NCBI RefSeq assembly: GCF_004959775.1
Contig: NZ_SJZG01000003.1
Location: forward strand, 186,001 to 250,000
Direction: 5' to 3'
Length of the DNA stretch: 64,000 bases
Source of the DNA: Agromyces sp. H66
Lineage (GTDB): Bacteria; Actinomycetota; Actinomycetes; Actinomycetales; Microbacteriaceae
In this document: positions 1 through 64,000 of the stretch, piece after piece
How the letters are laid out: each line of letters starts with the position of its first letter
How positions within the stretch are numbered: position 1 is the stretch's first letter
Notes under the pieces: generated by a model
Told to the model about the DNA's origin: nothing
What the model saw: the letters and a program-made list of their open reading frames with translations, nothing else
Database searches by the model: none
Program-made: the position numbers and the translations under genes

Positions 1-1
1 C

Positions 2-124
2 GGCGCCAACAGCGTCTCGGGCAACATCTCGATCATGCGGCGCGAGGCCGGGAGGAGCGGGACGACGGATGCCGCAGCCGGCGCCGCCCCGTCCGACCCG
101 AGCGACGGCGAGGCGTCGGCATGA
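2..124 (+). CDS. C-terminal end of an upstream protein, DUF4097-like (partial)
   Basis: An open frame enters from the left edge and ends at TGA 122-124. The visible tail begins GANSVSGNISIMRREAG and then becomes a disordered Ala/Asp/Ser-rich end. The S-G-N-I-S-I pattern resembles the repeated beta-strand turns of DUF4097 proteins, which are often encoded next to PadR regulators in Actinobacteria. The stop overlaps the ATG of the PadR gene (ATGA), so the two are translationally coupled. Only about 40 residues are visible, so the family assignment is an inference from the short repeat motif and the neighbour. Confidence 0.5.
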   Translation, partial: GANSVSGNISIMRREAGRSGTTDAAAGAAPSDPSDGEASA

Positions 125-747
125 CTCCCCCCGTCTTCGCCCACGGCAACCTGCGCCTGTACCTGCTGGCGCTGCTCGAGGAGCGTCCACGCCACGGCTA
201 CGAGCTCATCCAGGCGCTCTCCGACCGGTTCGGCGGCACCTACAGCCCGAGTGCCGGCACCATCTACCCGCGCCTCTCGAAGCTCGAGGAGGAGGGCCTC
301 GTGACGAAGTCGGCCGACGGCCGCAAGACCGTCTACGAGATCACGGATGCCGGTCGGGCCGAACTCGACGCCAGGCGGCACGAGCTCGACGCCATCGAGG
401 ACGACCTCACCGACTCGGTCCGGCGCCTCGCCGACGGCGTTCGCGCCGAGGTGAACGACGCGATGCGATCGCTCCGCGCCGAACTCGCATCGGCCGCGCG
501 CGAGGCGAAGCGCCAGGCCACGAGCGCCTCGGCGACCGCGACGGCCGCCGCCAACGCGGCACACGTGGAATCCGCCCGCGCGGTGCACGAGGCCGACCTC
601 GTGCTCAACGAGTTCCGCCAGCAGCTCCGCACCGACCTGCGCACGCACGCGAACCGGGGCGGCGTCGGTCCCGAATCGGTGGCGTTGCTGAAGGCGCGGC
701 TCGCGCAGGTCCGCGACGACGTGCTCGCCACGCTCGCCGAGCGCTGA
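121..747 (+). CDS. PadR family transcriptional regulator
   Basis: This 208-residue protein starts with a PadR-type winged helix: residues about 8-80 contain LALLEERPRHGYELIQAL, then SAGTIYPRLSKLEEEGLV and a beta-wing with YEITDAGRAELD. These are the standard PadR HTH and wing blocks. The C-terminal half (about 85-208) is Ala/Arg/Glu-rich and helical, longer than in minimal PadR proteins, and probably forms the dimerisation helices. The start ATG overlaps the preceding stop, so it probably controls that upstream envelope-type gene as co-transcribed autoregulator. No separate promoter is visible. The ligand is unknown. Confidence 0.9.
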   Translation: MTPPVFAHGNLRLYLLALLEERPRHGYELIQALSDRFGGTYSPSAGTIYPRLSKLEEEGLVTKSADGRKTVYEITDAGRAELDARRHELDAIEDDLTDSVRRLADGVRAEVNDAMRSLRAELASAAREAKRQATSASATATAAANAAHVESARAVHEADLVLNEFRQQLRTDLRTHANRGGVGPESVALLKARLAQVRDDVLATLAER

Positions 748-749
748 CG

Positions 750-787
750 CGGGTCGAGGAGCGAGCGCAGCGACGCCTCGAGACCCG
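750..787. repeat. REP-like palindromic intergenic element, copy 1
   Basis: Directly behind the PadR stop lies an imperfect palindrome: CGGGTCGAGG, then GCGAGCGCAGCGACG, then CCTCGAGACCCG. Related sequences occur at 56007-56043, 56738-56776 and, inverted, 56790-56827, so this is a dispersed short repeat rather than a one-off terminator. It may still terminate transcription. Confidence 0.65.
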
Positions 788-832
788 CCGCTCAGACGAG
801 CGAGTGTCGGTGGGGCGTGCTTCGCTCGTTCC

Positions 833-1348
833 ATGACCGACGTCACGCTCCGCCCCTGGTCGGCCGACGACCTCGACCTCCTGCGCCGGGCGAACACGCC
901 CGAGCTCATGGATCAGCTCGGCGGCGCCGAGACCGACGAGGAGGTGATCGCGAGACACGAGCGCTACCTCCGCATGCAGCAGGAGGGCACGGCCTTCCAG
1001 TTCCGCATCGAGGTGCCGGGTCATCCCGAGGGCGTCGGCGTCATCGGGTACTGGCGGCGCGATCATCACGGGCGGCCCGTGCTCGAGGCCGGATGGTCGG
1101 TCGAGGCGGCCTATCGCGGACAGGGCATCGCCCCGGCCGCCGTGGTCGCCATGCTCGAGCGCGCCCGTGACTCGGGCGAGACGCTGCCGGTCTACGCCTA
1201 CCCGCGTGTCGACAATCCCGCCTCGAACTCGGTCTGCCGCAAGGCCGGATTCACGCTCGTCGGCGAAGAGGACTTCGAGGTACGGCCCGGACTCGTGCTG
1301 CACGCCAACGTGTGGGTGTTCGAGCTCGACGGGGCATCCCGGGCGTAG
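833..1348 (+). CDS. GNAT family N-acetyltransferase (RimJ/RimL type)
   Basis: The 171-residue protein matches the RimJ/RimL branch of GNAT acetyltransferases: an N-terminal LRPWSADDLDLL strand-helix, the acetyl-CoA pyrophosphate loop RGQGIAP around residues 99-105, and the late DNPASNSVCRKAGF block. It should transfer acetyl from acetyl-CoA to an amine or a protein N-terminus; the acceptor cannot be read from sequence. ATG 833 is the only start that keeps the first beta strand. Its TAG stop forms part of the -10 of the next gene. Confidence 0.88.
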   Translation: MTDVTLRPWSADDLDLLRRANTPELMDQLGGAETDEEVIARHERYLRMQQEGTAFQFRIEVPGHPEGVGVIGYWRRDHHGRPVLEAGWSVEAAYRGQGIAPAAVVAMLERARDSGETLPVYAYPRVDNPASNSVCRKAGFTLVGEEDFEVRPGLVLHANVWVFELDGASRA

Positions 1349-1351
1349 GCT
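1346..1351 (+). promoter_or_regulatory. -10 element TAGGCT of leaderless crcB
   Basis: TAGGCT overlaps the GNAT stop codon and is followed by exactly six bases and the GTG start of the first FluC gene, so the mRNA probably begins at the start codon. This arrangement recurs at many genes in the window. Confidence 0.6.
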
Positions 1352-1357
1352 CGAGAG

Positions 1358-1777
1358 GTGCGCGCGTACCTCGCCGTCGCCCTCGGCGGCCTCATCGGCA
1401 CCGGCCTGCGGCTCGCGAGCGACCTCGCGTTCCCGCACTCCGACGGCGAGTTGCCCGTCGAGACGTTCGTCGTGAACCTCCTCGGCGCGTTCGTGCTCGG
1501 CTGGCTCGTCGGCGGCCTGTGGACCAGGCCGTCAACGCCGATGTGGCTGAAGGCGGGCCTCGGGCCGGGCGTACTCGGCTCGTTCACGACCCTCTCGGCC
1601 GTGCTCGCCTCGGTGCTCGTGCTCACCCGCGTCGGCGAACCCGGCCTCGCGGCCCTGTACCTGGGCATCTCGGTGGTCGGCGGCCTCGCCCTCGCCGCGG
1701 CTGGTCTCCGGCTCGGTTCGCTCATCGCGCACCGGCCGATGCCCACCGAGGTGACGGATGCCGGAGAGACCCTGTGA
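1358..1777 (+). CDS. crcB: Fluoride channel FluC/CrcB, first subunit
   Basis: A 139-residue, four-helix membrane protein of the FluC (CrcB) fluoride exporter family, which lowers cytoplasmic fluoride as a dual-topology dimer. Family blocks are visible: GGLIGTGLRL near the N-terminus, FVVNLLGAFVLG in helix 2, and LGSFTTLSAV in helix 3 (the TTFS phenylalanine-box region, here FTTLS). GTG 1358 is chosen because a TAGGCT -10 lies six bases upstream. The GTGA overlap with the next gene couples the two subunits, as in other Gram-positive heterodimeric Fluc pairs. No fluoride riboswitch can fit, because the transcript appears leaderless. Confidence 0.9.
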   Translation: MRAYLAVALGGLIGTGLRLASDLAFPHSDGELPVETFVVNLLGAFVLGWLVGGLWTRPSTPMWLKAGLGPGVLGSFTTLSAVLASVLVLTRVGEPGLAALYLGISVVGGLALAAAGLRLGSLIAHRPMPTEVTDAGETL

Positions 1778-2154
1778 CCGGCGGCCTGACCCCGCTCATC
1801 GTGGCCGCCGTGCTCGTGGCCGGAGCGATCGGCGCCGTGCTCCGGTACGCGTTGTCGCGCGCGTTCCCCGTGCGGCCAGGGCACCTGCCGGGCGGCATCC
1901 TCATCGTGAACGTGCTCGGATCTGGGCTCGCGGGCGCGCTCATCGGTCTCGCCGAGCGGGCCGAACTCGCAGGCGACGTGCGCCTCATCCTGGTCACCGG
2001 GTTCTGCGGTGGACTCACGACGTTCAGCACGTGGACCGTGGAGACCATCGAGCTCTTCGACGGCGGACGATGGCGAGCGGCGATCCTCAACGTGGTCGTG
2101 ACGCTCGTGCTCGGCCTCGCCGCGGCCGCCGCGGCGTACGTCGCCGCGCGCTGA
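1774..2154 (+). CDS. crcB: Fluoride channel FluC/CrcB, second subunit
   Basis: The 126-residue partner subunit starts at the GTG that overlaps the previous stop. It carries the more canonical FluC signature: GAIGAVLRYALSR, then LIVNVLGSGLAGAL, then GFCGGLTTFSTW, whose TTFS motif contributes the fluoride-binding phenylalanine and the Na+ site in characterised homologues. Four hydrophobic helices are predicted. Two adjacent, non-identical crcB genes imply a heterodimer with fixed opposite topologies. Its TGA sits inside the first copy of a 23-bp tandem repeat. Confidence 0.93.
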   Translation: MTGGLTPLIVAAVLVAGAIGAVLRYALSRAFPVRPGHLPGGILIVNVLGSGLAGALIGLAERAELAGDVRLILVTGFCGGLTTFSTWTVETIELFDGGRWRAAILNVVVTLVLGLAAAAAAYVAAR

Positions 2155-2193
2155 GCCGAGCGGATGCCGCGCGCTGAGCCGAGCGGATGCCGC
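2148..2193 (+). repeat. 23-bp perfect tandem duplication across the crcB stop
   Basis: Two identical 23-base units, 2148-2170 and 2171-2193, each contain CTGAGCCGAGCGGATGCCGC. The stop codon of the second FluC gene lies in unit 1. The unit carries the window's abundant CGGATGCC octamer. Confidence 0.9.
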
Positions 2194-2236
2194 GACGCCG
2201 AGCCGCGATATGCGCCCGCCCCGCGGCATCCGCTCG
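2180..2236. terminator. Bidirectional terminator-like hairpin
   Basis: CGAGCGGATGCCGCG (2180-2194) pairs perfectly with CGCGGCATCCGCTCG (2222-2236), a 15-bp stem. It lies between the convergent ends of the FluC pair and the DyP peroxidase gene. There is no T-run, as usual for high-GC terminators. Confidence 0.6.
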
Positions 2237-2243
2237 TCCCGCG

Positions 2244-3482
2244 TCAGACGATCGTCTCGCCGACGTACCCGCCCTCCGCGCACCCGGGCGGGATCGCGAA
2301 CACGGCCGACCCGATCGGCGTCGTCCATTCGTTGAGCAGGTCGGCCTCGTCGAGCCGGCGCTGGATGGGCACGAACTGCAGGTCGACGTCGGCCTGATAG
2401 GCGGCGAAGAGCAGCCCCGCGTCCGACACCGACGACCCGACCGGCGCGTCGTCGTAGTTGTAGCCGCGCCGGAAGATCCGCTCGCGCGGGTCGTCGCTGC
2501 GCGACCTGCGCAGGTGGGAGACCTCCGAGATCACGGGGAAGCCGAGCTTCGAGACGGCCCCGAAGTCGGGCTCGTCATGCTCGGCCTCGCCCGTCAGCGG
2601 CGCGCCGGTGTCGAGTCGGCGGCCGACGGCGAACTCGCGGCCGGGACGGTCGACCCGGTCCCATCCGTCGAGGTCCATCGCGATGCGCCGGAGCACCATG
2701 CCCGTGCCGCCCTCGAGCCACCGCGGCCCGTCGCCGATCCAGACCACGTCCGCGAAGTCCGCGCTGCCCGGTGCGGGGTTGACGGTGCCGTCCACCTGGC
2801 CGAAGAGGTTCCGCATGGTGGTTCCGGATGCCTCGGCGCCGGCCGCCCGCCGGAACCCCCGCTGCGACCACCGCACGGTGCCGAAGGCGCGGGCGTCCTT
2901 CAGGAGCATCCGTGCGGCGTGCGCCAGGGTCACGGGATCGTCGGCGCCGAGCTGGATCAGCAGGTCCCCGTCGCTCCACGCGGACTGCAACCGGTCGATC
3001 GCGAACGCGGGCAGCGGGCGCAGCCAACTCGGTGCCGTGGCTCCGGCCCGGGCCACGAAGCCGGGCCCGAATCCGAACGTCACGGTGAGGCGCGCCGGCA
3101 CGAGGGCCAGCTCGGGCTCGCTGTCGGCGAGCGCGGGCTCGCCGCGGGTGAGGCGGGCCGCGTCGTCGCTGAGGATGCGCATCAGGCGGCGGAGCGCGGC
3201 GCCGTCGACTCCATCGAGCAGGTCGAGCGCGATGAAGAGCGCGTGCGCCTGCGGCGTGGTCTCGATGCCGGCCTGGTGCTCGCCGTGGAACGGCACGACC
3301 GCGTCGCCGACCGTCGTCGCGGAGGCCACGACGCTCGCCGCCGGCGACGCCTCGCCCCCCGCCGAGGCGCGCCATGCCGCCTCGGCGCCGAGGGCCGTCG
3401 CGGCACCGGCGCCCGCGGCGGCAGCTCCCCCGAGGAGGAGCTGCCGTCGCGAGAACCCGCCGCCTGCGGATTCACGGGTCAT
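2244..3482 (-). CDS. Tat-exported DyP-type haem peroxidase (EfeB/DyP family)
   Basis: The 412-residue protein begins with a twin-arginine signal (SRRQLLLGG, Arg12-Arg13) and an Ala-rich helix, so it should be exported folded with its haem. The mature part shows the DyP signatures: the catalytic GQVDG motif at 228-232, whose Asp is the distal acid, and SHLRRSR with probable proximal His323, followed by RRGYNY. Family members oxidise dyes or phenols with H2O2, and the EfeB subgroup handles haem and iron. The ATG overlaps the stop of the PCu(A)C gene (TGATG). Position after two copper chaperone genes suggests a role in extracytoplasmic copper or haem redox handling; that part is inference. Confidence 0.9.
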   Translation of the reverse strand: MTRESAGGGFSRRQLLLGGAAAAGAGAATALGAEAAWRASAGGEASPAASVVASATTVGDAVVPFHGEHQAGIETTPQAHALFIALDLLDGVDGAALRRLMRILSDDAARLTRGEPALADSEPELALVPARLTVTFGFGPGFVARAGATAPSWLRPLPAFAIDRLQSAWSDGDLLIQLGADDPVTLAHAARMLLKDARAFGTVRWSQRGFRRAAGAEASGTTMRNLFGQVDGTVNPAPGSADFADVVWIGDGPRWLEGGTGMVLRRIAMDLDGWDRVDRPGREFAVGRRLDTGAPLTGEAEHDEPDFGAVSKLGFPVISEVSHLRRSRSDDPRERIFRRGYNYDDAPVGSSVSDAGLLFAAYQADVDLQFVPIQRRLDEADLLNEWTTPIGSAVFAIPPGCAEGGYVGETIV

Positions 3483-4030
3483 CAGTGCGCCCCGTGCTCG
3501 CCGCCGTCGTAGCTCTCGTTCGCGCCCTCGTAGTCCTTCACCGGCACGGTGAGGTCGAGGCTCGAGCCGTCGTCGAACGTGATCGTGAGATCGAGTTCGT
3601 CGCCCGGGAGGAGCGGGCCGGTGAGCCCCATCAGCATGATGTGGTCCCCTCCGGGCTCGAGGTGGGCGTGGTCGCCCGCGGGGATCGGGAACCCGCCCTC
3701 CTTCTCTCGCATGGTCATGGTGCCGCTGCCGTCGGCGACCACCTCGTGGAGTTCGATGGCATCGGCGGCATCGGTCGCGGCGGAAACGACGACGACGTCC
3801 TCGGCTCCGGCGTTCTCGAGCGAGCCGAACACGGCGGTCATGCCGCTCTCGGCGGCCTTCGCCCAGCCGTCGGTCAGGGTCACGGATGCCGCGGCATCCG
3901 CCACCGGACTTGCGGGGGCTTCGGCGGCGGCCGACTCGACGACGGCGCCGGTGACCGCGCATCCGGAGAAGGAGAGCGCGGCGACGGCGACGAACGCGGA
4001 GGCGAGGAGGGATCGGTGGATGGTTCGCAT
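3482..4030 (-). CDS. Copper chaperone PCu(A)C lipoprotein
   Basis: A 182-residue precursor with a signal sequence ending in the lipobox LSFSGC (Cys24), so it is probably membrane-anchored outside the cell. The PCu(A)C domain keeps the Cu(I)-binding set of the family: Met64, His95 in ELHEVV, the MTM at 105-107, and His130 with Met132/134 in GDHIMLMGL. Family members deliver Cu(I) to cytochrome oxidase or other cuproenzymes. A second His/Asp-rich tail (GGEHGAH) could add a metal site. It starts 12 bases after the CopC stop behind an AAGGAA ribosome site and overlaps the DyP start. Confidence 0.92.
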   Translation of the reverse strand: MRTIHRSLLASAFVAVAALSFSGCAVTGAVVESAAAEAPASPVADAAASVTLTDGWAKAAESGMTAVFGSLENAGAEDVVVVSAATDAADAIELHEVVADGSGTMTMREKEGGFPIPAGDHAHLEPGGDHIMLMGLTGPLLPGDELDLTITFDDGSSLDLTVPVKDYEGANESYDGGEHGAH

Positions 4031-4042
4031 GTTGGATGTTCC

Positions 4043-4687
4043 TTAGGAAGGAGTTCCGCCGTTGCGGCGGATGGTACGGATGATGAGGGTGACGACGAGC
4101 GCGATCGCGGCGAGGCCGCCGACGATGCCGGCGACGATCGGCCAGGACCCGGATGCCGGAGAGGTCTCGCCTGAGTCCTGGGCGTCGGTCTGCTCTGCGT
4201 CGTCGGGTTGATCGCTCGCGTCGTCCGATGCCGTTGCGGCCGCGTAGTCGCCGGTCGCGCCGACGCCGACGCCGAAGTCGATCGTGCCCTCGATGGGGTG
4301 GCCGTCTGAGGAGACGACGCGCCAGCGCAGCTGGTAGTCACCGTCGGCGACGTCGGGCGGAAGCGTCGCGGTCACGGTACGACCGGCGATCACGGGTTCG
4401 CCCACCGCGAGCTGATCGCCCGCGGTGTCGAAGAGGATGATCGCCGTTCCCATCTCGATGATGTCGTTCGAGAACTCGAGCTCGACGGCGGCGGGGGCCG
4501 TCTCGACGACCTGGCCGTCCTCGGGGCTCGCGGCGAGCAGCTCGTCGTGGGCGACGGCCGGTGCGATATCGGCGAGGCCGATGACGGCGGCGAGCACGGT
4601 GCCGGCGAGCACAGCGATGCGCACCCGATTCATGCGCCGGGCAGGCGGCTCGATTCCGCTGACGGCGGCTGAGGTCTGTTCGGTCAT
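4043..4687 (-). CDS. copC: CopC-domain copper resistance protein, C-terminally anchored
   Basis: The 214-residue protein has a signal peptide ending near AVAHDELLAASPEDG, where His47 would become the N-terminal Cu(II) ligand after cleavage. The CopC fold follows (about 47-145), with the family block WRVVSSDGHPIEGT supplying the other Asp and His ligands. A low-complexity Asp/Ser linker and one transmembrane helix (about 183-205) tether it to the membrane, followed by a basic end. It heads the CopC-PCu(A)C-DyP set and probably binds Cu(II) at the cell surface. No CopD gene follows; a different membrane protein lies upstream. Confidence 0.92.
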   Translation of the reverse strand: MTEQTSAAVSGIEPPARRMNRVRIAVLAGTVLAAVIGLADIAPAVAHDELLAASPEDGQVVETAPAAVELEFSNDIIEMGTAIILFDTAGDQLAVGEPVIAGRTVTATLPPDVADGDYQLRWRVVSSDGHPIEGTIDFGVGVGATGDYAAATASDDASDQPDDAEQTDAQDSGETSPASGSWPIVAGIVGGLAAIALVVTLIIRTIRRNGGTPS

Positions 4688-4787
4688 GTGTCAGGATCCT
4701 GTCTTCCGACGGATACGCGGACGGCACGGAGGCGTGCTCCTGCCGACGTATCCGGACTACTGTGCATCGCCGCGACGGCGGCGGGGA

Positions 4788-5393
4788 TCAGGCGAAGACG
4801 GGGCCTGCGGGCGGACCGCGGTAACGCAGCGCCGAGTTGAGGAGCCGAGAGCGAGCAGGCACCGGTGCGGCGCCTGCAGAGGGCCGCGGCACCAGGACGG
4901 CGACCGGCACGAGGGTGATCGCCCCCGTGAGCCGACCGACGAGACGGCGAGCCGTGCCGGCGAGCGAACGCCACGCGGCGGCCTCGACGGCGAGGAGGTA
5001 GATGACGGTGAGCACCGCGGCGAGCGCGTGCGCAGCGAGCATGGCGATGTCGGTGTGCGCGGTGTGGGCCGCGGCCGGCGCCGCGCCCTCGACGAGCGTC
5101 ACCACCTGGTGGTGGCCGCTGCCGCTCACGGCGAGCCGATCGCCGCTGCCCGCGCCGACGCCGAAGAGCAGGTGGAACGCGGCCTGGCTCACGACGACCG
5201 CGAGCGCGACGCGCACCGGCGTGCTGCGCCGGCCGACGAACGCGACGGATGCCGCGAGCGCGACGATCCCGGCGAACACGAGCCCGACGCCCCCGGGCGC
5301 CTCGCCGGCGGCGACGCCGTGCGAGAAGGCCGCGAGGAACAGGGCGACCGCAGCCGTGGTCGCGCCACGCGCAAGCTGCGTCGCACGGTTCAC
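4788..5393 (-). CDS. His-rich polytopic membrane protein of the copper locus (unknown family)
   Basis: I do not recognise a named family. The 201-residue protein has about five hydrophobic helices and a luminal-type segment with several His (GSGHHQVV, AAAHTAHTDIAM, AAHALA), followed by a basic tail. GTG 5393 is preceded by GAAGG at ribosome-site distance. It is co-oriented with and 100 bases upstream of copC, so it may occupy the place that CopD or YcnJ-type membrane proteins take in related loci, passing copper across the membrane. An inverted repeat, CGGATACG/CGTATCCG (4710-4717, 4747-4754), separates it from copC. Confidence 0.7.
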   Translation of the reverse strand: MNRATQLARGATTAAVALFLAAFSHGVAAGEAPGGVGLVFAGIVALAASVAFVGRRSTPVRVALAVVVSQAAFHLLFGVGAGSGDRLAVSGSGHHQVVTLVEGAAPAAAHTAHTDIAMLAAHALAAVLTVIYLLAVEAAAWRSLAGTARRLVGRLTGAITLVPVAVLVPRPSAGAAPVPARSRLLNSALRYRGPPAGPVFA

Positions 5394-5452
5394 GTCGGGG
5401 CCCTTCGGTCGGGATTCGCTCAACTCTAGCAACCACTTCTGTGCTCGGGCCG

Positions 5453-5482
5453 TTGACAGGTAACCAACTGGTTGCCTATGCT
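5453..5482 (+). promoter_or_regulatory. arsR promoter with operator dyad in the -35/-10 spacer
   Basis: TTGACA (5453-5458) and TATGCT (5477-5482) are 18 bases apart, and the spacer is almost entirely the dyad GGTAACCA-A-CTGGTTGCC. Six bases separate the -10 from GTG 5489, so the transcript should be leaderless. A repressor on this dyad would block polymerase; autoregulation by the ArsR protein is the simplest reading. Confidence 0.75.
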
Positions 5483-5488
5483 GATGCC

Positions 5489-5806
5489 GTGGACGACGTG
5501 TTCCGCGCACTGGCCGATCCGACGAGGCGCATCCTGATCGATGAGCTCGCCGAGCGCGACGACCAGACCCTGTTCGAGCTGTGCGCACGACTGATCTCGC
5601 GCCACGGCCTCGAGGTGTCGCGACAGGCCGTCGCGAAGCACCTCGACGTGCTCGAGCGTGCGGGCCTCGTCGAGACCCGTCGTGACGGACGCTTCCGACG
5701 CCACACCCTGAACCGCGTACCTCTCCGGGACGTGTGGCGGGGTTGGCTCCGAGCGCACGTCGACCACCCCGACCCGGGGGATCCGACCGACCAGGCAAAG
5801 GAATGA
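5489..5806 (+). CDS. ArsR/SmtB family winged-helix repressor
   Basis: A 105-residue protein made almost wholly of the ArsR helix-turn-helix: VDDVFRALADPTRRILIDEL at the start, then SRQAVAKHLDVLERAGLV as recognition helix and RRDGRFRRHTLN as wing. No CXC metal motif is present, so it belongs to the non-metal ArsR subgroup that is commonly paired with small VOC or SRPBCC genes. GTG 5489 is chosen from the promoter geometry; a longer start would run into the operator. Its stop overlaps the ATG of the VOC gene, so the pair is one coupled unit. Confidence 0.9.
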   Translation: MDDVFRALADPTRRILIDELAERDDQTLFELCARLISRHGLEVSRQAVAKHLDVLERAGLVETRRDGRFRRHTLNRVPLRDVWRGWLRAHVDHPDPGDPTDQAKE

Positions 5807-6198
5807 CCATGCGCATCAACGTCACGAGCGTCCTCGTGGACGACCAATCCAAGGCACTCGACTTCTACACCCGCGTGCTCGGCTTCGAGAAGAAGACCGA
5901 CGTGCCCGCCGGCGAGTTCCGCTGGCTCACGGTCGTCTCCCCCGAGGCTCCCGACGGCGTCGAGCTCCTGCTCGAGCCCGATCAGCACCCGGCGGCCGGG
6001 CCCTACAAGCGGGCACTCGTCGCCGACGGCATCCCCTTCACCTCGTTCGCGGTCGACGACGTGAACGCCGAGCACGACCGGCTCGTCGCCGCGGGCGTCC
6101 AGTTCACCCAGCCGCCCACCGCGATGGGTCCCGTCACGACGGCCGTCTTCGACGACACGTGCGGCAACCTCATCCAGATCGCGAGCATGCCGGGCTAG
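5803..6198 (+). CDS. VOC family (glyoxalase/dioxygenase fold) protein
   Basis: The 131-residue protein has one vicinal-oxygen-chelate unit pair: VTSVLVDDQSKALDFYTRVL at the start and FDDTCGNLIQIASMPG at the end, the usual beta-alpha-beta frames with the C-terminal metal-ligand region. Similar proteins are annotated as glyoxalase-like or bleomycin-resistance-like, but substrates are rarely known. The start ATG overlaps the arsR stop (ATGA). The ArsR partner probably controls it, so the VOC substrate or its precursor may be the inducer. Confidence 0.88.
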   Translation: MTMRINVTSVLVDDQSKALDFYTRVLGFEKKTDVPAGEFRWLTVVSPEAPDGVELLLEPDQHPAAGPYKRALVADGIPFTSFAVDDVNAEHDRLVAAGVQFTQPPTAMGPVTTAVFDDTCGNLIQIASMPG

Positions 6199-6211
6199 CG
6201 GCGTACGGTCG

Positions 6212-6217
6212 TAGACT
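6212..6217 (+). promoter_or_regulatory. -10 element TAGACT of a leaderless DUF1801 gene
   Basis: TAGACT is followed by exactly six bases and ATG 6224. No ribosome site is visible before this ATG. Confidence 0.6.
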
Positions 6218-6223
6218 TCCGCC

Positions 6224-6652
6224 ATGGTGACGGACGCCGACGTGCGGGCATTCCTCGACCGGGTCGAGCACCCGGTGCGGCGACGCGACGCAGAGACGAT
6301 GCTGGGGCTCATGACGCGCGTTACCGGGCAGCCGGCGAAAATGTGGGGACCGTCCATCGTGGGCTTCGGGTCGTACCACTACCGGTACGCGAGCGGACGC
6401 GAAGGCGACGCCCCGGCAGCGGCCTTCGCACCGCGCAAGGCCGCGACCACGATCTACCTCTACGACGGCATCGACGCGCACGCCGACCTCGTCGAGCGGG
6501 TCGGCCCGCACACCACGGGCGTCGGATGCCTCTACCTGAAGGACCTCGCCCGGGTCGACCTCGCGGCGCTCGAGGAGCTCGTCGCGGCGTCGTATCGCAC
6601 GCTCACGGCCGGCACGTTCGGGCCGGGCGCCGACGACCAGGGCCGCGGCTGA
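6224..6652 (+). CDS. DUF1801 domain-containing protein
   Basis: The 142-residue protein matches the DUF1801 (YdhG-like) fold: the block WGPSIVGFGSYHYRYASG, then FAPRKAATTIYLYDG and the C-terminal GCLYLKDLARVDLAALEEL. The biochemical role of the family is unknown; the fold resembles SCP2/frataxin-like alpha-beta proteins. It stands alone between a VOC gene and a convergent oxidoreductase, with its own leaderless promoter. Confidence 0.88.
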   Translation: MVTDADVRAFLDRVEHPVRRRDAETMLGLMTRVTGQPAKMWGPSIVGFGSYHYRYASGREGDAPAAAFAPRKAATTIYLYDGIDAHADLVERVGPHTTGVGCLYLKDLARVDLAALEELVAASYRTLTAGTFGPGADDQGRG

Positions 6653-6664
6653 GGCATCCGCTCG

Positions 6665-7837
6665 CTAGAGCATCGCCATGATCTGGCGCGCGATCATGCG
6701 GCCCGCGCGGCTGGCGCCGATGGTGGAGGCCTGCGGGCCGTAGCCGGCGAGGAAGATGCGCGGGTCGTTCCACGCGGCGCCCTGGCCGACCTGCACGCCG
6801 CCCGCCTTCTCGCGGAGTTTCAACGGGGCGAGGTGTCGCAGCTCGGGCCGGAACCCCGTCGCCCAGATGATCGCGTCGGCGCGGGCCATGCCGCCGTCGG
6901 GGCCGTCCCACACCACGCGGTCGGCCTCGATGCGATCGAACATGGGTCGCGCGACGAGGAGGCCCCGCTCGATGCCCGCGGCGATGCGGCGGCTCTTCGG
7001 CACGCCCGTGCCGCTCACGATCGACGGAAGGGCACGACCCGCCCGCGCCGCCTCATCCTGCTTGGCGACGGCGGCGGATGCGCCCTCGAGGTCGAGCTCG
7101 TGCCGGTCGAGCCAGTCGATCGGACGGCGGGACACCCAGGTGAGCCCCGACGCCACGCTCTCGAGTTCGAGCATGAAGCCGATCGCAGAGGTGCCGCCCC
7201 CGACGACCACGACGTGCTTGTCGCGGAAGTCCTCGGCATCGGTGTAATCGGAGGTGTGCACGTGGCGGCCCGCGAAGTCCGCCATGCCCGGGTAGTAGGG
7301 GACGAACGGCGAGCCCCACGTACCCGTGGCGTTCACGAGGAACTGCGACGTGATCTCATGCCGCGGGGGCGGCGGCGGGCCCTCGTCGAGCGACCGGCGG
7401 CGTCGACCGAACAGGCCGCGCGCCTTCTGCTCCTCGATGGGCTGCGGCGTGAGGTCCTCGTAGTGCACGCGCAGGTCGACGCCGTCGTTCTCGACGGTGC
7501 GCACGTTCATGGGGCGGCGCACCCGGAGGTCGAAGTGCTCCTCGTAGCGGCCGTAGTAGTCGGCGACGACCTCCTTGGCCGGCAGCGACCGATCGGCGGT
7601 GTCGAAGCTCAGGCCGAGGTCGGACATTCCCGGAAGATCGTTGACCCGATGCGCGGTGCCGAGGCGCAGCGACGACCAGCGGTGCTGCCACGCGCCGCCC
7701 GGACCGGGTGCGCGGTCGAGCATGACGAAGTCCTCGCCGGCGACGAGCTCGAAGCGCCGGAGATAGTAGGCGACGGAGAGTCCGGCCTGTCCAGCGCCGA
7801 TCACCACGATCTTCACGCGCTCCGGGCTCGACATCAC
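6665..7837 (-). CDS. FAD-dependent NAD(P)-binding monooxygenase-like oxidoreductase
   Basis: A 390-residue flavoprotein with two Rossmann motifs: VVIGAGQAGLSVAYYLRR near residue 10 for FAD and VVVVGGGTSAIGFMLEL near 200 for NADPH. Between them is GGAWQHRWSSLRL, typical of the CzcO/flavin-containing monooxygenase branch. IIWATGFRPEL is the second family ATG motif. Family members oxygenate amines, sulfides or ketones; the substrate is not predictable. The first codon is ATG 7837 or the ATG directly after it; GGTGAGG lies upstream. The promoter region contains TGCGCGCATAC (7862-7872, reverse strand), shared with the MarR-cassette operator at 37471. Confidence 0.85.
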   Translation of the reverse strand: MMSSPERVKIVVIGAGQAGLSVAYYLRRFELVAGEDFVMLDRAPGPGGAWQHRWSSLRLGTAHRVNDLPGMSDLGLSFDTADRSLPAKEVVADYYGRYEEHFDLRVRRPMNVRTVENDGVDLRVHYEDLTPQPIEEQKARGLFGRRRRSLDEGPPPPPRHEITSQFLVNATGTWGSPFVPYYPGMADFAGRHVHTSDYTDAEDFRDKHVVVVGGGTSAIGFMLELESVASGLTWVSRRPIDWLDRHELDLEGASAAVAKQDEAARAGRALPSIVSGTGVPKSRRIAAGIERGLLVARPMFDRIEADRVVWDGPDGGMARADAIIWATGFRPELRHLAPLKLREKAGGVQVGQGAAWNDPRIFLAGYGPQASTIGASRAGRMIARQIMAML

Positions 7838-7861
7838 CTCACCATCTCAGCACGTCCGGCT

Positions 7862-7872
7862 GTATGCGCGCA
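7862..7872 (-). promoter_or_regulatory. 11-base match to the SRPBCC-EVE-MarR operator
   Basis: Read on the reverse strand this is TGCGCGCATAC, with CATACA as the likely -10 of the flavin monooxygenase gene. The same 11 bases, with CATACT as the -10, form the right half of the palindrome at 37471-37498. Orientation relative to the gene is the same. Confidence 0.4.
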
Positions 7873-7941
7873 CAACTGATCGGCTCGAATTCCGCCGTTC
7901 GACCCCGATGTGGATGACGCCGGAGTGCATGATCGGCGGTG

Positions 7942-8030
7942 CTAAACTGGCGTCCGGACGAATTTCATTTATCAGATGAGCGCCGGGTGAAGACCATCCC
8001 ACCCGGCCAGATGTCGTAAGGGGGTCACGC
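7942..8030 (+). promoter_or_regulatory. Promoter and about 75-base leader of the DUF3073 gene
   Basis: TAAACT (7942-7947) is a good -10. The leader contains a CCGGGTG/CACCCGG stem and ends in GTAAGGGGGTCACGC, an AAGGGGG ribosome site well spaced before ATG 8031. Unlike many neighbours, this gene is leadered. Confidence 0.5.
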
Positions 8031-8234
8031 ATGGGGCGCGGCCGTCAGAAAGCCAAGCACACGAAGGTCGCTCGGGAGCTGAAGTACTTCAGCCCGAACA
8101 CCGACTACACCGCGCTTGAGCGCGAGCTCACCGGCTCGAAGCATGACGAGTACGACGACGAGGCGTCGAAGTGGGCGGAGTACGCCGCCGACGACGACGA
8201 CACCTACGTCACGGGCGACGAGCAGCGCGCGTAA
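8031..8234 (+). CDS. DUF3073 domain-containing small protein
   Basis: The 67-residue protein matches the actinobacterial DUF3073 family: a basic start, MGRGRQKAKHTKVARELKY, then SPNTDYTALERELTG and a very acidic end (DEYDDEASKWAEYAADDDDTY). The function is unknown. In mycobacteria the homologue sits next to purM and purF (Rv0810c beside Rv0809 and Rv0808); here purM is 5 kb and purF 19 kb away. A basic head with an acidic tail suggests nucleic-acid or ribosome contact, which is inference. Confidence 0.92.
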   Translation: MGRGRQKAKHTKVARELKYFSPNTDYTALERELTGSKHDEYDDEASKWAEYAADDDDTYVTGDEQRA

Positions 8235-8285
8235 CCACCGCCTCCCCTGCGCTCTCCCCGCACCACCCCTCCGCGAGGCGCGTCC

Positions 8286-8291
8286 TAGGCT
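8286..8291 (+). promoter_or_regulatory. -10 element TAGGCT of a leaderless NUDIX gene
   Basis: TAGGCT, six bases, then ATG 8298; same geometry as at crcB and kynA. Confidence 0.6.
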
Positions 8292-8297
8292 GAGCGG

Positions 8298-8864
8298 ATG
8301 ACCGAGTCTCCGCGCGCCCTCACGACCCGACTTGCCTACGCCAATCCCTGGATGCGCGTGCGCGAGGACCTGGTGCGCTGGCCCGGCGGGCACGAGTCCG
8401 TGTACGGCGTCGTGGAGAAGCCCGACTTCGCCGTCATCCTCCCTCGCGACGGCGACGGCTGGTGGATGGTGGAGCAGTACCGTTACCCGATCGGCCGGCG
8501 CGTGCTCGAGTTCCCGCAGGGTTCGTGGCCCGCCGGGCACGCTGGCGACACGCTCGCCCTCGCCACGGCCGAGCTGCGCGAGGAGACCGGCTTCACGGCG
8601 CGCACGATGCGACGGATCGGCCGGATGCAGGAGGCCTACGGCTTCGTCGATCAGGCCTGCGACGTGTTCCTCGCGACCGACCTCGAGCCCGGCGACCCCG
8701 ATCGCGAGGCGACCGAGCTGCACATGGAGCACCGGTTGGTGGGCGACGACGAGCTCGCCGACCTCATCCGCGCGGGCGAGGTCGTCGACGCGGTGACGAT
8801 CGCGGCGCTCACGCTGCACCGGCTCGACGCGGCCGCGTCATCCGGCGCAACCCCAGCCCCGTGA
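8298..8864 (+). CDS. NUDIX hydrolase, ADP-ribose pyrophosphatase-like
   Basis: A 188-residue NUDIX protein. The fold is clear from VYGVVEKPDFAVILPRDGDG, VEQYRYPIGRRVLEFPQGSW and the catalytic helix. The Nudix box reads ATAELREETGF, keeping the metal-binding glutamates of REUXEEXGU but replacing the first Arg by Ala and losing the upstream GX5E spacing. The EQYRYP and LEFPQG blocks resemble ADP-sugar pyrophosphatases. The altered box may mean weak or different activity. Its 3' end overlaps the end of the convergent membrane-protein gene by 56 bases. Confidence 0.82.
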   Translation: MTESPRALTTRLAYANPWMRVREDLVRWPGGHESVYGVVEKPDFAVILPRDGDGWWMVEQYRYPIGRRVLEFPQGSWPAGHAGDTLALATAELREETGFTARTMRRIGRMQEAYGFVDQACDVFLATDLEPGDPDREATELHMEHRLVGDDELADLIRAGEVVDAVTIAALTLHRLDAAASSGATPAP

Positions 8865-9462
8865 TGACCGCGACCGTCGTCGCCATCAGCACCCCGCCCA
8901 CGGCGAACAGCGAGAAGACGACCCCGGCCGGCGTGGACTCGTCGATGAACGGCGACGGGAGGAACGTGAACACGATTCCGATGAGCCACGCGACCATGTT
9001 GAGGGGGATCCACCGCCACGCGTGCGGCACGCTGCCCGCGAGCACCGGCCACTGCGCGCCCGGGATGGTCGCGAGCAGCACGAGCCCCGCCGACCCGGCG
9101 ACGACCCAGGTGACCGGTGCGCCCCAGTCGATCGCGACGCCGAGGTCGGCGAGGGTCGTCGGCAGCATCCCGATGGACCAGGCGACGGATGCCGCGACCG
9201 CCGTCGCCCCGATCCAGCGCCCGATCGGCACCGCGGCGCTCGACCCGCGCAGCGCCAGCGACTGTCCGAGCCCGAGCAGCGCGCCCTCCCCGGCGCCCAT
9301 GACGACGAGGAGCGCCCACGCCGGCCAGCCGTGGAGGCCCAGGATCGCGGCGAGCGCGAATCCGGTGACCGGAACGAGGAAGCCGGCGCTCTCGCCCGCC
9401 ACCATGAGACCCACCCATCGCCCGAGCGATGGTGCGGCGGCATCCACGCGACCAGCGGTCAT
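8809..9462 (-). CDS. Polytopic membrane protein, unknown
   Basis: The 217-residue protein has six or more hydrophobic helices (for example WVGLMVAGESAGFLVPVTGF and the C-terminal GVVFSLFAVGGVLMATTVAV) and a short basic tail, RRMTRPRRAGAA. No family motif is recognised. ATG 9462 is chosen because TATCGT lies exactly six bases upstream, the leaderless pattern seen elsewhere. The last 56 bases overlap the end of the NUDIX gene tail to tail; both frames look coding up to their stops. Confidence 0.7.
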   Translation of the reverse strand: MTAGRVDAAAPSLGRWVGLMVAGESAGFLVPVTGFALAAILGLHGWPAWALLVVMGAGEGALLGLGQSLALRGSSAAVPIGRWIGATAVAASVAWSIGMLPTTLADLGVAIDWGAPVTWVVAGSAGLVLLATIPGAQWPVLAGSVPHAWRWIPLNMVAWLIGIVFTFLPSPFIDESTPAGVVFSLFAVGGVLMATTVAVITGLGLRRMTRPRRAGAA

Positions 9463-9468
9463 GGGCAC

Positions 9469-9474
9469 ACGATA
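9469..9474 (-). promoter_or_regulatory. -10 element TATCGT of a leaderless membrane-protein gene
   Basis: On the reverse strand TATCGT is followed by six bases and ATG at 9462. Confidence 0.55.
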
Positions 9475-9512
9475 GCGACCGGCATCGCGACACCCCGCGA
9501 TGCAGCCCCGGG

Positions 9513-9917
9513 TCACTGGAGACGGGAGATCCGATCGACGAACTCGTCGGCCATCGCCAGCTGTTCCCGCAGCTTCTCGCGCCGAGCGCGTGCCTCCTCG
9601 AGATAGCGCCGGAAGGCGTCTTCGGCGTCGCGATCCACGCCCGGGTCGGATGCCACGGCACGGGCCTCGATGATGCGCAGCAGCTCGATCATGTCCTCGA
9701 GCGCGAAGCCGAGGGGTTTCATGCGACGGATCAGGAGCAGTCGTTCGAGATCGGGCTCCGTGTACAGCCGGAATCCGCCCTCGGTGCGGCCCGACGGCTT
9801 GAGCAGCCCGATCTCGTCGTAGTGCCGGATCGTGCGCAGCGACAGGCCCGTGCGTTCGGCGAGTTCGCCGATGTGCATCGTCCGCTCGGACTCGGTCACG
9901 TGATCCTCGATTCGCAC
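9513..9917 (-). CDS. MerR family transcriptional regulator
   Basis: A 134-residue MerR protein: MHIGELAERTGLSLRTIRHY as the helix-turn-helix, then EGGFRLYTEPDLERLLLIRRM as the wing pair, and an Arg/Glu-rich coiled coil to the end. There is no Cys metal site and no large effector domain, so the signal is unknown. It is divergent from the SulP transporter, so control of that gene is plausible. GTG 9917 gives 13 extra residues before the canonical MHIGEL start; either codon could be used. Confidence 0.88.
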   Translation of the reverse strand: MRIEDHVTESERTMHIGELAERTGLSLRTIRHYDEIGLLKPSGRTEGGFRLYTEPDLERLLLIRRMKPLGFALEDMIELLRIIEARAVASDPGVDRDAEDAFRRYLEEARARREKLREQLAMADEFVDRISRLQ

Positions 9918-9920
9918 TCA

Positions 9921-9936
9921 ACCCTCACGTCAGGGT
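9921..9936. promoter_or_regulatory. Candidate MerR operator dyad
   Basis: ACCCT-CACGTC-AGGGT is a short perfect inverted repeat directly before the MerR start and within the 124-base gap to the sulP gene. MerR proteins typically bind dyads between promoter elements; the exact promoter is not clear here. Confidence 0.4.
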
Positions 9937-10041
9937 AGGTTTGGGCGGGCCGGTCGAGCCGGCATCGCTTTCGCCGGTTCTCGGCACACGCGCAACGGGG
10001 CGCTCCACGACTCTATCCACGGCTTTCTCGGAGCCCCCACC

Positions 10042-11577
10042 TTGACGGAGACCATCTTGGCCATCCTGCAGCGCTCGGACGCGCCCTCGCGGTACCGTCC
10101 GGAGCCATCGGTCCTGACCGCCCTGCGCACCCCGCGCATCCTCACCCGCGAGGTCCTCGCGGGCCTCGTCGTCGCCCTCGCCCTCATCCCCGAGGCGATC
10201 TCGTTCTCGATCCTCGCCGGCGTCGACCCCCGCGTCGGCCTGTTCTCGTCGTTCGTGATGGCGGTGTCGATCGCCTTCCTCGGCGGTCGCCCCGCCATGA
10301 TCACCGCCGCGACCGGCGCGGTCGCCCTCGTCATCGCCCCGGTGGCGCGCGATCACGGGATGGACTACTTCATCGCCACGGTCATCCTCGCCGGGATCTT
10401 CCAGCTCGTCATGGGGCTGCTCGGCGTCGCGAAGCTCATGCGCTTCATCCCGCGGAGCGTGATGATCGGCTTCGTCAACGCCCTCGCCATCCTCATCTTC
10501 AGTGCACAGCTGCCGCACCTGATCGGCGTGCCGTGGATGGTCTACCCGCTCGTCGCGGCGGGGATCATCATCATGGTCGTCATGCCGCGGTTCACCAAGG
10601 TGGTCCCCGCGCCGCTCGTCGCGATCGTGCTGATCACCGTGGCGACCGTGGTCACCGCCCTCCACGTGCCGACGGTCGGCGACGAGGGCGAGCTGCCCGA
10701 GAGCCTGCCCGAGCTGTTCATCCCGAACGTGCCGCTCACCTGGGAGACGTTCACGATCATCGCGCCGTACGCGCTCGCGATGGCCCTCGTCGGCCTGCTC
10801 GAGTCGCTCATGACCGCCAAGCTCGTCGACGAGGTCACCGACACCCACTCCCGCAAGACCCGCGAGGCCCTCGGGCAGGGCGCCGCGAACGTGCTCTCGG
10901 GGTTCTTCGGCGGCATGGGCGGCTGCGCGATGATCGGCCAGACGATGATCAACGTGAAGGCCTCGGGCGCCCGCACCCGGATCTCCACGTTCCTCGCCGG
11001 CGCGTTCCTGCTCATCCTCGTCGTCGCGCTCGGCGACGTCGTCGCGATCATTCCCATGGCCGCGCTCGTCGCCGTGATGGTCATGGTGTCGGTCGCGACG
11101 TTCGATTGGCACTCCGTGCGCTGGTCGACGCTCAAGCGGATGCCGAAGAGCGAGACGACCGTCATGGTCGCCACCGTCGCGATCGTCGTGATCACCCACA
11201 ACCTCGCCATCGGCGTCATCGTCGGCGTGATCGTCGCGATGATCGCGTTCGCCCGCCGGGTCGCGCACTTCGCGACCGTCGAGCGTCGTGTCGCGCTCGA
11301 CGAGCCGGTGCCGACCGCGTACTACACGGTCATCGGCGAGCTGTTCTTCGCCTCCAGCAACGACCTCACCACCCAGTTCGAGTACGCCGACGACCCCGAA
11401 CGGGTGGTCATCGACATGTCGGGATCGCACATCTGGGACGCGTCCACGGTCGCCGCCCTCGACAGCATCACCACCAAGTACGAGCACCACGGCAAGCGCG
11501 CCGTCATCGTCGGCATGAACGAGGCCAGCACCATGCTGCACGGCCGGCTCGCCGGCAACCTCGGCGCCGGTCACTAG
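10042..11577 (+). CDS. SulP family anion transporter with STAS domain
   Basis: The 511-residue protein belongs to the SulP/SLC26 family of sulfate, bicarbonate or other anion transporters. The N-terminal 400 residues form 10-14 membrane helices with ALIPEAISFSILAGVDP and the later GFFGGMGGCAMIGQTMINVK, both family hallmarks. Residues about 410-511 are a STAS domain with VVIDMSGSHIWDASTVAAL, whose Ser is the usual phosphorylation position in STAS proteins. The likely start is TTG 10042, with GGAG eight bases before it. The anion is not predictable. It is divergent from the MerR gene. Confidence 0.92.
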   Translation: MTETILAILQRSDAPSRYRPEPSVLTALRTPRILTREVLAGLVVALALIPEAISFSILAGVDPRVGLFSSFVMAVSIAFLGGRPAMITAATGAVALVIAPVARDHGMDYFIATVILAGIFQLVMGLLGVAKLMRFIPRSVMIGFVNALAILIFSAQLPHLIGVPWMVYPLVAAGIIIMVVMPRFTKVVPAPLVAIVLITVATVVTALHVPTVGDEGELPESLPELFIPNVPLTWETFTIIAPYALAMALVGLLESLMTAKLVDEVTDTHSRKTREALGQGAANVLSGFFGGMGGCAMIGQTMINVKASGARTRISTFLAGAFLLILVVALGDVVAIIPMAALVAVMVMVSVATFDWHSVRWSTLKRMPKSETTVMVATVAIVVITHNLAIGVIVGVIVAMIAFARRVAHFATVERRVALDEPVPTAYYTVIGELFFASSNDLTTQFEYADDPERVVIDMSGSHIWDASTVAALDSITTKYEHHGKRAVIVGMNEASTMLHGRLAGNLGAGH

Positions 11578-11595
11578 CCCGTCCCGCCCGAACCG

Positions 11596-11620
11596 CCCGC
11601 CGCGCGCGTCGCGCGGCGGG
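11596..11620 (+). terminator. GC-rich hairpin terminator of sulP
   Basis: CCCGCCGCGC (11596-11605) pairs with GCGCGGCGGG (11611-11620) over a five-base loop, 18 bases after the sulP stop. CTCTTC follows instead of a T-run. Confidence 0.7.
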
Positions 11621-11692
11621 GCTCTTCGGCGGAGCGCGTGGCGGGTGCCTGAGGCAGTACGGTGGCACCTGCGACGAATTGGAGGTCCCCGC

Positions 11693-12682
11693 ATGTCAGA
11701 TCACCGTTCACCCGCCGCCGAGGTGCTTCGCGCATGGGCGCTCGACGAGCGGCTCAAGGCCCGCGCCATGGCCGACCCCACGCTGGCGGCGGTCGCACGC
11801 CGGATCGCCGCCCGGTACGTCGCCGGCGACACCGTGGACGACGCACTCGCGGCCGCCCGAGCCATCGCCGGGCGCGGACACCGCGTGAGCCTCGAGTACA
11901 CCGGGGAGAGCGTGCGCGATGCCGAGGTCGCCGATCGGGAGACCGAGGTCTTCGTCGCGCTCATCGGCCGGCTGCGCGAGATCGAACTGCCCGCCACGAT
12001 CTCGTTCGACCTCAGCCACATCGGACTGCTGCAGGGGGCCGACCACGTGCATCGCAACGGGATGCGCCTCGCGGAGGCGATCGCGCCGCTCGGCACGGAG
12101 CTCATGGTCTCGGCCGAGGCATCCGATCGCACCGATCTCGTGCTCGAGGCGACCGGACGGCTCGCCGCGGCGGGTGCCCCGATCGGGCTCACGTTGCAGG
12201 CGCGGCTGCACCGCACCCCCACCGACCTCGACCGGGCGCTCGCCCTTCCGGGCCCGCTGCGCCTGGTGAAGGGCGCGTTCCTCGAATCGGCGGGCGCGGC
12301 ACTGGCCCGCGACGCCGCCGAACTCCCGAGCCGCTACCTCGAACTCGGCGGCGCGCTGATCGGATCGGGGCATCGGGTGAACATCGCCACGCACGACCCC
12401 GACCTCGTCGACGCGGTGCTGCGCGATCACCCCGAGGCGGTTCGATCCGGGCAGGTGGAGTTCGAGATGCTCCGCGGCCTCGGCACCGAACTCCTCGACC
12501 GCCTGCACCACGACGGCCACCCGACTCGCGAGTACGCGCTCTTCGGCACCGAGTGGTGGCTCTACGTGCTCAACCGCATCGCCGAGCAGCCCGACCGGGT
12601 GTTCGACGCCATCCTCGACGCGGGCGGGCGATCGGATGCCGCGGGGCAGACGGCCGGCGTCGCGGCCTACGCCGCCTCCTGA
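11693..12682 (+). CDS. Proline dehydrogenase family protein (monofunctional)
   Basis: A 329-residue flavoenzyme of the PRODH barrel, oxidising proline to pyrroline-5-carboxylate. Family blocks are present: RVSLEYTGESV, LDLSHIGL-type strand FDLSHIGLL, RLVKGAFLES, and FEMLRGLGTELL. The C-terminal substrate motif reads WWLYVLNRIAEQP: the usual two arginines (RR..E) that hold the proline carboxylate are Asn294-Arg295, so one is missing. No P5C dehydrogenase gene is adjacent. ATG 11693 follows GGAGGT at good spacing. The altered carboxylate clamp could mean weaker proline binding or another imino acid. Its stop overlaps the convergent LLM gene end by 16 bases. Confidence 0.82.
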   Translation: MSDHRSPAAEVLRAWALDERLKARAMADPTLAAVARRIAARYVAGDTVDDALAAARAIAGRGHRVSLEYTGESVRDAEVADRETEVFVALIGRLREIELPATISFDLSHIGLLQGADHVHRNGMRLAEAIAPLGTELMVSAEASDRTDLVLEATGRLAAAGAPIGLTLQARLHRTPTDLDRALALPGPLRLVKGAFLESAGAALARDAAELPSRYLELGGALIGSGHRVNIATHDPDLVDAVLRDHPEAVRSGQVEFEMLRGLGTELLDRLHHDGHPTREYALFGTEWWLYVLNRIAEQPDRVFDAILDAGGRSDAAGQTAGVAAYAAS

Positions 12683-13425
12683 GACCAGCGCGCGGTCTCC
12701 TCGACGAAGTCCTCGAGTTCGGCGAGCGATCCCGCCGGCGTGACGGCGCGCAGAACGACCTCGTCGACCACGTCGAAGGCGGCGAGGTCGGCCGCGGCCG
12801 AGATCGTGGTGTCGATCGGCCGCACGCCGAGGCGCTCGAAGTTCTCGGCGTACGACGGCACGGCGGCGTAGCGTTCGGCCTCACGCTCGAGCGCGGCGCG
12901 CGCGGCGGGCTCCGCGATGGTGCGCACGTACAGCACGCCGCGCACCGCGCGTCCGGCGGCCGCGTCGCGCAGCTCGGTCATCGCCTCGGCCGCGGCCGCG
13001 GGCGTGAGCCAGTTGAACAGCACGCCGTCGGCGCGCTCGGCCGCCAGCCGCCGCATGCGCGGACCCAACGCGCCGACGACGATGGCGGCATCCGTCGCCC
13101 TGCGTACCGTCGCGATGCCGTCGCGCACGAGGGCGAGCGGATGCCGCGCGGCACCGGAGCCGATGCCGATGGTGGTGCGCTCGGTGGGGAGGTCGCCGAT
13201 GTCGAGGGTGTCGGCGGGGCGCCGGTCGAGCGGGATCACGCCCGTCGCGAGACGTAGCGTCTCGGTCGCTGTCGCGGCGACGCGGAGACCGGCCAGCGAG
13301 TCGCCGCGCGGCACGTCGTTCAGCCAGAGTGCCGAGAAGCCGAGTCGCTCGATGCGCGGCGCGAGCGCCCGGATCGTGGCGGGATCGGTGGTGCCGGGGA
13401 TTCCGATCGAGACGGCCGCGCGCAT
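12667..13425 (-). CDS. LLM class (luciferase-like, F420/flavin) oxidoreductase
   Basis: The 252-residue protein has the bacterial-luciferase-like barrel: AAVSIGIPGTTDPATIRAL, RIERLGFSALWLND, LRLATGVIPLDRRPADTL and VGALGPRMRRLAAERADGVL. Family enzymes use F420 or FMN to oxidise or reduce small organic substrates. At 252 residues it is shorter than usual (280-340), lacking some insertion loops. It starts five bases after the purM stop, so it is probably co-transcribed with purM, which says little about its substrate. Confidence 0.85.
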   Translation of the reverse strand: MRAAVSIGIPGTTDPATIRALAPRIERLGFSALWLNDVPRGDSLAGLRVAATATETLRLATGVIPLDRRPADTLDIGDLPTERTTIGIGSGAARHPLALVRDGIATVRRATDAAIVVGALGPRMRRLAAERADGVLFNWLTPAAAAEAMTELRDAAAGRAVRGVLYVRTIAEPAARAALEREAERYAAVPSYAENFERLGVRPIDTTISAAADLAAFDVVDEVVLRAVTPAGSLAELEDFVEETARWSQEAA

Positions 13426-13430
13426 ACGGC

Positions 13431-14537
13431 TCAGCTCGCGTACGAGCCGACGAGTCGCACGGCGCCGCCGTCGACGCCTTTCGCGCCCTGCTCGAAGCCC
13501 GAGAGGTCGCGGTCGCCGGTCGTGACGTTGCCGGCCTGCCACGCGGGCAGGCCGAGCGTGTCGAGCTCGGCCATGACGTCGGCCGCGGCATCCGCTGCCA
13601 CCACCGCGAAGAAGCCGATGCCGAGGTTCCAGGTGCCCTCGGTCGACTCGAGCGTGGTGCCGGCCAGGTCGTTCAGCACTCGGAAGACCGGGGCGGGCGA
13701 CCACGTCGAGCGGTCGACCTCGACCCAGGTGCCGCGCGGCAGCACGCGCGCGAGGTTCGCCGCGATGCCGCCTCCGGTCACGTGCGAGAGCGAGTGCACG
13801 GATGCCGCGAGCCGATCGTGCTCGAGGAGCTTCACGAGCGGCCCGGAGTACAGCCGCGTCGGCTCGAGCAGCGCCTCCCCCCAGGTCGCGCCGAGATCGG
13901 GTGCGGCATCCGTGTAGGACAGTCCCGCGTTCTGCAGGATGTGCCGCACGAGCGAGAACCCGTTGGAGTGCAGGCCGCTCGACGCGATGGCGAGCACGGC
14001 GTCGCCGTCGGCCACGCGCTCGGCGCCGAGGAGGCGGTCGGCCTCGACGACCCCGACCGCCGCACCCGCGACGTCGTAGTCGTCGACGCCCATGAGCCCG
14101 GGGTGCTCGGCGGTCTCGCCGCCGACGAGCGCGGTGCCGGTCTCGGCGCAGGCGCGCGCGATGCCGGTGACGATCGCGGCGATGCGCTCGGGCACGACCC
14201 TGCCGCACGCGATGTAGTCGGTCATGAAGAGCGGCTTCGCGCCGACCACGACGATGTCGTCGACGACCATGCCGACGAGGTCCTGCCCGATCGTGTCGTG
14301 GATGTCGAGCGCCTGCGCGATCGCGATCTTCGTGCCGACGCCGTCGGTGGAGGTCGCCAGCAGCGGCCGCTCGAACGCCTTCGCGAAGGAGAGGTCGAAC
14401 AGGCCGGCGAAGCCGCCGACGCCACCGAGCACGTTCGGCCCGTGGGTCTTCGCGACCGCCTCCTTCATGAGCTCGACGGCGAGGTCGCCGGCCGCGGTGT
14501 CGACTCCGGCGGCGGCGTAGGACGAGTTCGCGGTCAC
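13431..14537 (-). CDS. purM: Phosphoribosylformylglycinamidine cyclo-ligase (AIR synthetase)
   Basis: PurM converts FGAM and ATP to AIR, the fifth step of purine synthesis. The 368-residue protein matches full length: YAAAGVDTAAGDLAVELMK, LLATSTDGVGTKI (substrate loop), LVGGETAEHPG, SSGLHSNGFSLVR and HVTGGGIAANLARVLP. GTG 14537 is supported by TACGCT six bases upstream, a leaderless start. The gene lies on the reverse strand, apart from purF, unlike the purF-purM pair common in Actinobacteria, and is followed by an LLM oxidoreductase gene five bases on. Confidence 0.97.
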   Translation of the reverse strand: MTANSSYAAAGVDTAAGDLAVELMKEAVAKTHGPNVLGGVGGFAGLFDLSFAKAFERPLLATSTDGVGTKIAIAQALDIHDTIGQDLVGMVVDDIVVVGAKPLFMTDYIACGRVVPERIAAIVTGIARACAETGTALVGGETAEHPGLMGVDDYDVAGAAVGVVEADRLLGAERVADGDAVLAIASSGLHSNGFSLVRHILQNAGLSYTDAAPDLGATWGEALLEPTRLYSGPLVKLLEHDRLAASVHSLSHVTGGGIAANLARVLPRGTWVEVDRSTWSPAPVFRVLNDLAGTTLESTEGTWNLGIGFFAVVAADAAADVMAELDTLGLPAWQAGNVTTGDRDLSGFEQGAKGVDGGAVRLVGSYAS

Positions 14538-14543
14538 CTGTCA

Positions 14544-14549
14544 AGCGTA
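14544..14549 (-). promoter_or_regulatory. -10 element TACGCT of leaderless purM
   Basis: On the reverse strand TACGCT is followed by TGACAG and the GTG start of purM. Confidence 0.6.
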
Positions 14550-14594
14550 CCCGCGGCCCGCGCGGCGAACGGTGACGTGCCCGCCGCACGGGAC

Positions 14595-14600
14595 TAAAAT
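14595..14600 (+). promoter_or_regulatory. -10 element TAAAAT of a leaderless hypothetical gene
   Basis: TAAAAT, then six bases, then ATG 14607. It lies back to back with the purM promoter. Confidence 0.65.
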
Positions 14601-14606
14601 GAGGTC

Positions 14607-15215
14607 ATGTCGGGGGCCACGCCGTCGTGGGTGATTCGCGAGAACGCGAGTCGCTCGGTTCTCCTCGCCCTCTACCTGCGCGAGGTGCTCGGCATCGCGT
14701 CGCCCGTCGAACTGCCCCGGCTCCGGGATGTCGGCGCCGTCGGCGACCGGCTCGAGATCGACCGGCACGACCTGCTCGAACGCCAGTGGCGCGCCTGGTG
14801 GGCGATGACCGTCGAACCCGAGGCGCATCCGTCGCCCGTGCCGCTCGAGCTCGTCGACGCGTATGACACCGACGTCGCCCTGCCGGTCTCGGACGCCGAA
14901 GTGCTCGCCGCCGCGATCGTGCCGCATGCCGAGGCGGCGCGGGCGTGGGCGGAGTGGGCGCACCAGACCTACCGTTCGGCGTCCGCCGCGCGACGCGGGG
15001 ATTCCTACCGCGCGTACGCCGGCACGATCGCCGAGCACGAACGCGAGGTCGGTCGGCGAGCGCACTCGTTCGAGCTCAACGTCGAGGTCATGCCCTTCAC
15101 GGCGCCCGGCGTCTGGTGGATCGGCGCCATGACCGTGGCGGTCACCGACTCGCTGCGGTCGGATGCCTCGGCCTTCGACGACGCGATCCACCCGATCATC
15201 GCCGAGCTCGCGTAG
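14607..15215 (+). CDS. Conserved-looking hypothetical protein
   Basis: I do not recognise a family. The 202-residue protein is soluble and Ala/Trp-rich, with blocks such as SRSVLLALYLREVLGI, RQWRAWWAMTVEP, AARAWAEWAHQTYRSA and VEVMPFTAPGVWWIGA. There is no signal peptide or membrane segment. Codon usage is typical of the window. It is divergent from purM with a clear leaderless promoter, so it is very probably expressed. Spacing to the Rrf2 gene is 72 bases with that gene's own promoter, so it is monocistronic. Confidence 0.7.
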   Translation: MSGATPSWVIRENASRSVLLALYLREVLGIASPVELPRLRDVGAVGDRLEIDRHDLLERQWRAWWAMTVEPEAHPSPVPLELVDAYDTDVALPVSDAEVLAAAIVPHAEAARAWAEWAHQTYRSASAARRGDSYRAYAGTIAEHEREVGRRAHSFELNVEVMPFTAPGVWWIGAMTVAVTDSLRSDASAFDDAIHPIIAELA

Positions 15216-15250
15216 CCGCCGGCGGATGCACGCCGGCGAGAGCCGCGGTC

Positions 15251-15288
15251 TTGCGTCTCGCTATTCTGGATGTGTAATATCCAGAATA
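15251..15288 (+). promoter_or_regulatory. Rrf2 promoter and perfect operator palindrome overlapping the start codon
   Basis: TTGCGT (15251-15256) and TAATAT (15275-15280) frame an 18-base spacer. A perfect dyad, TATTCTGGAT (15262-15271) and ATCCAGAATA (15279-15288), covers spacer, -10 and the A of the ATG. The transcript would start at or one base before the ATG. Confidence 0.8.
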
Positions 15289-15839
15289 TGCAGATGAGCG
15301 AAGGCGTCGAGTGGGCGCTCCACACCTGCCTGAACCTGAGCTGGGTGCCCGAGGGCGAAGCGAAGACGACGGCACAGGTCGCGGCGTTCTACGACCTTCC
15401 GCCGGCCTACCTGAACAAGCAGCTCCAGGCGTTGGTTCGCGCCGGAATCCTCACCTCGGTCTCGGGGCCGCGGGGCGGCTTCCGCCTGGCACGCGAGCCC
15501 GACGACGTGAGCCTCCTCGACGTCGTCGTCGCGATCGAGGGTCGCACCGAGGCGTTCGCGTGCGCGAACCTGCTGGCCGAGGGGCCCGGCGGAGACCCGT
15601 CGGTCGACTACGCGGTGACGTGCATCCTCTCGCAGGCGATGTCGCGAGCCGACCTGGCATGGCGTCGCGAACTCGCAAGCCGCACGCTGGGCGACATCCG
15701 CCGCGACGTCGAGCAGGCCTACCCGGGAACCCCCGAGGCCACGCGCGACTGGTTCGCGAACGCCCGACCGGCCCGTCGCCCCACGATCCCCGAACGACCC
15801 GCAACCGAGAACACGATCCAGAACACGGAGAGATCATGA
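15288..15839 (+). CDS. Rrf2 family transcriptional regulator
   Basis: The 183-residue protein has the Rrf2 winged helix: SEGVEWALHTCLNL, ATAQVAAFYDLPPAYLNKQL-type recognition helix, then SGPRGGFRLAREPDDVSLLDVV. It has Cys in FACANL and VTCIL, but not the three-Cys iron-sulfur pattern of IscR or NsrR, so direct Fe-S sensing is doubtful. ATG 15288 is chosen because the operator and -10 end there. The stop overlaps the ATG of a cupin gene, making a two-gene autoregulated unit that may respond to the cupin's substrate. Confidence 0.9.
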   Translation: MQMSEGVEWALHTCLNLSWVPEGEAKTTAQVAAFYDLPPAYLNKQLQALVRAGILTSVSGPRGGFRLAREPDDVSLLDVVVAIEGRTEAFACANLLAEGPGGDPSVDYAVTCILSQAMSRADLAWRRELASRTLGDIRRDVEQAYPGTPEATRDWFANARPARRPTIPERPATENTIQNTERS

Positions 15840-16321
15840 CCACGACCATCACCCACACCATCGTCCGCGGCGACGAGGCCGAACAGGTCGTCGACGGCCC
15901 CACGAGCACCATCACGCTCCTCGCCGACCGCGAGCACACGAACGGCACCACGAGCATCAACCGCGCATACCTCGCCGCAGGGTCGCCCGGTGCTCCGGCG
16001 CACCGGCACGACCACGCGACGGAGACGATCTTCGTCATCGCGGGCTCGCTCGACGTGCTCATCGACGACGAGGTGCACACCCTCGCCGCCGGCGACCTCG
16101 CCTTCATCGCCGCGGGCACCACGCACGCCTTCGCTCCCACCGCGGGCCGCGAGGCCGACATGCTGGCGATCTACACCCCCGGCCAGGAACGCTTCCCCTA
16201 CTACCGGATGCTCGAGCAGCTGCACCGCGGTGAGATCACCCTCGCCGACCTGCAGGCGACGTCGGACCGGTTCGACAACCGCTACGTCGACAGTGCGGCC
16301 TGGCGGGCGTCGCGAGCCTGA
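15836..16321 (+). CDS. Cupin domain protein
   Basis: A 161-residue single-domain cupin. The metal motif 1 reads PAHRHDHATETIFVIAGSLDV (His, His and Glu ligands plus the conserved Gly), and motif 2 reads FIAAGTTHAFAP with the last His. Cupins of this size include dioxygenases, isomerases and non-catalytic sensors. The C-terminal 40 residues (YRMLEQLHRGEITLADLQA) are helical and outside the barrel. It overlaps the Rrf2 gene by ATGA. The substrate is unknown; quercetinase-like and antibiotic-related cupins share the layout. Confidence 0.88.
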   Translation: MTTTITHTIVRGDEAEQVVDGPTSTITLLADREHTNGTTSINRAYLAAGSPGAPAHRHDHATETIFVIAGSLDVLIDDEVHTLAAGDLAFIAAGTTHAFAPTAGREADMLAIYTPGQERFPYYRMLEQLHRGEITLADLQATSDRFDNRYVDSAAWRASRA

Positions 16322-16348
16322 CCGTCACGTCGTGCCAGACTCGATCGC

Positions 16349-16783
16349 ATGAGCATCTGGTTCGGCGAACCCTCCGTCGAGTGGGCCAACTCCCGCTGCG
16401 ACGGCACCGCGATCCGTGCGCTCGGCATCGAGATGACCGAGCTCACGGCGGACTCCCTCAAGGGCCGCATGCCCGTCGACGAGCGCACCAGGCAGCCGGG
16501 CGGGGTGCTGCACGGCGGGGCATCCGTCGTCCTCGCGGAGACGCTCGCGAGCTGGGGCGCGAGCTTCACGGTGGATCCCGCCGCGAACTACTGCGTCGGC
16601 ATGGAGATCAACGCCAACCACGTGCGACCGGTGGCCGACGGCTGGGTCTACGGCGAGGCGCGGCCGATCACCCGCGGGCGCACGACGCAGGTGTGGGACA
16701 TCCGCATCACCGACGAGCAGGACCGGCTCGTGTGCGTCTCGCGCTGCACCATGGCCGTGCTCGCGAAGCCGTCGGAGTACTGA
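16349..16783 (+). CDS. Hotdog-fold thioesterase (PaaI/MenI-like)
   Basis: The 144-residue protein has the hotdog acyl-CoA thioesterase fold with RQPGGVLHGGASVVLAETLA on the central helix: the HGG and catalytic Glu of the PaaI/YdiI/MenI group. The later INANHVRPVADG and VWDIRITDEQDRLVCVSRCT complete the fold. MenI members hydrolyse DHNA-CoA in menaquinone synthesis; PaaI members act on phenylacetyl-CoA derivatives. With no pathway genes next to it, the substrate stays open. A CAGACT box lies seven bases before the ATG. Confidence 0.88.
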   Translation: MSIWFGEPSVEWANSRCDGTAIRALGIEMTELTADSLKGRMPVDERTRQPGGVLHGGASVVLAETLASWGASFTVDPAANYCVGMEINANHVRPVADGWVYGEARPITRGRTTQVWDIRITDEQDRLVCVSRCTMAVLAKPSEY

Positions 16784-16801
16784 GGCGCGCGGGCGCCGAC
16801 C

Positions 16802-17043
16802 TCACCAGCCGAGACGCCCCCGCACCGCGGCGAGGCCCCTGGCCGGCACGCCGGCGGCGCCGCCTCGAACGTGCGCGCCGGATCGAGCGAGTCCGACCGC
16901 GCCCGCGACTCGGACCACTCGTCGACGCGGTCCCGCTCGGCGGTCGAGCCCATGCCCACGAGACCGACGACGTCGTCGCGCTCGGCGAGGCCGTGCTCGA
17001 CCGCGTCGAGGAACTCCTCGAACCTCGCCCGCGCGTCGGTCAC
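16802..17043 (-). pseudogene. Decayed nucleotidyltransferase-domain gene at the end of the GH31 operon
   Basis: GTG 17043 overlaps the GH31 stop (GTGA), a proper coupled start. The first 35 codons read like a Pol-beta-type nucleotidyltransferase: TDARARFEEFLDAVEHGL, then VGLVGMGSTAERDRVDEWS, where a DxD catalytic strand should follow. Instead the frame turns into Arg/Ala/Pro nonsense. A plausible C-terminus (RGLAAVRGRLGW) ends at 16802 in another frame. This fits an internal deletion that removed the catalytic part. A sequencing artefact seems unlikely because far too little sequence remains. Confidence 0.55.
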
Positions 17044-19289
17044 GACGGCTCCGCGAACACCTCGCGCAGCCGCGGCCACGCGTCGGCCCGTACGAAGACC
17101 GGCACGCGGTCGATGGGCACGGCCGCGCGCACGAGTTCGCCGCCGGCCCGGCGTTCGCCCGTCCACGCGTCGATCCACTCGCCCGGCGGCAGCGCCGTCT
17201 CGTGCTCCCGCTCACCCTCGACGACGACCGGCGAGACGAACAGGTCGCGCCCGAGGAACCACTGCAGCGGGTGCGTCCACGCCGTCTCGAGATCCGGATG
17301 GTCGAAGTACACCGGCCGCATGAGCGGCGCCGAGGTGCGGATGCTCTCGACCGCCTCCGCGGCCAGGTACGGCACGAGCCGCTCGCGCAGCTTCGCGAAG
17401 CCGCGGAACACGGGCACCACGCGATCGTCGCCCGTCTGCTCGGCCACGTTCCACGGCGTGCGGTCACGCGACGGGCGGCGGTGGTGGTTGAACTCGGAGT
17501 GGTACTGCATGATCGGCACGAACGTCGAGGCGGCCGTCGCCCGCAGGTAGAGCTCAGGGCTCGGCAGCGGACCCGAGAACCCGGCGATGTCCCAGCCCCA
17601 GTAGAGGATGCCGCACGCCGCCGCCGAGAGCCCGGCGAACATCGACCAGCGGAACGCGTCCCACGTCGAGTTCTCGTCGCCCGCCCAGAACGCGCCGTGC
17701 GCCTGCGATCCGGTGAACCCCGCGCGACTGAACGTCACCGGCGCCTTGCCGGCCGAGCGGAGCAGGTCGCCGTAGGCCTTCGCGTACGCGACGGGGAAGC
17801 GATTGTTGCCCTCGTCGCCTCGCGTGCCGTCGAGGTAGACGAGCTCGCGACCCCACGCGTGCTCGCCGCCGTCGGTCTTGAACCCGTCGATGCCGATCTC
17901 CTCGACGAGGTAGCGGCGCTTCTCGGTCCACCAGCGGGCGGCCCGCTCGTCGGTGAGGTCGGGCATCGTCGACAGCGGGAACCACCAGCCGCGGTTGCGG
18001 TACGGGTGCAGTTCGCCACGCGCATCGGGCTCGCGGATGAGCACGCCCTCGCGGGCCGCGGCGACCGCGTCGGCCCGCGCCTGGCCGGTGGGGTGGGGCC
18101 TCGCCTTCAGCAGGGGGATCTGCCAGAGATGCAGTCGGATGTCGCGGGCGTGCAGTTCGTCGACCATCCCCTTCGGGTCGGGCCACGCGCCATCGGCCGG
18201 AAACGTGAAGTCGGCGAGCCGGTGCGGCGCGCCATCCTCGGCGACCTCGTACTCGGCGTCGCGGAATGCGGTGAAGGTGCGCTCGTCGCTCCACGCCTCG
18301 ATGACGATCGACCCGACCGGCACGTCGTGGTCGCGGTGCAGGTCGACCTGCCGCATCACCTCGGCCTGCGTGTTCCACTCGTTGCCGCTCGCCCAGAGCC
18401 GGAAGACCCAGTCGGGCAGCTCCTCGGGGCGGCCGACCTCGGCGAGGAACGCGTCGAGCACGGCCGTCGGCGTGCCGTCGTAGAACGCGACGGTCGCGGC
18501 GGGCTCGCCGGCCGCGGCATCCGTCTCGACCTCGACGACGATCGCGTCGGGAGCGCTCGCGCCCACGTCGAACCAGACGCGGCGCGACGTGCGCACGTGG
18601 AATCCCCAGCCCTCGCCGCCGACGACGTGCGCGAACGGCATGGGCAGGTAGGTCCTGCGCTCGGCGCCCTGGCTCTTGTACTGCTCGAAGACCACGGAGT
18701 CGAGGCTCGTGCCCCGGTGGTCGAGCGCGTCGAAGCGCTCGCCGAACCCGGTCACGTGCTCGCGGGTCGCGAGCGGCAGGGCGAAGCGCACCCGGCGCAC
18801 GCGCTCGCCGTCGGTGAGCACCGACACGCTGCCGGGCAGCACCCGGTCGCCGCCCGCGGTCGCGACGGTCTCGTCGGGCACCGACGTCCACGCCGAGGTG
18901 CGCGCCTCGAACCAGCGGGTGCGCTGCGTCGCGCCCTCCGCGGTGCGCCCCACCAGGCGGTACCGGATGTCGCTACCGGCCGCCGGCGCGTCGAACGTGA
19001 CCGCCCAGCCACCGGCCGAGCGGGCGAGCCGCGCCTGCGCCGACGCGAGGTGCCCGCCGTCGATGGTCTTGCCTCGTGAGGTGCGGGCGACGCGCTCGAG
19101 GGGCATCCGCTGCTCGGCGGCCTCGCCGGTGGGCCGCGTGATCACGAGTTCCGCGTCGACCTCGACGAGGTCGGGCGTCGTCCGGGCGCCGAGCGTGAGC
19201 GGAGACCCGGCGACGGGATCGACGGGCCGGCGCTGCTCGGTGTCGATCGAGTACGGGTGCCCGGACCCGTTGGGACGGTGGCGGATCAT
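17040..19289 (-). CDS. Glycoside hydrolase family 31 (alpha-glucosidase/alpha-xylosidase type)
   Basis: A 749-residue GH31 enzyme without a signal peptide, so cytoplasmic. The nucleophile motif is GIDGFKTDGGEH with Asp473, and the acid/base motif is WAGDENSTWDAF with Asp538; the N-terminal beta-sandwich includes GFGERFDALDHRG. The family hydrolyses alpha-1,4, alpha-1,6 or alpha-xylosidic bonds. It overlaps the GH15 gene start by ATGA and is the penultimate gene of the ROK operon, so it should cut oligosaccharides imported by the ABC transporter. GH31 with GH15 suggests isomalto- or panose-type substrates; that is inference. Confidence 0.95.
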   Translation of the reverse strand: MIRHRPNGSGHPYSIDTEQRRPVDPVAGSPLTLGARTTPDLVEVDAELVITRPTGEAAEQRMPLERVARTSRGKTIDGGHLASAQARLARSAGGWAVTFDAPAAGSDIRYRLVGRTAEGATQRTRWFEARTSAWTSVPDETVATAGGDRVLPGSVSVLTDGERVRRVRFALPLATREHVTGFGERFDALDHRGTSLDSVVFEQYKSQGAERRTYLPMPFAHVVGGEGWGFHVRTSRRVWFDVGASAPDAIVVEVETDAAAGEPAATVAFYDGTPTAVLDAFLAEVGRPEELPDWVFRLWASGNEWNTQAEVMRQVDLHRDHDVPVGSIVIEAWSDERTFTAFRDAEYEVAEDGAPHRLADFTFPADGAWPDPKGMVDELHARDIRLHLWQIPLLKARPHPTGQARADAVAAAREGVLIREPDARGELHPYRNRGWWFPLSTMPDLTDERAARWWTEKRRYLVEEIGIDGFKTDGGEHAWGRELVYLDGTRGDEGNNRFPVAYAKAYGDLLRSAGKAPVTFSRAGFTGSQAHGAFWAGDENSTWDAFRWSMFAGLSAAACGILYWGWDIAGFSGPLPSPELYLRATAASTFVPIMQYHSEFNHHRRPSRDRTPWNVAEQTGDDRVVPVFRGFAKLRERLVPYLAAEAVESIRTSAPLMRPVYFDHPDLETAWTHPLQWFLGRDLFVSPVVVEGEREHETALPPGEWIDAWTGERRAGGELVRAAVPIDRVPVFVRADAWPRLREVFAEPS

Positions 19290-20431
19290 TCGCGGGTCTC
19301 TCCTGCGTTCGGGGCGTCTGCGACGCCGAGCTCGACGGCGAGGCGCATGAACATGGCGTGGCTCCAGAGCAGCGGTTGCGCGACCGGGCCCCAGCGCTCG
19401 ACCCACTCGTCGACGCGCTCGGGCGCCAAAAGGTGCCCGCCGACCTGCTCGGGCATGGCGCCGTCGGGGGCTGCGGTGCCCGCCGCCCAGTCGAGCAGTT
19501 CGCGGGCCCGATCGACGTCGCCGGCACGCGCGTGCGCGACGCCGAGCATGCACGACAGCAGGGGCCAGCGCCCGCCGCCGTAGAAGGAGTCGTCGAGGTA
19601 GCGGTGCACGCCGCCGTCGAACGTGAGGTCCCGCTCGATCGCCGCGACGGTCGCGCGGCCGGTATCGGATGCCGCGGGCACGACCTCGAGGAGCCCGACG
19701 ACCGACGCGAGGCTCGCGTCGACGGCGCTCGAACCGAGCCACTTCGCGAGGTGGCCGTCGGCGACGCCCTCGGTGCGGATGAGCTCGACGATCTCGGCTT
19801 CGGCTTCGGCGGCGGATGCCTCGTGGTCGGCGTCGAGCACGCCGAGCGCGACCGCCTCGCGGAGTCCTGCCGCGATGCATCCGAGGGTCGAGACGTGCAC
19901 GTGCATCGCGTGCTCCTCCCACCAGTCGAAGCAGGGACGCCGCCACGACGAGCACAGGTACTCCACGCTGAGCTCCACGGCGCGCGCCCAACGCGCGGCA
20001 TCCGTGCCATGACGACGCACGTGCTCGCCGACCGCCCACAGCCACGTGCCGTAGCCGTCGAGCTGGAAGTCCCACCACTCGTCGAGGCCCGCCCTACCCT
20101 CGAACGTGAACCGCGTCGGCAGCATCGCGCCGTCGGCGACGGGTCGCCCGTCCTCGGCCGCCGCCGTGATCGCGGCGATCTCGTCGGCGCGCGACTCGAG
20201 CACGCGGGCGCACCAGTCGAAGAAGCGCTCGGCCGACTCCGTCCGGCCGTAGCTCGACATGCCGTCGGCGATGAACGCCCCGTCGCGGAACCAGCTGTAT
20301 CCCGCATAGGCGGAGAACGTCGGGCTCGCCGGATAGGCGCCGCCCGCGTCCTGCAGGGCGGCGATGAGGTCGGCGCTCGACTCGACGAGTCGGGCGATCG
20401 ATCGCGGTCGGTCGATCTCGGGCAGGGTCAT
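19286..20431 (-). CDS. Glycoside hydrolase family 15 protein (glucoamylase-like)
   Basis: The 381-residue protein is a bare (alpha/alpha)6 barrel of the GH15 type: YAGYSWFRDGAFIADGM, FQLDGYGTWLWAVGEH, RPCFDWWEEHAMHVHVSTL (general-acid Glu in WWEE) and a late DGAMPEQVGG with the second catalytic Glu. GH15 enzymes release glucose from non-reducing ends. It lacks the N-terminal beta domain of bacterial glucoamylases and a signal peptide, so it acts inside the cell on short imported sugars. It lies between the binding-protein gene (81-base gap with a strong hairpin) and GH31 (4-base overlap). Confidence 0.92.
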   Translation of the reverse strand: MTLPEIDRPRSIARLVESSADLIAALQDAGGAYPASPTFSAYAGYSWFRDGAFIADGMSSYGRTESAERFFDWCARVLESRADEIAAITAAAEDGRPVADGAMLPTRFTFEGRAGLDEWWDFQLDGYGTWLWAVGEHVRRHGTDAARWARAVELSVEYLCSSWRRPCFDWWEEHAMHVHVSTLGCIAAGLREAVALGVLDADHEASAAEAEAEIVELIRTEGVADGHLAKWLGSSAVDASLASVVGLLEVVPAASDTGRATVAAIERDLTFDGGVHRYLDDSFYGGGRWPLLSCMLGVAHARAGDVDRARELLDWAAGTAAPDGAMPEQVGGHLLAPERVDEWVERWGPVAQPLLWSHAMFMRLAVELGVADAPNAGETRE

Positions 20432-20472
20432 CCGTGGGCTGCTTTCGTGGTCGTGCGCTGGTGGCGGGTGAC

Positions 20473-20503
20473 GGGGCCGGGCGCTGGTGACGCGCCCGGC
20501 CCC
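20473..20503 (-). terminator. Intercistronic hairpin after the binding-protein gene
   Basis: GGGGCCGGGCGC (20473-20484) and GCGCCCGGCCCC (20492-20503) form a perfect 12-bp stem with a seven-base loop between the binding-protein and GH15 genes. It probably stabilises the 3' end of the binding-protein message or partly terminates, giving more binding protein than hydrolases. Confidence 0.7.
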
Positions 20504-20512
20504 GGTGGGAGA

Positions 20513-21757
20513 TCAGCGCCCGATGACGGCGTTGATGCGCTCCTCGGCGGAGGCGAGGGCCTCCTCCACGGTCTTGCGACCCGACTGCGCCTCGACGAGC
20601 TCCTCGGTCATGATGTCCTGCATCTCCTGCTGGCCTTCGGCCACGACCGGGGGCAGGGCGATGCCGTCGAGCGAGTCGAACACCGCCTGGCGGTTCGCCG
20701 GCTTGTCCTTCTCGAGGTAGGTGGCGAGCGCCGCCTCGTCGGAGATCGGCGGGAGCTCCCAGCCCGAGTCGAGGCGGACCTGCACCATCACGTCGCTCGA
20801 CGTGAGGAACTCGGCGAACTTCGCCGCAGCCTCCGGGTGCTCGGATCCCGACGAGACGCCGACCGCGTTCGAGAACACGGCGCTCGCCTGCTGGGCGTTG
20901 CCCGGCTCGACCGCGATGTCCCAGCCGAACGGCACGTCGGCGACGGCGCCGAACACCCAGATGCCGGTGTGCAGCATCGCGAGCTTGCCGTCCTTGAACA
21001 GGTTGGTGTCGAAGTCGGGCGTGCCCTGACCCTGCTCGATGGTCGGCATCACGGTGCCGCTCTTGCCGACGAGCCACTGCGCGGCCTCGATGCCCTCTGG
21101 CGTGTTGAAGGCGACCTCGGTGCCGTCCTCGCTGAGGAAGTCACCGCCGTTCTGCGCGAGCGCCTTGTAGAACTCGTAGAAGCTCACGGGCTGGTGGTCG
21201 CCCCAGACGCCGGCCGCGGCATCCGTCAGCTGCTCGGCCGCGGCCTGCTCGTCGGCCCAGGTCCAGTCGGACGTCGGGTACTCGAGTCCCGCCGCGTCGA
21301 ACAGGTCGGCGTTGTAGTAGAGCACGACGGCCGAGAACGAGCTCGGCAGCGCGAACTGCGTGCCGTCGGTCTGGTACGCCTCGAGGAGGCTCTGCCGGTA
21401 GGCGTCGGTGTTCTCGACCGGCAGCTCGGCGAGCACGCCGTTCGCCTGGTACTGCGCGTAGTTGGCGTACTCGATGTCGAACAGGTCGGCGACGGTGCCC
21501 GCCGCGAGGTCGGTCTGCAGCGCCGTTCCGTAGTCGGCGTACGGGAGCGTGGTGACCTCCACGGTGATATCGGGGTTCTCCTCCTCGAACGCGTCGACGA
21601 TGGCCTGGAGGTTCTCCTCGTTGCCGTCGTTCGAGATGAAGTTCGTGTAGGTGATGGTCACCTGGCCGTCGTCGGCGGCGTCGCCGGCGGCGCAACCGCT
21701 CAGGGCGATCGCCGCGGCGGCCGCGATGCCGACGGCGGCGAATGCTGTGGTCCTCAT
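20513..21757 (-). CDS. Sugar ABC transporter substrate-binding lipoprotein
   Basis: The 414-residue protein has a lipoprotein signal with lipobox ALSGC (Cys22) and the family 1 solute-binding fold: VTITYTNFISNDGNEENLQA, DLFDIEYANYAQYQANGVL, SFSAVVLYYNADLFDAAGL and GIWVFGAVADVPFGWDIAV. Such proteins capture oligosaccharides outside the membrane and hand them to the permeases encoded just upstream. ATG 21757 follows GGAGATACCCACC. Gene order and the adjacent GH15/GH31 genes point to alpha-glucosides as ligands. Confidence 0.95.
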   Translation of the reverse strand: MRTTAFAAVGIAAAAAIALSGCAAGDAADDGQVTITYTNFISNDGNEENLQAIVDAFEEENPDITVEVTTLPYADYGTALQTDLAAGTVADLFDIEYANYAQYQANGVLAELPVENTDAYRQSLLEAYQTDGTQFALPSSFSAVVLYYNADLFDAAGLEYPTSDWTWADEQAAAEQLTDAAAGVWGDHQPVSFYEFYKALAQNGGDFLSEDGTEVAFNTPEGIEAAQWLVGKSGTVMPTIEQGQGTPDFDTNLFKDGKLAMLHTGIWVFGAVADVPFGWDIAVEPGNAQQASAVFSNAVGVSSGSEHPEAAAKFAEFLTSSDVMVQVRLDSGWELPPISDEAALATYLEKDKPANRQAVFDSLDGIALPPVVAEGQQEMQDIMTEELVEAQSGRKTVEEALASAEERINAVIGR

Positions 21758-21825
21758 GGTGGGTATCTCCTTCGATAGGGGTGAGGGGTGGATGGATGGA
21801 TGCGCGGGGCCGCGGTGCGGCCCGC

Positions 21826-22704
21826 CTACTTCAGCCCGGTGTTCGCGACGCCTTGGATGACGTACTTCTGGGCGAAGAGGTAGATGGCGAGCATCGGCAG
21901 GATGCTGATGACCGAGCCGGCCATGACGACGTCCCACTCGGTCGTGTACTGCCCCTGCAACCCCGCGAGGGCGACGGGGAGGGTCTGCAGCTCGGGCGAG
22001 CGCAGCACGACGAGCGGCCACAGGAAGCTGTTCCAGCTGCCCATGAACGCGAACACCGCGAGGGTCGCGAGCGCGGGCCTGATGTTCGGGAGCACGACGG
22101 TCCAGAAGATCCGGAAGTGGCCGGCTCCGTCGATCGCGGCGGCCTCGTCGAGCTCGACGGGCACCTGGTTCATCGCCTGCCGCAGCAGGAAGATGCCGAA
22201 CGCCGCCGCGAAGGTCGGCAGCAGCGCGCCCAGGTAGGTGTCGACCAGCCCGAATGCGCGGAACTCGGCGAACAGCGGCACGACGAGCACCTGCAGCGGG
22301 ATCATCATCGTCGCGAGGTAGACGCCGAACACGATCGTGCGCCCGGGGAACGGCAGCCTGCTGAACGCGTACGCCGCCGTCGCGCTCGTGAACAGCTGCA
22401 CGAGCGTGGTGACCGTGGCGAGCAGCACGCTGTTGGCGACGACGCGCGCGAACGGGACCTCGGAGAACAGCTGCACGTAGGCGTCGAGGCCGGGGTCGTC
22501 CGGAACGATCCGGGGCGTCGAGCTGAGCCCGGTGCCGGGGCTGAACGAGGCGACGAGGGTCCAGTAGAACGGGAAGAACATCGCGAGCGCCCCGAGCACC
22601 ATCACGACGTGCAACAGCACGCTCCGGGTGAGGGCGGCGCGGGCCGCCGGGCTGCGGCGCGCGGTCGTCGGCTCCGTACGGGTGTCGGTCGTCGCGTCAG
22701 CCAT
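21826..22704 (-). CDS. Sugar ABC transporter permease, MalG type
   Basis: A 292-residue permease with six helices and the inner-membrane loop EAAAIDGAGHFRIFWTVVLP, the EAA motif that contacts the ATPase. An N-terminal Arg-rich tail precedes helix 1 (VLLHVVMVLGALAMFFPFYW). The start overlaps the MalF-type gene by eight bases. No ATP-binding subunit is encoded in the operon, so it probably shares a multi-use MsiK-type ATPase from elsewhere, as is common in Actinobacteria. Confidence 0.95.
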   Translation of the reverse strand: MADATTDTRTEPTTARRSPAARAALTRSVLLHVVMVLGALAMFFPFYWTLVASFSPGTGLSSTPRIVPDDPGLDAYVQLFSEVPFARVVANSVLLATVTTLVQLFTSATAAYAFSRLPFPGRTIVFGVYLATMMIPLQVLVVPLFAEFRAFGLVDTYLGALLPTFAAAFGIFLLRQAMNQVPVELDEAAAIDGAGHFRIFWTVVLPNIRPALATLAVFAFMGSWNSFLWPLVVLRSPELQTLPVALAGLQGQYTTEWDVVMAGSVISILPMLAIYLFAQKYVIQGVANTGLK

Positions 22705-23542
22705 AGTTCACCCACCTCCGCTGACCGCGGATCTGCACCACCGTGACCGCGAGGATGACCAGGAACAGGAGCCAGGAGAGCGCGGATGCCTCGCCGGCGC
22801 TGCCGTATCGGAAGGTGAGGTCGTAGATCTGCTGCACGACGACCTGCGACGCGCCGCCCGGGCCTCCCCCGGTCATCGCGTAGACCTGGTCGAACACCTG
22901 GAAGCCGTTGATGAGCGAGATCACGACGACGAAGAACGTGGCCGGCGAGAGCAGCGGCAGGGTCACCGAGAAGAGGCGCCGCCACCAGCCTGCGCCGTCG
23001 ACGCGGGCGGCATCGACGAGTTCGGGGTCGATCGCCTGCAGTCCCGCCAGCAGGATGACCATCACGAATCCGACGTCCTTCCACGCCGAGGCGAGGATGA
23101 TCGACGGCATCGCCCATGCGGGATCGGACCACCAGCCGGGTCCCTCGATGCCGAAGAAGCCGAGCACGGTGTTCACGACGCCGTTCGACGGGTTGAGCAG
23201 CCATCGCCAGACCAGCGCGACCACGATCCAGCTCGTGATGACGGGCAGGAAGTACACGCCGCGCAGCAGGGTTCGGCCGCGGAGGGCGGTATTGAGCGCG
23301 AGCGCGATCGCGAGGCCGCCGACGTAGACGAGCGGCAGGTAGCCGACGATGTACATCGCGGTGTGCAGGAACACGTCGGCGGTACCCGGGTCGGTGAGGA
23401 GCTTCGCGTAGTTGTCGAGCCCCACCCAGGTCGCCGGCGCGAGCAGGTTCCATTCGGTGAGGCTGATCCAGGCCGCCGCGACCATGGGGCCGAGCACGAA
23501 GAGCGCGAGCGGGATCGCGCTCGGCAGCAGGAACACGAGCAC
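22697..23542 (-). CDS. Sugar ABC transporter permease, MalF type (5' end frameshifted)
   Basis: The in-frame part gives a six-helix permease from VLVFLLPSAIPLALFVLGP to the end, with the loop ELVDAARVDGAGWWRRLFSVTLP as EAA motif. GTG 23542 is the first start in this frame but falls at the edge of helix 1, leaving no cytoplasmic tail. An ATG at 23673, overlapping the ROK stop, opens a different frame that reads MTALIGEAAAEVADGPARG and then loses sense where the Arg-rich tail should enter helix 1. So either the gene carries a one-base frameshift near 23545-23620 or it uses the short start. Confidence 0.85.
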   Translation of the reverse strand: MLVFLLPSAIPLALFVLGPMVAAAWISLTEWNLLAPATWVGLDNYAKLLTDPGTADVFLHTAMYIVGYLPLVYVGGLAIALALNTALRGRTLLRGVYFLPVITSWIVVALVWRWLLNPSNGVVNTVLGFFGIEGPGWWSDPAWAMPSIILASAWKDVGFVMVILLAGLQAIDPELVDAARVDGAGWWRRLFSVTLPLLSPATFFVVVISLINGFQVFDQVYAMTGGGPGGASQVVVQQIYDLTFRYGSAGEASALSWLLFLVILAVTVVQIRGQRRWVNYG

Positions 23543-23673
23543 CGTGAGGGCGTAGCGGAGGCGGCGCGACCGACGCGGGCGATGCGCGCCCGGTCGGCCC
23601 GGCCACCCGCGCGGGGTCCGCGTGCGGGGCCGTCGGCGACCTCCGCCGCGGCCTCGCCGATGAGGGCGGTCAT
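23543..23673 (-). other. Probable frameshifted N-terminus of the MalF-type permease
   Basis: ATG 23673 overlaps the ROK stop codon (ATGA), the standard coupling in this operon. The opened frame, MTALIGEAAAEVADGPARG, is Ala-rich and then runs out of frame with the permease. The permease frame upstream of helix 1 reads RRSRRLRYALTV, a normal pre-helix basic stretch. Joining the two needs a single-base correction. Confidence 0.5.
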
Positions 23674-24878
23674 GGCCGTGCCGCCTGCTCCACCAGTCGC
23701 GCGCGGATGAGCCGACCCTGGTCGCCCGCGGCGCCTGCGGCGTCGAACGGCGTCGCGAGCACGAGCGCGGCGGCGCCCTGGGCCCAGCTCTCGTCCTGCC
23801 ACGTCTCGACCTCGACCGGGAGGCTGCGCCGGTGCCGCAGCAGGTGCGACCGGAACGCGGGCTCGAAGCCGTACGACCAGTGCCGCCAGGCGACGACGCC
23901 CTCGCCGAGCACCACGACGAACGCGGGGTCGATCGTGTGCACGACGCCGGCCAGGGTCCGCCCGAGCAGGGCTCCGGCCTCGCTGAAGATCTGCGCGGCA
24001 CGCGCGTCGCCGGCCTCGGCCGCCGCCTGGAGCGCGGCGACGCCGGCCGTCGCGGAGATCACGCCCCGTTCACGGGCCCGGGAGACGAGGGCCGCCTCGC
24101 CGATGTGGGCTTCGAGGCATCCGTCGTTGCCGCAGCTGCATCGGGGACCGTCGTCGGTGATCGGGATGTGGCCGATCTCGCCCGCGCCACCCGACGCGGC
24201 GCGCAGCACGCTGCCCTCCACGACGATGCCGGCGCCGATGCCCGTGCCGATCGTGACCACGAGGAAGTTGTCGTGCGAACGGCCGAGTCCGAACAGCCGC
24301 TCGGCGACGGCCAGTGCGTTCACGTTGTTCTCGACGATGACGGGCAGCTCGAGCGCGCGGCGGAGCGCGTCGCCGAGCTCGACGCCGCTCCAGCCGAGCT
24401 GGGGCGCGTCGACGATGCCGCTGCCGGGGAGATCCACGCTGCCGGGCACGCCCACGCCGACCCCGAGCAGGGTCGCGCCCGCGCCGCCGGAGATGAAGTG
24501 GCGGATGCGCTCGACGAGCTCGGTGAGGTACGTGCTCGAGGCGGCGTCGAACGGCTCGCTCGCCGAGCGCAGCACGCGCCCGTCGATGCCGACCTCGACG
24601 AAGGCGACATGGTCGGCGACGACCTTGACGCCGATCGCGCGGCTCGAGGAGGCCGCCAGGCCGAGCAGCCGCGCGGGTCGTCCGCCGTTCGAGGGCGCCT
24701 GCTCGAGTTCGACCAGGAGTCCGTCGGCGAGCAGGTCCTTGACGAGCTGCGTCATGAGTGCGGGCGAGACCCCCAGCACGCGGGCGAGCTCGGCACGGGA
24801 GGCCGGGCCGTTGGCGCCGAGCTGGGCGAGGATCGCCGAGCGGTTGACGTCGGTGCGGGTGGTTGAGCGGATCGCCAT
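23670..24878 (-). CDS. ROK family transcriptional repressor
   Basis: A 402-residue ROK regulator: N-terminal MarR-like helix-turn-helix (NRSAILAQLGANGPASRAEL, then GVSPALMTQLVKDLLADGL) and a sugar-kinase-like domain. The ROK zinc motif GEIGHIPI with CSCGNDGCLEAHIG is intact, and the ATP-type loop VGVGVPGSVD is present. It heads the operon and should repress it until a sugar binds. ATG 24878 was chosen as the codon in front of the HTH. Upstream, a TTTAG-AA-CTAAA palindrome lies on the -10, an evident autoregulatory operator. Confidence 0.95.
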   Translation of the reverse strand: MAIRSTTRTDVNRSAILAQLGANGPASRAELARVLGVSPALMTQLVKDLLADGLLVELEQAPSNGGRPARLLGLAASSSRAIGVKVVADHVAFVEVGIDGRVLRSASEPFDAASSTYLTELVERIRHFISGGAGATLLGVGVGVPGSVDLPGSGIVDAPQLGWSGVELGDALRRALELPVIVENNVNALAVAERLFGLGRSHDNFLVVTIGTGIGAGIVVEGSVLRAASGGAGEIGHIPITDDGPRCSCGNDGCLEAHIGEAALVSRARERGVISATAGVAALQAAAEAGDARAAQIFSEAGALLGRTLAGVVHTIDPAFVVVLGEGVVAWRHWSYGFEPAFRSHLLRHRRSLPVEVETWQDESWAQGAAALVLATPFDAAGAAGDQGRLIRARLVEQAARP

Positions 24879-24912
24879 CGATACCTCGGGTCGGGTGCTG
24901 GGGTGTGGGGTT

Positions 24913-24942
24913 ACTTTAGAACTAAATAAACTCCAAAAGCAA
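24913..24942 (-). promoter_or_regulatory. Operon promoter with ROK operator
   Basis: On the reverse strand TTGCTT (24942-24937) and TAAAGT (24918-24913) are 18 bases apart. The palindrome TTTAG-AA-CTAAA (24915-24926) covers the -10 and stands out as an AT-rich island. It fits the symmetrical AT-rich sites of ROK repressors. Confidence 0.75.
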
Positions 24943-24989
24943 GCCCTAGAGCACACACTCGCCTCGAGTCGTCAGTGACGGCGGGCTGC

Positions 24990-25052
24990 GGCGGCCTGGA
25001 GCCGCCATCAGTGACGACTGGGTGGTTCGGGCGACGACTGGGCGGTTCGGGC
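24990..25052. repeat. Intergenic hairpin and 20-bp tandem repeat
   Basis: GGCGGC-CTGGA-GCCGCC (24990-25006) is a small stem. Two 20-base units follow, 25013-25032 and 25033-25052, of the form GACGACTGGG[T/C]GGTTCGGGC, differing at one base. They fill the gap between the ROK and TetR genes; no gene is seen here. Confidence 0.75.
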
Positions 25053-25055
25053 GGC

Positions 25056-25082
25056 GACGGCGCGGGCGGCGCCCGCGCCGTC
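25056..25082 (-). terminator. Hairpin terminator of the TetR gene
   Basis: GACGGCGCGGGC (25056-25067) and GCCCGCGCCGTC (25071-25082) form a perfect 12-bp stem with a GGC loop, ending one base past the TetR stop codon. Confidence 0.75.
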
Positions 25083-25083
25083 G

Positions 25084-25662
25084 TCAGCCGGCGGGCGCGG
25101 TGAGCAGCGAGACCACGGTCGTCGCGACGACGCGATCCGCGTCCGCCTCGGCGAGCCGACCGGCGCGCAACTCCGCCGCCGCCGAGTGCAGCAGCGCCGA
25201 GAAGCAGGTCGTCAGCCACTCGGCGCTGAGATCGCGCCGCATCGACCCCTCGCGCTGGCCGCGTTCGATGAGGGCCTGCACGCGCGCCATCGGCTCGGCG
25301 TGGTGGGCCATGATGCGCTCGTTCGAGAGGGCCTCCTCGGCCGCGCCGAGCAGCCGGTGGAACGTGTCGACGATGCGCCAGGACCTGCGCACGAGGCGGT
25401 CGAGGGCGGCCACCGGGTCTCCCTCGAGATCGAGCTCGGCGAGCTCCGCCTCCGACCGGTCGATGGTGCGGATGAGCACGGCTTCGACCAGTTCTTCACG
25501 CGAGGCGAAATGCCCGTAGATGGTGACCCGGACGACGCCGGCCGCCTTCGCGATGTCGGACATGCTCGCGCCGGGATCGTCGCTGAGGCACCGGGCCGCG
25601 GCGTCGAGGATGGCGTCGCGGTTCCGCAGGGCATCACGGCGCGTGGATCGGGAGCTCGTCAC
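25084..25662 (-). CDS. TetR/AcrR family repressor
   Basis: The 192-residue protein has the TetR DNA-binding unit (RDAILDAAARCLSDDPGASM, SDIAKAAGVVRVTIYGHF, ASREELVEAVL) and a helical ligand domain. It is divergent from the DHA2-type efflux pump, so it most likely represses that pump and itself, with a pump substrate as inducer. GTG 25662 is supported by TAAGAT six bases upstream, a leaderless start. A strong hairpin follows the stop. Confidence 0.92.
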   Translation of the reverse strand: MTSSRSTRRDALRNRDAILDAAARCLSDDPGASMSDIAKAAGVVRVTIYGHFASREELVEAVLIRTIDRSEAELAELDLEGDPVAALDRLVRRSWRIVDTFHRLLGAAEEALSNERIMAHHAEPMARVQALIERGQREGSMRRDLSAEWLTTCFSALLHSAAAELRAGRLAEADADRVVATTVVSLLTAPAG

Positions 25663-25668
25663 GCCTTG

Positions 25669-25733
25669 ATCTTATCTCGACACCGATGTATAAGTTAATA
25701 CCTTGACAGCCCTGTAAAAGATCGGAGCCGCAC
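25669..25733. promoter_or_regulatory. Divergent TetR/MFS promoter region
   Basis: This AT-rich 70-base gap holds the TetR -10 (reverse-strand TAAGAT, 25674-25669) with TTAACT (25698-25693) 18 bases upstream. On the forward strand TTGACA occurs at about 25703, and the inverted pair CTTAT/ATAAG spans 25671-25694. CGGAGC before ATG 25734 is the ribosome site of the pump gene. Confidence 0.5.
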
Positions 25734-27161
25734 ATGACGCACACCCATGCAGACCGACTCGCCCCCGCGCGCAGTCCGGGTCGCCTCGACACCCTGGCCC
25801 TCGTCGTGCTCGCGCTCGCCCAGGCGATGCTCGTGCTCGACGTCACCGTGGTCAACGTCGCGCTCCCGGTGATGAGCGCGGAGCTCGGGCTCGCGACCGA
25901 GCTCGCCGGATGGGCCGTGGCGGCCTACGCCGTGCCGTTCGGCGGCCTCCTGCTCCTCGGCGGGCGCCTCGCCGACGTCGCCGGCACCAGACGGATGCTC
26001 CTCGCCGGCCTCCTGCTGTTCACGATCGCCTCGCTCGCCGTCGGGCTGGCGACCAGCGCCGAGTGGTTCCTCGCCGCCCGCGCACTGCAGGGCGCCGGAG
26101 CCGCGCTCCTCTCGCCGGCGGCGCTCGCCGCCCTCCTGCATCGCTTCCAGGCCGGCGCCCGCCACCGCGCCCTCGCCGTCTGGGGCGCGGTCGGCGGCGG
26201 CGGTGCCGCCCTCGGGGTGCTCCTCGGCGGGCTCCTCACCGGCGGCCCGGGCTGGCGCTGGATCTTCTTCGTCAACGTCCCCATCGGCATCCTCGTGGCC
26301 GCAGGCGTCGTCGTGTTCGCGGTCGCCCCACGCGTAACCCCACGCCGCGAGCGCGTCGACCTCGCGGGTGCGCTGCTCGCGACGGCGGGGCTCGGCAGCC
26401 TCGTGGCGGCGCTCTCGGCGACGGCCACGGGCGAGCCCCTGCTCTCCGCGGGGCTCGCGGCGGTCGGGATCGCCCTGCTCGCCGCCTTCGTGGCGGTCGG
26501 GATCGCCCTGCGCGCCGCCTTCGTGGCGGTCGAGCGCCGATCGGCGCAGCCGCTCGTGCGGCTCGGGCTCATCCGCTCGCGGTCGGTCGCGACCGGCTCC
26601 CTGCTCATGCTCGTCGCGACCGGCCTCCTCGTGGGCGCACTGTTCATGTTCTCATTCGAACTGCAGGCCGAATCCGGGTGGTCGCCGATCGCGACGGGGC
26701 TCGCCTTCCTCCCCATCTCGGTCGCGATCGTCGCCGGCTCGCACACGGCGGGGCGACTCGTCGGTCGGCTCGGGCCGCGCATCGTGGGATCCGTCGCCCT
26801 GCTCGTCGCGGCGATCGGCCTCGGCGTCGCCGCGACCGCGATCACGGTCGGCTGGCCGGAGGCGATCGCGATCGTCGGCGTGGCACTGACCGCCCTCGGC
26901 CTCGGCGCCGCCCTGGTCTGCGCGAGCACGACCGCGCTCGGCGGCGTCGAGCAGGACGAGGCGGGCGCGGCATCCGGTGTGCTCAACTCCTTCCACGAAC
27001 TCGGCAGCGCCGCGGGCGTCGCCGGTCTCGGGGCGATCGCCGCCGCCGGCATCGGGATCGGGTTCCAGGCGGCCGCGGGTGCGGCGGCCGTCGCGGCGCT
27101 CCTCGCCATGGCCCTCATCGCGCCCGGGGCGCCGCGCACGACCGGCCGGTTCGTGCACTGA
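25734..27161 (+). CDS. MFS drug exporter, DHA2 (14-helix) family
   Basis: The 475-residue protein has about 14 membrane helices. It carries the DHA2 motif LDVTVVNVALPVM in helix 1 (motif D1), GGRLADVAGTRRMLL as the motif A loop between helices 2 and 3, and ALGVLLGGLLTGGPGWRWIFFVN as motif C followed by the WRW-FF-N block. A short tandem duplication inside helices 8-9 repeats VAVGIAL. These pumps use the proton gradient to export drugs, dyes or other lipophilic cations. The divergent TetR is the likely regulator. Confidence 0.93.
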   Translation: MTHTHADRLAPARSPGRLDTLALVVLALAQAMLVLDVTVVNVALPVMSAELGLATELAGWAVAAYAVPFGGLLLLGGRLADVAGTRRMLLAGLLLFTIASLAVGLATSAEWFLAARALQGAGAALLSPAALAALLHRFQAGARHRALAVWGAVGGGGAALGVLLGGLLTGGPGWRWIFFVNVPIGILVAAGVVVFAVAPRVTPRRERVDLAGALLATAGLGSLVAALSATATGEPLLSAGLAAVGIALLAAFVAVGIALRAAFVAVERRSAQPLVRLGLIRSRSVATGSLLMLVATGLLVGALFMFSFELQAESGWSPIATGLAFLPISVAIVAGSHTAGRLVGRLGPRIVGSVALLVAAIGLGVAATAITVGWPEAIAIVGVALTALGLGAALVCASTTALGGVEQDEAGAASGVLNSFHELGSAAGVAGLGAIAAAGIGIGFQAAAGAAAVAALLAMALIAPGAPRTTGRFVH

Positions 27162-27173
27162 ATCCGCCATCGG

Positions 27174-27188
27174 GTGGCCGCCGGCCAC
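27174..27188 (+). terminator. Short hairpin after the MFS gene
   Basis: GTGGCC-GCC-GGCCAC is a six-base-pair stem 12 bases behind the MFS stop. Weak, but the only stem before purF. Confidence 0.4.
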
Positions 27189-27305
27189 GGGACATCCGCT
27201 CACGTGCGCATCGGCGGCCACTCAGCCGGCTCACACGCGCACATGTGGGAGGATGGATCGTCCAGCTCGGACGCATCACCCCACACCCGAGGAGCCATTG
27301 CTCGC

Positions 27306-28763
27306 ATGTGCGGCATCGTCGGCATCGTCTCCACCGAACCCGTCAACCAGCAGATCTACGACAGCCTGCTCCTGCTGCAGCACCGCGGCCAGGACTCCAC
27401 CGGCATCGCCACCGCCGACGGGCCGGTGTTCCACATGGCGAAGGCGCGCGGGCAGGTGCGCGAGGCGTTCCGCACGCGCGACATGCGGTCGCTCCTCGGC
27501 GACATGGGGCTCGGGCACGTGCGCTACACCACGAAGGGTGCGGCCGAGCGCGAGGAGGAGGCGCAGCCGTTCTACGTGAACGCGCCGTACGGCATCATCC
27601 TCGTGCACAACGGCAACCTCACGAACACGCGCGAACTCTCGGAAGACCTCTTCCGCATCGACCGCCGCCACGTGAACTCCACGAGCGACACCGAGATGCT
27701 GCTCAACGTGCTCGCCACCGAGCTGCAGGGGCAGATCACGGGCCTCGAGCTCGACCATGACCAGGTGTTCCGCGCCGTCGAGCTCGTGCACGAGCGCGTC
27801 GAAGGCTCCTACGCCGTCATCGCGCTGATCGCCGGCTACGGACTCCTCGCGTTCCGCGACCCGTTCGGCATCCGCCCGCTCATCCTCGGCCGCCGCACGA
27901 CCGAGGCCGGCAAGGACGAATGGATCGTGGCATCCGAATCGCTAGTGCTCGAGAACGGCGACTACGAGATCGTGCGCGACGTCGAACCCGGCGAGGCGAT
28001 CTTCATCACGCTCGACGGCCAGATGATCTCGCGGCAGTGCGCCCGCAATCCGCGCCTGGTGCCGTGCTCGTTCGAGTACGTGTACCTCGCCCGCCCCGAC
28101 TCCGTCATGAACGGCATCTCGGTGTACGAGGCGCGCCTGCGCATGGGCGACCGGCTCGCGACCACCATCGAGACCCACATGGACAAGGGCGACATCGACG
28201 TCGTCATGCCCATCCCCGACTCGTCGCGCCCCGCCGCCATGCAGGTCGCGCAGAAGCTCGGCATCGAGTACCGCGAGGGCTTCTACAAGAACCGCTACGT
28301 CGGCCGCACGTTCATCATGCCCGGGCAGGCGCAGCGCCGCCGCTCGGTGCGTCAGAAGCTCAACGCCATGGGCACCGAGTTCCGGGGCAAGAACATCCTC
28401 ATCGTCGACGACTCGATCGTGCGGGGCACGACCTCGAAGGAGATCGTCGAGATGGCCCGCGCCGCCGGCGCCAACAAGGTCACGTTCACCTCGGCGGCTC
28501 CCCCGGTGCGCTACCCGCACGTCTACGGCATCAACATGCCGAGCCGGCAGGAACTCGTCGCCCACGGTCGCAAGATCCCCGAGATCGCCCGCGAACTCGG
28601 CGCCGACCACATGATCTACCAGGAGGTCGCCGACCTGCAGGCCGCGATCACCGAGGGCACGTCGATCAAGCAGCTCGACCTGTCGTGCTTCACGGGCGAG
28701 TACGTCACGGGCACGGTCACCGAGGAGTACCTCGAGTGGGTGGAGCAGACGCAGCTGAGCTGA
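27306..28763 (+). CDS. purF: Amidophosphoribosyltransferase
   Basis: PurF makes phosphoribosylamine from PRPP and glutamine, the committed purine step. The 485-residue protein starts MCGIVGIV, so Met removal exposes nucleophile Cys2 with no propeptide. The glutaminase part has LLLLQHRGQDSTGIA and HNGNLTNTRELSE; the PRTase loop is ILIVDDSIVRGTTSKEI. Of the four cysteines that hold the 4Fe-4S cluster in the Bacillus enzyme, VPCSFEYVYLARPDS keeps one and DLSCFTGEY keeps one, but PHVYGIN has His for Cys, so a cluster is doubtful. It stands alone here; purM is 13 kb away in reverse orientation. Confidence 0.97.
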   Translation: MCGIVGIVSTEPVNQQIYDSLLLLQHRGQDSTGIATADGPVFHMAKARGQVREAFRTRDMRSLLGDMGLGHVRYTTKGAAEREEEAQPFYVNAPYGIILVHNGNLTNTRELSEDLFRIDRRHVNSTSDTEMLLNVLATELQGQITGLELDHDQVFRAVELVHERVEGSYAVIALIAGYGLLAFRDPFGIRPLILGRRTTEAGKDEWIVASESLVLENGDYEIVRDVEPGEAIFITLDGQMISRQCARNPRLVPCSFEYVYLARPDSVMNGISVYEARLRMGDRLATTIETHMDKGDIDVVMPIPDSSRPAAMQVAQKLGIEYREGFYKNRYVGRTFIMPGQAQRRRSVRQKLNAMGTEFRGKNILIVDDSIVRGTTSKEIVEMARAAGANKVTFTSAAPPVRYPHVYGINMPSRQELVAHGRKIPEIARELGADHMIYQEVADLQAAITEGTSIKQLDLSCFTGEYVTGTVTEEYLEWVEQTQLS

Positions 28764-28882
28764 GCGGATGCCGCGGCGCGGCGTTCGTGGCGGCGCACGT
28801 CGTCGCCGTGGCGGCCGTTCCTCGCCGCGGCGCACCGAGTTCGGCCGCCGTCGCGCGTTCGGACCGCCGCCGTGCGGCGCGG

Positions 28883-29317
28883 CTACTCGCCGGCGCGGTG
28901 CGTGGACTCGTGCTCGGCGATCGCCGCCGCCGCCCGGCGGGCGAGCGCCCGGTCGAGCAGGAGCGCCGTGAGCGCACCGAGCGCGGCGCCCACGGTCGCG
29001 CAGATGAGGAGCAGGAACCCGAATATCTGGCCCTTGTCGAACTCCACCAGCTGCCCCTCCGGGGGCTCGCCCGAGAACGCGAACGTGAGGATGAGCGCCA
29101 CGACCGCACCGACCAGCGCACCGAGCGTGATGAAGCGCCCGTAGCAGGGGGCTCGCCGCACCATGACCGCGTCGCTCGTGACCTCGGTCTCGACGGGCTC
29201 GGCGGGCGCGGGGACGTCTCCGCCGGCACTGGCCGCGGCACTGGCCGCACCGTTTCCGCCGACGCCGGACGCGGAGATCGGTTCGGGCGTCTCGGGGGAG
29301 TTCTGCGTGTCGCTCAC
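28883..29317 (-). CDS. Two-helix membrane protein with disordered N-terminus
   Basis: About 144 residues: a Pro/Ala/Glu-rich tail (SDTQNSPETPEPI onward), then APCYGRFITLGALVGAVVAL and GFLLLICATVGAALGALTAL as two transmembrane helices, and a short basic/acidic end. No family function is known. Start choice: GTG 29317 (MSDTQN) has GACAAT six bases upstream, close to the leaderless pattern; GTG 29335 is an in-frame alternative adding six residues. It converges on purF across a 119-base gap. Confidence 0.75.
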   Translation of the reverse strand: MSDTQNSPETPEPISASGVGGNGAASAAASAGGDVPAPAEPVETEVTSDAVMVRRAPCYGRFITLGALVGAVVALILTFAFSGEPPEGQLVEFDKGQIFGFLLLICATVGAALGALTALLLDRALARRAAAAIAEHESTHRAGE

Positions 29318-29404
29318 TCCCCCATTGTCCCGCACCGCCGAGCCACCCGCGTCCGGCGCGTCGGCTCGGCCGGCCCGCCCGCCCGGCTCAAGCCGGGGCC
29401 ACGA

Positions 29405-29833
29405 TCAGGGGATGCGCAGCACGGGCAGTTGTCCGTCGAGGTCCGCGCGTTGGCCGGACGCATGCACTCGACCCGACGCCCGGGCGTCGGCCCACGACAG
29501 GTCGCCCACCGCCAGGGCGAGCCACGTGGCGGCATCCGTCTCGACGACGTTCGGCGGCGTGCCGCGCGTGTGCTTCGGGCCCTCGATGCACTGCACCGCG
29601 CCGTGCGGCGGAACGCGCACCTCGACGGTGCCGCCGGGCGCCTGCTCGGCGAGGAGCTGCAACGTGTACCGCACGGCGAGCGCGAGGGTCGAACGGTCGA
29701 CGGCGATGCCCTGAGGCCCTCGACGGGATGCCCCGAGCGCCGCGCCGGCGCCATCGCCCTGCTGCGCGGCGATCGCCTGCACCGTGCTCACCGCTGCCCG
29801 CCCCAACCCGTCGTCGATCCGTGCCCGTGCCAT
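29405..29833 (-). CDS. Sterol-carrier family protein (purF-linked type)
   Basis: The 142-residue protein reads ARIDDGLGRAAVSTVQAI, then RYTLQLLAEQAPGGTVEVRV, GAVQCIEGPKHTRGTPPNVV and LALAVGDLSWADARASGRV, the pattern of the SCP2-like proteins encoded beside purF in mycobacteria (Rv0807 type). ATG 29833 follows GGAGGATGGAGGC. The role is unknown; the TPPNVVE and W-A-D-A blocks suggest a small-molecule pocket. It is divergent from purD, with an unusual CCTGAATTCAGG palindrome between them. Confidence 0.82.
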   Translation of the reverse strand: MARARIDDGLGRAAVSTVQAIAAQQGDGAGAALGASRRGPQGIAVDRSTLALAVRYTLQLLAEQAPGGTVEVRVPPHGAVQCIEGPKHTRGTPPNVVETDAATWLALAVGDLSWADARASGRVHASGQRADLDGQLPVLRIP

Positions 29834-29874
29834 GCCTCCATCCTCCACCCTGCGCACCCGACCCCTCTCGGCGA

Positions 29875-29981
29875 CCTGAATTCAGGAGCTCGGCGGGGTC
29901 GGCGAATGGTCGGAGCGCGGTTCCGACCGGGATTCGGGAGCACCCGCGCGCCCGTTCCTGAATCCTGAAACGGGGTAGCCT
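29875..29981. promoter_or_regulatory. purD upstream region: CCTGAA sites and -10 TAGCCT
   Basis: A perfect 12-bp palindrome, CCTGAATTCAGG (29875-29886), is followed 70 bases later by TCCTGAATCCTGAAAC (29955-29970), two direct CCTGAA copies seven bases apart. TAGCCT (29976-29981) and six bases then lead to GTG 29988, so purD appears leaderless. The CCTGAA cluster sits where a regulator of purD would bind; none of the other pur promoters here shows it. Confidence 0.6.
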
Positions 29982-29987
29982 GAACCG

Positions 29988-31301
29988 GTGAGAATCCTCG
30001 TCCTCGGCTCGGGCGCGCGCGAGCACGCCATCATCCTCGCGCTCCTCGACGAGGAGGCCGGTCACGAGATCATCGCGGCTCCCGGCAACGCCGGCATTGC
30101 GGCATCCGAAACCTCGTCGGCACGCGGCAGCGTGACCACCATCGCACTCGACCCGACCGACCCCGTGCTCGTCGCCGACTACGCGTTCGACAACGACGTC
30201 GAGCTCGTCGTCATCGGCCCCGAGGCGCCGCTCGTCGCCGGTGTGGCCGACGCCCTCCGCCCCCGCGGCATCGCCGTGTTCGGGCCGGGCCGGGCCGCCG
30301 CCGCACTCGAGGGCTCGAAGACCTTCGCCAAGCGCGTCATGGAGGCCGCGGGCGTGCCCACCGGACGCGCGACGCTCGCCGACACCCTCGCCGAGGTCGA
30401 GGCGACGCTCGACGACTTCGGCGCTCCCTACGTCGTGAAGGCCGACGGGCTCGCCGCCGGCAAGGGCGTGCTCGTCACCGACGACCGCGACGCCGCGCTC
30501 GCGCACGCCACCCACTACCTGCAGCAGGGGCCCGTGCTCGTCGAGGAGTTCCTCGACGGCCAGGAGGTCTCGCTGTTCCTGCTGTCCGACGGCACGAACG
30601 TGGTGCCCCTCTCGCCCGCGCAGGACTACAAGCGTCTGCGCGACGGCGACCGGGGACCCAACACGGGCGGCATGGGCGCCTACTCGCCGCTGCCGTGGCT
30701 CGCCGACCGCTTCGGCAGCGAGCAGGCCTTCGTCGACGAGGTCATCGAGACCATCGCGAAGCCGACGGTGAAGCAGCTCGCCGAAGAGCAGACGCCGTTC
30801 ATCGGGCTGCTGTACGCGGGCCTCATCCTGACCCCGCGCGGCATCCGCGTCATCGAGTTCAACGCGCGGTTCGGCGACCCCGAGACGCAGGTCGTGCTGC
30901 CCCGTCTCGAGACCCCGCTGTCGGGCCTGCTGTTCGCCGCCGCGACGGGCGGCCTGGGGCAGGCGCCGCGTCCGGTGTTCCGCCCGGATGCCGCGGTCAC
31001 GGTCGTGCTCGCGAGCGAGGGGTATCCCGAGGCCCCCGAGACGGGCCGCGTGATCGAGGGCGTCGAGGCCGCGGCATCCGTTCCCGGAGTGCACCTGGCG
31101 CATGCCGCGACCGCCATCGGCGCACCCGCGACGCCCGACGCGATCCCGCGGCTCATGGCGACCGGCGGGCGCGTGCTGAACGTCGTGGCCGTCGGCGCCG
31201 ACTTCGCCGAGGCGCGCCGCCGCGCTTACGAGGCGCTCGGCCACCTCCGCCTCGAGGGCGGGCAGTACCGCACCGACATCGCCGCGCGCGTCGCGGAGTG
31301 A
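29988..31301 (+). CDS. purD: Phosphoribosylamine-glycine ligase (GAR synthetase)
   Basis: PurD joins phosphoribosylamine and glycine with ATP, the second purine step. The 437-residue protein has the ATP-grasp order: [73 protein letters not shown] (nucleotide loop), [16 protein letters not shown] and [20 protein letters not shown] with the metal ligands. GTG 29988 is fixed by the promoter. It is followed after 13 bases by purC, so the two form an operon. Confidence 0.97.
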
Positions 31302-31314
31302 GGGGAACGCACGC

Positions 31315-32259
31315 ATGAGCGACGCGACGGACCTGCCCGGCTGGACGCACGTGTACTCGGGCAAGGTGCGCGACCTGTACGTGCCCGCGACGACGCCCGA
31401 CGATGACGACGACTGGACCGGTGACCCGCTGCGGCGCTCGCGCGTCGTGCTCGTGGTCGCGAGCGATCGGGTCAGCGCGTTCGACCGCGTGCTCGAACCC
31501 GCGATCCCGGGCAAGGGCGCCATGCTCACGAAGCTCACCCACTGGTGGTTCGACCAGCTGCCCGAGGTGCCCAACCACCTCGCCTATGCCGAGGACGACC
31601 GGCTGGCGGACCTGCCCGAGATCCCGGCCGGCGTGGCCGAACGCTCGATGCTGTGCCGCACCCTCGACATGTTCCCCATCGAGTGCGTCGTGCGCGGCTA
31701 CCTCGCGGGCGGAGGCTGGACGGAGTACCAGGCCACGGGAGGCATCGGCGGCATCCCACTGCCCGAGGGCCTCTCGAACGGCGACCGCCTGCCCGAACCC
31801 GTGTACACGCCCGCGTGGAAGGCTCCGCTCGGCCAGCACGACGAGAACATCTCGTTCGAGCGCACCGTCGAGCTCGTCGGCGAGACCGTCGCCGATCAGC
31901 TGCGTGCGCTGTCGCTCGAGATCTTCACGCACGCCTCCGGGGTCGCCGAGGATCGCGGCGTGATCCTCGCCGACACGAAGTTCGAGTTCGGCGCCGACCG
32001 CGACACGGGCATCGTCACCCTCGCCGACGAGGTGCTCACGAGCGACTCCAGCCGGTACTGGGACGCCGAGGCGTACCTCACCGCCCCCACCCCCGAGCTG
32101 CGCATGGCGAGCTTCGACAAGCAGATCGTGCGCGACTGGCTCGCCGCGAACTGGGACCAGGCCGAGGCCGAGGCACCGCCGCCGCTGCCCGGCGAGATCG
32201 TCGAGCGCACCGCCGAGCGCTACCGCGCCCTGTTCGAGCGGTTGACGCTCGGCCTCTGA
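31315..32259 (+). CDS. purC: SAICAR synthetase (phosphoribosylaminoimidazole-succinocarboxamide synthase)
   Basis: PurC couples CAIR and aspartate using ATP. The 314-residue protein shows GWTHVYSGKVRDLY, VVASDRVSAFDRVLEPAIPG, IECVVRGYLAGGGWTEYQ, GVILADTKFEFG and LADEVLTSDSSRYWDAE, the ordered PurC signatures. An insert, PATTPDDDDDWTGDPLRRS, extends the first hairpin, a feature of the longer actinobacterial form. GGGGAA lies before ATG 31315. It ends before a GC palindrome that precedes the dioxygenase promoter. Confidence 0.97.
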   Translation: MSDATDLPGWTHVYSGKVRDLYVPATTPDDDDDWTGDPLRRSRVVLVVASDRVSAFDRVLEPAIPGKGAMLTKLTHWWFDQLPEVPNHLAYAEDDRLADLPEIPAGVAERSMLCRTLDMFPIECVVRGYLAGGGWTEYQATGGIGGIPLPEGLSNGDRLPEPVYTPAWKAPLGQHDENISFERTVELVGETVADQLRALSLEIFTHASGVAEDRGVILADTKFEFGADRDTGIVTLADEVLTSDSSRYWDAEAYLTAPTPELRMASFDKQIVRDWLAANWDQAEAEAPPPLPGEIVERTAERYRALFERLTLGL

Positions 32260-32272
32260 GGGAATGCAGCAC

Positions 32273-32286
32273 ACCCCGCGCGGGGT
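32273..32286 (+). terminator. Palindrome after purC
   Basis: ACCCCGCGCGGGGT is a perfect 14-bp palindrome between the purC stop and the TATCAT -10 of the next gene. It could end purC transcription or belong to the following operator. Confidence 0.4.
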
Positions 32287-32312
32287 TATCATTAGTTGTG
32301 AGTACAACCAAT
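32287..32312 (+). promoter_or_regulatory. Promoter and operator dyad over the start of the VOC dioxygenase
   Basis: TATCAT (32287-32292) lies five bases before GTG 32298. The dyad ATTAGTTGT-GAGT-ACAACCAAT (32291-32312), with one mismatch per arm, covers the start codon. Size and symmetry suit a MarR-type repressor, but no such gene is adjacent. Confidence 0.6.
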
Positions 32313-33194
32313 GGCACGCCGTCGACGGGTCTCCTCGCCGCCGACACCGGCATGGGCGCCGTGACGCTGAAGGTCGGCGACCTCGACGCGATGATCCGCT
32401 ACTACCGCGACGGCGTGACACTCGAACTGCTCAGCCACGACGGCCCCGTGGCCGTGCTCGGCCGCGGCACGACGCCCATCGTGATCCTCGAGTACGCGCC
32501 CGAGCTGAAGCACCCCGGTCCCCGCAGCGCGGGCCTGTTCCACACCGCGATCCTCTTCGACTCGCGTGAGGCGCTCGCGGCCGCCGTCTACTCCGTCGCA
32601 CTGAAGCATCCGGGGACCTTCACCGGAAGCTCCGACCACCTCGTGAGCGAGGCGTTCTACTTCACCGACCCCGAGGGCAACGGCGTCGAGCTCTACTTCG
32701 ATCGCGACCGCTCGCAGTGGAGCTGGACGCACGGGCAGATCGAGATGGCCACGATGTTCCTCGACCCGAATCGCTACCTCAGCGAGCACCTCACGCAGGG
32801 GGCAGCGGATGCCGCGACCGCGGGCACCGGGCTCGGCGACGCGATCGTCGGCCACGTGCACCTCTCGGTCGGCGACATCCCGAGCGCCCGCGAGTTCTAC
32901 GTCGACCGCCTCGGCTTCGAGACGACCACGGTGTACGGCAGCCAGGCGCTGTTCGTGGCGGCCGGCGGCTACCACCACCACATGGCCATGAACACGTGGA
33001 ACAGCGCCGGCGCCGGCCGGCGGGGGCCGGCGCTCGGCCTTGGCAAGGTCGAGATCGTCGTGCCCGGCGCCGACGACCTGGGCGAGCTCGGCGAGCGGAT
33101 GTCGCACTACGGCCTCGCGACCCGCGACGACGGTCGCACACTCCGGTTCGACGACCCGTGGGCGAACCTCATCGAGGTGCGGGCGGCCGACTGA
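32298..33194 (+). CDS. VOC family dioxygenase, catechol-2,3-dioxygenase (CatE) type
   Basis: A 298-residue protein with two fused VOC units: GAVTLKVGDLDAMIRYYRD with HTAILFDSREAL and GNGVELYFDRD in the first, and GHVHLSVGDIPSAREFYVD with GGYHHHMAMNTW in the second. This is the CatE/YfiE arrangement of Fe(II) extradiol dioxygenases; candidate ligands are His in GHVHLSV, His in GYHHHMAM and the final Glu in LIEVRAAD. It probably opens a catechol or quinol ring, often as detoxification under quinone stress. The start is fixed by the promoter. Confidence 0.88.
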   Translation: MSTTNGTPSTGLLAADTGMGAVTLKVGDLDAMIRYYRDGVTLELLSHDGPVAVLGRGTTPIVILEYAPELKHPGPRSAGLFHTAILFDSREALAAAVYSVALKHPGTFTGSSDHLVSEAFYFTDPEGNGVELYFDRDRSQWSWTHGQIEMATMFLDPNRYLSEHLTQGAADAATAGTGLGDAIVGHVHLSVGDIPSAREFYVDRLGFETTTVYGSQALFVAAGGYHHHMAMNTWNSAGAGRRGPALGLGKVEIVVPGADDLGELGERMSHYGLATRDDGRTLRFDDPWANLIEVRAAD

Positions 33195-33230
33195 CCCGGC
33201 GACGCCGGGCTGGGCCGGCCGGGCCGGGCC

Positions 33231-33260
33231 GCGCCGGGCCGCGCCGGGCCGCGCCGGTCC
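33231..33260 (+). repeat. 10-bp tandem repeat, three units
   Basis: GCGCCGGGCC occurs at 33231 and 33241 and as GCGCCGGTCC at 33251, behind a GGCCGGGCCGGGCC tract. This is low-complexity spacer between convergent genes. Confidence 0.8.
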
Positions 33261-33275
33261 CGGATGCACCGCCCC

Positions 33276-33361
33276 GCCCGATCCTGCGGATATACGATCC
33301 GGCGCGCCGCGGTCCGCCGCACCGGCGCGGGGTGTCCGATCGTATATCCGCAGAATCGGGC
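33276..33361. repeat. Long inverted repeat, 24-base arms, between convergent genes
   Basis: Left arm 33276-33299 (GCCCGATCCTGCGGATATAC, then GATC) and right arm 33338-33361 (GATCGTATATCCGCAGAATC, then GGGC) match at 23 of 24 positions, around a 38-base GC-rich loop. It lies between the ends of the VOC and TetR genes. It may be a bidirectional terminator, but the arms contain an AT-rich GGATATAC core unlike the other terminators here. Confidence 0.75.
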
Positions 33362-33397
33362 GGCATGGGTCCCCGGATCGCGTCGGCCGGGAGCCGG

Positions 33398-34051
33398 TCA
33401 GGCCCCCGGGGCGGGGCGCGGGCCCTTCCGGTGCGACATGTCGTGGAAGGTGTCGAAGTCGAGCCCCGCGCCGGGCAGCGGCGTCAGGTCGGGCCGCGCG
33501 CGCAGGCCGTCGAGCACGATCGCGAGCTGTCGCCGCCAGTACGGCAGGTAGGTGCCGCCGTACTGGCCGAGCGAGCCGAGCATGTCGACGAGCACGGCGA
33601 GGTCGACCGCCGTGACATCGGGGCGGAGCGATCCCTCGGCCTGCGCTCGCTCGACGAGGCCATCGATCGGCTCGGCGAACTCGGCGCCGGGCCGGTAGTC
33701 GGGGTCGATCTCGCCCATCCGCCGCATGACGGCCGGAACGTACGGCGCGTTCGCGAGCCACTCCGCGAGACGCTCCAGGTAGAGCTCGACCGATCGCCAT
33801 CCGGTCTCCGCGGCCAGGATCTCGGGCGCGAGGTCGCGCAACTCGCCGACGCCGAGGTCGTAGAGCTCGCGCACCAGGGCGTCCCTGTTCGGGAAGTGGC
33901 GATACACCGTTCCCGCGCCGACGCCCGCCCGGACGGCGAGTTCGTCGAGCGGCGCCTCGACGCCGCGCTCGGCGAAGAGCTTCCTCGCCTCGACGAGGAG
34001 CTTCTCGTGGTTTCGTCGGGCATCACGCCGCGACGACACGGCCGCGTTCAC
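33398..34051 (-). CDS. TetR/AcrR family regulator
   Basis: The 217-residue protein has the TetR HTH (RRNHEKLLVEARKLFAERGV, DELAVRAGVGAGTVYRHFPN, RDALVRELYDLG) and a helical effector domain with PYWRRQLAIVLDGLRARP near the end, typical of the SbtR/TetR_C group. GTG 34051 is supported by TAAGGT six bases upstream. A perfect 10-bp dyad lies on the -35. The neighbours are a convergent dioxygenase and a divergent tryptophan dioxygenase; control of either aromatic-ring gene is possible but unproven. Confidence 0.9.
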   Translation of the reverse strand: MNAAVSSRRDARRNHEKLLVEARKLFAERGVEAPLDELAVRAGVGAGTVYRHFPNRDALVRELYDLGVGELRDLAPEILAAETGWRSVELYLERLAEWLANAPYVPAVMRRMGEIDPDYRPGAEFAEPIDGLVERAQAEGSLRPDVTAVDLAVLVDMLGSLGQYGGTYLPYWRRQLAIVLDGLRARPDLTPLPGAGLDFDTFHDMSHRKGPRPAPGA

Positions 34052-34057
34052 GCATTC

Positions 34058-34105
34058 ACCTTATCCGGTCGGTCGGGTATGATTCGGAGGGTCATCTCCG
34101 AATCA
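34058..34105 (-). promoter_or_regulatory. TetR leaderless promoter and operator
   Basis: Reverse-strand TAAGGT (34063-34058) is six bases before the GTG. The perfect dyad TGATTCGGAG (34080-34089) and CTCCGAATCA (34096-34105), six bases apart, covers the -35 region, so autorepression is likely. Confidence 0.75.
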
Positions 34106-34145
34106 CCGACGCGGCAGATGACGGCCCCTCGGGGGAGGGGGTTTC

Positions 34146-34197
34146 GGTGCGGCGGGTGGCGGGCCGGTCCGACCGGCCTGGGGGCGCCCGCCGCACC
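34146..34197. repeat. Nested hairpin between divergent promoters
   Basis: The outer stem GGTGCGGCGGG/CCCGCCGCACC (34146-34156, 34187-34197) encloses an inner palindrome, GGCCGGT-CCG-ACCGGCC (34162-34178). It lies between the TetR and kynA promoters, where no terminator is needed. Confidence 0.7.
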
Positions 34198-34200
34198 TTC

Positions 34201-34232
34201 GGCGCCGTGCGCATCCGGCGCCGTGCGCATCC
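34201..34232 (+). repeat. 16-bp perfect tandem duplication upstream of kynA
   Basis: GGCGCCGTGCGCATCC is present twice in a row (34201-34216, 34217-34232), ending about 30 bases before the kynA -10. It could be a duplicated activator or repressor site. Confidence 0.8.
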
Positions 34233-34263
34233 GCCCTCACGATGCGCCGTCGCGCCGCGCGGC

Positions 34264-34269
34264 TAGGCT
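34264..34269 (+). promoter_or_regulatory. -10 element TAGGCT of the leaderless kyn operon
   Basis: TAGGCT, six bases, GTG 34276; this is the only promoter seen for the kynA-amidohydrolase-kynU operon. Confidence 0.65.
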
Positions 34270-34275
34270 GAACGC

Positions 34276-35154
34276 GTGGCCGACCCCGATGAGCACGAGC
34301 GCCCCGTCGCCGAGAACACACGTCGGATCGAGGCATCCGTCGTCACCGACTTCAGCGACCGCATGAGCTACGGCGGCTACCTCGACCTCGACACCCTGCT
34401 GGCGGCGCAACGACCGATCTCGCGGCCCGAGCACCACGACGAGCTGCTGTTCATCATCCAGCACCAGACCACCGAGCTCTGGCTGAAGCTCGTGCTGCAC
34501 GAGCTCGAGACCGCGCGCGACCTGATGCGCGCCGACGAGCTCGCACCGGCGCTGAAGTGCATCGCGCGCGTGAAGCACATCCAGAAGACGCTCACCGAGC
34601 AGTGGTCGGTGCTGGCGACCCTCACCCCCACCGAGTACGCGCAGTTCCGCGGCGTGCTCGGCAACGCCAGCGGATTCCAGTCGTACCAGTACCGTGCCGT
34701 CGAGTTCGTGCTCGGCAACAAGAACGCGAAGATGATGCAGATCTTCGAGTCGGATGCCGCGGCCACCGCCATCCTCCGGCACGCGCTCGAGTCGCCGAGC
34801 GTGTACGACGAGTTCCTGCGGCTCCTCGCCCGGGCCGGGTATCCGATCCCGGCCGAGGTGCTCGATCGGGACGTGACGCTCGCGTGGACCTTCCGTCCCG
34901 AGCTCGTCCCGGTGTTCGCGTCGATCTACCGGAACCCCGACGAGCACTGGTCGGCGTACGAGACCTGCGAGGAGCTCGTCGACCTGGAGGACAACTTCCA
35001 GCTCTGGCGGTTCCGACACCTGAAGACCGTCGAGCGCATCATCGGCATGAAGACCGGAACGGGCGGGTCGAGCGGCGCGCCGTTCCTGAAGCGTGCGCTC
35101 GAGCTCACCTTCTTTCCCGAGCTCTACGCGGTGCGCACCGAGATCCCGGGATGA
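34276..35154 (+). CDS. kynA: Tryptophan 2,3-dioxygenase
   Basis: KynA uses haem and O2 to open the indole ring of tryptophan, giving N-formylkynurenine. The 292-residue protein has LLFIIQHQTTELWLKL (active-site His63), QFRGVLGNASGFQSYQYR (substrate Arg125 and the SGFQS motif) and LWRFRHLKTVERIIG with proximal His248, followed by GMKTGTGGSSGAPFL, which closes over the substrate. Length is normal for the bacterial tetrameric enzyme. It is the first gene of a tight three-gene operon. GTG 34276 is fixed by the promoter. Confidence 0.97.
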   Translation: MADPDEHERPVAENTRRIEASVVTDFSDRMSYGGYLDLDTLLAAQRPISRPEHHDELLFIIQHQTTELWLKLVLHELETARDLMRADELAPALKCIARVKHIQKTLTEQWSVLATLTPTEYAQFRGVLGNASGFQSYQYRAVEFVLGNKNAKMMQIFESDAAATAILRHALESPSVYDEFLRLLARAGYPIPAEVLDRDVTLAWTFRPELVPVFASIYRNPDEHWSAYETCEELVDLEDNFQLWRFRHLKTVERIIGMKTGTGGSSGAPFLKRALELTFFPELYAVRTEIPG

Positions 35155-35157
35155 CGG

Positions 35158-36177
35158 ATGCCGCACGCTGAGCACCCTTCGGTCCCCGAGCCGGTCGGCG
35201 GGCTCGACCTCGGCCCGCTCGCCGAGCCCGTTCGGCGCTCGTTGAACGGGGAGCACCCCGGCGACACCGGCACGCGGCTGCCGCCCCTCGTCGACCACCA
35301 CGTGCACCTCATGATCGTCGGGGCGCATGCGCTGGCCGACACCGCGCTCGCGGGCGTCGTCGACCTCGGCGCACCGCTCGACCTCCTGACGGCACGGCGT
35401 GCCCACGACGGCCTGCCGCACGTGGAGTTCGCCGGCGCATTCCTCACGGCGCCCGGCGGATACCCGGCCGGGCGTCCATGGGCGGTCGCCGGCTGCACGC
35501 GCGAGGTCTCCGCCGCGACGGGCGACGGCCGGGGGTCGCTGCCCGGCCCCGCCGAGACCGCCGTGTCGGAGCAGCGGGCGTTCGGGGCATCCGTCATCAA
35601 GGTCGCGCTGAACGCCGCCGCGGGCCCGGTGTTCGACCGGGCGACGCTCGACGCGGTCGTCGCCGCGGCGCACGGACGCGGCATGCCCGTCGTCGCGCAC
35701 GTCGAGGGCGACGGGATGACGCGGCTCGCGATCGAGGCGGGCGTCGACGCGCTCGCGCACACGCCGTTCACCGAGCGCATCGACGACGACCTCGTCGCGC
35801 GCGCCGCGGCCCTCGGGCAGCGGTGGATCTCGACGCTCTTCGTCACGAGCCACGGCGAGCCGTCGCCCGAGCGCGACCTCGCGATCGACAACCTGCGCCG
35901 GTTCCGTGCCGCGGGCGGGCGGGTGCTCTACGGCACCGATCTCGGCAACGGCGACCAGCCGCTCGGCGTGAACCCAGCCGAGGTCGCCCTGCTCACCGAG
36001 GCGGGGCTCGAGGCATCCGCCGTGCTCGACGCCATCTGCGACCCGTGGCCGCGGGGCGAGCGCGACGACGCCGTCGCGACGTTCGTGCCCGGCGCACCCC
36101 CCACGACGCTCGACGGACTCGCCGGCTGGCTCGCCTCGGCGTGCCTCGTGCCGGCCGAAGAACTGGAGGCCCTGTGA
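35158..36177 (+). CDS. Amidohydrolase superfamily protein of the kynurenine operon (candidate formamidase)
   Basis: The 339-residue metal hydrolase lies between kynA and kynU, where the step N-formylkynurenine to kynurenine is needed and no KynB or alpha/beta-hydrolase formamidase gene is present. All binuclear-site residues of the superfamily are visible: DHHVH (His48, His50), Lys148 in SVIKVALN as possible carbamylated ligand, His181 in VVAHVEG, His201 in LAHTPF and Asp261 in YGTDLGN. It starts three bases after the kynA stop, and its stop overlaps kynU. Position and chemistry (amide hydrolysis) suggest a non-orthologous kynurenine formamidase; sequence alone would also allow an imidazolonepropionase-like or other cyclic-amide hydrolase. 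Confidence 0.85.
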   Translation: MPHAEHPSVPEPVGGLDLGPLAEPVRRSLNGEHPGDTGTRLPPLVDHHVHLMIVGAHALADTALAGVVDLGAPLDLLTARRAHDGLPHVEFAGAFLTAPGGYPAGRPWAVAGCTREVSAATGDGRGSLPGPAETAVSEQRAFGASVIKVALNAAAGPVFDRATLDAVVAAAHGRGMPVVAHVEGDGMTRLAIEAGVDALAHTPFTERIDDDLVARAAALGQRWISTLFVTSHGEPSPERDLAIDNLRRFRAAGGRVLYGTDLGNGDQPLGVNPAEVALLTEAGLEASAVLDAICDPWPRGERDDAVATFVPGAPPTTLDGLAGWLASACLVPAEELEAL

Positions 36178-37433
36178 CCCACGACCCGCATCTCGCCTAC
36201 GCCCGCCGGATGGACCGCGCCGACGGGCTCGCGCATTACCGCAAGCGATTCGCGGGCGCCGATACCGACCTCGTCTACTTCGACGGGAACTCGCTCGGCC
36301 GCCCGCCGCTGTCGGCGATCGAACGCATGGAGCGGTTCCTGCGCGAGGAGTGGGGCGGGCGCCTCATCCGCGGCTGGGATGAATCGTGGATGCAGCTGCC
36401 GTTCGAGATCGGCGACCTCATCGGCCGCGCCGTCATCGAGGCCAAGCCCGGGCAGACCGTGATCGGCGACTCCACCACCGTGCTCCTCTACAAGCTCGCG
36501 CGCGCGGCCGTCGACGCGCAGCTCCTGCGCGATCCCGATCGCCGCGAGATCGTCGTCGACAGCGACAACTTCCCCACCGACCGGTACGTGCTCGAGGGCA
36601 TCGCCCGCGAGCGCGGCATGCGCCTGAGGTGGATCGAGGCGGACACCGCCGGCGGCGTGACGAGCGAGCACCTCGCGGAGGCGGCCGGACCCGAGACGGC
36701 CCTCGTGGTCATCAGCCACGTCGCCTACCGATCCGCGTACCTCGCCGACGCCCGCGAGCTCACGCGCATCGCGCACGACGCCGGCGCCCTCGTCATGTGG
36801 GACCTCTGCCATTCCGCGGGCTCGGTGCCCGTGAAGGCCGACCTGTGGGGGTTCGACCTCGCCGTCGGATGCACCTACAAGTACCTGAACGGCGGTCCGG
36901 GCTCTCCGGCGTTCGCGTACGTGCGCGACGACCTGCAGGAGGTGCTCGAACAGCCGATCCAGGGCTGGATGGGCACCGCCGACGTGTTCGCGATGGGGCC
37001 CGAGTACGTGCCGGCGCGCGGCATCCGTCGCTTCCTGAGCGGAACGCCGCCCATCGTGGGCATGCTCGCGATGCAGGAGACGCTCGCGATGATCGAGGAG
37101 GCGGGCATGCCCGCCATCCGCGCGAAATCCGTCGCCCTCACGGAGTTCGCGGTCTCGGTCGCCGAGGAGTGGCTCGCCCCGCTCGGCGTGACGCTCGCGT
37201 CGCCGCTGGACCCCGCCGAGCGCGGCGGGCACGTGACGCTCCAGCACCCCGCCATGCGGGAGGTCACGGCGCGGCTGTGGCAGCAGGACGTGATCCCCGA
37301 CTACCGCGACCCCGGCGGCCTGCGAATCGGGCTCTCGCCGCTCTCGACGAGCTTCGAGGAGGTGCACCGCGGGCTCGCGGCCGCCCGGGACACGCTCCGG
37401 ACGGTGCTCACCGAGCGCGCCGGGCTGGCGTAG
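36174..37433 (+). CDS. kynU: Kynureninase
   Basis: KynU cleaves kynurenine to anthranilate and alanine with PLP. The 419-residue protein matches full length: VYFDGNSLGRPPLSAIERM, GDSTTVLLYKLARAA, DSDNFPTDRYVLEG, VMWDLCHSAGSVPVKADLWG (Asp210 for the PLP pyridine) and GCTYKYLNGGPGSPAFAYV with Schiff-base Lys236. The GTG overlaps the amidohydrolase stop (GTGA). The last about 95 bases of this gene recur, diverged and broken, at 38915-39014 beyond the next three genes. Confidence 0.97.
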   Translation: MTHDPHLAYARRMDRADGLAHYRKRFAGADTDLVYFDGNSLGRPPLSAIERMERFLREEWGGRLIRGWDESWMQLPFEIGDLIGRAVIEAKPGQTVIGDSTTVLLYKLARAAVDAQLLRDPDRREIVVDSDNFPTDRYVLEGIARERGMRLRWIEADTAGGVTSEHLAEAAGPETALVVISHVAYRSAYLADARELTRIAHDAGALVMWDLCHSAGSVPVKADLWGFDLAVGCTYKYLNGGPGSPAFAYVRDDLQEVLEQPIQGWMGTADVFAMGPEYVPARGIRRFLSGTPPIVGMLAMQETLAMIEEAGMPAIRAKSVALTEFAVSVAEEWLAPLGVTLASPLDPAERGGHVTLQHPAMREVTARLWQQDVIPDYRDPGGLRIGLSPLSTSFEEVHRGLAAARDTLRTVLTERAGLA

Positions 37434-37463
37434 GCGCGACCGGGTCGCGTCGGGCTGGTCGGG

Positions 37464-37498
37464 TTGACCTGAAGTTAGTATGCGCGCATACTAACTTC
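37464..37498 (+). promoter_or_regulatory. Cassette promoter with 28-bp perfect palindromic operator
   Basis: TTGACC (37464-37469) and CATACT (37487-37492) are 17 bases apart. A perfect 28-bp palindrome (37471-37498, half-site GAAGTTAGTATGCG) fills spacer and -10 and ends directly at ATG 37499, six bases after the -10. The MarR protein encoded third in the operon is the obvious candidate to bind it. Confidence 0.85.
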
Positions 37499-37996
37499 AT
37501 GAGAACACTCGCAACGGGGAGCGCGACCTCGACGGCATCTGCCGACGGATTCTTCGCACGGTGGATCGACCACGACACCTGGTCGGAGTGGTCGCCCGAC
37601 ACCGAATGGGCCCGCGTCGAGGGCCCGGTCGCCACCGGAGCACGAGGCGTCCTGAAGCCGAAGGGCGGCCCCAGGACCCGCTTCACCGTCAGCGCCTGCA
37701 CCCCGGGCCGGGAGTACACCGATACCGCCCGATTCCCGGGCGCGCGACTGGTGTTCCAGCACACGGCGGAAGCCGTGGGCGGCGAGACGGTACTGCGCGT
37801 GCTCGTCACCGTCGACGGCCGGCTCGCCCCGCTCTGGGCCGCCATCCTCGGCGGCGGATTCCGCGACAGCGTGCAGGCCGATCTCGACCGGCTCGTGGCG
37901 CTCGTCGAGGCGGCGGAGTCGTCGAAACCTGCACCGGTCCGCTCGCAGGCGGATGCGCAGCCCGCGTCCTCGCACACCACCGGCAGCTCGTCGTGA
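37499..37996 (+). CDS. SRPBCC (START/Bet v1-like) family protein
   Basis: The 165-residue protein has the SRPBCC helix-grip pattern: SADGFFARWIDHDTWSEWSPD, GPVATGARGVLKPKGGPRTRF, DTARFPGARLVFQHTA and a C-terminal helix AILGGGFRDSVQADLDRLVAL, plus a disordered tail. These domains bind hydrophobic small molecules; some act as cyclases or hydrolases. It is the first gene of a leaderless, GTGA-coupled trio with EVE and MarR genes. The MarR operator abuts its ATG. A sensor or modifier of a lipophilic inducer is a reasonable guess, not more. Confidence 0.88.
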   Translation: MRTLATGSATSTASADGFFARWIDHDTWSEWSPDTEWARVEGPVATGARGVLKPKGGPRTRFTVSACTPGREYTDTARFPGARLVFQHTAEAVGGETVLRVLVTVDGRLAPLWAAILGGGFRDSVQADLDRLVALVEAAESSKPAPVRSQADAQPASSHTTGSSS

Positions 37997-38409
37997 GCGC
38001 CTGGCTGGGTGTCGCGTCAGCCGAACACGTGCGCAGGGGGGTCTCGCTCGGCATCGCGCAGATCGGCCACGGCAGGCGAGCCGGTCTCGCTCGGATGCAC
38101 GCCGGCGACACGATCGCCTACTACTCGCCGACCGAGCGCCTCGGCGACGGAGTGCCGCTCCGGCACTTCACCGCCATCGGCCGCATCGCCGACGACGTCA
38201 TCTGGCAGGCGGACGAGGGCGACTTCCGCCCGTTCCGGCGGCGGGTCGAATGGACGGATGCCGCGCCCGTCGCCCTGGACGTGGTGCGCGACCGGCTCGC
38301 CCTCACCGCTCGACCGAACTGGGGCCATCTCCTGCGCCGCGGACTGGTGCCGCTCGACGACGCCGACGCGGCGGTGCTGGTCGACGCGATGAGGGATGCA
38401 GCGCGGTGA
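37993..38409 (+). CDS. EVE (PUA-like) domain protein, UPF0310 type
   Basis: A 138-residue stand-alone EVE domain: WLGVASAEHVRRGVSLGIAQ, LARMHAGDTIAYYSPTERLG, FTAIGRIADDVIWQADEG, DFRPFRRRVEW and NWGHLLRRGLVPLDDADA. EVE/PUA-like domains form an aromatic pocket that reads modified bases such as 5-methylcytosine in DNA, or modified RNA. It overlaps both neighbours by GTGA, so it is made together with the SRPBCC and MarR proteins. No methyltransferase or nuclease is adjacent. A link between base modification and small-molecule stress sensing is an open possibility. Confidence 0.9.
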   Translation: MSAWLGVASAEHVRRGVSLGIAQIGHGRRAGLARMHAGDTIAYYSPTERLGDGVPLRHFTAIGRIADDVIWQADEGDFRPFRRRVEWTDAAPVALDVVRDRLALTARPNWGHLLRRGLVPLDDADAAVLVDAMRDAAR

Positions 38410-38858
38410 AGCGACGCCGACTCTCGACCGAGTTCGACGACGCCTCCGCGAGCCCCGGGCTGCTGCTCTGGCGGGTGACGAACGCCTGGCAGTCGGCCCA
38501 GCGCCACGCGCTCGCCCCGTTCGAGCTCACCCATGTGCAGTTCGTGCTGCTCGCCTCGCTCACCTGGCTCGAGGCCGACGAACCCGTCACCCAGGCCGAT
38601 CTCGCCGAACACGCGGGGACCGACCGGATGATGACCTCCCAGGTGTTGCGCACCCTCGAGGAGAAGGGCCTCGTCGTCCGGGCCCCGCACCCGCGAGACG
38701 CACGAGCCCGGGCGCTGTCGGCCACCGACGCGGGGGCAGACCTGGCGAACCGCGCGAACGCGGCCGTCGAGGCGACCGACCGCGCGTTCTTCGGCCGACT
38801 CGGCGACGACGCCGGCGCGTTCTCGGACGCGCTCCGGCGGCTCGACGGGCGAACCTGA
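38406..38858 (+). CDS. MarR family transcriptional regulator
   Basis: The 150-residue MarR protein has an N-terminal dimer helix (SPGLLLWRVTNAWQSAQRHA), HTH with QADLAEHAGTDRMMTSQVLR and a wing RAPHPRDARARALSATDAG. The conserved D-x-R-x-R wing (DARARAL) is intact. It is the last gene of the SRPBCC-EVE-MarR trio (GTGA overlap) and probably represses the 28-bp palindrome at the operon start. Half of that site also occurs in the promoter of the flavin monooxygenase at 7837, a possible second target. Confidence 0.92.
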   Translation: MKRRRLSTEFDDASASPGLLLWRVTNAWQSAQRHALAPFELTHVQFVLLASLTWLEADEPVTQADLAEHAGTDRMMTSQVLRTLEEKGLVVRAPHPRDARARALSATDAGADLANRANAAVEATDRAFFGRLGDDAGAFSDALRRLDGRT

Positions 38859-38914
38859 GACGACCTCATCCGGTCGGGCGGCACGGTGTCGGAGCGCCCG
38901 GTGGATTCGAGGGC

Positions 38915-39014
38915 GCTCTCGACGAGCGTCGAGGAGGTGCACCGCGGGCTCGCGGCCTCGCGGCCGCGCGGGACACCCTGCGCACGGTACTGACCGAGCG
39001 GCCGGGCTGGCGTA
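38915..39014 (+). pseudogene. Displaced, decayed second copy of the kynU 3' end
   Basis: This stretch aligns with kynU 37340-37433: GCTCTCGACGAGC, then 29 identical bases after one change, then CGGGACAC, ACGGT, ACCGAGCG and GCCGGGCTGGCGTA. Differences are mainly synonymous third positions (ACG/ACC, CTC/CTG, CGG/CGC, GTG/GTA), plus an 8-base insertion and one deletion that break the frame. It therefore looks like the tail of a diverged kynU allele rather than a fresh duplication. The MarR cassette lies between the two tails. The rest of 38859-39225 holds no gene. Confidence 0.8.
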
Positions 39015-39047
39015 AGCGTACGGCCCGCATCCGCGAATCGAGACGAT

Positions 39048-39087
39048 GCCATCCGCACCGTTGGAGCCGGCAACCGGTGCGGATGGC
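39048..39087 (+). terminator. Strong hairpin terminator downstream of the MarR cassette
   Basis: GCCATCCGCACCG (39048-39060) pairs perfectly with CGGTGCGGATGGC (39075-39087), a 13-bp stem with a 14-base loop, before the next promoter. Confidence 0.7.
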
Positions 39088-39225
39088 CTCAACTCGCGCC
39101 ACCGCGCCACCCGCACCCGGGAACTACCAGCCCGAGGGCCCCTCTGGCAACCCCCGGCCGTCGGTTCGGGCGGCATCCGGGCTGCGCGCGTACCATGACC
39201 GGATCGTACGAGGAAGGGTGGAACC

Positions 39226-39627
39226 ATGACCGACACGGACCGCACCATCGACGACGCGACCCGGGCCGCACGTGAGGCCGCCGAACGGGCGAAGGAGACC
39301 ACGAGCGAGGCCGTCGAGGACCTCTCCGACATCGTGAGCGGCACCGCCGCCGAATCCGCCGACACGCTCTCGGACGGCGCGGCGCAGGCGAAGGACGCCG
39401 CGGCGGAGGCCGTCGAGGACGTGCGAGCCGCGGCCGCCGACGCCATGGACAAGATGACGACCCAGGCGAAGGAGGCGTTGGAGAACGCCAGGGAGGCCGC
39501 GGACGACGGCGTCACCTATGTGAAGGCGAAGTACCGCGAGAACCCGGCGCTCGTGATCGCGGTCGGCGCGGCCGCCCTCGTGGGGGTCGGCGCCGTCCTG
39601 AAGGCGCTCTTCGCGCGTCGCCGCTGA
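39226..39627 (+). CDS. Membrane-anchored amphipathic helical protein (DUF883/YqjD-like)
   Basis: The 133-residue protein has a long charged helical region of Ala/Glu/Asp/Lys repeats (ATRAAREAAERAKETTSEAV, then AAQAKDAAAEAVEDVRAAAA, KEALENAREAADDG), then YVKAKYRENPALVIAVGAAAL and one C-terminal helix ending in FARRR. This layout resembles ElaB/YqjD and LEA-like stress proteins tethered to the membrane. ATG 39226 follows GAGGAAGGGTGGAACC. A general stress or envelope role is likely by analogy only. Confidence 0.75.
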   Translation: MTDTDRTIDDATRAAREAAERAKETTSEAVEDLSDIVSGTAAESADTLSDGAAQAKDAAAEAVEDVRAAAADAMDKMTTQAKEALENAREAADDGVTYVKAKYRENPALVIAVGAAALVGVGAVLKALFARRR

Positions 39628-39681
39628 CTCGCCGCCGCTGAGGCGTCCGCTGGTACGCCGCCGCGACGAGCCGCCGCCTCG

Positions 39682-40992
39682 TCACGCGAGCGTGGCGATG
39701 CGGTCGAACTCCTCCCCGAGGGCGCTCGCGAACACCTCGGCCGGCACGGCGTCGGCATCGCAGTGCACGGCGCAGCCGAGCATCCCGTCGTAGGAGAGCG
39801 CGGCGATCCCGAGCCGCACGTTGCCCTGGATCGCGGCGAGCGGCCAGACGCGCTCGAGCGGCGCTCCGGCGAGGGCGAGCGGATGCCGCGGCCCCGGCAC
39901 GTTCGTCACGAACATGACGATGAAGCGCTGGTACCGCACGAGGCGCTTGAAGAGGCGGGTGCCGAACCGCGACCTGGTGAGCTCCAGCGAGCCGCGCGCG
40001 CGGGCGTCGCCCTTGCGCTCGCGGGTGAGTTCGGCGATGCGGCGCAGCCGGCGCGCGGGATCCGCCTCGCCGGTGGGCAGCGGCACGAGCATCACCCCCA
40101 CGGCGTTCCCCGACCCGCGGCGTCGACCGAGCGCCACCGGCACGCTCACGGGCAGCGTCGGCGGCACGGGCTCGGCACGGGTTCGGAGCGTCGCCTCGGT
40201 TGCCGCGGCCACGGCCGACAGCAGCGCGTCGTTGACGGTCGCTCCCGCCGTGGCCGCGCCCGCGGCGAGCGCCTCGAGCGGCGCGTCGACGAAGGCGACG
40301 CCGCGCCGCGGACCGATCGGCCCCAGCAGCACGGTGCGGGGCACCGCCCGGCGGAACACCGCGACCGTTCGCTCCACGCCCGATGCGAGCGTCTCCAGTC
40401 GGGCTCGCATGCCGCGCCGCGTCGGGCCGGACGGCTCGCCGGAGCCGGATGCAGCGGCCTCACGGCCGACGGATGCCGCGGCGGCATCCGTCATCGCCTG
40501 CGCCTCGTCGGCTCGCAGCAGGTCCCCGACCAGCCGCACCGCGGCGAGTCCGTCGGCCACCGCGTGATGGATGCGGAGCACGAAGCCCACGCGTGCCGGC
40601 GCCACGCCGGGCACGACGAGCACCTCCCAGAGCGGCCGGTCCAGCGGCAAGGGGGTGACCGTGAGCCGAGCACACAGCGCCTCGAATCCGGCGCGGCCGT
40701 CGACCGGCGCGACGAGCCGCACGTGGCGGTCGAGGTCGGGCTCCGTCGCCTCCCACACGAGGTGGCGGCCGTCGCGAACGACGCGTTGCGAGAGCCGCGG
40801 CGCCGAGGGGATGCGCGCGGCCAGCGCGACACGCAGCGCCGCCGGATCGGCCGCGCCGTCGGCTCCGATCGGCCCGCCGGGCGCGAGGATTCCGGCCATC
40901 AGGAACGCGTTCACCTGGTCGGGCGCGTCGAGCACGACGTTCGACGCGTCCGCCGCCGAGAGCCGTTCCCGCACACCCGATGGGACCGCCAC
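39682..40992 (-). CDS. Wax ester synthase/diacylglycerol acyltransferase (WS/DGAT) family protein
   Basis: A 436-residue WS/DGAT-type acyltransferase. The catalytic motif is [14 protein letters not shown] (HHxxxDG), preceded by [15 protein letters not shown]; the C-terminal domain has [36 protein letters not shown] and [23 protein letters not shown]. These enzymes join acyl-CoA to diacylglycerol or long-chain alcohols to make storage lipids. GTG 40992 is supported by TAGACT six bases upstream. Single copy here, monocistronic, divergent from purS. Confidence 0.92.
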
Positions 40993-40998
40993 GCAGGC

Positions 40999-41004
40999 AG
41001 TCTA
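40999..41004 (-). promoter_or_regulatory. -10 element TAGACT of the leaderless WS/DGAT gene
   Basis: Reverse-strand TAGACT, six bases, then GTG at 40992. Confidence 0.6.
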
Positions 41005-41036
41005 CGGCGGGCGACGATCGGCCCGCCGGTGCCCGG

Positions 41037-41042
41037 TAGAAT
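41037..41042 (+). promoter_or_regulatory. -10 element TAGAAT of the purS-purQ operon
   Basis: TAGAAT lies 38 bases before GTG 41081, giving a short leader with GGAG at 41070, unlike leaderless purD and purM. Confidence 0.5.
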
Positions 41043-41080
41043 CGAGGCATCCACCCCTCGACACCGGACGGAGAACCTCG

Positions 41081-41416
41081 GTGCCCACCATCGTCGTCGA
41101 CGTGATGCCCAAGGCCGAACTGCTCGACCCCCAGGGGAAGGCCGTCGCCGGAGCCCTCGCCCGCACCGGACACACCGGCTTCACCGGTGTGCGCATCGGC
41201 AAGCGCTTCGAGCTCACCGTCGACGGACCCGTCGACGACGAGTTGCGCGCCGGCGTGAAGCAGATCGCCGAGGAGATCCTCTCCAACTCGGTCATCGAAG
41301 ACGTGGTCGGCATCCACTACGTGGAGTCCAACGTCGAACTCGCCGAGGAATCGCTCGAGTCGGCGGCCGAGCACGCCGACGAGGGCTACGTCGCGCCCGC
41401 CGGCGAGACGCACTGA
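41081..41416 (+). CDS. purS: Phosphoribosylformylglycinamidine synthase subunit PurS
   Basis: PurS is the small dimeric subunit that brings PurQ and PurL together. The protein has 111 residues: [21 protein letters not shown], then [17 protein letters not shown] and [19 protein letters not shown] cover the normal 80-residue fold, followed by an acidic, disordered tail of about 25 residues ([16 protein letters not shown]) not needed for the fold. It is 11 bases ahead of purQ in one operon, while purL is 8 kb further on. Confidence 0.95.
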
Positions 41417-41427
41417 GGCGGGCCGAC

Positions 41428-42126
41428 ATGCGCATCGGCGTCATCACCTTCCCCGGCTCGCTCGACGACCGCGACGCACAGCGCGCGGTACGGCTCGCGG
41501 GCGCCGAGCCGGTGGCCCTCTGGCACGGCTCGCACGACCTCGAGGGCGTCGACGCCCTCATCCTGCCCGGCGGATTCAGCTACGGCGACTACCTGCGCTG
41601 CGGCGCGATCGCCTCGCTCAGCCCCATCATGAGCGAGGTGACGGATGCCGCGAACAAGGGCATGCCCGTGCTCGGCATCTGCAATGGCTTCCAGATGCTC
41701 ACCGAGGCGCACCTGCTCGAGGGCGGCCTGATCCGCAACGACCACGGCACCTTCATCTGCCGCGACCAGAAGCTGCGCGTCGAGAGCTCGTCGACCGACT
41801 GGACGACCGGGTTCGAGCAGGGGCAGGAGATCACGATCCCGTTGAAGAACGGCGAGGGCGGGTTCATCGCCTCGGAGGAGACGCTCGACCGGCTCGAAGG
41901 CGAGGGTCGCGTCGTGTTCCGTTACGTCGACGTGAACCCCAACGGATCGCTGCGTGACATCGCGGGCATCACGAACGCGCGCGGCAACGTCGTCGGCCTG
42001 ATGCCGCATCCCGAGCACGCGGTCGAGCCGGGCTTCGGCCCCGACACCGCCGCGGCCATGCGTTCGGGCGTCGACGGGCTCGGGTTCTTCACGAGCGTCG
42101 TGCGGCGCGCGCTCGTCGAGGCGTAG
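41428..42126 (+). CDS. purQ: Phosphoribosylformylglycinamidine synthase subunit PurQ (glutaminase)
   Basis: PurQ supplies ammonia from glutamine to PurL for FGAM synthesis. The 232-residue class I glutaminase has [34 protein letters not shown], the nucleophile elbow [11 protein letters not shown] (Cys85) and [10 protein letters not shown] with the catalytic His and Glu. Length is normal for the stand-alone form that needs PurS. It ends 12 bases from the end of the convergent mechanosensitive-channel gene. Confidence 0.97.
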
Positions 42127-42138
42127 CGACCGCGGACC

Positions 42139-43404
42139 TCAGCCGTCCTCGCCCCTGCCGCGATGGCGCTCGTCGTCGGTTCGGGCGAGCTCGACGTCGT
42201 CGGGGGTCATCACCGGCACCGCCTGCGTGAACTCCGACGCGCGTTCTTCGGCGTCGCGTGTGCCCGAGAACAGGCCCGCTCGCGCGGTGTCGGCCTGCCC
42301 CGGCTCGCCTTCGGTGCGGGTCGAGGTTCCGCCGGTCATCCGTCGCAGCTCCGCCTCGTGTGATGCTGCGCCGCTGCCGACGAGCACGCGCTGTCGGGGA
42401 AGCGCCGCCCGGTCCGTCCTGCTGATCCAGTCCACGAGCGCTTCGCGCACCAGACAGCGCAGGTCCCACAGCGCAGCGGAATCGTTCGCGCTCACGAGCA
42501 CCCGCACGCGCACGTGGCCGCCGGTCGCGTCGGTGACCTGGAGCACCGAGGTTCGCCCATCCCAGAGTTCCGTGCCCGCGAGCACGCGGTCGAGCTCACC
42601 GCGCATCTCGCCGGTGGAGACCCGCCAGTCGACATCGAGTTCGACGGCGCCGATGAGTGCGCTTCCGTACCTGGTCCAGTTCTCGAAGGGCCGCGTCGTG
42701 AAGTAGGTGCACGGGAGCACCACGGTGCGCTGGTCCCAGGTGACGACCACGACGTACGTGAGCGTGATCTCGCGAACGCGCCCCCACTCGCCCTCCACCA
42801 CGACGACGTCATCCACGCGAATCGCCTCGCTGAACGCGATCTGCACACCCGCGAACAGGTTGGCGAGCACCGACTGCGCCGCGAGGCCCGCCACGATCGA
42901 TGCGACGCCGGCCGATGCCAGCACCGATGCGCCGAGTGCGCGCACGCCTTCGAACGTGAACAGGATGACGCCGATCGCGAGCACCACGATGATGACGACC
43001 ACGAGGCGTCGGATGATCTGCAGCTGTGTGCGGGCGCGCCGCGCGACGCGGTTGTCGGCGACGTCGATGTCGTAGCGGCGGACGCCGAGGTCGGCCAGGA
43101 AGAGGAACGCCTGGCACGCCAGCCAGGCACCCGCCGCGATCAGCGCGATGAGGAACGCATGGTCGACCGGCCCTCGCCACTCGGCGTCGCGGAACGCGAC
43201 CGCGACCGCGACCCACAGCCCCACGACGAGGAGGACCGTCCGGAACGGCCAACGGACGCGGTCGATCAGGATCGCCGCCCAGTCGCGGCGCCGGGCGATG
43301 GCCCGGACGACGGCCGACGCCGTCCACGAGAGCAGGAGGACCGCGGCCACGACGGCGACCAGCGCGATCGCGAAGGCGGACCAGGACTGCCAGCTCGAAC
43401 CCAT
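42139..43404 (-). CDS. MscS-type mechanosensitive ion channel protein
   Basis: A 421-residue protein with four or five N-terminal helices and the MscS core: the pore helix GASVLASAGVASIVAGLAAQ, then SVLANLFAGVQIAFSEAIRV and the beta domain DDVVVVEGEWGRVREITLTY. The C-terminus (about 330-421) is long, charged and disordered (PDDVELARTDDERHRGRGED). It should open under hypo-osmotic shock. ATG 43404 is preferred (AAGG upstream); ATG 43425 would add seven residues. It is divergent from the DUF2254 membrane gene. Confidence 0.92.
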   Translation of the reverse strand: MGSSWQSWSAFAIALVAVVAAVLLLSWTASAVVRAIARRRDWAAILIDRVRWPFRTVLLVVGLWVAVAVAFRDAEWRGPVDHAFLIALIAAGAWLACQAFLFLADLGVRRYDIDVADNRVARRARTQLQIIRRLVVVIIVVLAIGVILFTFEGVRALGASVLASAGVASIVAGLAAQSVLANLFAGVQIAFSEAIRVDDVVVVEGEWGRVREITLTYVVVVTWDQRTVVLPCTYFTTRPFENWTRYGSALIGAVELDVDWRVSTGEMRGELDRVLAGTELWDGRTSVLQVTDATGGHVRVRVLVSANDSAALWDLRCLVREALVDWISRTDRAALPRQRVLVGSGAASHEAELRRMTGGTSTRTEGEPGQADTARAGLFSGTRDAEERASEFTQAVPVMTPDDVELARTDDERHRGRGEDG

Positions 43405-43513
43405 CGTTCCAGCCTTGCGCGCCATCGACCGGGACGCAAACCGACCTCGTCGACCCGGCGACCGCCTCGCCCGCGCGGCCCCGCCGCGACTACGGTGGAA
43501 GGCGGGGGCACGC

Positions 43514-44863
43514 ATGGCAGCGAACAGCGACAACGGATTCCGTCGACGGTGGGCCGTGTGGTCCGAGGCGATCGCGTCCCGGCTGTGGCCGATCCCGATG
43601 GCGGCGGTCATCGCCGGCGTCGTGCTCGGCATCGCGATCCCCGAGCTCGATCGGGCCGTCGACGAGTCGCTGCCCGAGAACGTGACCGCCGTGCTCTTCA
43701 GCGGCGGCACGGAAGCCGCCCGCGCCGTGCTCTCGGCGATCGCGGGATCGCTCATCACGGCGACCTCCCTGACCTTCTCGCTGACCGTCGTCGCGCTGCA
43801 GCTCGCCAGCAGCCAGGCCTCGCCACGCCTGCTCCGGATGTTCGCGTCCGACCGCATGGTGCACGCGACGCTGGCGCTGTTCCTCGGCACCTTCGCCTAC
43901 TCCCTCGCCGTGCTGCGGACGGTCTCGGACGCCGACGGCGAGCCGTTCGTGCCGCGCATGGGCGTGACCATCGCCTCGATGCTCACGCTCGCGAGCGTGA
44001 TCATGCTCACCTTCTTCCTGGCGCACCTGGCACGGCAGCTGCGCGTGGAGACCATGCTTCGCGACGTGCACGAGGAGACGCAGCGCACGATCCGGCTCGC
44101 CGCCGAGACGCCGCACACGGCCGCCGACCGCGTGCCGGACGCACCGGCCGTCGGCACACGGAGCGTTCTCGCGTCGCGTTCGGGGTTCGTCACGGGCGTC
44201 GACCGGAACGCGATCCTCGAGGTCGCCGCGGAGCACGACCTCGTGGTGCGCGAGCTCCGCACGGTGGGGTCGAGCGTGATCGAAGGCCGCCCGATGCTCG
44301 AGTGGTGGGCGCGCGAGCCCCGAACCCTGCTCGGTCCCGACACGCTGCGACAGGTCGACGACCGGCTGGGCGGCGCGGTTCGCATCGGCTACGAGCGCAC
44401 GCCCACCCAGGACGTCGGGTTCGGCCTGCGTCAACTCGTCGACATCGCGGTGCGGGCGCTGTCGCCCGGGGTCAACGACCCGACCACGGCCGTGCATGCC
44501 CTCAGCCACATCTCCGCCGTGCTCGCGGAACTCGACCGGATGCCCCCCGAGCCGCCGGCGCTCGCCGACGAGCACGGGATGCCGCGGCTGGTGCAGTCGC
44601 AGCACGAGTTCGTCGACCTCCTCGAGCTCGCCGTCGAGCAGCCCCGGCGCTATGGCGCTTCCGACCCCGACGTGGCGGCTCGCCTCTTCCAGATGCTCGA
44701 GGAGCTCGCCGAGTGCGTGCGGCAGCCCGAGCGGCGATCGGCGATCCGGTCGCAACTCGATCGGCTCGAGGCATCCGTCGCCGATGGCGGCTACGACGCC
44801 GAGGAGCGCGAACGGTTCGCCCGGCTCGGCAGGGACGTGCGAACCCGACTGACGAGCAACTGA
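43514..44863 (+). CDS. DUF2254 membrane protein
   Basis: The 449-residue protein matches DUF2254: four N-terminal helices (PIPMAAVIAGVVLGIAIPEL, LIATSLTFSLTVVALQLASS-type helix 2 after GSLITAT, LALFLGTFAYSLAVLRTV) and a cytoplasmic part with the family signature VRALSPGVNDPTTAVHAL. Function is unknown; homologues are predicted channels or transport-linked proteins. The 109-base gap to the MscS gene must hold both promoters. ATG 43514 follows GGAAGG. Confidence 0.9.
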   Translation: MAANSDNGFRRRWAVWSEAIASRLWPIPMAAVIAGVVLGIAIPELDRAVDESLPENVTAVLFSGGTEAARAVLSAIAGSLITATSLTFSLTVVALQLASSQASPRLLRMFASDRMVHATLALFLGTFAYSLAVLRTVSDADGEPFVPRMGVTIASMLTLASVIMLTFFLAHLARQLRVETMLRDVHEETQRTIRLAAETPHTAADRVPDAPAVGTRSVLASRSGFVTGVDRNAILEVAAEHDLVVRELRTVGSSVIEGRPMLEWWAREPRTLLGPDTLRQVDDRLGGAVRIGYERTPTQDVGFGLRQLVDIAVRALSPGVNDPTTAVHALSHISAVLAELDRMPPEPPALADEHGMPRLVQSQHEFVDLLELAVEQPRRYGASDPDVAARLFQMLEELAECVRQPERRSAIRSQLDRLEASVADGGYDAEERERFARLGRDVRTRLTSN

Positions 44864-44914
44864 ACCGCGGATGCCGCGTGCCGCGAGCCATTGCCCCGGC
44901 CGCACGTCGCCGGG

Positions 44915-46144
44915 ATGCTGGAGGGTGTGACGGCAGAGCGCATCGGGATCATCGGCGGCGGCATCGTCGGCATCGCACTGGCCCGAGAGCTCGCGCGACG
45001 CGGGATGGGCGACGTGACCGTGTTCGAGAAGGAGCGGCGACTCGCCGAGCACCAGACCGGCCGCAACTCCGGTGTCGTGCACGCGGGTCTCTACTACCGG
45101 CCCGGCTCGCTCAAGGCGGAGCTCTGCGCTGCGGGCCGGGTCGCGATCCGGGAGTTCTGCGAGGAGAAGCGGCTCCCCTACCGCGAGATCGGCAAGCTCG
45201 TGGTCGCCGTCGACGAGTCCGAGCTTCCCGCCCTCGCCGAGATCGAGCGGCGCTCGGTCGCGAACGGCGTGCCCGGACTCGCCCGGATCGACGACGTCGC
45301 GCGGCTGCGTGAGATCGAACCGCATGTCGCGGGCGTGGCCGCAGTGCACTCCCCGCACACGGCGGTCGTCGACTACGTCGAGATCACGGAGGCGATGGCG
45401 CAGGATGTCCGCGCCGCCGGCGGCGACATCCGCCTCGGCCAGGAGGTCGTCGGCCTCGACCTCGAGACCGGTCGCGTGCGGCTGCGCACCGAGATCTCCG
45501 AGCAGGTGTTCGACCGGGTCATCGCGTGCGCAGGCCTGCAGTCCGACGTCGTGGCGCGGATGGCGGGTGCCGACCCGTCGCCGAAGATCCTCCCGTTCCG
45601 GGGCGAGTACTGGGAGCTCGCACCCGACCGCACCCATCTCGTGAACGGCATGATCTACCCCGTGCCCGATCCGCGATTCCCGTTCCTCGGCGTGCACTTC
45701 ACCCGCGGCGTGTACGACGACGTGCACGTGGGGCCGAACGCCGTGCCCGCGCTCGCGCGGGAGGGCTACCGGTGGCTCGCGGTCTCGCCGCGCGACACGT
45801 GGGCGTCGCTGACCTGGCCGGGGGCCGGCGCCCTCGCGAGGCAGCACTGGCGCATGGGCGTCGATGAGATCAGTGCGTCGCTGATCAAGTCCCGGTACCT
45901 GCGCAAGGCGCGACGCTTCGTGCCCGAGTTGCGCGGCTCCGACCTCGTCGCCAAGACGGCCGCGGGCGTGCGGGCGCAGGCCTGGGGTCGCGACGGGTCG
46001 CTGCTCGACGACTTCGCGGTCGACCAGGTCGGCCCCGTGACGCTGCTTCGCAATGCGCCGTCTCCGGCCGCCACGTCGTCGATCGCGATCGCCCGGTACC
46101 TGGTCGACCACCACGTCGCCGGGCGTGCGACCGCGGGTGGGTGA
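44915..46144 (+). CDS. lhgO: L-2-hydroxyglutarate oxidase (LhgO family, FAD)
   Basis: The protein of about 410 residues is a DAO-type flavoenzyme: IGIIGGGIVGIALARELARR at the start (FAD dinucleotide fold), HQTGRNSGVVHAGLYYRPGS, which is highly typical of LhgO, then YVEITEAMAQDVRAAGGDIR, FLGVHFTRGVYDDVHVGPNA and a final GPVTLLRNAPSPAATSSIA. It oxidises L-2-hydroxyglutarate to 2-oxoglutarate, a metabolite-repair and lysine-catabolism role. ATG 44915 is a working start; GTG 44927 is equally possible. It stands alone. Confidence 0.9.
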   Translation: MLEGVTAERIGIIGGGIVGIALARELARRGMGDVTVFEKERRLAEHQTGRNSGVVHAGLYYRPGSLKAELCAAGRVAIREFCEEKRLPYREIGKLVVAVDESELPALAEIERRSVANGVPGLARIDDVARLREIEPHVAGVAAVHSPHTAVVDYVEITEAMAQDVRAAGGDIRLGQEVVGLDLETGRVRLRTEISEQVFDRVIACAGLQSDVVARMAGADPSPKILPFRGEYWELAPDRTHLVNGMIYPVPDPRFPFLGVHFTRGVYDDVHVGPNAVPALAREGYRWLAVSPRDTWASLTWPGAGALARQHWRMGVDEISASLIKSRYLRKARRFVPELRGSDLVAKTAAGVRAQAWGRDGSLLDDFAVDQVGPVTLLRNAPSPAATSSIAIARYLVDHHVAGRATAGG

Positions 46145-46265
46145 CTCGTCCTCGACAGGCCGGTGCGGCACGTCGACGATCGGCGCGCTGAACGTGGAAG
46201 ACCTCGAGCGTGGGGGCGGCATGGCATTCTGGCCGTGAACGCGTCAGGATGGAGAGGTGCTCGAG

Positions 46266-46607
46266 GTGACGGAAGCCCAGGTCTGGACGATGATCGGCGT
46301 CTTCACGACACTGATGCTGGGCACCCTCACGATCATCGCAACGCTGTTCGTGCGGGTCCTGCGATCGGAGATCGGCTCCGTCCGCGGCGAGATCGGCTCC
46401 GTCCGCGGCGAGATCGGCTCCGTCCGCGGCGAGATCGGCTCCGAAATCGCCTCCGTGCGCCGCGAGATCGGCTCGTTCCGTTCGGAGATGAACGCCCGCT
46501 TCGAGGCCGTCGACGCGCGGTTCGACTCGGTGAATTCCCGCATCGACGGACTCGATCGCGACGTGCAGGCCCTCGTGAAGCACACCTTCGGACTCGATCG
46601 GGGTTGA
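46266..46607 (+). CDS. Small single-helix coiled-coil protein with heptad repeat
   Basis: The 113-residue protein has one membrane helix (WTMIGVFTTLMLGTLTIIAT) and a cytoplasmic coiled coil. After RVLRSEIGSV, the heptad GEIGSVR occurs three times, then variants (REIGSFR, SEMNARF, EAVDARF, DSVNSRI). GTG 46266 is chosen because GGAGAG lies nine bases upstream; GTG 46257 abuts that site. Such proteins may organise complexes at the membrane. The repeat is encoded by nearly identical 21-bp units, so its number may vary between strains. Confidence 0.75.
   Translation: MTEAQVWTMIGVFTTLMLGTLTIIATLFVRVLRSEIGSVRGEIGSVRGEIGSVRGEIGSEIASVRREIGSFRSEMNARFEAVDARFDSVNSRIDGLDRDVQALVKHTFGLDRG
46368..46451 (+). 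repeat. 21-bp tandem repeat inside the coiled-coil gene
   Basis: Three perfect 21-base units (46368, 46389, 46410), each with GAGATCGGCTCCGTCCGCGG, and a partial fourth unit from 46431. The unit length keeps the frame and one coiled-coil heptad. Confidence 0.92.
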
Positions 46608-46682
46608 CCGGGCCCTCCGACGTTCTCCCGTTCCCGTCGCGATCCGGGCTCATTCAGCCACGGGCGGCCCCGACCCGCACAC

Positions 46683-46720
46683 GCGAGCGCCCGGCCCCCT
46701 CGAGGAGGCCGGGCGCTCGC
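46683..46720. terminator. Bidirectional hairpin terminator
   Basis: GCGAGCGCCCGGCC (46683-46696) pairs perfectly with GGCCGGGCGCTCGC (46707-46720), 14 bp over a 10-base loop, between the convergent coiled-coil and catalase genes. Confidence 0.8.
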
Positions 46721-46734
46721 GGCATCCGCTCGAC

Positions 46735-48195
46735 CTACGCGGCGGATGCCTCGGTGCCGACGGCGGCCCGCAATGCCGCGCCGAGCTCGGCGTCGACGTT
46801 CGTCCAGTACTGGAAGAACCGCTCGCGGATCGCCTCGACCGTGATGGCGTTGCCCTGGCCGGTGAGCGTCGCGAGGAACCGCGCCTTCGCCTCGGCGGTG
46901 AACACGTCGCGGTAGAGGGTGCCGGCCTGGCCGAAGTCGTCGTCCTCGGCGTGCAGGGTCGCCGCGGCCCGCGTGAGCGCACCGTCGGACTCCCAGCTGC
47001 CCTCGCCCGCGCGAGCCGGGTCGGCGACGGGGCCGCCGAACGAGTTCGGCGCGTACACCGGCACATCGGGGTGGTTGAAGCCGTGCCGCTGGGCGCCGTC
47101 CTGCGAGTAGTTGTGCACGGATGCCGCGTGCGGCGCATTCACCGGGAGTTGGTTGTAGTTCGTGCCGACGCGGTAGCGCTGCGCGTCGGGGTAGCTGAAC
47201 ACGCGGGCCATGAGCATCTTGTCGGGACTGATGTCGATGCCGGGCACGAGGTTCGCGGGCGAGAACGCCGCCTGCTCGATCTCGGCGAAGAAGTTCTGCG
47301 GGTTTCGGTTCAGCGTGAAGTGGCCGACCTTGATGCGCGGGTAGTCCTGCTTCGACCAGGTCTTCGTCAGGTCGAACGGGTTGAAGCGGTAGGTCTTCGC
47401 CTCCTCGTACGGCATGACCTGCACGTACACGTCCCAGGTCGGGAACTCGCCGCGCTCGATCGCCTCGTGCAGGTCGCGCCGGTAGTAGTCGGCGTCGGCC
47501 CCGGCGATGGCCTCGGCCTCGTCGGCTCCGAGGTGCAGGTCGCCCTGGCGGGAGAGGAAGTGGTACTGCACCCAGAATCGCTCGCCGGCGGCGTTGATCC
47601 ACTGGTACGTGTGCGACCCGTAGCCGTTCATGGTGCGCCACGACTGCGGGAGGCCCCGGTCGCCCATGAGGTAGGTCACCTGGTGCGCCGATTCGGGCGA
47701 GAGCGTCCAGAAGTCCCACTGCATGTCGGCGTCGCGCAGGCCCGAACCGGGCAAGCGCTTCTGCGAGTGGATGAAGTCGGGGAACTTGATCCCGTCGCGG
47801 ATGAAGAACACCGGGGTGTTGTTGCCGACGATGTCGTAGTTGCCCTCGGTCGTGTAGAACTTCAGGGCGTAGCCGCGCACGTCGCGCCAGGTGTCGGGCG
47901 AGCCCTGCTCACCGGCGACCGACGAGAAACGCAGCAGCATCTCGCTCGTCGCGCCGGGCTGGAACACGGCCGCACGCGTGTACTGCGAGACGTCCTCGGT
48001 CACGACGAACTCGCCGAACGCACCGCCGCCCTTCGCGTGCACGATGCGCTCGGGGATGCGCTCGCGGTTGAACTGGGCGAGCTTCTCGACGAGGTAGCGG
48101 TCGTGCAGCACGGTGGCGCCGTCGGCGCCGGCCGTGAGGGAGTGCGCGTCGCTTGCGACCGGGGCGCCGGTCTGCGTGGTCGTGTAGTCCGTCAT
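46735..48195 (-). CDS. katA: Monofunctional haem catalase, small-subunit clade
   Basis: Dismutates H2O2 to water and oxygen. The 486-residue protein has catalytic His53 in [15 protein letters not shown], the Asn in [14 protein letters not shown] (125/126) and the proximal haem ligand Tyr335 in [12 protein letters not shown]. Length fits the small-subunit (clade 3) catalases. ATG 48195 follows AAAAGGAAGTC. The fur-type gene lies 98 bases upstream on the same strand with a Fur/PerR-like box, so peroxide-inducible control of both is likely, as in other actinobacterial fur-catalase pairs. Confidence 0.97.
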
Positions 48196-48293
48196 GACTT
48201 CCTTTTCTCTCGTGGCCCAGGGCTTTCCGGGCACGTCTGGGCGACCGGGTCGACGATGATCCGGTCGGGTCTTCGGGCGGGCGGATGCCGCGG

Positions 48294-48806
48294 CTAGGTC
48301 GACTCGGCGATCGCCGCCGCCGCCGCCGCGTCGGCTTCGGCTTCGGCTTCGGCTTGGGCGCAGGCGGGACAGGTGCCCCAGAAGGTCACCTCGGCCTCGG
48401 CGACCCGGAACCCGCGGGTGCTGCTCGGCGTGAGGCACGCCTGCTCGCCGAGCACGCAGTCGACGTCCTCGACCCGCCCGCACTCGCGGCACACGAGGTG
48501 GTGGTGGTTGTCGCCGACGCGGCGTTCGTACCGGGCGGATGACCCGGCCGGCTCGATGCGCCGCACGAGGCCGGCGTCGGCGAAGGCACCGAGCACGCCG
48601 TAGACGGCCTGCAGCGAGGTGGTGGGCAGTTCGCCCTGCACGGCTCGGAACACCGTGTCGGCATCGGCGTGCGGATGCTCCGCGAGCGCTCGCAGCACCG
48701 CGACGCGTGGCCCGGTGACCTTGAGGCCGACGTCGCGCAGCGTGTGCGCGAGCGGGTCGTGGCCGTGCGATGCGGCCGCGTTCGCGGCGGCATCCGTCGA
48801 GGTCAT
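48294..48806 (-). CDS. Fur family regulator (PerR/FurA-like) next to the catalase gene
   Basis: The 170-residue protein has the Fur winged helix ([40 protein letters not shown]) and metal site [17 protein letters not shown], with a second CPAC motif near the end: the two CxxC pairs form the structural zinc site. The extra Ala/Glu tail ([19 protein letters not shown]) is unusual. ATG 48806 is supported by TACGGT six bases upstream and an operator on the -35. Gene order with catalase argues for peroxide sensing through Fe-dependent His oxidation, as in PerR and CatR. Confidence 0.92.
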
Positions 48807-48812
48807 GCCCTC

Positions 48813-48840
48813 ACCGTATCGGTTGTCTTGAATCATTCAA
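48813..48840 (-). promoter_or_regulatory. fur promoter with TTGAAT-C-ATTCAA box
   Basis: Reverse-strand TTGAAT (48840-48835), 16 bases, TACGGT (48818-48813), six bases, ATG. The perfect dyad TTGAAT-C-ATTCAA (48828-48840) covers the -35 and resembles Fur/PerR boxes, so autoregulation is likely. Confidence 0.75.
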
Positions 48841-48923
48841 AACATCTGTGGATCCCTCGGGTCCGCGCCCCCATCGGTCGCGACGACGCCGGCTCCTACG
48901 GTCCCGCACGGCAGGATGGGACG

Positions 48924-49424
48924 ATGACCTCGACCGAGCTGCAGACCACCCTGCGCGCCATCTTCGATGCGCGCGACCGCGCGAACATGCAACCGACCAT
49001 CGCCGCGTTCCTCGCCGTGCTCGCCGAGCATCCCGACGAGCCCGAGGTGCTCTACGAGGTGGGAGGCGCCTACGACACCGCGGGCGACGAGGAGCGGGCC
49101 CTCGGCTACTACGAGCGGGCCATGGCCCTGGGACTCGAGGGCGACACGCTTCGCCGCTGCCTGCTGCAGTACGGGTCGACGCTGCGCAACCTCGGGCGCA
49201 ACGACGAGTCGATCGCCGCGTTCGAGCGGGCGCGCACCGAGTTCCCCGAGTCGGACTCGCTGCGCGTCTTCCACGCGCTGACGTTGCACGCGGCCGGTCG
49301 GAGCGACGCCGCCGTCGCCACGCTGCTGGAGCTCGTCGCCGACCGCGTCCGCACGCCCGAGCTCACCCGCTACGAGGCGGCGATCCGAGGGAACGCCGCA
49401 TACCTCGCCGAGCTCGACGGCTGA
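48924..49424 (+). CDS. Tetratricopeptide-repeat protein
   Basis: The 166-residue protein is built of TPR-like helical pairs: TIAAFLAVLAEHPDEPEVLY, EVGGAYDTAGDEERALGYYE, STLRNLGRNDESIAAFERA and HALTLHAAGRSDAAVATLLE. The last block is typical of the TPR_5 family often found as a stand-alone cytosolic protein in Bacilli and Actinobacteria. It probably mediates a protein contact; no partner is evident. CAGGAT lies six bases before the ATG. Confidence 0.85.
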   Translation: MTSTELQTTLRAIFDARDRANMQPTIAAFLAVLAEHPDEPEVLYEVGGAYDTAGDEERALGYYERAMALGLEGDTLRRCLLQYGSTLRNLGRNDESIAAFERARTEFPESDSLRVFHALTLHAAGRSDAAVATLLELVADRVRTPELTRYEAAIRGNAAYLAELDG

Positions 49425-49496
49425 TCAACCCTTCGTTCGATGCGGCGGCACGGCTGCGCCTGCGACGATGGAGGAACCCCCGACCCTGGAGCATCC

Positions 49497-49958
49497 GTGT
49501 CACCGAAGCGCCTCTTCCGCACCCTCGCCATCGCCGAAGCCGTCACCTGGACCGGCCTCATCATCGCCCTGATCCTGAAGTACGCCGCCGGCTTCGACGG
49601 CGCGCTCTTCCCGGCGGGCGCGGTGCACGGGTTCGTGTTCCTCGGTTACGCGTTCACCGCCGTACTCGTGGGCGTCAACCAGCGGTGGAGCGTCGGACTC
49701 ATCGCGTTCGGGGTGCTCACGGCGATCGTGCCCTACGCGACCATCCCGTTCGAGCTGTGGCTCATCCGCCGCGGCCGACTCGACGGTGACTGGCGGCGCG
49801 AGGCGACCGAGCACCCGGCCGACGGCAGCTGGGTGAACCGGATGCTCCGCTGGTTCCTCGCGCGTCCGGTGCTGCTCACCGTGGTCGCGGTGCTCGGCAT
49901 CGCCGCGGTGTTCACGATGCTGCTCATCGTCGGCCCGCCCGGAGGTCGCGAGGCCTGA
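49497..49958 (+). CDS. DUF3817 membrane protein
   Basis: The 153-residue protein has the DUF3817 pattern: [58 protein letters not shown], then an added C-terminal helix [20 protein letters not shown]. Four helices in total. Function unknown; similar domains occur fused to or near transporters. GTG 49497 is the first start keeping helix 1. A strong dyad follows its end. Confidence 0.85.
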
Positions 49959-49976
49959 GCCCCGAAGCCCGAGCAT

Positions 49977-50009
49977 CCGCGCTGCTCAGGTGAGCAGCGC
50001 GGGTAGACT
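49977..50009 (+). promoter_or_regulatory. 12-bp dyad directly upstream of the purL -10
   Basis: CCGCGCTGCTCA-GG-TGAGCAGCGCGG (49977-50002) has perfect 12-base arms; TAGACT (50004-50009) follows after one base. It is 18 bases past the DUF3817 stop. It may be that gene's terminator, an operator for purL, or both. The purL leader is about 55 bases. Confidence 0.6.
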
Positions 50010-50070
50010 TGCACGGTCAGGCATCCGCCCGCGGCATCCGCCCGCCGCCGTTCTCTGGAGCTCGCCACTC

Positions 50071-52401
50071 GTGACCACCGAAGCATCCGCCACGACCGCT
50101 GCCCCGACGCCGGTGCTCGACACCGTCGAGGTCGCGCAGTCGACGCCCGAGAAGGAGCAGCCGTACGCCGCGCTGGGCCTGAAGCCCGACGAGTACGAGC
50201 GCATCCGCAACATCCTCGGCCGCCGCCCGACGAGCGCCGAGCTCGCGATGTACTCCGTGATGTGGAGCGAGCACGCCTCCTACAAGTCGAGCAAGATCTA
50301 CCTGCGCCAGTTCGGCAAGAAGGTCACGCCCGAGATGAAGCAGCACCTCATGGTCGGCATCGGCGAGAACGCCGGCGTGCTCGACATCGGCGAGGGCTGG
50401 GCCGTGACGTTCAAGATCGAGTCGCACAACCATCCGTCGTTCATCGAACCGTTCCAGGGCGCCGCCACGGGCGTCGGCGGCATCGTGCGCGACATCATCT
50501 CGATGGGCGCGCGCCCCGTCGCCGTCATGGATGCACTGCGCTTCGGCGCCATCGACCACCCCGACACCGCGCGGGTCGTGCACGGCGTCGTCTCGGGCAT
50601 CAGCTTCTACGGCAACTGCCTCGGCCTGCCGAACATCGGCGGCGAGACCTGGTTCGACCCGACCTACCAGAAGAACCCGCTCGTGAACGCGCTCGCGGTG
50701 GGCGTGCTGCGCCACGAGGACCTGCACCTGGCCAATGCCAAGGGCGTGGGCAACAAGGTCGTGCTCTTCGGCGCCCGCACCGGCGGCGACGGCATCGGCG
50801 GCACGTCGATCCTCGCGTCCGACACCTTCGCCGAGGGCGGCCCGACCAAGCGCCCGGCGGTGCAGGTCGGCGACCCGTTCGCCGAGAAGGTGCTCATCGA
50901 GTGCTGCCTCGAGCTCTTCAAGGGCGATCTCGTCGAGGGCATCCAAGACCTGGGTGCCGCCGGCATCTCGTGCGCCACGTCAGAGCTGGCGGCGAACGGC
51001 GACGGCGGCATGTCGATCGTGCTCGACGACGTGCTGCTGCGCGACCCGACGCTCACTCCCGAGGAGATCCTCATGAGCGAGAGCCAGGAGCGCATGATGG
51101 CGATCGTGCGCCCCGAGAAGCTCGACGGCTTCCTCGAGGTCGTGAAGAAGTGGGACGTCGAGACGAGCGTGCTCGGCGAGGTCACCGACAGCGGGCGCCT
51201 CTCCATCACGTGGCGCGGCCAGGAGATCGTGAACGTCGACCCGCGCACCGTCGCCGTCGACGGCCCCGTGTACGAACGCCCCGTCGCGTACCCGTCGTAT
51301 CAGGACGCGCTGCAGGCCGACGGGGCATCCGACCTCGAACGCCCGTCCACGCCCGAGGCCCTGCGCGAGCAGTTCCTCCAGCTCATCGGGTCGCCGAACC
51401 AGGCGGATGTCGCGTGGGTCACGAACCAGTACGACACGTACGTGATGGGCAACACCGCACTGAGCCATCCAGACGACGGCGGCATGATCCGCGTCGACGA
51501 GGAGTCGGGCCTCGGCGTCGCCCTCGCGACCGACGCGAACGGGCGCTACTCGCAGCTCGACCCGCGCGAGGGCGCGAAGCTCGCGCTCGCCGAGGCGTAT
51601 CGCAACGTCGCCGTGACGGGCGCGAAGCCCATGGGCATCTCGGACTGCCTGAACTTCGGTTCCCCCGAGAACCCCGAGGTCATGTGGCAGTTTTCCGAGA
51701 CGATCGAGGGCCTGAGCGACGGATGCCTCGAGCTCGGCATTCCCGTCACGGGCGGCAACGTGTCGTTCTACAACCAGACGGGTGACGTCCCGATCCACCC
51801 GACACCCGTGATCGCCGTGCTCGGCGTGATCGACGACGTCGCGCGTCGCGTGCCGAGCGGCTGGCAGGACGACGGCCACAACATCTACCTCCTCGGCGAC
51901 ACCCGCGCGGAGCTCGATGGCTCGGCATGGGCGGGCGTCGTGCACGACCACCTCGGCGGTCGTCCGCCGTCGGTCAACCTGCTGCGTGAGAAAGCGCTCG
52001 CCGAACTGCTGCAGGCCGCGGCGCTCGAGGGTCTCATCGACTCGGCGCACGACCTCAGCGACGGTGGCCTCGCGGTCGCGCTCGCCGAGGCGGTCGGCCG
52101 CTTCGGTGTCGGCGCGCGCATCATACTCGACGAGGTGCTGCAGGATGCCGGCATCGACGCGGCCACCGCGCTCTTCTCCGAGTCGACGGGTCGGGTCATC
52201 GTGTCGGTGCCCCGTGAGGACGACGTGAAGTTCCGCGGTCTCTGCGACGGCCGCGGCTACCCGGTTCGCCGCATCGGCGTGACGGATGCCGCGTCGGACG
52301 CGCTCGAGGTGCAGGGCCTGTTCACCGTGCCGGTCGACGAGCTCCTCGCCGTGAACCGTGCGCCGCTCGCCGACGCGTTCGGCCCGATCGTCGGATACTG
52401 A
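50071..52401 (+). CDS. purL: Phosphoribosylformylglycinamidine synthase subunit PurL
   Basis: The 776-residue small-type PurL makes FGAM from FGAR, ATP and ammonia passed from PurQ. It shows the two PurM-like halves: [40 protein letters not shown] with the catalytic His, [28 protein letters not shown], then [18 protein letters not shown] and [20 protein letters not shown]. Length and the separate purS and purQ genes fit the three-subunit complex. An N-terminal 30-residue Thr/Ala-rich tail precedes the domain. purL is separated from purSQ by 8 kb. Confidence 0.97.
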
Positions 52402-52408
52402 GCGGCCG

Positions 52409-52912
52409 GTGACCGATCCGCGCCTCGCCCGCCAGACGTACCCCGCGCTCTATGCGGCGGAGCACGGCGGGTTCAGCGTGGTGCCGGCGGCGTACGTGTT
52501 CCTCGTCGAGGGCGGCCGCGTGCTGCTGCAGCTGCGGGCCGGCACGGGATACTACGACGACTGGTGGGCGGCGTCGGCTGCCGGCCACGTCGAGGCGGGC
52601 GAACCGGTGACCTCGGCGATCGTGCGCGAGGCATCCGAGGAGCTCGGCGTCACCCTCGCCGAGCGCGAGCTCGAGCCGCTCACGACCATGCACCGCACGG
52701 CGCCCACCGGGCTCGCCGTCGACCAGCGCGTCGACTTCTTCTTCGCGTGCCGCACCTGGCACGGCACCCCGGCATTGCAGGAGGAGAAGGCCGCCGACCT
52801 GCGCTGGTTCGACCTCGATGCGCTGCCCGAGCAGACCGTGCACCACGAGCGGTTCGTGCTCGAGGGCTGGCGCGACGGCACGCTGCCCGCGATCACGGCG
52901 TTCGGGTTCTGA
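52409..52912 (+). CDS. NUDIX hydrolase
   Basis: A 167-residue NUDIX protein with a perfect box, GHVEAGEPVTSAIVREASEE then LGV, matching GX5EX7REUXEEXGU. The strand VVPAAYVFLVEGGRVLLQLR and the YYDDWWAASAAG loop resemble enzymes acting on small nucleotides such as (d)CTP or NAD-type pyrophosphates. It starts seven bases after the purL stop, so it is probably co-transcribed with purL; a nucleotide-pool cleaning job would fit. Two bases separate its stop from the next small gene. Confidence 0.9.
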   Translation: MTDPRLARQTYPALYAAEHGGFSVVPAAYVFLVEGGRVLLQLRAGTGYYDDWWAASAAGHVEAGEPVTSAIVREASEELGVTLAERELEPLTTMHRTAPTGLAVDQRVDFFFACRTWHGTPALQEEKAADLRWFDLDALPEQTVHHERFVLEGWRDGTLPAITAFGF

Positions 52913-52914
52913 TC

Positions 52915-53157
52915 ATGGAGCTCGTGCTGCCGATCCTCGGGGCCGTGTTCGCGGCGACGCTCGTCGTCGGCATGACCGTGCGCGCCGTCCGCGCACCGCG
53001 GGGCCAGCGGTTCCGGGCCGCCTTCGGGCCGATCATGGGGGCGGGCGAGACCTACCAGGAACTGCACACGGGCCAGAGGGGCCTGCAGGACTCGGTCATC
53101 GAGTCGATCCAGGAGTCCGAGGTGCGCCCGTCGCGCACAGACAGCGACGACCGCTGA
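52915..53157 (+). CDS. Small single-helix membrane protein
   Basis: The 80-residue protein has one N-terminal helix (ELVLPILGAVFAATLVVGMT), then a basic stretch RAPRGQRFRAAFGPIMGAG and an acidic, polar tail. Unknown family. It follows the NUDIX gene at two bases, so it is the third gene of a purL operon. Its stop converges on the next gene. Confidence 0.65.
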   Translation: MELVLPILGAVFAATLVVGMTVRAVRAPRGQRFRAAFGPIMGAGETYQELHTGQRGLQDSVIESIQESEVRPSRTDSDDR

Positions 53158-53172
53158 GCCGCGGCACCGGGT

Positions 53173-53637
53173 TCACCACCGCCGATACTCGGTGCAGCGG
53201 TAGGGATCGTCGGGCGCCGGCCGACACGCACCAGGTTGCTCGGACGACCATGCCGGACGCGGCCCCGGCTGCACGCCGAGCTGCGCGACCGCCGCACCTC
53301 CGTACTGCACGATGATCGCGACGACGAAGGCGGCCGGCGCAACCCACCAGGCGGCGCGACGCTTGGCGAGACGCACGATCGCGACCACCAGCGCAGCGAA
53401 CCAGAGCACGAGTGGAGCCACGACGGCGATGGCGGTGCCGATCGCGATGACCTCGTCATTGCAGGCGGAGACGAGGTCGCCGCACCGCCCGGATACGGCC
53501 GAAACCCACAGACCCGTCCACGCACGCCAGACCATGCCGGCCGCGAGGAGCAGCAGGCCGGCGATGGTGGCGACGAGATCGCCCGCGTCGACCGGCCGCG
53601 AAGCCCTGCTCGACGTCGTCGGGCCGATCGGGGTCAT
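53173..53637 (-). CDS. Hypothetical membrane protein with extracellular Cys/Trp-rich tail
   Basis: The 154-residue protein has three helices (LVATIAGLLLLAAGMVWRAW, AIGTAIAVVAPLVLWFAALV, APAAFVVAIIVQYGGAAVAQ), with a Cys-bearing loop between the first two (SGRCGDLVSACND) and a Cys-bearing tail (GACRPAPDDPYRCTEYRRW), suggesting disulfides outside. Its ATG overlaps the stop of the next upstream gene, so it ends a three-gene coupled unit of unknown function. Confidence 0.65.
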   Translation of the reverse strand: MTPIGPTTSSRASRPVDAGDLVATIAGLLLLAAGMVWRAWTGLWVSAVSGRCGDLVSACNDEVIAIGTAIAVVAPLVLWFAALVVAIVRLAKRRAAWWVAPAAFVVAIIVQYGGAAVAQLGVQPGPRPAWSSEQPGACRPAPDDPYRCTEYRRW

Positions 53638-54182
53638 GCTCCCTCCGGCGGGTGTACGAGCAGGTCGGCGCGGTCGCGCAGGTACGCGTCGAGTGGCGTG
53701 AGGGCGTCGGGCTGCGTCGGGCTCCAGCGCACGAACACCTCGCCGGATGCCGGATCGAGCACGAGCGGGCCGGATGCCCCGTCGCGGCCGAGCTCGTCGA
53801 GGTCGATCGACACCGCGTCGAAGTTCACGGTCTCGCCCTCTGGGATCCCGCCCTTCACGGCCGCCGCGCGGAAGGCCCGCTGTTGGCGCACGGACTCGGC
53901 GGTCACGCTCTTCCGCGCCGGACGCTCCGCCCGCACGACACGTCCGGTCGCGTACATCATGCCGTCGGCGTCGAGGAGCAGCACGCCGAGCCGCCACACC
54001 CTGCCGTTCGGCGTCATCCGCGCGGCCCGAGGAAGACCGAGCACCCGGTGTTCGGGCGCGAACTCGGCGAGGACCTCGGAACGCGCACTGCTCGAACGCA
54101 GCTCGTCGGCAGCCTGCGTGCCGAGGTCGCGCACGCGCACGATCGCCCCGCCCGCGGCATCCGACCCCGCGGCATCCGTCAT
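53634..54182 (-). CDS. Hypothetical protein, coupled unknown trio (middle gene)
   Basis: The 182-residue protein is soluble: IVRVRDLGTQAADELRSSSA, FAPEHRVLGLPRAARMTPNG, WRLGVLLLDADGMMYATGRV, AFRAAAVKGGIPEGETVNFD and PLVLDPASGEVFVRWSPTQP. No family is recognised, but the last blocks look like a real folded domain. It overlaps both neighbours by ATGA, so the three proteins are made together. Confidence 0.65.
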   Translation of the reverse strand: MTDAAGSDAAGGAIVRVRDLGTQAADELRSSSARSEVLAEFAPEHRVLGLPRAARMTPNGRVWRLGVLLLDADGMMYATGRVVRAERPARKSVTAESVRQQRAFRAAAVKGGIPEGETVNFDAVSIDLDELGRDGASGPLVLDPASGEVFVRWSPTQPDALTPLDAYLRDRADLLVHPPEGA

Positions 54183-54595
54183 CTTGACCTGCCGACCAAC
54201 TCGAGCAGCGCGAGCCCGTACGCCTCCGCGACGTCGGGATGCTCGAAGCGCAGCTCCTCGTCGCCGAGCTCGATGCGCACCTCGAACGAGTCCTCGAGCC
54301 GGGTGAGTGAGCGGAACGTCGCTCGCAGCAGCTCGCGAAGCTGATCCTCGCGCGGCAGCCACACGGCGTCGGCGAAGGCCACCGAGTCGAGCGCCCACTC
54401 GGTGGTGCCGTTGAACGCGAGGATCGTGCCCGTCGGATACCGGCGCGCCTCGATCGTCATCTCGCTGACCGTGAACACGTCGGCCTCGACCTCGGCCTCC
54501 TGCTCGGGAAGGTCGAGCTGGAAGCGGTCGCCCGACTCGGGGTGCCACACCAGGCCCGCCTCCTTGAGCGCGATCGCGAGGTCCCTGGAGATCAT
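54179..54595 (-). CDS. Conserved hypothetical protein (often named CpaE-like), first gene of trio
   Basis: The 138-residue protein begins ISRDLAIALKEAGLVWHPES, continues GDRFQLDLPEQEAEVEADVF, FNGTTEWALDSVAFADAVWL and PREDQLRELLRATFRSLTRL. Homologues in Microbacteriaceae are sometimes labelled pilus-assembly CpaE, but no ATPase motif is present, so I do not support that name. ATG 54595 or the GTG before it could start translation. It leads the coupled trio. Confidence 0.7.
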   Translation of the reverse strand: MISRDLAIALKEAGLVWHPESGDRFQLDLPEQEAEVEADVFTVSEMTIEARRYPTGTILAFNGTTEWALDSVAFADAVWLPREDQLRELLRATFRSLTRLEDSFEVRIELGDEELRFEHPDVAEAYGLALLELVGRSR

Positions 54596-54605
54596 CACCC
54601 CATGC

Positions 54606-55763
54606 TCACACGTGGCGGCGCCCGGGTGCGACGCCCACGCGCAGGTGCCGGCCCGTGGCCGCCTCGTCGATGGCCCGGTCGAGGTCGGCGAGCGGATGCG
54701 TCGAGCCGACGAGCTCGTCGAACGGGAACGACCGCCACGACCGCTCGAGGAACGCCACCGCGCGTCGCAGCTGCTCGCCCGACGCGTCGCGCACCGACTG
54801 GATCGTGACGAGCCGGCGCACCAGCGATTCGGGGTCGAGACACACCTCCGAGCCACGCGGCGCGTGGCCGACGAGCACGGCGACACCGCCCGTGCCGAGC
54901 GCATCGATCGAGGAGCGAACGGCCGCCGCGGCACCGGATGCCTCGACCGCGACGTGGACCTCGCCGAGTCCGCGTCGCTCGAACTCGGCGCGCGCGGCGG
55001 CGAGGCCACCCGACGACGTGGAGCGCGCACCCGGATCCACGGGCACCGCGCCGAACCGGCGGACGAGCTCGCGGCGCGAGGCATCCGGATCGGACACGAT
55101 CACCTCGGCGCCGGCATCGATCGCCATCGCCGCGACCGTGAGCCCGACGAGCCCCGCACCGGTGACCAGGATGAGCGCGCCATCGAGGCCCAGCCGGGTG
55201 GATGCCGCCTCGAGGGCAGCGACGGCCGTGGCCGCCGTGCACGCGGCGGGTGCGAGCACCCGGCTCGGGACGTCCTCGGGCGCTCGGACGATCGCGGTGC
55301 CCCGCCGGAGCTGCACGTGCGTCGCGAAGCCGCCCGACAGTTCCCAGCCGCGATGCACGCGCTCGTGCCCGTACCGGCCCAGGGTGCGGCAGGCCTGCGA
55401 CACGCCTCGCGTGCAGCGGTCGCACTCGCCGCAGCTCACGGTCGTCGACCACACGACGCGGTCGCCGAGCCCGAGCAGAACGCCGTCGACGCGGCGCGCT
55501 CCCTCGCCGATGGCGACGACCCGGCCCACCTGCTCATGACCCAGCACGAGCGGTGCGGGAGCGGGTTGCTCGCCGCGAACGACGCGAACGTCCGCGCCGC
55601 AGATCGTGGCGAGCTCGACCTCCACGACCGCCTCGCCCGGTGCGAGGCGCACGCCGGGTGCGGCGAGTGCGTCATGCGCCCGCCCCGGTTCGTTCCACAC
55701 CATCGCGACGGGTGATGGCTTCACGATGACGTCCAGGTCGCCGACCCGCGTGACGGTGTGCAT
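54606..55763 (-). CDS. Zinc-dependent alcohol dehydrogenase family protein (MDR)
   Basis: A 385-residue medium-chain dehydrogenase: catalytic-zinc block ELATICGADVRVVRGEQ with Cys and GHEQVGRVVAIG, structural-zinc cysteines CGECDRCTRGVSQAC, and the nucleotide fold LILVTGAGLVGLTVAAMAID. The MVWNEPGRAHD start and ICGADVRVV layout are close to the alcohol dehydrogenases linked with phosphonate catabolism, but no phosphonate genes are seen here. It is 12 bases after a possible 47-residue gene. Confidence 0.88.
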   Translation of the reverse strand: MHTVTRVGDLDVIVKPSPVAMVWNEPGRAHDALAAPGVRLAPGEAVVEVELATICGADVRVVRGEQPAPAPLVLGHEQVGRVVAIGEGARRVDGVLLGLGDRVVWSTTVSCGECDRCTRGVSQACRTLGRYGHERVHRGWELSGGFATHVQLRRGTAIVRAPEDVPSRVLAPAACTAATAVAALEAASTRLGLDGALILVTGAGLVGLTVAAMAIDAGAEVIVSDPDASRRELVRRFGAVPVDPGARSTSSGGLAAARAEFERRGLGEVHVAVEASGAAAAVRSSIDALGTGGVAVLVGHAPRGSEVCLDPESLVRRLVTIQSVRDASGEQLRRAVAFLERSWRSFPFDELVGSTHPLADLDRAIDEAATGRHLRVGVAPGRRHV

Positions 55764-55775
55764 GGGGCTCTCCGG

Positions 55776-55919
55776 CTATCGGCGGCGGCGCGGAGCCCCG
55801 ACGAGTCCGAGCAGGTCGACGACGAGGTCGACGTCGAGCTCGTCGACGTCGTCGGCCTCACCCCACCGCTCGACCAGGTCGACGATCGCAGCATCCGCCG
55901 CACTCCGCTGTGTGGACAT
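55776..55919 (-). CDS. Possible small protein upstream of the alcohol dehydrogenase
   Basis: A 47-codon frame: MSTQRSAADAAIVDLVERWG, then EADDVDELDVDLVVDLLGLV and APRRRR. It has GC3-typical codons, an amphipathic acidic helix and a basic end. TACGGT lies seven bases before the ATG, close to the leaderless pattern. It ends 12 bases before the dehydrogenase start. I rate it as probably real; function unknown. Confidence 0.5.
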   Translation of the reverse strand: MSTQRSAADAAIVDLVERWGEADDVDELDVDLVVDLLGLVGAPRRRR

Positions 55920-56006
55920 GCCGATCACCGTATACATCGGACGGCAACGCCACCCGACGACATGGTTGCGCGCAGGTGAACCGCGTGCGACGTATCGGCG
56001 CCCGGC

Positions 56007-56043
56007 GGGTTGAGGAGCGAGCGCAGCGAGCGTCACGAAACCC
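56007..56043. repeat. REP-like palindromic element, copy 2
   Basis: GGGTTGAGGAGCGAGCGCAG, then CGAGCGTCACGAAACCC; related to copy 1 at 750. It lies upstream of the kinase gene. Confidence 0.7.
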
Positions 56044-56070
56044 TCCCCGTTCATGCATCAAGCTGGAACG

Positions 56071-56745
56071 ATGATCGTCGGCATCGAGGCCATCGCCCAG
56101 CTCGTGCACGACAGCGTGCCGAGTGATCGTCGCGCGCTCGTCGCGATCGACGGCGTGGACGGCAGCGGCAAGTCCACCTTCGCCCGCGCGCTCGCGCGCG
56201 ACATCACGACGCGGCCGGTCGTGCTCATCCACGCCGACGACTTCCTGAATCCCGCGTCGATCCGTCACCGACGGGGCCGCAGCTCGCCCGAGGGGTTCTG
56301 GCTGGACAGCTACGACTACGACGCGCTCGCGAGGGAGGTCTTGCGACCGCTCCGCCCGAGCGGCGATGGCCGCTATCGAGCTCGCTCGTACGATCGTGCG
56401 ACCGACACCGGAACGCGACCCGCTCTCCGCCGGGCACCACGGCATGCGCTCGTGCTCATCGAGGGATTGTTCCTGCATCGGGACGGCTTGGTCGCGGCGT
56501 GGGACTTCTCCGTATTCCTCGACGTCCCGTTCCCCGAGACGGCCCGCCGCATGGCGGCGCGGGACGGCTCGCATCCCGATCCCGATCATGCGTCGATGCG
56601 ACGGTACATGGACGGCCAGCGACTCTACTTCGCCGCCGCGCGACCGTGGGAGCGGGCATCGATCGTGGTCGAGAACAGTGATCCCGGCCGGCCGCACGTC
56701 ATCGCACCCGAGGCGGCGTCCGCCGCCCGGAACGGCGCGGGTTGA
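56071..56745 (+). CDS. P-loop kinase, uridine kinase-like
   Basis: The 224-residue protein has a Walker A, AIDGVDGSGKSTFARAL, followed by VVLIHADDFLNPASIRHRRG (substrate Asp pair), LVLIEGLFLHRDGL (Walker B type) and VPFPETARRMAARDG lid. This is the uridine/cytidine or pantothenate kinase-like fold, widely annotated as uridine kinase. ATG 56071 is a working start; ATG 56053 would add six residues. Its TGA lies inside REP-like copy 3, so that element reaches into the gene. Confidence 0.85.
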   Translation: MIVGIEAIAQLVHDSVPSDRRALVAIDGVDGSGKSTFARALARDITTRPVVLIHADDFLNPASIRHRRGRSSPEGFWLDSYDYDALAREVLRPLRPSGDGRYRARSYDRATDTGTRPALRRAPRHALVLIEGLFLHRDGLVAAWDFSVFLDVPFPETARRMAARDGSHPDPDHASMRRYMDGQRLYFAAARPWERASIVVENSDPGRPHVIAPEAASAARNGAG

Positions 56746-56827
56746 GAAGCGAGCGGAGCGAGCGCCTCGAAACCCGGCATGGGGGCAGGCGGGTTTCGAG
56801 ACGGTGCAGGCGCGCCTCCTCAACTCG
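56738..56827. repeat. REP-like elements, copies 3 and 4, inverted pair
   Basis: Copy 3 (56738-56776) runs CGGGTTGAGAAGCGAGCG to CCTCGAAACCCG. Copy 4 (56790-56827) is the same family in opposite orientation, CGGGTTTCGAGACGGTGC to GCGCCTCCTCAACTCG. Thirteen bases separate them. The pair lies between the convergent ends of the kinase and a small membrane gene and could form a large hairpin. Confidence 0.75.
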
Positions 56828-56838
56828 CGAAGCTCTCG

Positions 56839-57033
56839 TCAGTCGCGCCGGATGCGCGCGGGCCCAAGCGCGGCGCCGAGGCCGATGATGATGATGCCCG
56901 CGAACAGGAGCCCCCATCGCGCGGTCAGCAGCCCGATGAGACCGAGCACGACGCCGATCACCACGACGACGCGGGCGAGCACCCGCCGAACCCGGGGCGA
57001 CGAGAACCATCCTCGACGCGTGCCCCGGGTCAT
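56839..57033 (-). CDS. Small two-helix membrane protein
   Basis: The 64-residue protein has a basic start (TRGTRRGWFSSPRVRRVLAR) and two helices (VVVIGVVLGLIGLLTA, LLFAGIIIIGLGAALG). The ATG overlaps the SDR stop (ATGA), so it is the third gene of the chorismate mutase-SDR operon. Unknown family. Confidence 0.75.
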   Translation of the reverse strand: MTRGTRRGWFSSPRVRRVLARVVVVIGVVLGLIGLLTARWGLLFAGIIIIGLGAALGPARIRRD

Positions 57034-57950
57034 CCGTCGACCGTGAACGCCCGGCCGGTCACCTCCTCGGCGAACGTCCAGAACCGCGCGGCGATGTCGG
57101 GATCGGTCGAGACCCGGGTCGGATTCTGCAGGACGGGCTCGCCACGGGTGAGGTGTCGGGGACCCCAGTACTGGCCGCCTTCGACGTCGTGGGCGGTGAG
57201 CGCGTACAGCACGACCTCGGCCCCGCGATGCTTGCCCTGCGCGAAGGCGGCTTGCAGCGCATCGGCGAAACGGCCGCCACGACTCGGCTCGTTCACGCCC
57301 GGCACGTACGGTGTGCGCCCGCTGATCGAGTACCCGGGATGTGCGACCACGCTCGCGACGGGCAGCGCCGCGGCGCGCAGCCGCCGGTCGAGTTCGAAGC
57401 CGAACACCTGCGTCGCGATCTTCGACTGCGCGTACGCCCGCCAGGGGTCGTAGCCGCGCTCGAGCCGAAGGTCATCGACCCGGAACGTCGAGAGCCGCGT
57501 CGACAGCGACCCGAGCGAGACGATGCGCGCTCCCGGGGCGAGGTGCGGCAGGAGTCGGCCGAGCATCGCGAAGTGCCCCAGCACGTTCGTGGCGAGCACG
57601 AGTTCATGGCCGTCGAGCGACTCCCGTCGGGTCATCGGCGTGTGCACCATGCCCGCGTTCGCGACGACGCCGTCGAGTCGCGGCCCGGCCAGCAGCCGTT
57701 CGGCACCGGCGGCGACCGAATCCAGCGACGACTGGTCGATCACGAGGGTCTCGAGGGATGCCGCTGGCCGCACGTCGCGGATCGCAGCGACCGCCGCGTC
57801 GAGCCGCTCGGGGCTTCGGCCGCTCAGCACCACGTGGGCGCCCGCGCCGGCCAGTCGGGCTGCGGTGAAGAATCCGAGGCCGGCGTTCGCCCCGGTCACG
57901 AGCACCCGCCGCCCGGCCTGGGGCGGCAGGGCGATGGGGTACCAGTTCAC
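57030..57950 (-). CDS. Short-chain dehydrogenase/reductase
   Basis: A 306-residue SDR of the retinol-dehydrogenase/protochlorophyllide-reductase-like branch: VLVTGANAGLGFFTAARLAG (cofactor motif), DGVVANAGMVHTPM (NAG), IVSLGSLSTRL with the catalytic Ser and YAQSKIATQVFGFEL (YxxxK). The C-terminal GGQYWGPRHLTRGEPVLQNP is typical of the subgroup. The GTG overlaps the chorismate mutase stop. Substrate unknown. Confidence 0.92.
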   Translation of the reverse strand: MNWYPIALPPQAGRRVLVTGANAGLGFFTAARLAGAGAHVVLSGRSPERLDAAVAAIRDVRPAASLETLVIDQSSLDSVAAGAERLLAGPRLDGVVANAGMVHTPMTRRESLDGHELVLATNVLGHFAMLGRLLPHLAPGARIVSLGSLSTRLSTFRVDDLRLERGYDPWRAYAQSKIATQVFGFELDRRLRAAALPVASVVAHPGYSISGRTPYVPGVNEPSRGGRFADALQAAFAQGKHRGAEVVLYALTAHDVEGGQYWGPRHLTRGEPVLQNPTRVSTDPDIAARFWTFAEEVTGRAFTVDG

Positions 57951-58273
57951 AGCTCGCCGGTCGTGCCGTTGGCCAGTTCCTCGTGGTGCTGGATGACCTC
58001 GGCGACGACGAAGTTGAACCACTTCTCGGCGAACCCGGGATCGAGGTGCGCGTCGACCGCGAGGGCGCGGAGCCGCGCGATCTGGCGCCGCTCGCGCTCG
58101 GGATCGCTCGGGGGCAGGCCATGCTCTGCCTTCAGCCGGCCCACCTGTTGCGTGAACTTGAAGCGCTCGGCGAGCAGGTGGATGAGGGCGGCGTCGATGT
58201 TGTCGATGCTCGAACGGATGCCGAGCAGCTCGGTCATCGCGGCATCCCGTTCGTCGATGGATCCGTCGCTCAT
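57947..58273 (-). CDS. Chorismate mutase, AroQ type, stand-alone
   Basis: The 108-residue protein is an all-helical AroQ chorismate mutase: LLGIRSSIDNIDAALIHLLA with the first Arg, ERFKFTQQVGRLKAEHGLPP (Arg/Lys active site), DPERERRQIARLRALA and a final helix WFNFVVAEVIQHHEELA. It converts chorismate to prephenate for Phe/Tyr. ATG 58273 is supported by TAGGGT six bases upstream. Unlike the secreted mycobacterial form, it has no signal peptide. It heads an operon with an SDR and a small membrane protein. Confidence 0.92.
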   Translation of the reverse strand: MSDGSIDERDAAMTELLGIRSSIDNIDAALIHLLAERFKFTQQVGRLKAEHGLPPSDPERERRQIARLRALAVDAHLDPGFAEKWFNFVVAEVIQHHEELANGTTGEL

Positions 58274-58279
58274 GCTTCG

Positions 58280-58285
58280 ACCCTA
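58280..58285 (-). promoter_or_regulatory. -10 element TAGGGT of the leaderless chorismate mutase operon
   Basis: Reverse-strand TAGGGT, six bases, then ATG at 58273. Confidence 0.6.
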
Positions 58286-58315
58286 CCCGCGCCAGGCGGC
58301 GGTCGAGGAGGCGGG

Positions 58316-59635
58316 TCAGGCACCCGCGGCGCGCACCAGCAGCGGCCGGGTCGCGAGGAGTCCGAGCCAGACGACGCCGATCCCGGCCGCGAGCACGGCG
58401 GCGATGACCAGAAGCGACGCGGGTGCGACGATCAGCGTGATCCCCGTGAGCGGCAGCATCACGATCGCGGCGGTGAGCGCCGACCCGATGGCGGTGATGC
58501 GCAGCGGCGACATCACCGAACGGCGGCGCGCGGCATCCGTCGTGCTCGTCGGCATGCCGAGTCGGCCCAGCGCCTCGTAGAGGTCGCGCCGATCGAGGAT
58601 GGCGGCGGCCTGGTTCACCCCCACCGAGCACGCGACCATCAGGAACGAGCCGATGACGGTGATGAGGATGCCGGTGCGGATGTCGGCGATGAGCAGCTCC
58701 GACTCGCGGTCGGATTCGCCCCCGCCCATCGAGCCCAGCACCGCGACGCCCGACCCCGCGAAGACGGCCATGAAGCTCGTCATCGCGACGCCCGAGACCT
58801 GCCGCCACGCGGCCTTGGGCGACTCGAGCACGGCACGCGCCGCGAGCAGCTTCGCGGGGGTCTTCGCCGAGCCGGCCTGCGCCCGGGCGACCAGCCGGAT
58901 GACCCAGGGTCCTACGAGGTTCTGCACGGCGAGCGCCCCGCCGAAGGCGACGGCGAGCATTCCGAGGATCACGAGCGCGGATGCCGCCACCTGCAGCACG
59001 GCCATCAGGCCCGCGCCGAGCGCCACCACGACGACCGCCACGGCCGCCCGCAGCCAGTGCAGCCTCGGCGCATCCTGCCTGGTGCGCACCCCGAGGGGCG
59101 AGATCACCACGAGCCGGAGTCCGAGCACCGCGCTGACGACCGCGAGCAGCACGACGCCGACGGGCACACCGACCAGCGCGGCCCAGCCGAGCAGCACCCC
59201 CTCGATGCCGAGCGCCTCGCCCCGGAACGGGATGAGCGCCAGGGCGGGAACGAGCGCGGCATAGAGCACGACCCCGACGACCGCCCCGGCCGCCGCGAGC
59301 ACCGCCGATTCGATGACCGCGAGCGCCGACACGGTCGCCGGCGTCGCGCCGAGCAGTCGCAGGGTGGCGAGCCGGTCGTCGCGGCGCCGTGCCGAGAGCC
59401 GTGCTGCGGCCCCGCCCAGCGACGCGAGCGGCACGACGAGCAGCACGAGCGCGATCACGGCGAGCGCCTGGTAGGTGACGGCCCAGTCGTCGGTCCAGGT
59501 CCAGAACGTCTGGGCACCGCCGAGCACGGCGAGCAGCAGTGCCGTGACGATCGCGAACGCGACGACGGGCAGTGCGCTCGCCGTGAGCCCCGTCGTGCCC
59601 GGCCGGGCCAGCAGCCAGGCCACCCGGCCGATCAC
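58316..59635 (-). CDS. ABC transporter permease, FtsX/MacB-like
   Basis: A 439-residue protein with about eight to ten helices and the FtsX-like signature ARRRDDRLATLRLLGATPAT after the first helices (usual RRRE-LA-LR-LGA pattern), repeated as LDRRDLYEALGRLGMPTSTT in the second half. Such permeases work with LolD-like ATPases to move lipids, peptides or to signal envelope stress. GTG 59635 overlaps the ATPase stop. Confidence 0.88.
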   Translation of the reverse strand: MIGRVAWLLARPGTTGLTASALPVVAFAIVTALLLAVLGGAQTFWTWTDDWAVTYQALAVIALVLLVVPLASLGGAAARLSARRRDDRLATLRLLGATPATVSALAVIESAVLAAAGAVVGVVLYAALVPALALIPFRGEALGIEGVLLGWAALVGVPVGVVLLAVVSAVLGLRLVVISPLGVRTRQDAPRLHWLRAAVAVVVVALGAGLMAVLQVAASALVILGMLAVAFGGALAVQNLVGPWVIRLVARAQAGSAKTPAKLLAARAVLESPKAAWRQVSGVAMTSFMAVFAGSGVAVLGSMGGGESDRESELLIADIRTGILITVIGSFLMVACSVGVNQAAAILDRRDLYEALGRLGMPTSTTDAARRRSVMSPLRITAIGSALTAAIVMLPLTGITLIVAPASLLVIAAVLAAGIGVVWLGLLATRPLLVRAAGA

Positions 59636-60324
59636 GCCGCCACCCGCTCGCCCACGATGCGGCCGTCGCGCATCTCGACCATGCGCGAGCAGCGCGCGGC
59701 GACGCCGGGGTCGTGCGTCACGAGCACGAGCGTGCGGCCCTGCCCGGTGGTCGAGTCGAGGAGCGCGCTCATCACGTCGGCCGAGGTCACCGAGTCGAGC
59801 GCACCGGTGGGCTCGTCGGCGAAGACGACGGATGCCCCGGTGACCTGCGCCCGGGCGATGGCCACGCGTTGCGCCTGCCCGCCCGAGAGCTGCCCGATGC
59901 GCCGGTCCTCCAGCCCGGCGAGGCCGAGGGCGGCGAGCCAGCCGCGCCCGTACTCCTCGGCTCGGGCACGGGGCATCCCGTTCAGCATGAGTGCGAGCGC
60001 GACGTTCTCGACCGCGGTGAGCTCCGGAATCAGGAGCCCCTGCTGGAAGACGAACCCGAACGCCTCCCGGCGCAGTCGGGAACGTTCGCGCTCGCCGAGT
60101 CCCGTGATCTCCACGCGCCCCGAGCCGGACCGGAAGCCGACGGTGCCGGCATCGGGGCGCGTGATCCCCGCGAGGCAGTGCAGCAACGTCGTCTTGCCCG
60201 AACCCGATGCGCCCATGATGGCGAGCGATTCGCCCGCGCGCACGGAGAGGTCGACGCCCGCGAGCGCGTGCGTCTGACCGAACGACCTGCTGAGGCCGGA
60301 TGCCTCGATCACGAAGGAACTCAT
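59632..60324 (-). CDS. ABC transporter ATP-binding protein (LolD/MacB type)
   Basis: The 230-residue ATPase has Walker A GASGSGKTTLLHCLAG, the Q-loop in FGFVFQQGLLIPELTAVENV, signature QLSGGQAQRVAIARA, Walker B VVFADEPTGALDS and the His switch LVTHDPGVAARC. The ENVALALMLNG segment is typical of the LolD/FtsE group. ATG 60324 fits the usual family start; a CAGGCT box is seven bases upstream. It overlaps the permease by GTGA. No regulator gene is attached. Confidence 0.95.
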   Translation of the reverse strand: MSSFVIEASGLSRSFGQTHALAGVDLSVRAGESLAIMGASGSGKTTLLHCLAGITRPDAGTVGFRSGSGRVEITGLGERERSRLRREAFGFVFQQGLLIPELTAVENVALALMLNGMPRARAEEYGRGWLAALGLAGLEDRRIGQLSGGQAQRVAIARAQVTGASVVFADEPTGALDSVTSADVMSALLDSTTGQGRTLVLVTHDPGVAARCSRMVEMRDGRIVGERVAA

Positions 60325-60411
60325 GCATCCGAGCCTGCCGGAGCGGGCGCCGCCGACGCGTCGAACCGGAGTCGGATTCGGCCGGCCGGGCGTCATCCTC
60401 CCGGATGAGAT

Positions 60412-60448
60412 GCGGCGCGGCATCCGACCCCCTCGGATGCCGCGCCGC
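60412..60448 (-). terminator. 16-bp perfect hairpin terminator built on the octamer
   Basis: GCGGCGCGGCATCCGA (60412-60427) and TCGGATGCCGCGCCGC (60433-60448) form a perfect stem around CCCCC (GGGGG in the transcript). It follows the end of the GntR-ABC operon at 60502. Each arm contains the abundant CGGATGCC octamer. Confidence 0.8.
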
Positions 60449-60501
60449 GGCCTGTCACGGATCGAGCGGGCCGCCCGCGGCCGTCTCGAGTCCGTTCGTT
60501 C

Positions 60502-61299
60502 TCAGCGCGGCGTGGCCCGCCGGATCACGATGTAGCCGAGCACGCCGAACAGCGCCGCGAACCCGAGCACGACGGTGAACGCCCCGACGATGCCGAGGCC
60601 GCCGAGCCAGGTGAACACGGCCGGCCAGGAGTTGCTCCACGTGATCACCGCGACCGTGGCGATCACGATCGCTGCCGTCGTGGACATCAGGACGATCATG
60701 CCCCGCATCCGCCAGCGCATGTAGACGGTGGTGACGCTCGCGCCGATGAAGAGCACGAGCAGCTGGAGCGCGAACGTCGTGTAGAAGTCGACGAACCAGT
60801 TCGTCTGCCCGTACCAGAGGGCGTCGAACATGTGCGCGCCGAGACCCCAGCCGTTGGTGGCGATCTCGACCTGCACGAGCGTGGCGATCGCGGCCGCGTA
60901 CATGATGGACACGAGCACGAACATGAGGCTCGTGCCGAGCCAGAAGTCGCGGCGGGTCGCGCCGAACCCGAGCGCGAACGAGAACGTGAGCCCGATGGCC
61001 TGCACCCCGACGACGACGAGGTACCACTGGGGCGAGAGCACGGCCCAGCTGTACCGCATGCCGTCGATGTCTTCCGGCGCGCCGCCGGCACCCGGACCCA
61101 TGACGATCGAGACCCCCGTGCCGGCGGAGACGATGAGCGAGATCAGCATCGTGATGGCCCAGGCGCCGCCGAGGATGATCCACGGAACCCCGAAGAAGAC
61201 CGTCGGATTCACGGCGTGCAGGCGTACGATGCGCCAGATCTCGGCGGGCCGGAGCCGGGGCTCGGATCGGGTGAACGGCTGGTCGATGACGGCGGTCAT
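60502..61299 (-). CDS. ABC transporter membrane protein (GntR-YtrA operon)
   Basis: The 265-residue protein has six helices (IILGGAWAITMLISLIVSAG, WYLVVVGVQAIGLTFSFALG, LMFVLVSIMYAAAIATLVQV and others) and a soluble insert after helix 1. It is the membrane partner of the ATPase whose stop overlaps its ATG. Such YtrA-linked transporters often respond to cell-wall-active antibiotics; substrate unknown. Confidence 0.85.
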   Translation of the reverse strand: MTAVIDQPFTRSEPRLRPAEIWRIVRLHAVNPTVFFGVPWIILGGAWAITMLISLIVSAGTGVSIVMGPGAGGAPEDIDGMRYSWAVLSPQWYLVVVGVQAIGLTFSFALGFGATRRDFWLGTSLMFVLVSIMYAAAIATLVQVEIATNGWGLGAHMFDALWYGQTNWFVDFYTTFALQLLVLFIGASVTTVYMRWRMRGMIVLMSTTAAIVIATVAVITWSNSWPAVFTWLGGLGIVGAFTVVLGFAALFGVLGYIVIRRATPR

Positions 61300-62204
61300 G
61301 CCGCGACCTCCTTCTCGGACGCGTCGGCACGCAGGTCGGTGCCGGTCATGTGGACGATGAGCTGCTGGAGCGAGACCGGCGCGAGCTCGAGTCCGAGCTC
61401 GGCCGCGTGGACGCGTGCGGCCTGGTCGAGCCGCCCGTCGATGGTGACGGATGCCAGTCCGCCGAGGCCTTCACGACCGATGACGGGTCGGTCGGCGACG
61501 AAGGCCTCGACGGCGGCGCGCGGGCCGGCGATGGTCGTCGCCGAACCGCGGAGCTCCTCGGCGTCGCGATCGAAGAGGATGCGCCCCTGGTCGATGAGGA
61601 TGACGTGTTCGAGCAGGTTCGCCACCTCGTCGATCAGGTGGGTCGAGAGCACGACCGTTCGCGGGTGCTCGGCGTAGTCCTCGAGGAGACGGTCGTAGAA
61701 GATGTGCCGCGCCACCGCGTCGAGCCCGAGGTAGGGCTCGTCGAAGAACGTGAGCGGCGCCCGCGAGGCGAGGCCGACGATCACGCCGACGGCCGACAGT
61801 TGCCCGCGCGAGAGCTTCTTGATCCGACGGTTCACCGGGAGGCGGAAGTCCTCGACGAGACGCTCGGCGAAGGCGGCGTCCCAGTGCTCGAAGAACCACG
61901 GCGCCGATCGGAACACGTGCGACGGCTTGAAGTCGTCGGGGTAGCGCTGCGCCTCGGCGATGTAGCACATGCGACGCAGCACGTCGGCGTGCTCGGCGGG
62001 CTCGCGGCCGAAGACCTCGAGCTCACCGGCGTTGGGGAAGAGCTGGCCCGTCAGGAGCTGCATGATGGTGGTCTTGCCGGCGCCGTTGCGCCCAAGGAGC
62101 CCGTAGATGCGGTTCTCCTCGAGGGTGAGGTCGACCGCCTCGACGGCCGTGAAGGCGCCGTAGCGCTTGGTGAGTCCGCGGGCGCGGACCACGGTGCTGG
62201 TCAT
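61296..62204 (-). CDS. ABC transporter ATP-binding protein (GntR-YtrA operon)
   Basis: A 302-residue ATPase: Walker A GLLGRNGAGKTTIMQLL, signature KLSRGQLSAVGVIVGLA (an LSRGQ variant of LSGGQ), Walker B LTFFDEPYLGLDAVAR and switch VVLSTHLIDEVANLL. The C-terminal 80 residues are an added domain. The ATG overlaps the GntR stop and its own stop overlaps the permease ATG, so all three are translated together. Confidence 0.95.
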   Translation of the reverse strand: MTSTVVRARGLTKRYGAFTAVEAVDLTLEENRIYGLLGRNGAGKTTIMQLLTGQLFPNAGELEVFGREPAEHADVLRRMCYIAEAQRYPDDFKPSHVFRSAPWFFEHWDAAFAERLVEDFRLPVNRRIKKLSRGQLSAVGVIVGLASRAPLTFFDEPYLGLDAVARHIFYDRLLEDYAEHPRTVVLSTHLIDEVANLLEHVILIDQGRILFDRDAEELRGSATTIAGPRAAVEAFVADRPVIGREGLGGLASVTIDGRLDQAARVHAAELGLELAPVSLQQLIVHMTGTDLRADASEKEVAA

Positions 62205-62560
62205 GACTGGATCCTTTCCGCGCGCAGGAGCGCAGCGAGTTCGTCGATGTCGATGCCGAGCTTCTCGGCCTCGATGATGAGTGGACGCAGGTATTCGGCG
62301 GCGAAGTCGGCCCGGCGACGCTCGATGAGGCGGGCTCGGGCTCCGGGGGTCACGAACATGCCGATCCCCCTCCGCTTCGCCACGATGCCGTCGTCGACAA
62401 GGCGATTCACCCCTTTCAATGCGGTGGCCGGGTTGATGCGGTAGAACGCGGCGAGTTCGTTCGTCGAGGGGATCTGCTCGTCCTCCCGGAGGACGCCCTC
62501 GATGATGTCGTTCTCGACCTGCTCGGCGATCTGCATGAAGATCGGCCGCGATTCATCCAT
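62201..62560 (-). CDS. GntR family regulator, YtrA subfamily
   Basis: The 119-residue protein is a minimal YtrA-type GntR: PIFMQIAEQVENDIIEGVLR, EDEQIPSTNELAAFYRINPA, TALKGVNRLVDDGIVAKRRG, IGMFVTPGARARLIERRRAD and a short dimer helix. YtrA regulators typically repress their own ABC operon and release it under cell-envelope stress. A 12-4-12 dyad stands just upstream of the ATG. Confidence 0.93.
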   Translation of the reverse strand: MDESRPIFMQIAEQVENDIIEGVLREDEQIPSTNELAAFYRINPATALKGVNRLVDDGIVAKRRGIGMFVTPGARARLIERRRADFAAEYLRPLIIEAEKLGIDIDELAALLRAERIQS

Positions 62561-62576
62561 ATGGCTACCCGGTTCG

Positions 62577-62604
62577 TTGGTTCATTACTTGTGTAACTAA
62601 CCAA
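62577..62604 (-). promoter_or_regulatory. YtrA-type operator dyad
   Basis: Arms TTGGTTCATTAC (62577-62588) and GTAACTAACCAA (62593-62604) match at 10 of 12 positions with a four-base spacer, in an AT-rich island directly before the GntR gene. Size suits a GntR/YtrA dimer. Confidence 0.75.
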
Positions 62605-62659
62605 CCATGTTCCCGCGCGCGTGTCAACCCCGTCCCCGGGGATGGCCGCCAACGGCCGC

Positions 62660-62722
62660 CTGCGCCACCTCGGCGCGCGCTGCGCCAGTTGAAATGGCGC
62701 ACGAAGCGCCGAAGTGGCGCAG
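62660..62722. repeat. Nested double hairpin between the EamA gene and the GntR promoter
   Basis: The outer arms CTGCGCCACCTCGGCGC (62660-62676) and GCGCCGAAGTGGCGCAG (62706-62722) match at 16 of 17. The inner arms TGCGCCA (62681-62687) and TGGCGCA (62695-62701) are perfect. GCGCCA thus appears four times in alternating orientation. It may terminate the EamA gene transcript. Confidence 0.7.
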
Positions 62723-62778
62723 AGGCGGATGCCGCGGCCGGTCGGCGCGGGACGGCGACGGTCACCTGGCCCCGAGCG

Positions 62779-63801
62779 TCAGGCGGTGTCGGATGCCACG
62801 ACGCGGCGCCGCGGCATCCGGAGCCGTCCCTGCGCCAGCAGGATGCCGAGCAGCACGAGGACCGCTCCGACCGGTTCGTGCCACGAGAATCGCTCGCCGA
62901 GCAGGATCACGCCGAGCGCGACCCCCACCACGGGCGTCACGTACGTGACCGTCGACACTCCCGTGGGACCCCAGGCCCGCAGGACGTTGATGTTCCAGAT
63001 GTACGCGAGGCCCGTGCCGAGGAGGCCGAGCGCGAGGAGCGAGCCGACGATGATCCAGTCGAGGTCGACCGGCGAGAGCGCGACCCACGGCGTGAGGGCG
63101 AGCATGACGACCGCCGAGACGCCGATGGACAGGAACGCGAAGGTCGCGGGCGCGATCGGCCGGTGGGAGAGGAACCGTCGTTGATAGCCGAACGTGAAGC
63201 CGTAGCACAGCGTCGCCACGAGGCAGGCGAGCTGTCCGGCGAGACTGCCGGTGAGGGCCTGGTACTGCCATGGCCCGATGATGACGAGCACCCCGAGGAT
63301 ACCGACCCCGACCCCCACCCACCGGCCGAGGCCGAGCCGCTCGACGCGGAACACGAGCGTGGCCATGATCGCCGTCATGATGGGCGTCGTGGCGTTGTAG
63401 ATCGAGGCGAGGCTCGACGATACGTACTGCTCGGCCCACGCGAAGGCGAGGTACGGGATTACGCACGTCGTGAGCGACACCACCAGGAAGTGCAGCCAGA
63501 CCACGCGCTCACGGGGCAGCACGGGCCCGGGCGTGCCGTCCGCTCGAGGCACCCGGGGCCGCGTGACGAGCACGATGGCGCCGAGCGCGAGCGCCCCGAG
63601 CAGGGTGCGCGACCAGGCGATCTGGCCGAACGAGACACCCTCGAGTGCGACCTTCATGAACAGGAAGCTCGCGCCCCAGACCGTGCCCATCGCCAGGAAC
63701 TGCACCCACGCCGACAGCCGCCCGGGGACCTTCGGGCCGGATGCCGGGGTCGACGACGCGGTCGTCGGGGCCGTCGGTTGCGACGCGGTGCCGGTACTCA
63801 C
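62779..63801 (-). CDS. EamA/DMT superfamily transporter
   Basis: The 340-residue protein has ten helices in two EamA repeats: GTVWGASFLFMKVALEGVSF with SRTLLGALALGAIVLVTRP in the first and LLGTGLAYIWNINVLRAWGP with YVTPVVGVALGVILLGERFS in the second. A 30-residue Thr/Ala/Ser-rich N-terminal tail precedes helix 1. These are drug/metabolite exporters of unknown cargo. GTG 63801 is supported by TATCCT six bases upstream. Confidence 0.92.
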   Translation of the reverse strand: MSTGTASQPTAPTTASSTPASGPKVPGRLSAWVQFLAMGTVWGASFLFMKVALEGVSFGQIAWSRTLLGALALGAIVLVTRPRVPRADGTPGPVLPRERVVWLHFLVVSLTTCVIPYLAFAWAEQYVSSSLASIYNATTPIMTAIMATLVFRVERLGLGRWVGVGVGILGVLVIIGPWQYQALTGSLAGQLACLVATLCYGFTFGYQRRFLSHRPIAPATFAFLSIGVSAVVMLALTPWVALSPVDLDWIIVGSLLALGLLGTGLAYIWNINVLRAWGPTGVSTVTYVTPVVGVALGVILLGERFSWHEPVGAVLVLLGILLAQGRLRMPRRRVVASDTA

Positions 63802-63998
63802 CGGATGAGGATACGTCGCCCCGCCCACGCCCGTGCACGGTGGCGGACGTGGTTGTCCGGAATCCGCCGAACCTCGGCAGCGACGGCCCGATCCAGTCGA
63901 TCCACGGCGTTGGTCAAGGGGGTTCCCTCCGCGGACGACTCGTCGTAGAAAGGAAGTGCGGCAGCGGCGCTCGGGGGATCGTCGCTCGCTGCAAGGCA
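63798..63998 (-). other. Unassigned open frame reaching the right edge
   Basis: A reverse-strand frame is open from the edge to TGA 63800-63798 and reads FYDESSAEGTPLTNAVDRLD, then RAVAAEVRRIPDNHVRHRAR. GGAGGG stands seven bases before an internal TTG (LTNAVD). Third positions are less GC-rich than in the neighbouring genes, and the frame overlaps the EamA promoter, so I cannot tell a real C-terminus from chance. The forward strand here shows nothing convincing. Confidence 0.25.
63808..63813 (-). promoter_or_regulatory. -10 element TATCCT of the leaderless EamA gene
   Basis: Reverse-strand TATCCT, six bases, then GTG at 63801. Confidence 0.6.
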
Positions 63999-64000
63999 GG

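Follow-up and report, generated by a model that had tools for sequence, protein, structure and literature searches.

The SRPBCC, EVE and MarR genes that follow one another in Agromyces sp. H66 probably constitute, as judged from their sequences and those of their relatives, a self-regulated cassette spread by transfer, which would be repressed by its own MarR protein, induced by a ligand, and employed to bind or detoxify a polyketide-like molecule (with a presumed role of the EVE protein therein). The window, i.e. the whole stretch of DNA that was analysed (64,000 nucleotides), harbors the following features, listed by their positions in it:

37339..37437, plus strand: 3' end of the kynureninase gene and first copy of a direct repeat, delimited by sequence comparison.
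37438..38913, plus strand: the cassette (promoter/operator and three genes), missing at the orthologous place of the relatives compared.
37464..37469, plus strand: -35 element TTGACC, read from the sequence; its TTG is also present in relatives.
37470..37499, no strand: perfect 30-bp palindrome (left half TGAAGTTAGTATGCG, right half CGCATACTAACTTCA), read from the sequence; it closes with the A of the first ATG.
37476..37493, no strand: conserved operator core TAGTAWGCGCGCATACTA (18 bp), the predicted MarR site, delimited by conservation in relatives.
37487..37492, plus strand: -10 element CATACT, within the operator, with a 17-bp spacer to TTGACC; the ATG begins 6 nt after it.
37499-37996, plus strand: SRPBCC gene (Polyketide_cyc2), start predicted to be leaderless; protein model pLDDT 94.5; nearest solved structure SMU.440 (3ijt).
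37993-38409, plus strand: EVE gene (stand-alone domain, Pfam EVE), GTG start overlapping the SRPBCC stop; protein model pLDDT 94.9.
38406-38858, plus strand: gene of the MarR family (Pfam MarR), whose product is the predicted repressor; it starts with a GTG that overlaps the EVE stop.
38914..39014, plus strand: repeat of the kynureninase 3' end (second copy), at the distal border of the cassette (94% over a stretch of 50 nt, 86% over another).

The three reading frames are joined by GTGA overlaps of 4 nt each, just as the first-pass annotation of this DNA had described them, so that EVE and MarR share one operon and the SRPBCC ligand-binding gene belongs to the same operon. The SRPBCC protein matched Pfam Polyketide_cyc2 (E 9.9e-9, 36.1 bits, cut-off 27.4), the EVE protein passed the Pfam EVE cut-off narrowly (E 1.8e-5, 25.2 bits, cut-off 23), and the MarR protein matched Pfam MarR (PF01047; E 9.1e-13, 48.3 bits, cut-off 24.6) and thus has a winged-helix MarR domain. 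The palindrome ahead of them is perfect, as had been claimed, and at 30 bp (37470-37499) slightly longer than the 28 bp first assigned to it; TTGACC, the 17-bp spacer and CATACT are placed around it as that annotation said, and it ends at the first ATG. It is not a product of chance: its 24-bp centre was matched at <=3 mismatches by none of 100 shuffles of the window, and its 20-bp centre (two middle bases free) had no second place in the whole genome at <=3 mismatches. Conservation in relatives is limited to about the central 18 bp, the outer arms of the palindrome being variable, and an initial comparison of six loci with trio or duo, the window among them, showed no variation in the TTG of the -35 element and in 15 of the 18 core positions.

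The distribution of the operator was assessed by a MarR-alignment search of named genomes, which returned 466 encoding places; the best 80 (many from Nocardia) were kept, and three of them (L030, L053 and L054) are apparently the same as the genomes G007, G049 and G119. Among these best 80 of 466, the core TAGTAWGCGCGCATACTA was present upstream in 72 loci at <=3 mismatches (69 at <=2, 59 at <=1), and one more locus (L094) had it only at 4 mismatches, which brings the operator loci to 73 of the 80 named ones. No operator was detected at <=4 mismatches in seven loci (L060, L061, L066, L082, L086, L093 and L099, of which L082 and L099 are at contig ends). The 80 loci comprised 32 with SRPBCC-EVE-MarR, 19 with SRPBCC-MarR, 15 with EVE-MarR and a leaderless-type start, a single EVE-MarR locus with a Shine-Dalgarno (SD)-like leader (L052), six with another, SD-led SRPBCC gene, and the seven operator-less ones. 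Considering that EVE is missing from 25 of the 73 operator loci (19 SRPBCC-MarR, 6 SD-led) and the SRPBCC of cassette type from 22 (16 EVE-MarR, 6 with the other SRPBCC), neither of the two is indispensable. The adjacency in actinobacterial genomes, with a palindrome upstream, that the first-pass annotation had put forward for checking was thus recovered, since one operator precedes the trio, or a two-gene version of it, in loci of many genera; this recurrence rules out a chance neighbour set occurring only in close relatives. Likewise, its reading of one operon with its own MarR gene, a palindrome across the promoter and a leaderless layout is backed by the sequences of relatives.

A class draw of 394 genomes, apparently the same for the MarR and the operator searches, showed how closely the operator follows one MarR clade. 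A MarR relative was found at E<=1e-20 in 63 of the 394; the operator at <=1 mismatch occurred in five, all of them with a MarR of the clade (among seven genomes with a MarR at E<1e-50), and the other two of those seven had it with 2 and 3 mismatches. The operator pattern read backwards matched none of the 394 class genomes, and a stricter 20-bp pattern (<=2 mismatches) was met in two out of 299 genomes of the family. No operator was present at <=3 mismatches in the lower-tier MarR loci that were fetched (L117-L139, 23 in all), 19 of which adjoin a weak SRPBCC match. Position 75 of the MarR protein is occupied by M in all 82 operator loci and by K or R in 18 of the 23 lower-tier loci, and position 95 by H in 81 of the 82 operator loci and by D in all 23 lower-tier loci; from the MarR fold, we take these two residues to be placed in the recognition helix and the wing. 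As seven clade members without the operator also have M75 and H95, these residues mark the MarR clade. The strongest argument for the palindrome as the site of this MarR protein, which is predicted to bind it, comes from the co-segregation of the operator with this clade and with residues 75 and 95.

Two further sets of loci deserve mention. L116, one of the seven class genomes above, has the 3-mismatch operator ahead of an SD-led gene and grouped with the outgroup rows in the MarR tree; beside its degenerate operator (at about 2360-2400) lies an inverted partial copy, CACTATGCGCGCTTA, and so there may be two sites. In the operator-less L086 and L093 (Nocardia) only the C-terminal part of EVE matched (49 and 53% identity), and their MarR rows are intact and identical to each other.

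The spacing between operator and gene points to a leaderless transcript of the SRPBCC-EVE-MarR operon. Of the 73 named operator loci, 66 have a start codon behind the core, at a distance of 5 nt (54 loci), 6 nt (11) or 8 nt (1), and a TTG precedes the core by 10-13 nt in all 66 leaderless-type loci (by 12 or 13 nt in 64). The other seven operator loci are not leaderless: in six, the operator is followed by a different SRPBCC gene that is SD-led, and in L052 by an EVE gene behind such a leader. These six of the 80, together with L116 and L052, were separated manually once their starts had been inspected, with SD-like leaders judged by eye, and the 66 of 73 is for this reason a count rather than an independent test. 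Because the -10 element is inside the core and the spacing is fixed, the transcript is predicted to begin roughly with the start codon's first base, and a bound dimer would repress sterically; the core, which would then be upstream of the transcript start, should act as DNA rather than as an RNA hairpin. In the six SD-led loci (L046, L050, L079, L094, L103 and L106) the same operator (with 4 mismatches in L094) stands before a different SRPBCC-type gene that begins MW... and has an SD-like leader; two of these six genes were scanned, and both matched Polyketide_cyc2. The left operator half (TAGTAT) of L103 and L106 is spaced 17 nt from TTGCCG and could itself be the -10 element.

The loci in which the operator is followed directly by EVE number 17 (16 of the 80, plus L007), and 16 of them retain the +5 start, L052 alone being SD-led. 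Eleven of the 17 have a mini-ORF of 13-32 codons, whose end overlaps the EVE start by 4 nt in ten of the eleven (doubtfully in L056, where EVE would start with CTG), and in five loci (L032, L067, L076, L096 and L105) the retained start runs in frame into EVE, whose match in L067 is split into two pieces. For comparison, the SRPBCC stop and the EVE start of the 34 trio loci overlap by 4 nt in 27 and by 1 nt in 2. The N-termini of mini-ORFs and fusions resembled SRPBCC starts at p<0.05 in 8 of 16 cases, with a summed score of 298, where shuffles averaged 114 and reached 185 at most; the independent events are fewer than eight since three rows are near-identical Rhodococcus sequences. L007, L032, L043, L067, L070, L076, L081 and L096 had no clear N-terminal similarity to SRPBCC, and their mini-ORFs or fusions may therefore have other origins. 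The mini-ORF of L043 matches the SRPBCC C-terminus, and in the comparison of mini-ORF C-termini with SRPBCC two of eleven were individually notable (L043 and L065); summed, the scores came to 142, more than the shuffle mean (111) and less than the highest of 1,000 shuffles (154). When aligned with its Nocardia relatives L085 and L108, L080 keeps the start and the first 17 codons, and the gene body is gone. Judging by such alignments, some of the mini-ORFs are scars of SRPBCC deletion.

In a MarR tree of the quick kind (36 of 89 inner branches open), the presence of SRPBCC needs 13 changes among 74 rows and the EVE-only group likewise 13 changes, at least 5 of them forced by starred branches, counts which do not separate gain from loss. 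This tree contains five lower-tier rows only and lacks L118 (dropped for length), and the MarR rows of L097 and L112 in it are identical. The simplest reading of these loci would be several separate losses of SRPBCC with the start kept, and a putative translational coupling would explain why it was kept. We regard it as unlikely, if well worth weighing, that the mini-ORFs are instead neutral debris of SRPBCC deletion, without any coupling device and with EVE translated independently. Such a history would suit L080, where 38 nt separate the end of the mini-ORF from the EVE match and EVE starts behind an SD-like GGAGG, as well as the gap between SRPBCC and EVE in 5 of the 34 trio loci; moreover, as the independent events are few, frame retention alone lends coupling weak support. 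It accords poorly with the ten mini-ORFs ending in the EVE overlap (even with L056 doubtful), with the five further loci in frame into EVE, and with L052 as the sole SD-led case.

The cassette with its predicted coupling sits immediately behind a kynureninase gene, whose stop is 30 nt from the -35 box on the same strand. The closest comparison is offered by G012, a genome of the genus whose kynureninase is the most similar one (94%) and in which EVE had no match at E<=1e-5. Positions 1-2782 of its locus (L147) correspond to 34653-37437 of the window (89.9%) and positions 2684-3390 to 38914-39631 (87.6%), and no match at E<=1e-8 was found in L147 for what lies between 37437 and 38914. A stretch of about 100 bp in L147 matches both edges of the cassette, and it is a direct repeat in the window. 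Out of 30 kynureninase loci fetched, ten were compared with the window, and 37438-38913 was unmatched in all ten; the unit present here is therefore made up of promoter, operator and three genes. The simpler reading of this arrangement would be that the cassette was gained at this place; in principle, it could also have been lost elsewhere by recombination between the repeats.

The same neighbourhood would invite the view that the trio is a kynurenine-pathway accessory to the adjacent tryptophan dioxygenase and kynureninase genes, which, beyond the short same-strand distance in the window, could appeal to a trio and a kynureninase lying about 19 kb apart on one contig of G049. We give it hardly any credence. 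Kynureninase is present in 57 of 60 genomes of the genus and the trio in 4 of 60 (G000, G007, G020 and G049; G010 and G047 have a different EVE, 47 and 50% identical), the trio was absent from every one of the ten kynureninase loci compared, and no kyn gene turned up in the trio surroundings of G020, G007 and G049 (14-15 kb). In addition, a kynureninase search of G007 gave nothing at E<=1e-60, and 2.6 Mb separate trio and kynureninase in G020. The trio site is common to G007 and G020, and G049 and the window have the trio at other sites. As a general function, the kynurenine link is thus refuted by the unlinked distribution of trio and kynureninase. G058, G002, G039 and other genomes of the genus have a second kynureninase-like gene (about 40% identical).

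A link to defence had been floated in the first-pass annotation, and in its explicit form (a phage-defence unit in which EVE reads modified phage DNA under the control of MarR) it draws on the putative defence genes mentioned near such operons in Nocardia, in the main text of Bell, Wolf and Koonin 2020 (PMC7641849), and on EVE relatives found, all at <60% identity, on 35 of 72,556 plasmid records, which include 12 from Priestia and 9 from Rhizobium. We consider this function very unlikely. PADLOC has no family that matched SRPBCC or EVE and gave weak matches to MarR (best E 1.5e-5), the MarR protein had no match in 50,697 phage records, and an EVE relative was confirmed on one viral contig (37% identity), so that the suggestion found no backing there. 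An all-against-all comparison of flanking ORFs, chosen by a rough coding score, yielded no recurring fourth gene outside Nocardia and near relatives: among the matches listed, the clusters found in more than four loci, beyond the three families and antisense or shadow ORFs, came from these organisms. The neighbours named by Pfam in two Nocardia loci, L073 and L085, are potassium-channel-like, NUDIX, UvrD/HRDC helicase and WhiB genes, with one further neighbour unmatched; these surroundings, possibly what Bell et al. meant as defence-like, look like a housekeeping neighbourhood. In L073 the trio stands between the NUDIX and the UvrD/HRDC helicase genes, and in L085 the WhiB-family gene is about 2.9 kb downstream of MarR. 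Even less probable is a redox switch, in which a MarR of the OhrR kind would sense peroxides or electrophiles through a cysteine: the NCBIfam OhrR model does match the MarR protein, far under its cut-off (35.4 vs 200 bits), yet this protein contains zero cysteines and none is invariant in six aligned, and a redox MarR is ruled out by the lack of the residue.

The two proteins encoded ahead of MarR offer their own hints to function. The profile of the SRPBCC protein had 3ijt (SMU.440) as its top fold match and only sequence match, and the cavity residues W26, W29, D32, F60, D73, F84 and H86 of SMU.440 are identical in it and invariant in 35 of 35 SRPBCC relatives, an overlap (7 of 17 invariant SRPBCC residues, 7 of 22 listed SMU.440 cavity residues) that is statistically modest (P 0.016). 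All 35 aligned EVE relatives match Pfam EVE at E<=0.001. The EVE model has a PUA-like fold, with PH1033 as its nearest match (Z 15.9, 131 residues), followed by YTH domains (Z ~12). As for the putative aromatic cage for a modified base, a point raised in the first-pass annotation, W4, Y43, Y44, F78 and W110 are invariant in 35 of 35, and residue 81 is aromatic in 35 of 35. Against the NCBIfam equivalog NF002616, a model that we presume to be linked to UPF0310, the EVE protein scored 130.4 bits, below the cut-off of 139, and is to be seen as a relative only.

Thus, we arrive at a scheme that takes the gene order, operator, promoter spacing, MarR-clade co-segregation and pocket residues as they appear in the sequences, along with a unit at a place empty in the relatives compared and starts retained where SRPBCC is missing, and in which we infer repressor binding, ligand, leaderless transcript, coupling, EVE substrate and the gain at this place. 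A MarR dimer on TAGTAWGCGCGCATACTA, covering most of the -35/-10 spacer and the -10 element, would shut the operon, whose transcript would begin at, or about 1 nt from, the first ATG. A small hydrophobic molecule, probably polyketide-like or aromatic, would bind MarR and release it from the operator, and the leaderless message would then be translated from its 5' end, translation passing between genes via the 4-nt overlaps. The SRPBCC protein may sequester or convert the same class of molecule in its conserved pocket, and the EVE protein may bind a modified base in RNA or DNA, so protecting or marking the molecule's target.

A block of ordinary initiation can leave leaderless messages readable, and a more radical reading, which we judge rather improbable, would place the leaderless start at the functional core of the system. 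The message would be translated while ordinary initiation is inhibited, e.g. by a ribosome-acting antibiotic, the first codons of SRPBCC would act as a ribosome entry module, and EVE would read a modified base of the ribosome or a tRNA for protection; the start (and often the stop) would accordingly be kept as a mini-ORF after deletion, driving EVE and MarR. If true, the loss of a gene body with its leaderless start kept would be a route to leaderless small ORFs. Returning to the self-regulated, ligand-induced cassette that we favor, an 18-bp operator that is nearly invariant over many actinobacterial genera, together with its fixed promoter geometry, turns a predicted family of EVE operons into a directly testable one; as repressor, site, promoter and reporter design are proposed in detail, an inducer screen could reveal what such EVE operons respond to. 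The mini-ORFs, in turn, represent a natural series on how a leaderless start and gene overlap sustain downstream expression.

The first-pass annotation knew of no described system of this make-up, a statement that does not hold, as Bell, Wolf and Koonin 2020 (PMC7641849) had described MarR-EVE-SRPBCC operons and the trio itself is consequently not new. The main text of that paper reports that EVE genes are most often accompanied by MarR or YafY regulators, that further partners are SRPBCC (spelt SPRBCC) or EhpR/VOC, giving 'apparent 3-component systems', and that the MarR-EVE-SRPBCC operons are putative ligand-activated modules. The strings 'palindrom' and 'operator' have 0 occurrences in it, and the operator, the leaderless layout, the mini-ORFs and the empty place in relatives are additional to this main text. 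In the literature searched, the operator sequence strings had no match, no paper was found for 'UPF0310' or for SRPBCC, MarR and 'EVE domain' jointly (a query that the SPRBCC spelling of the key paper escapes), and the matches listed included no further title on these operons.

Set beside known systems, the cassette resembles the operons of Bell et al. in having MarR, EVE and SRPBCC in one operon. Its MarR protein has the Rv2887 regulator (5hsm) as its best solved match, a distant one (E 4.9e-17), and its EVE protein finds its best fold match in UPF0310 proteins such as PH1033 (1wmm, 2hd9, 2zbn), which differs from it in sequence (13% identity, sequence-profile E of only 0.32). SMU.440-SMU.441 of Streptococcus mutans, a pair of SRPBCC and MarR genes in one operon with four overlapping nucleotides (PMC2749211), is unlike the cassette in that the parts of the paper drawn on here mention no EVE gene. 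It is like the cassette in that SRPBCC and MarR share an operon, a 4-nt overlap occurs and the seven cavity residues are the same, and for it the authors propose, from structure and gene context, resistance to a polyketide-like antibiotic (PMC2749211).
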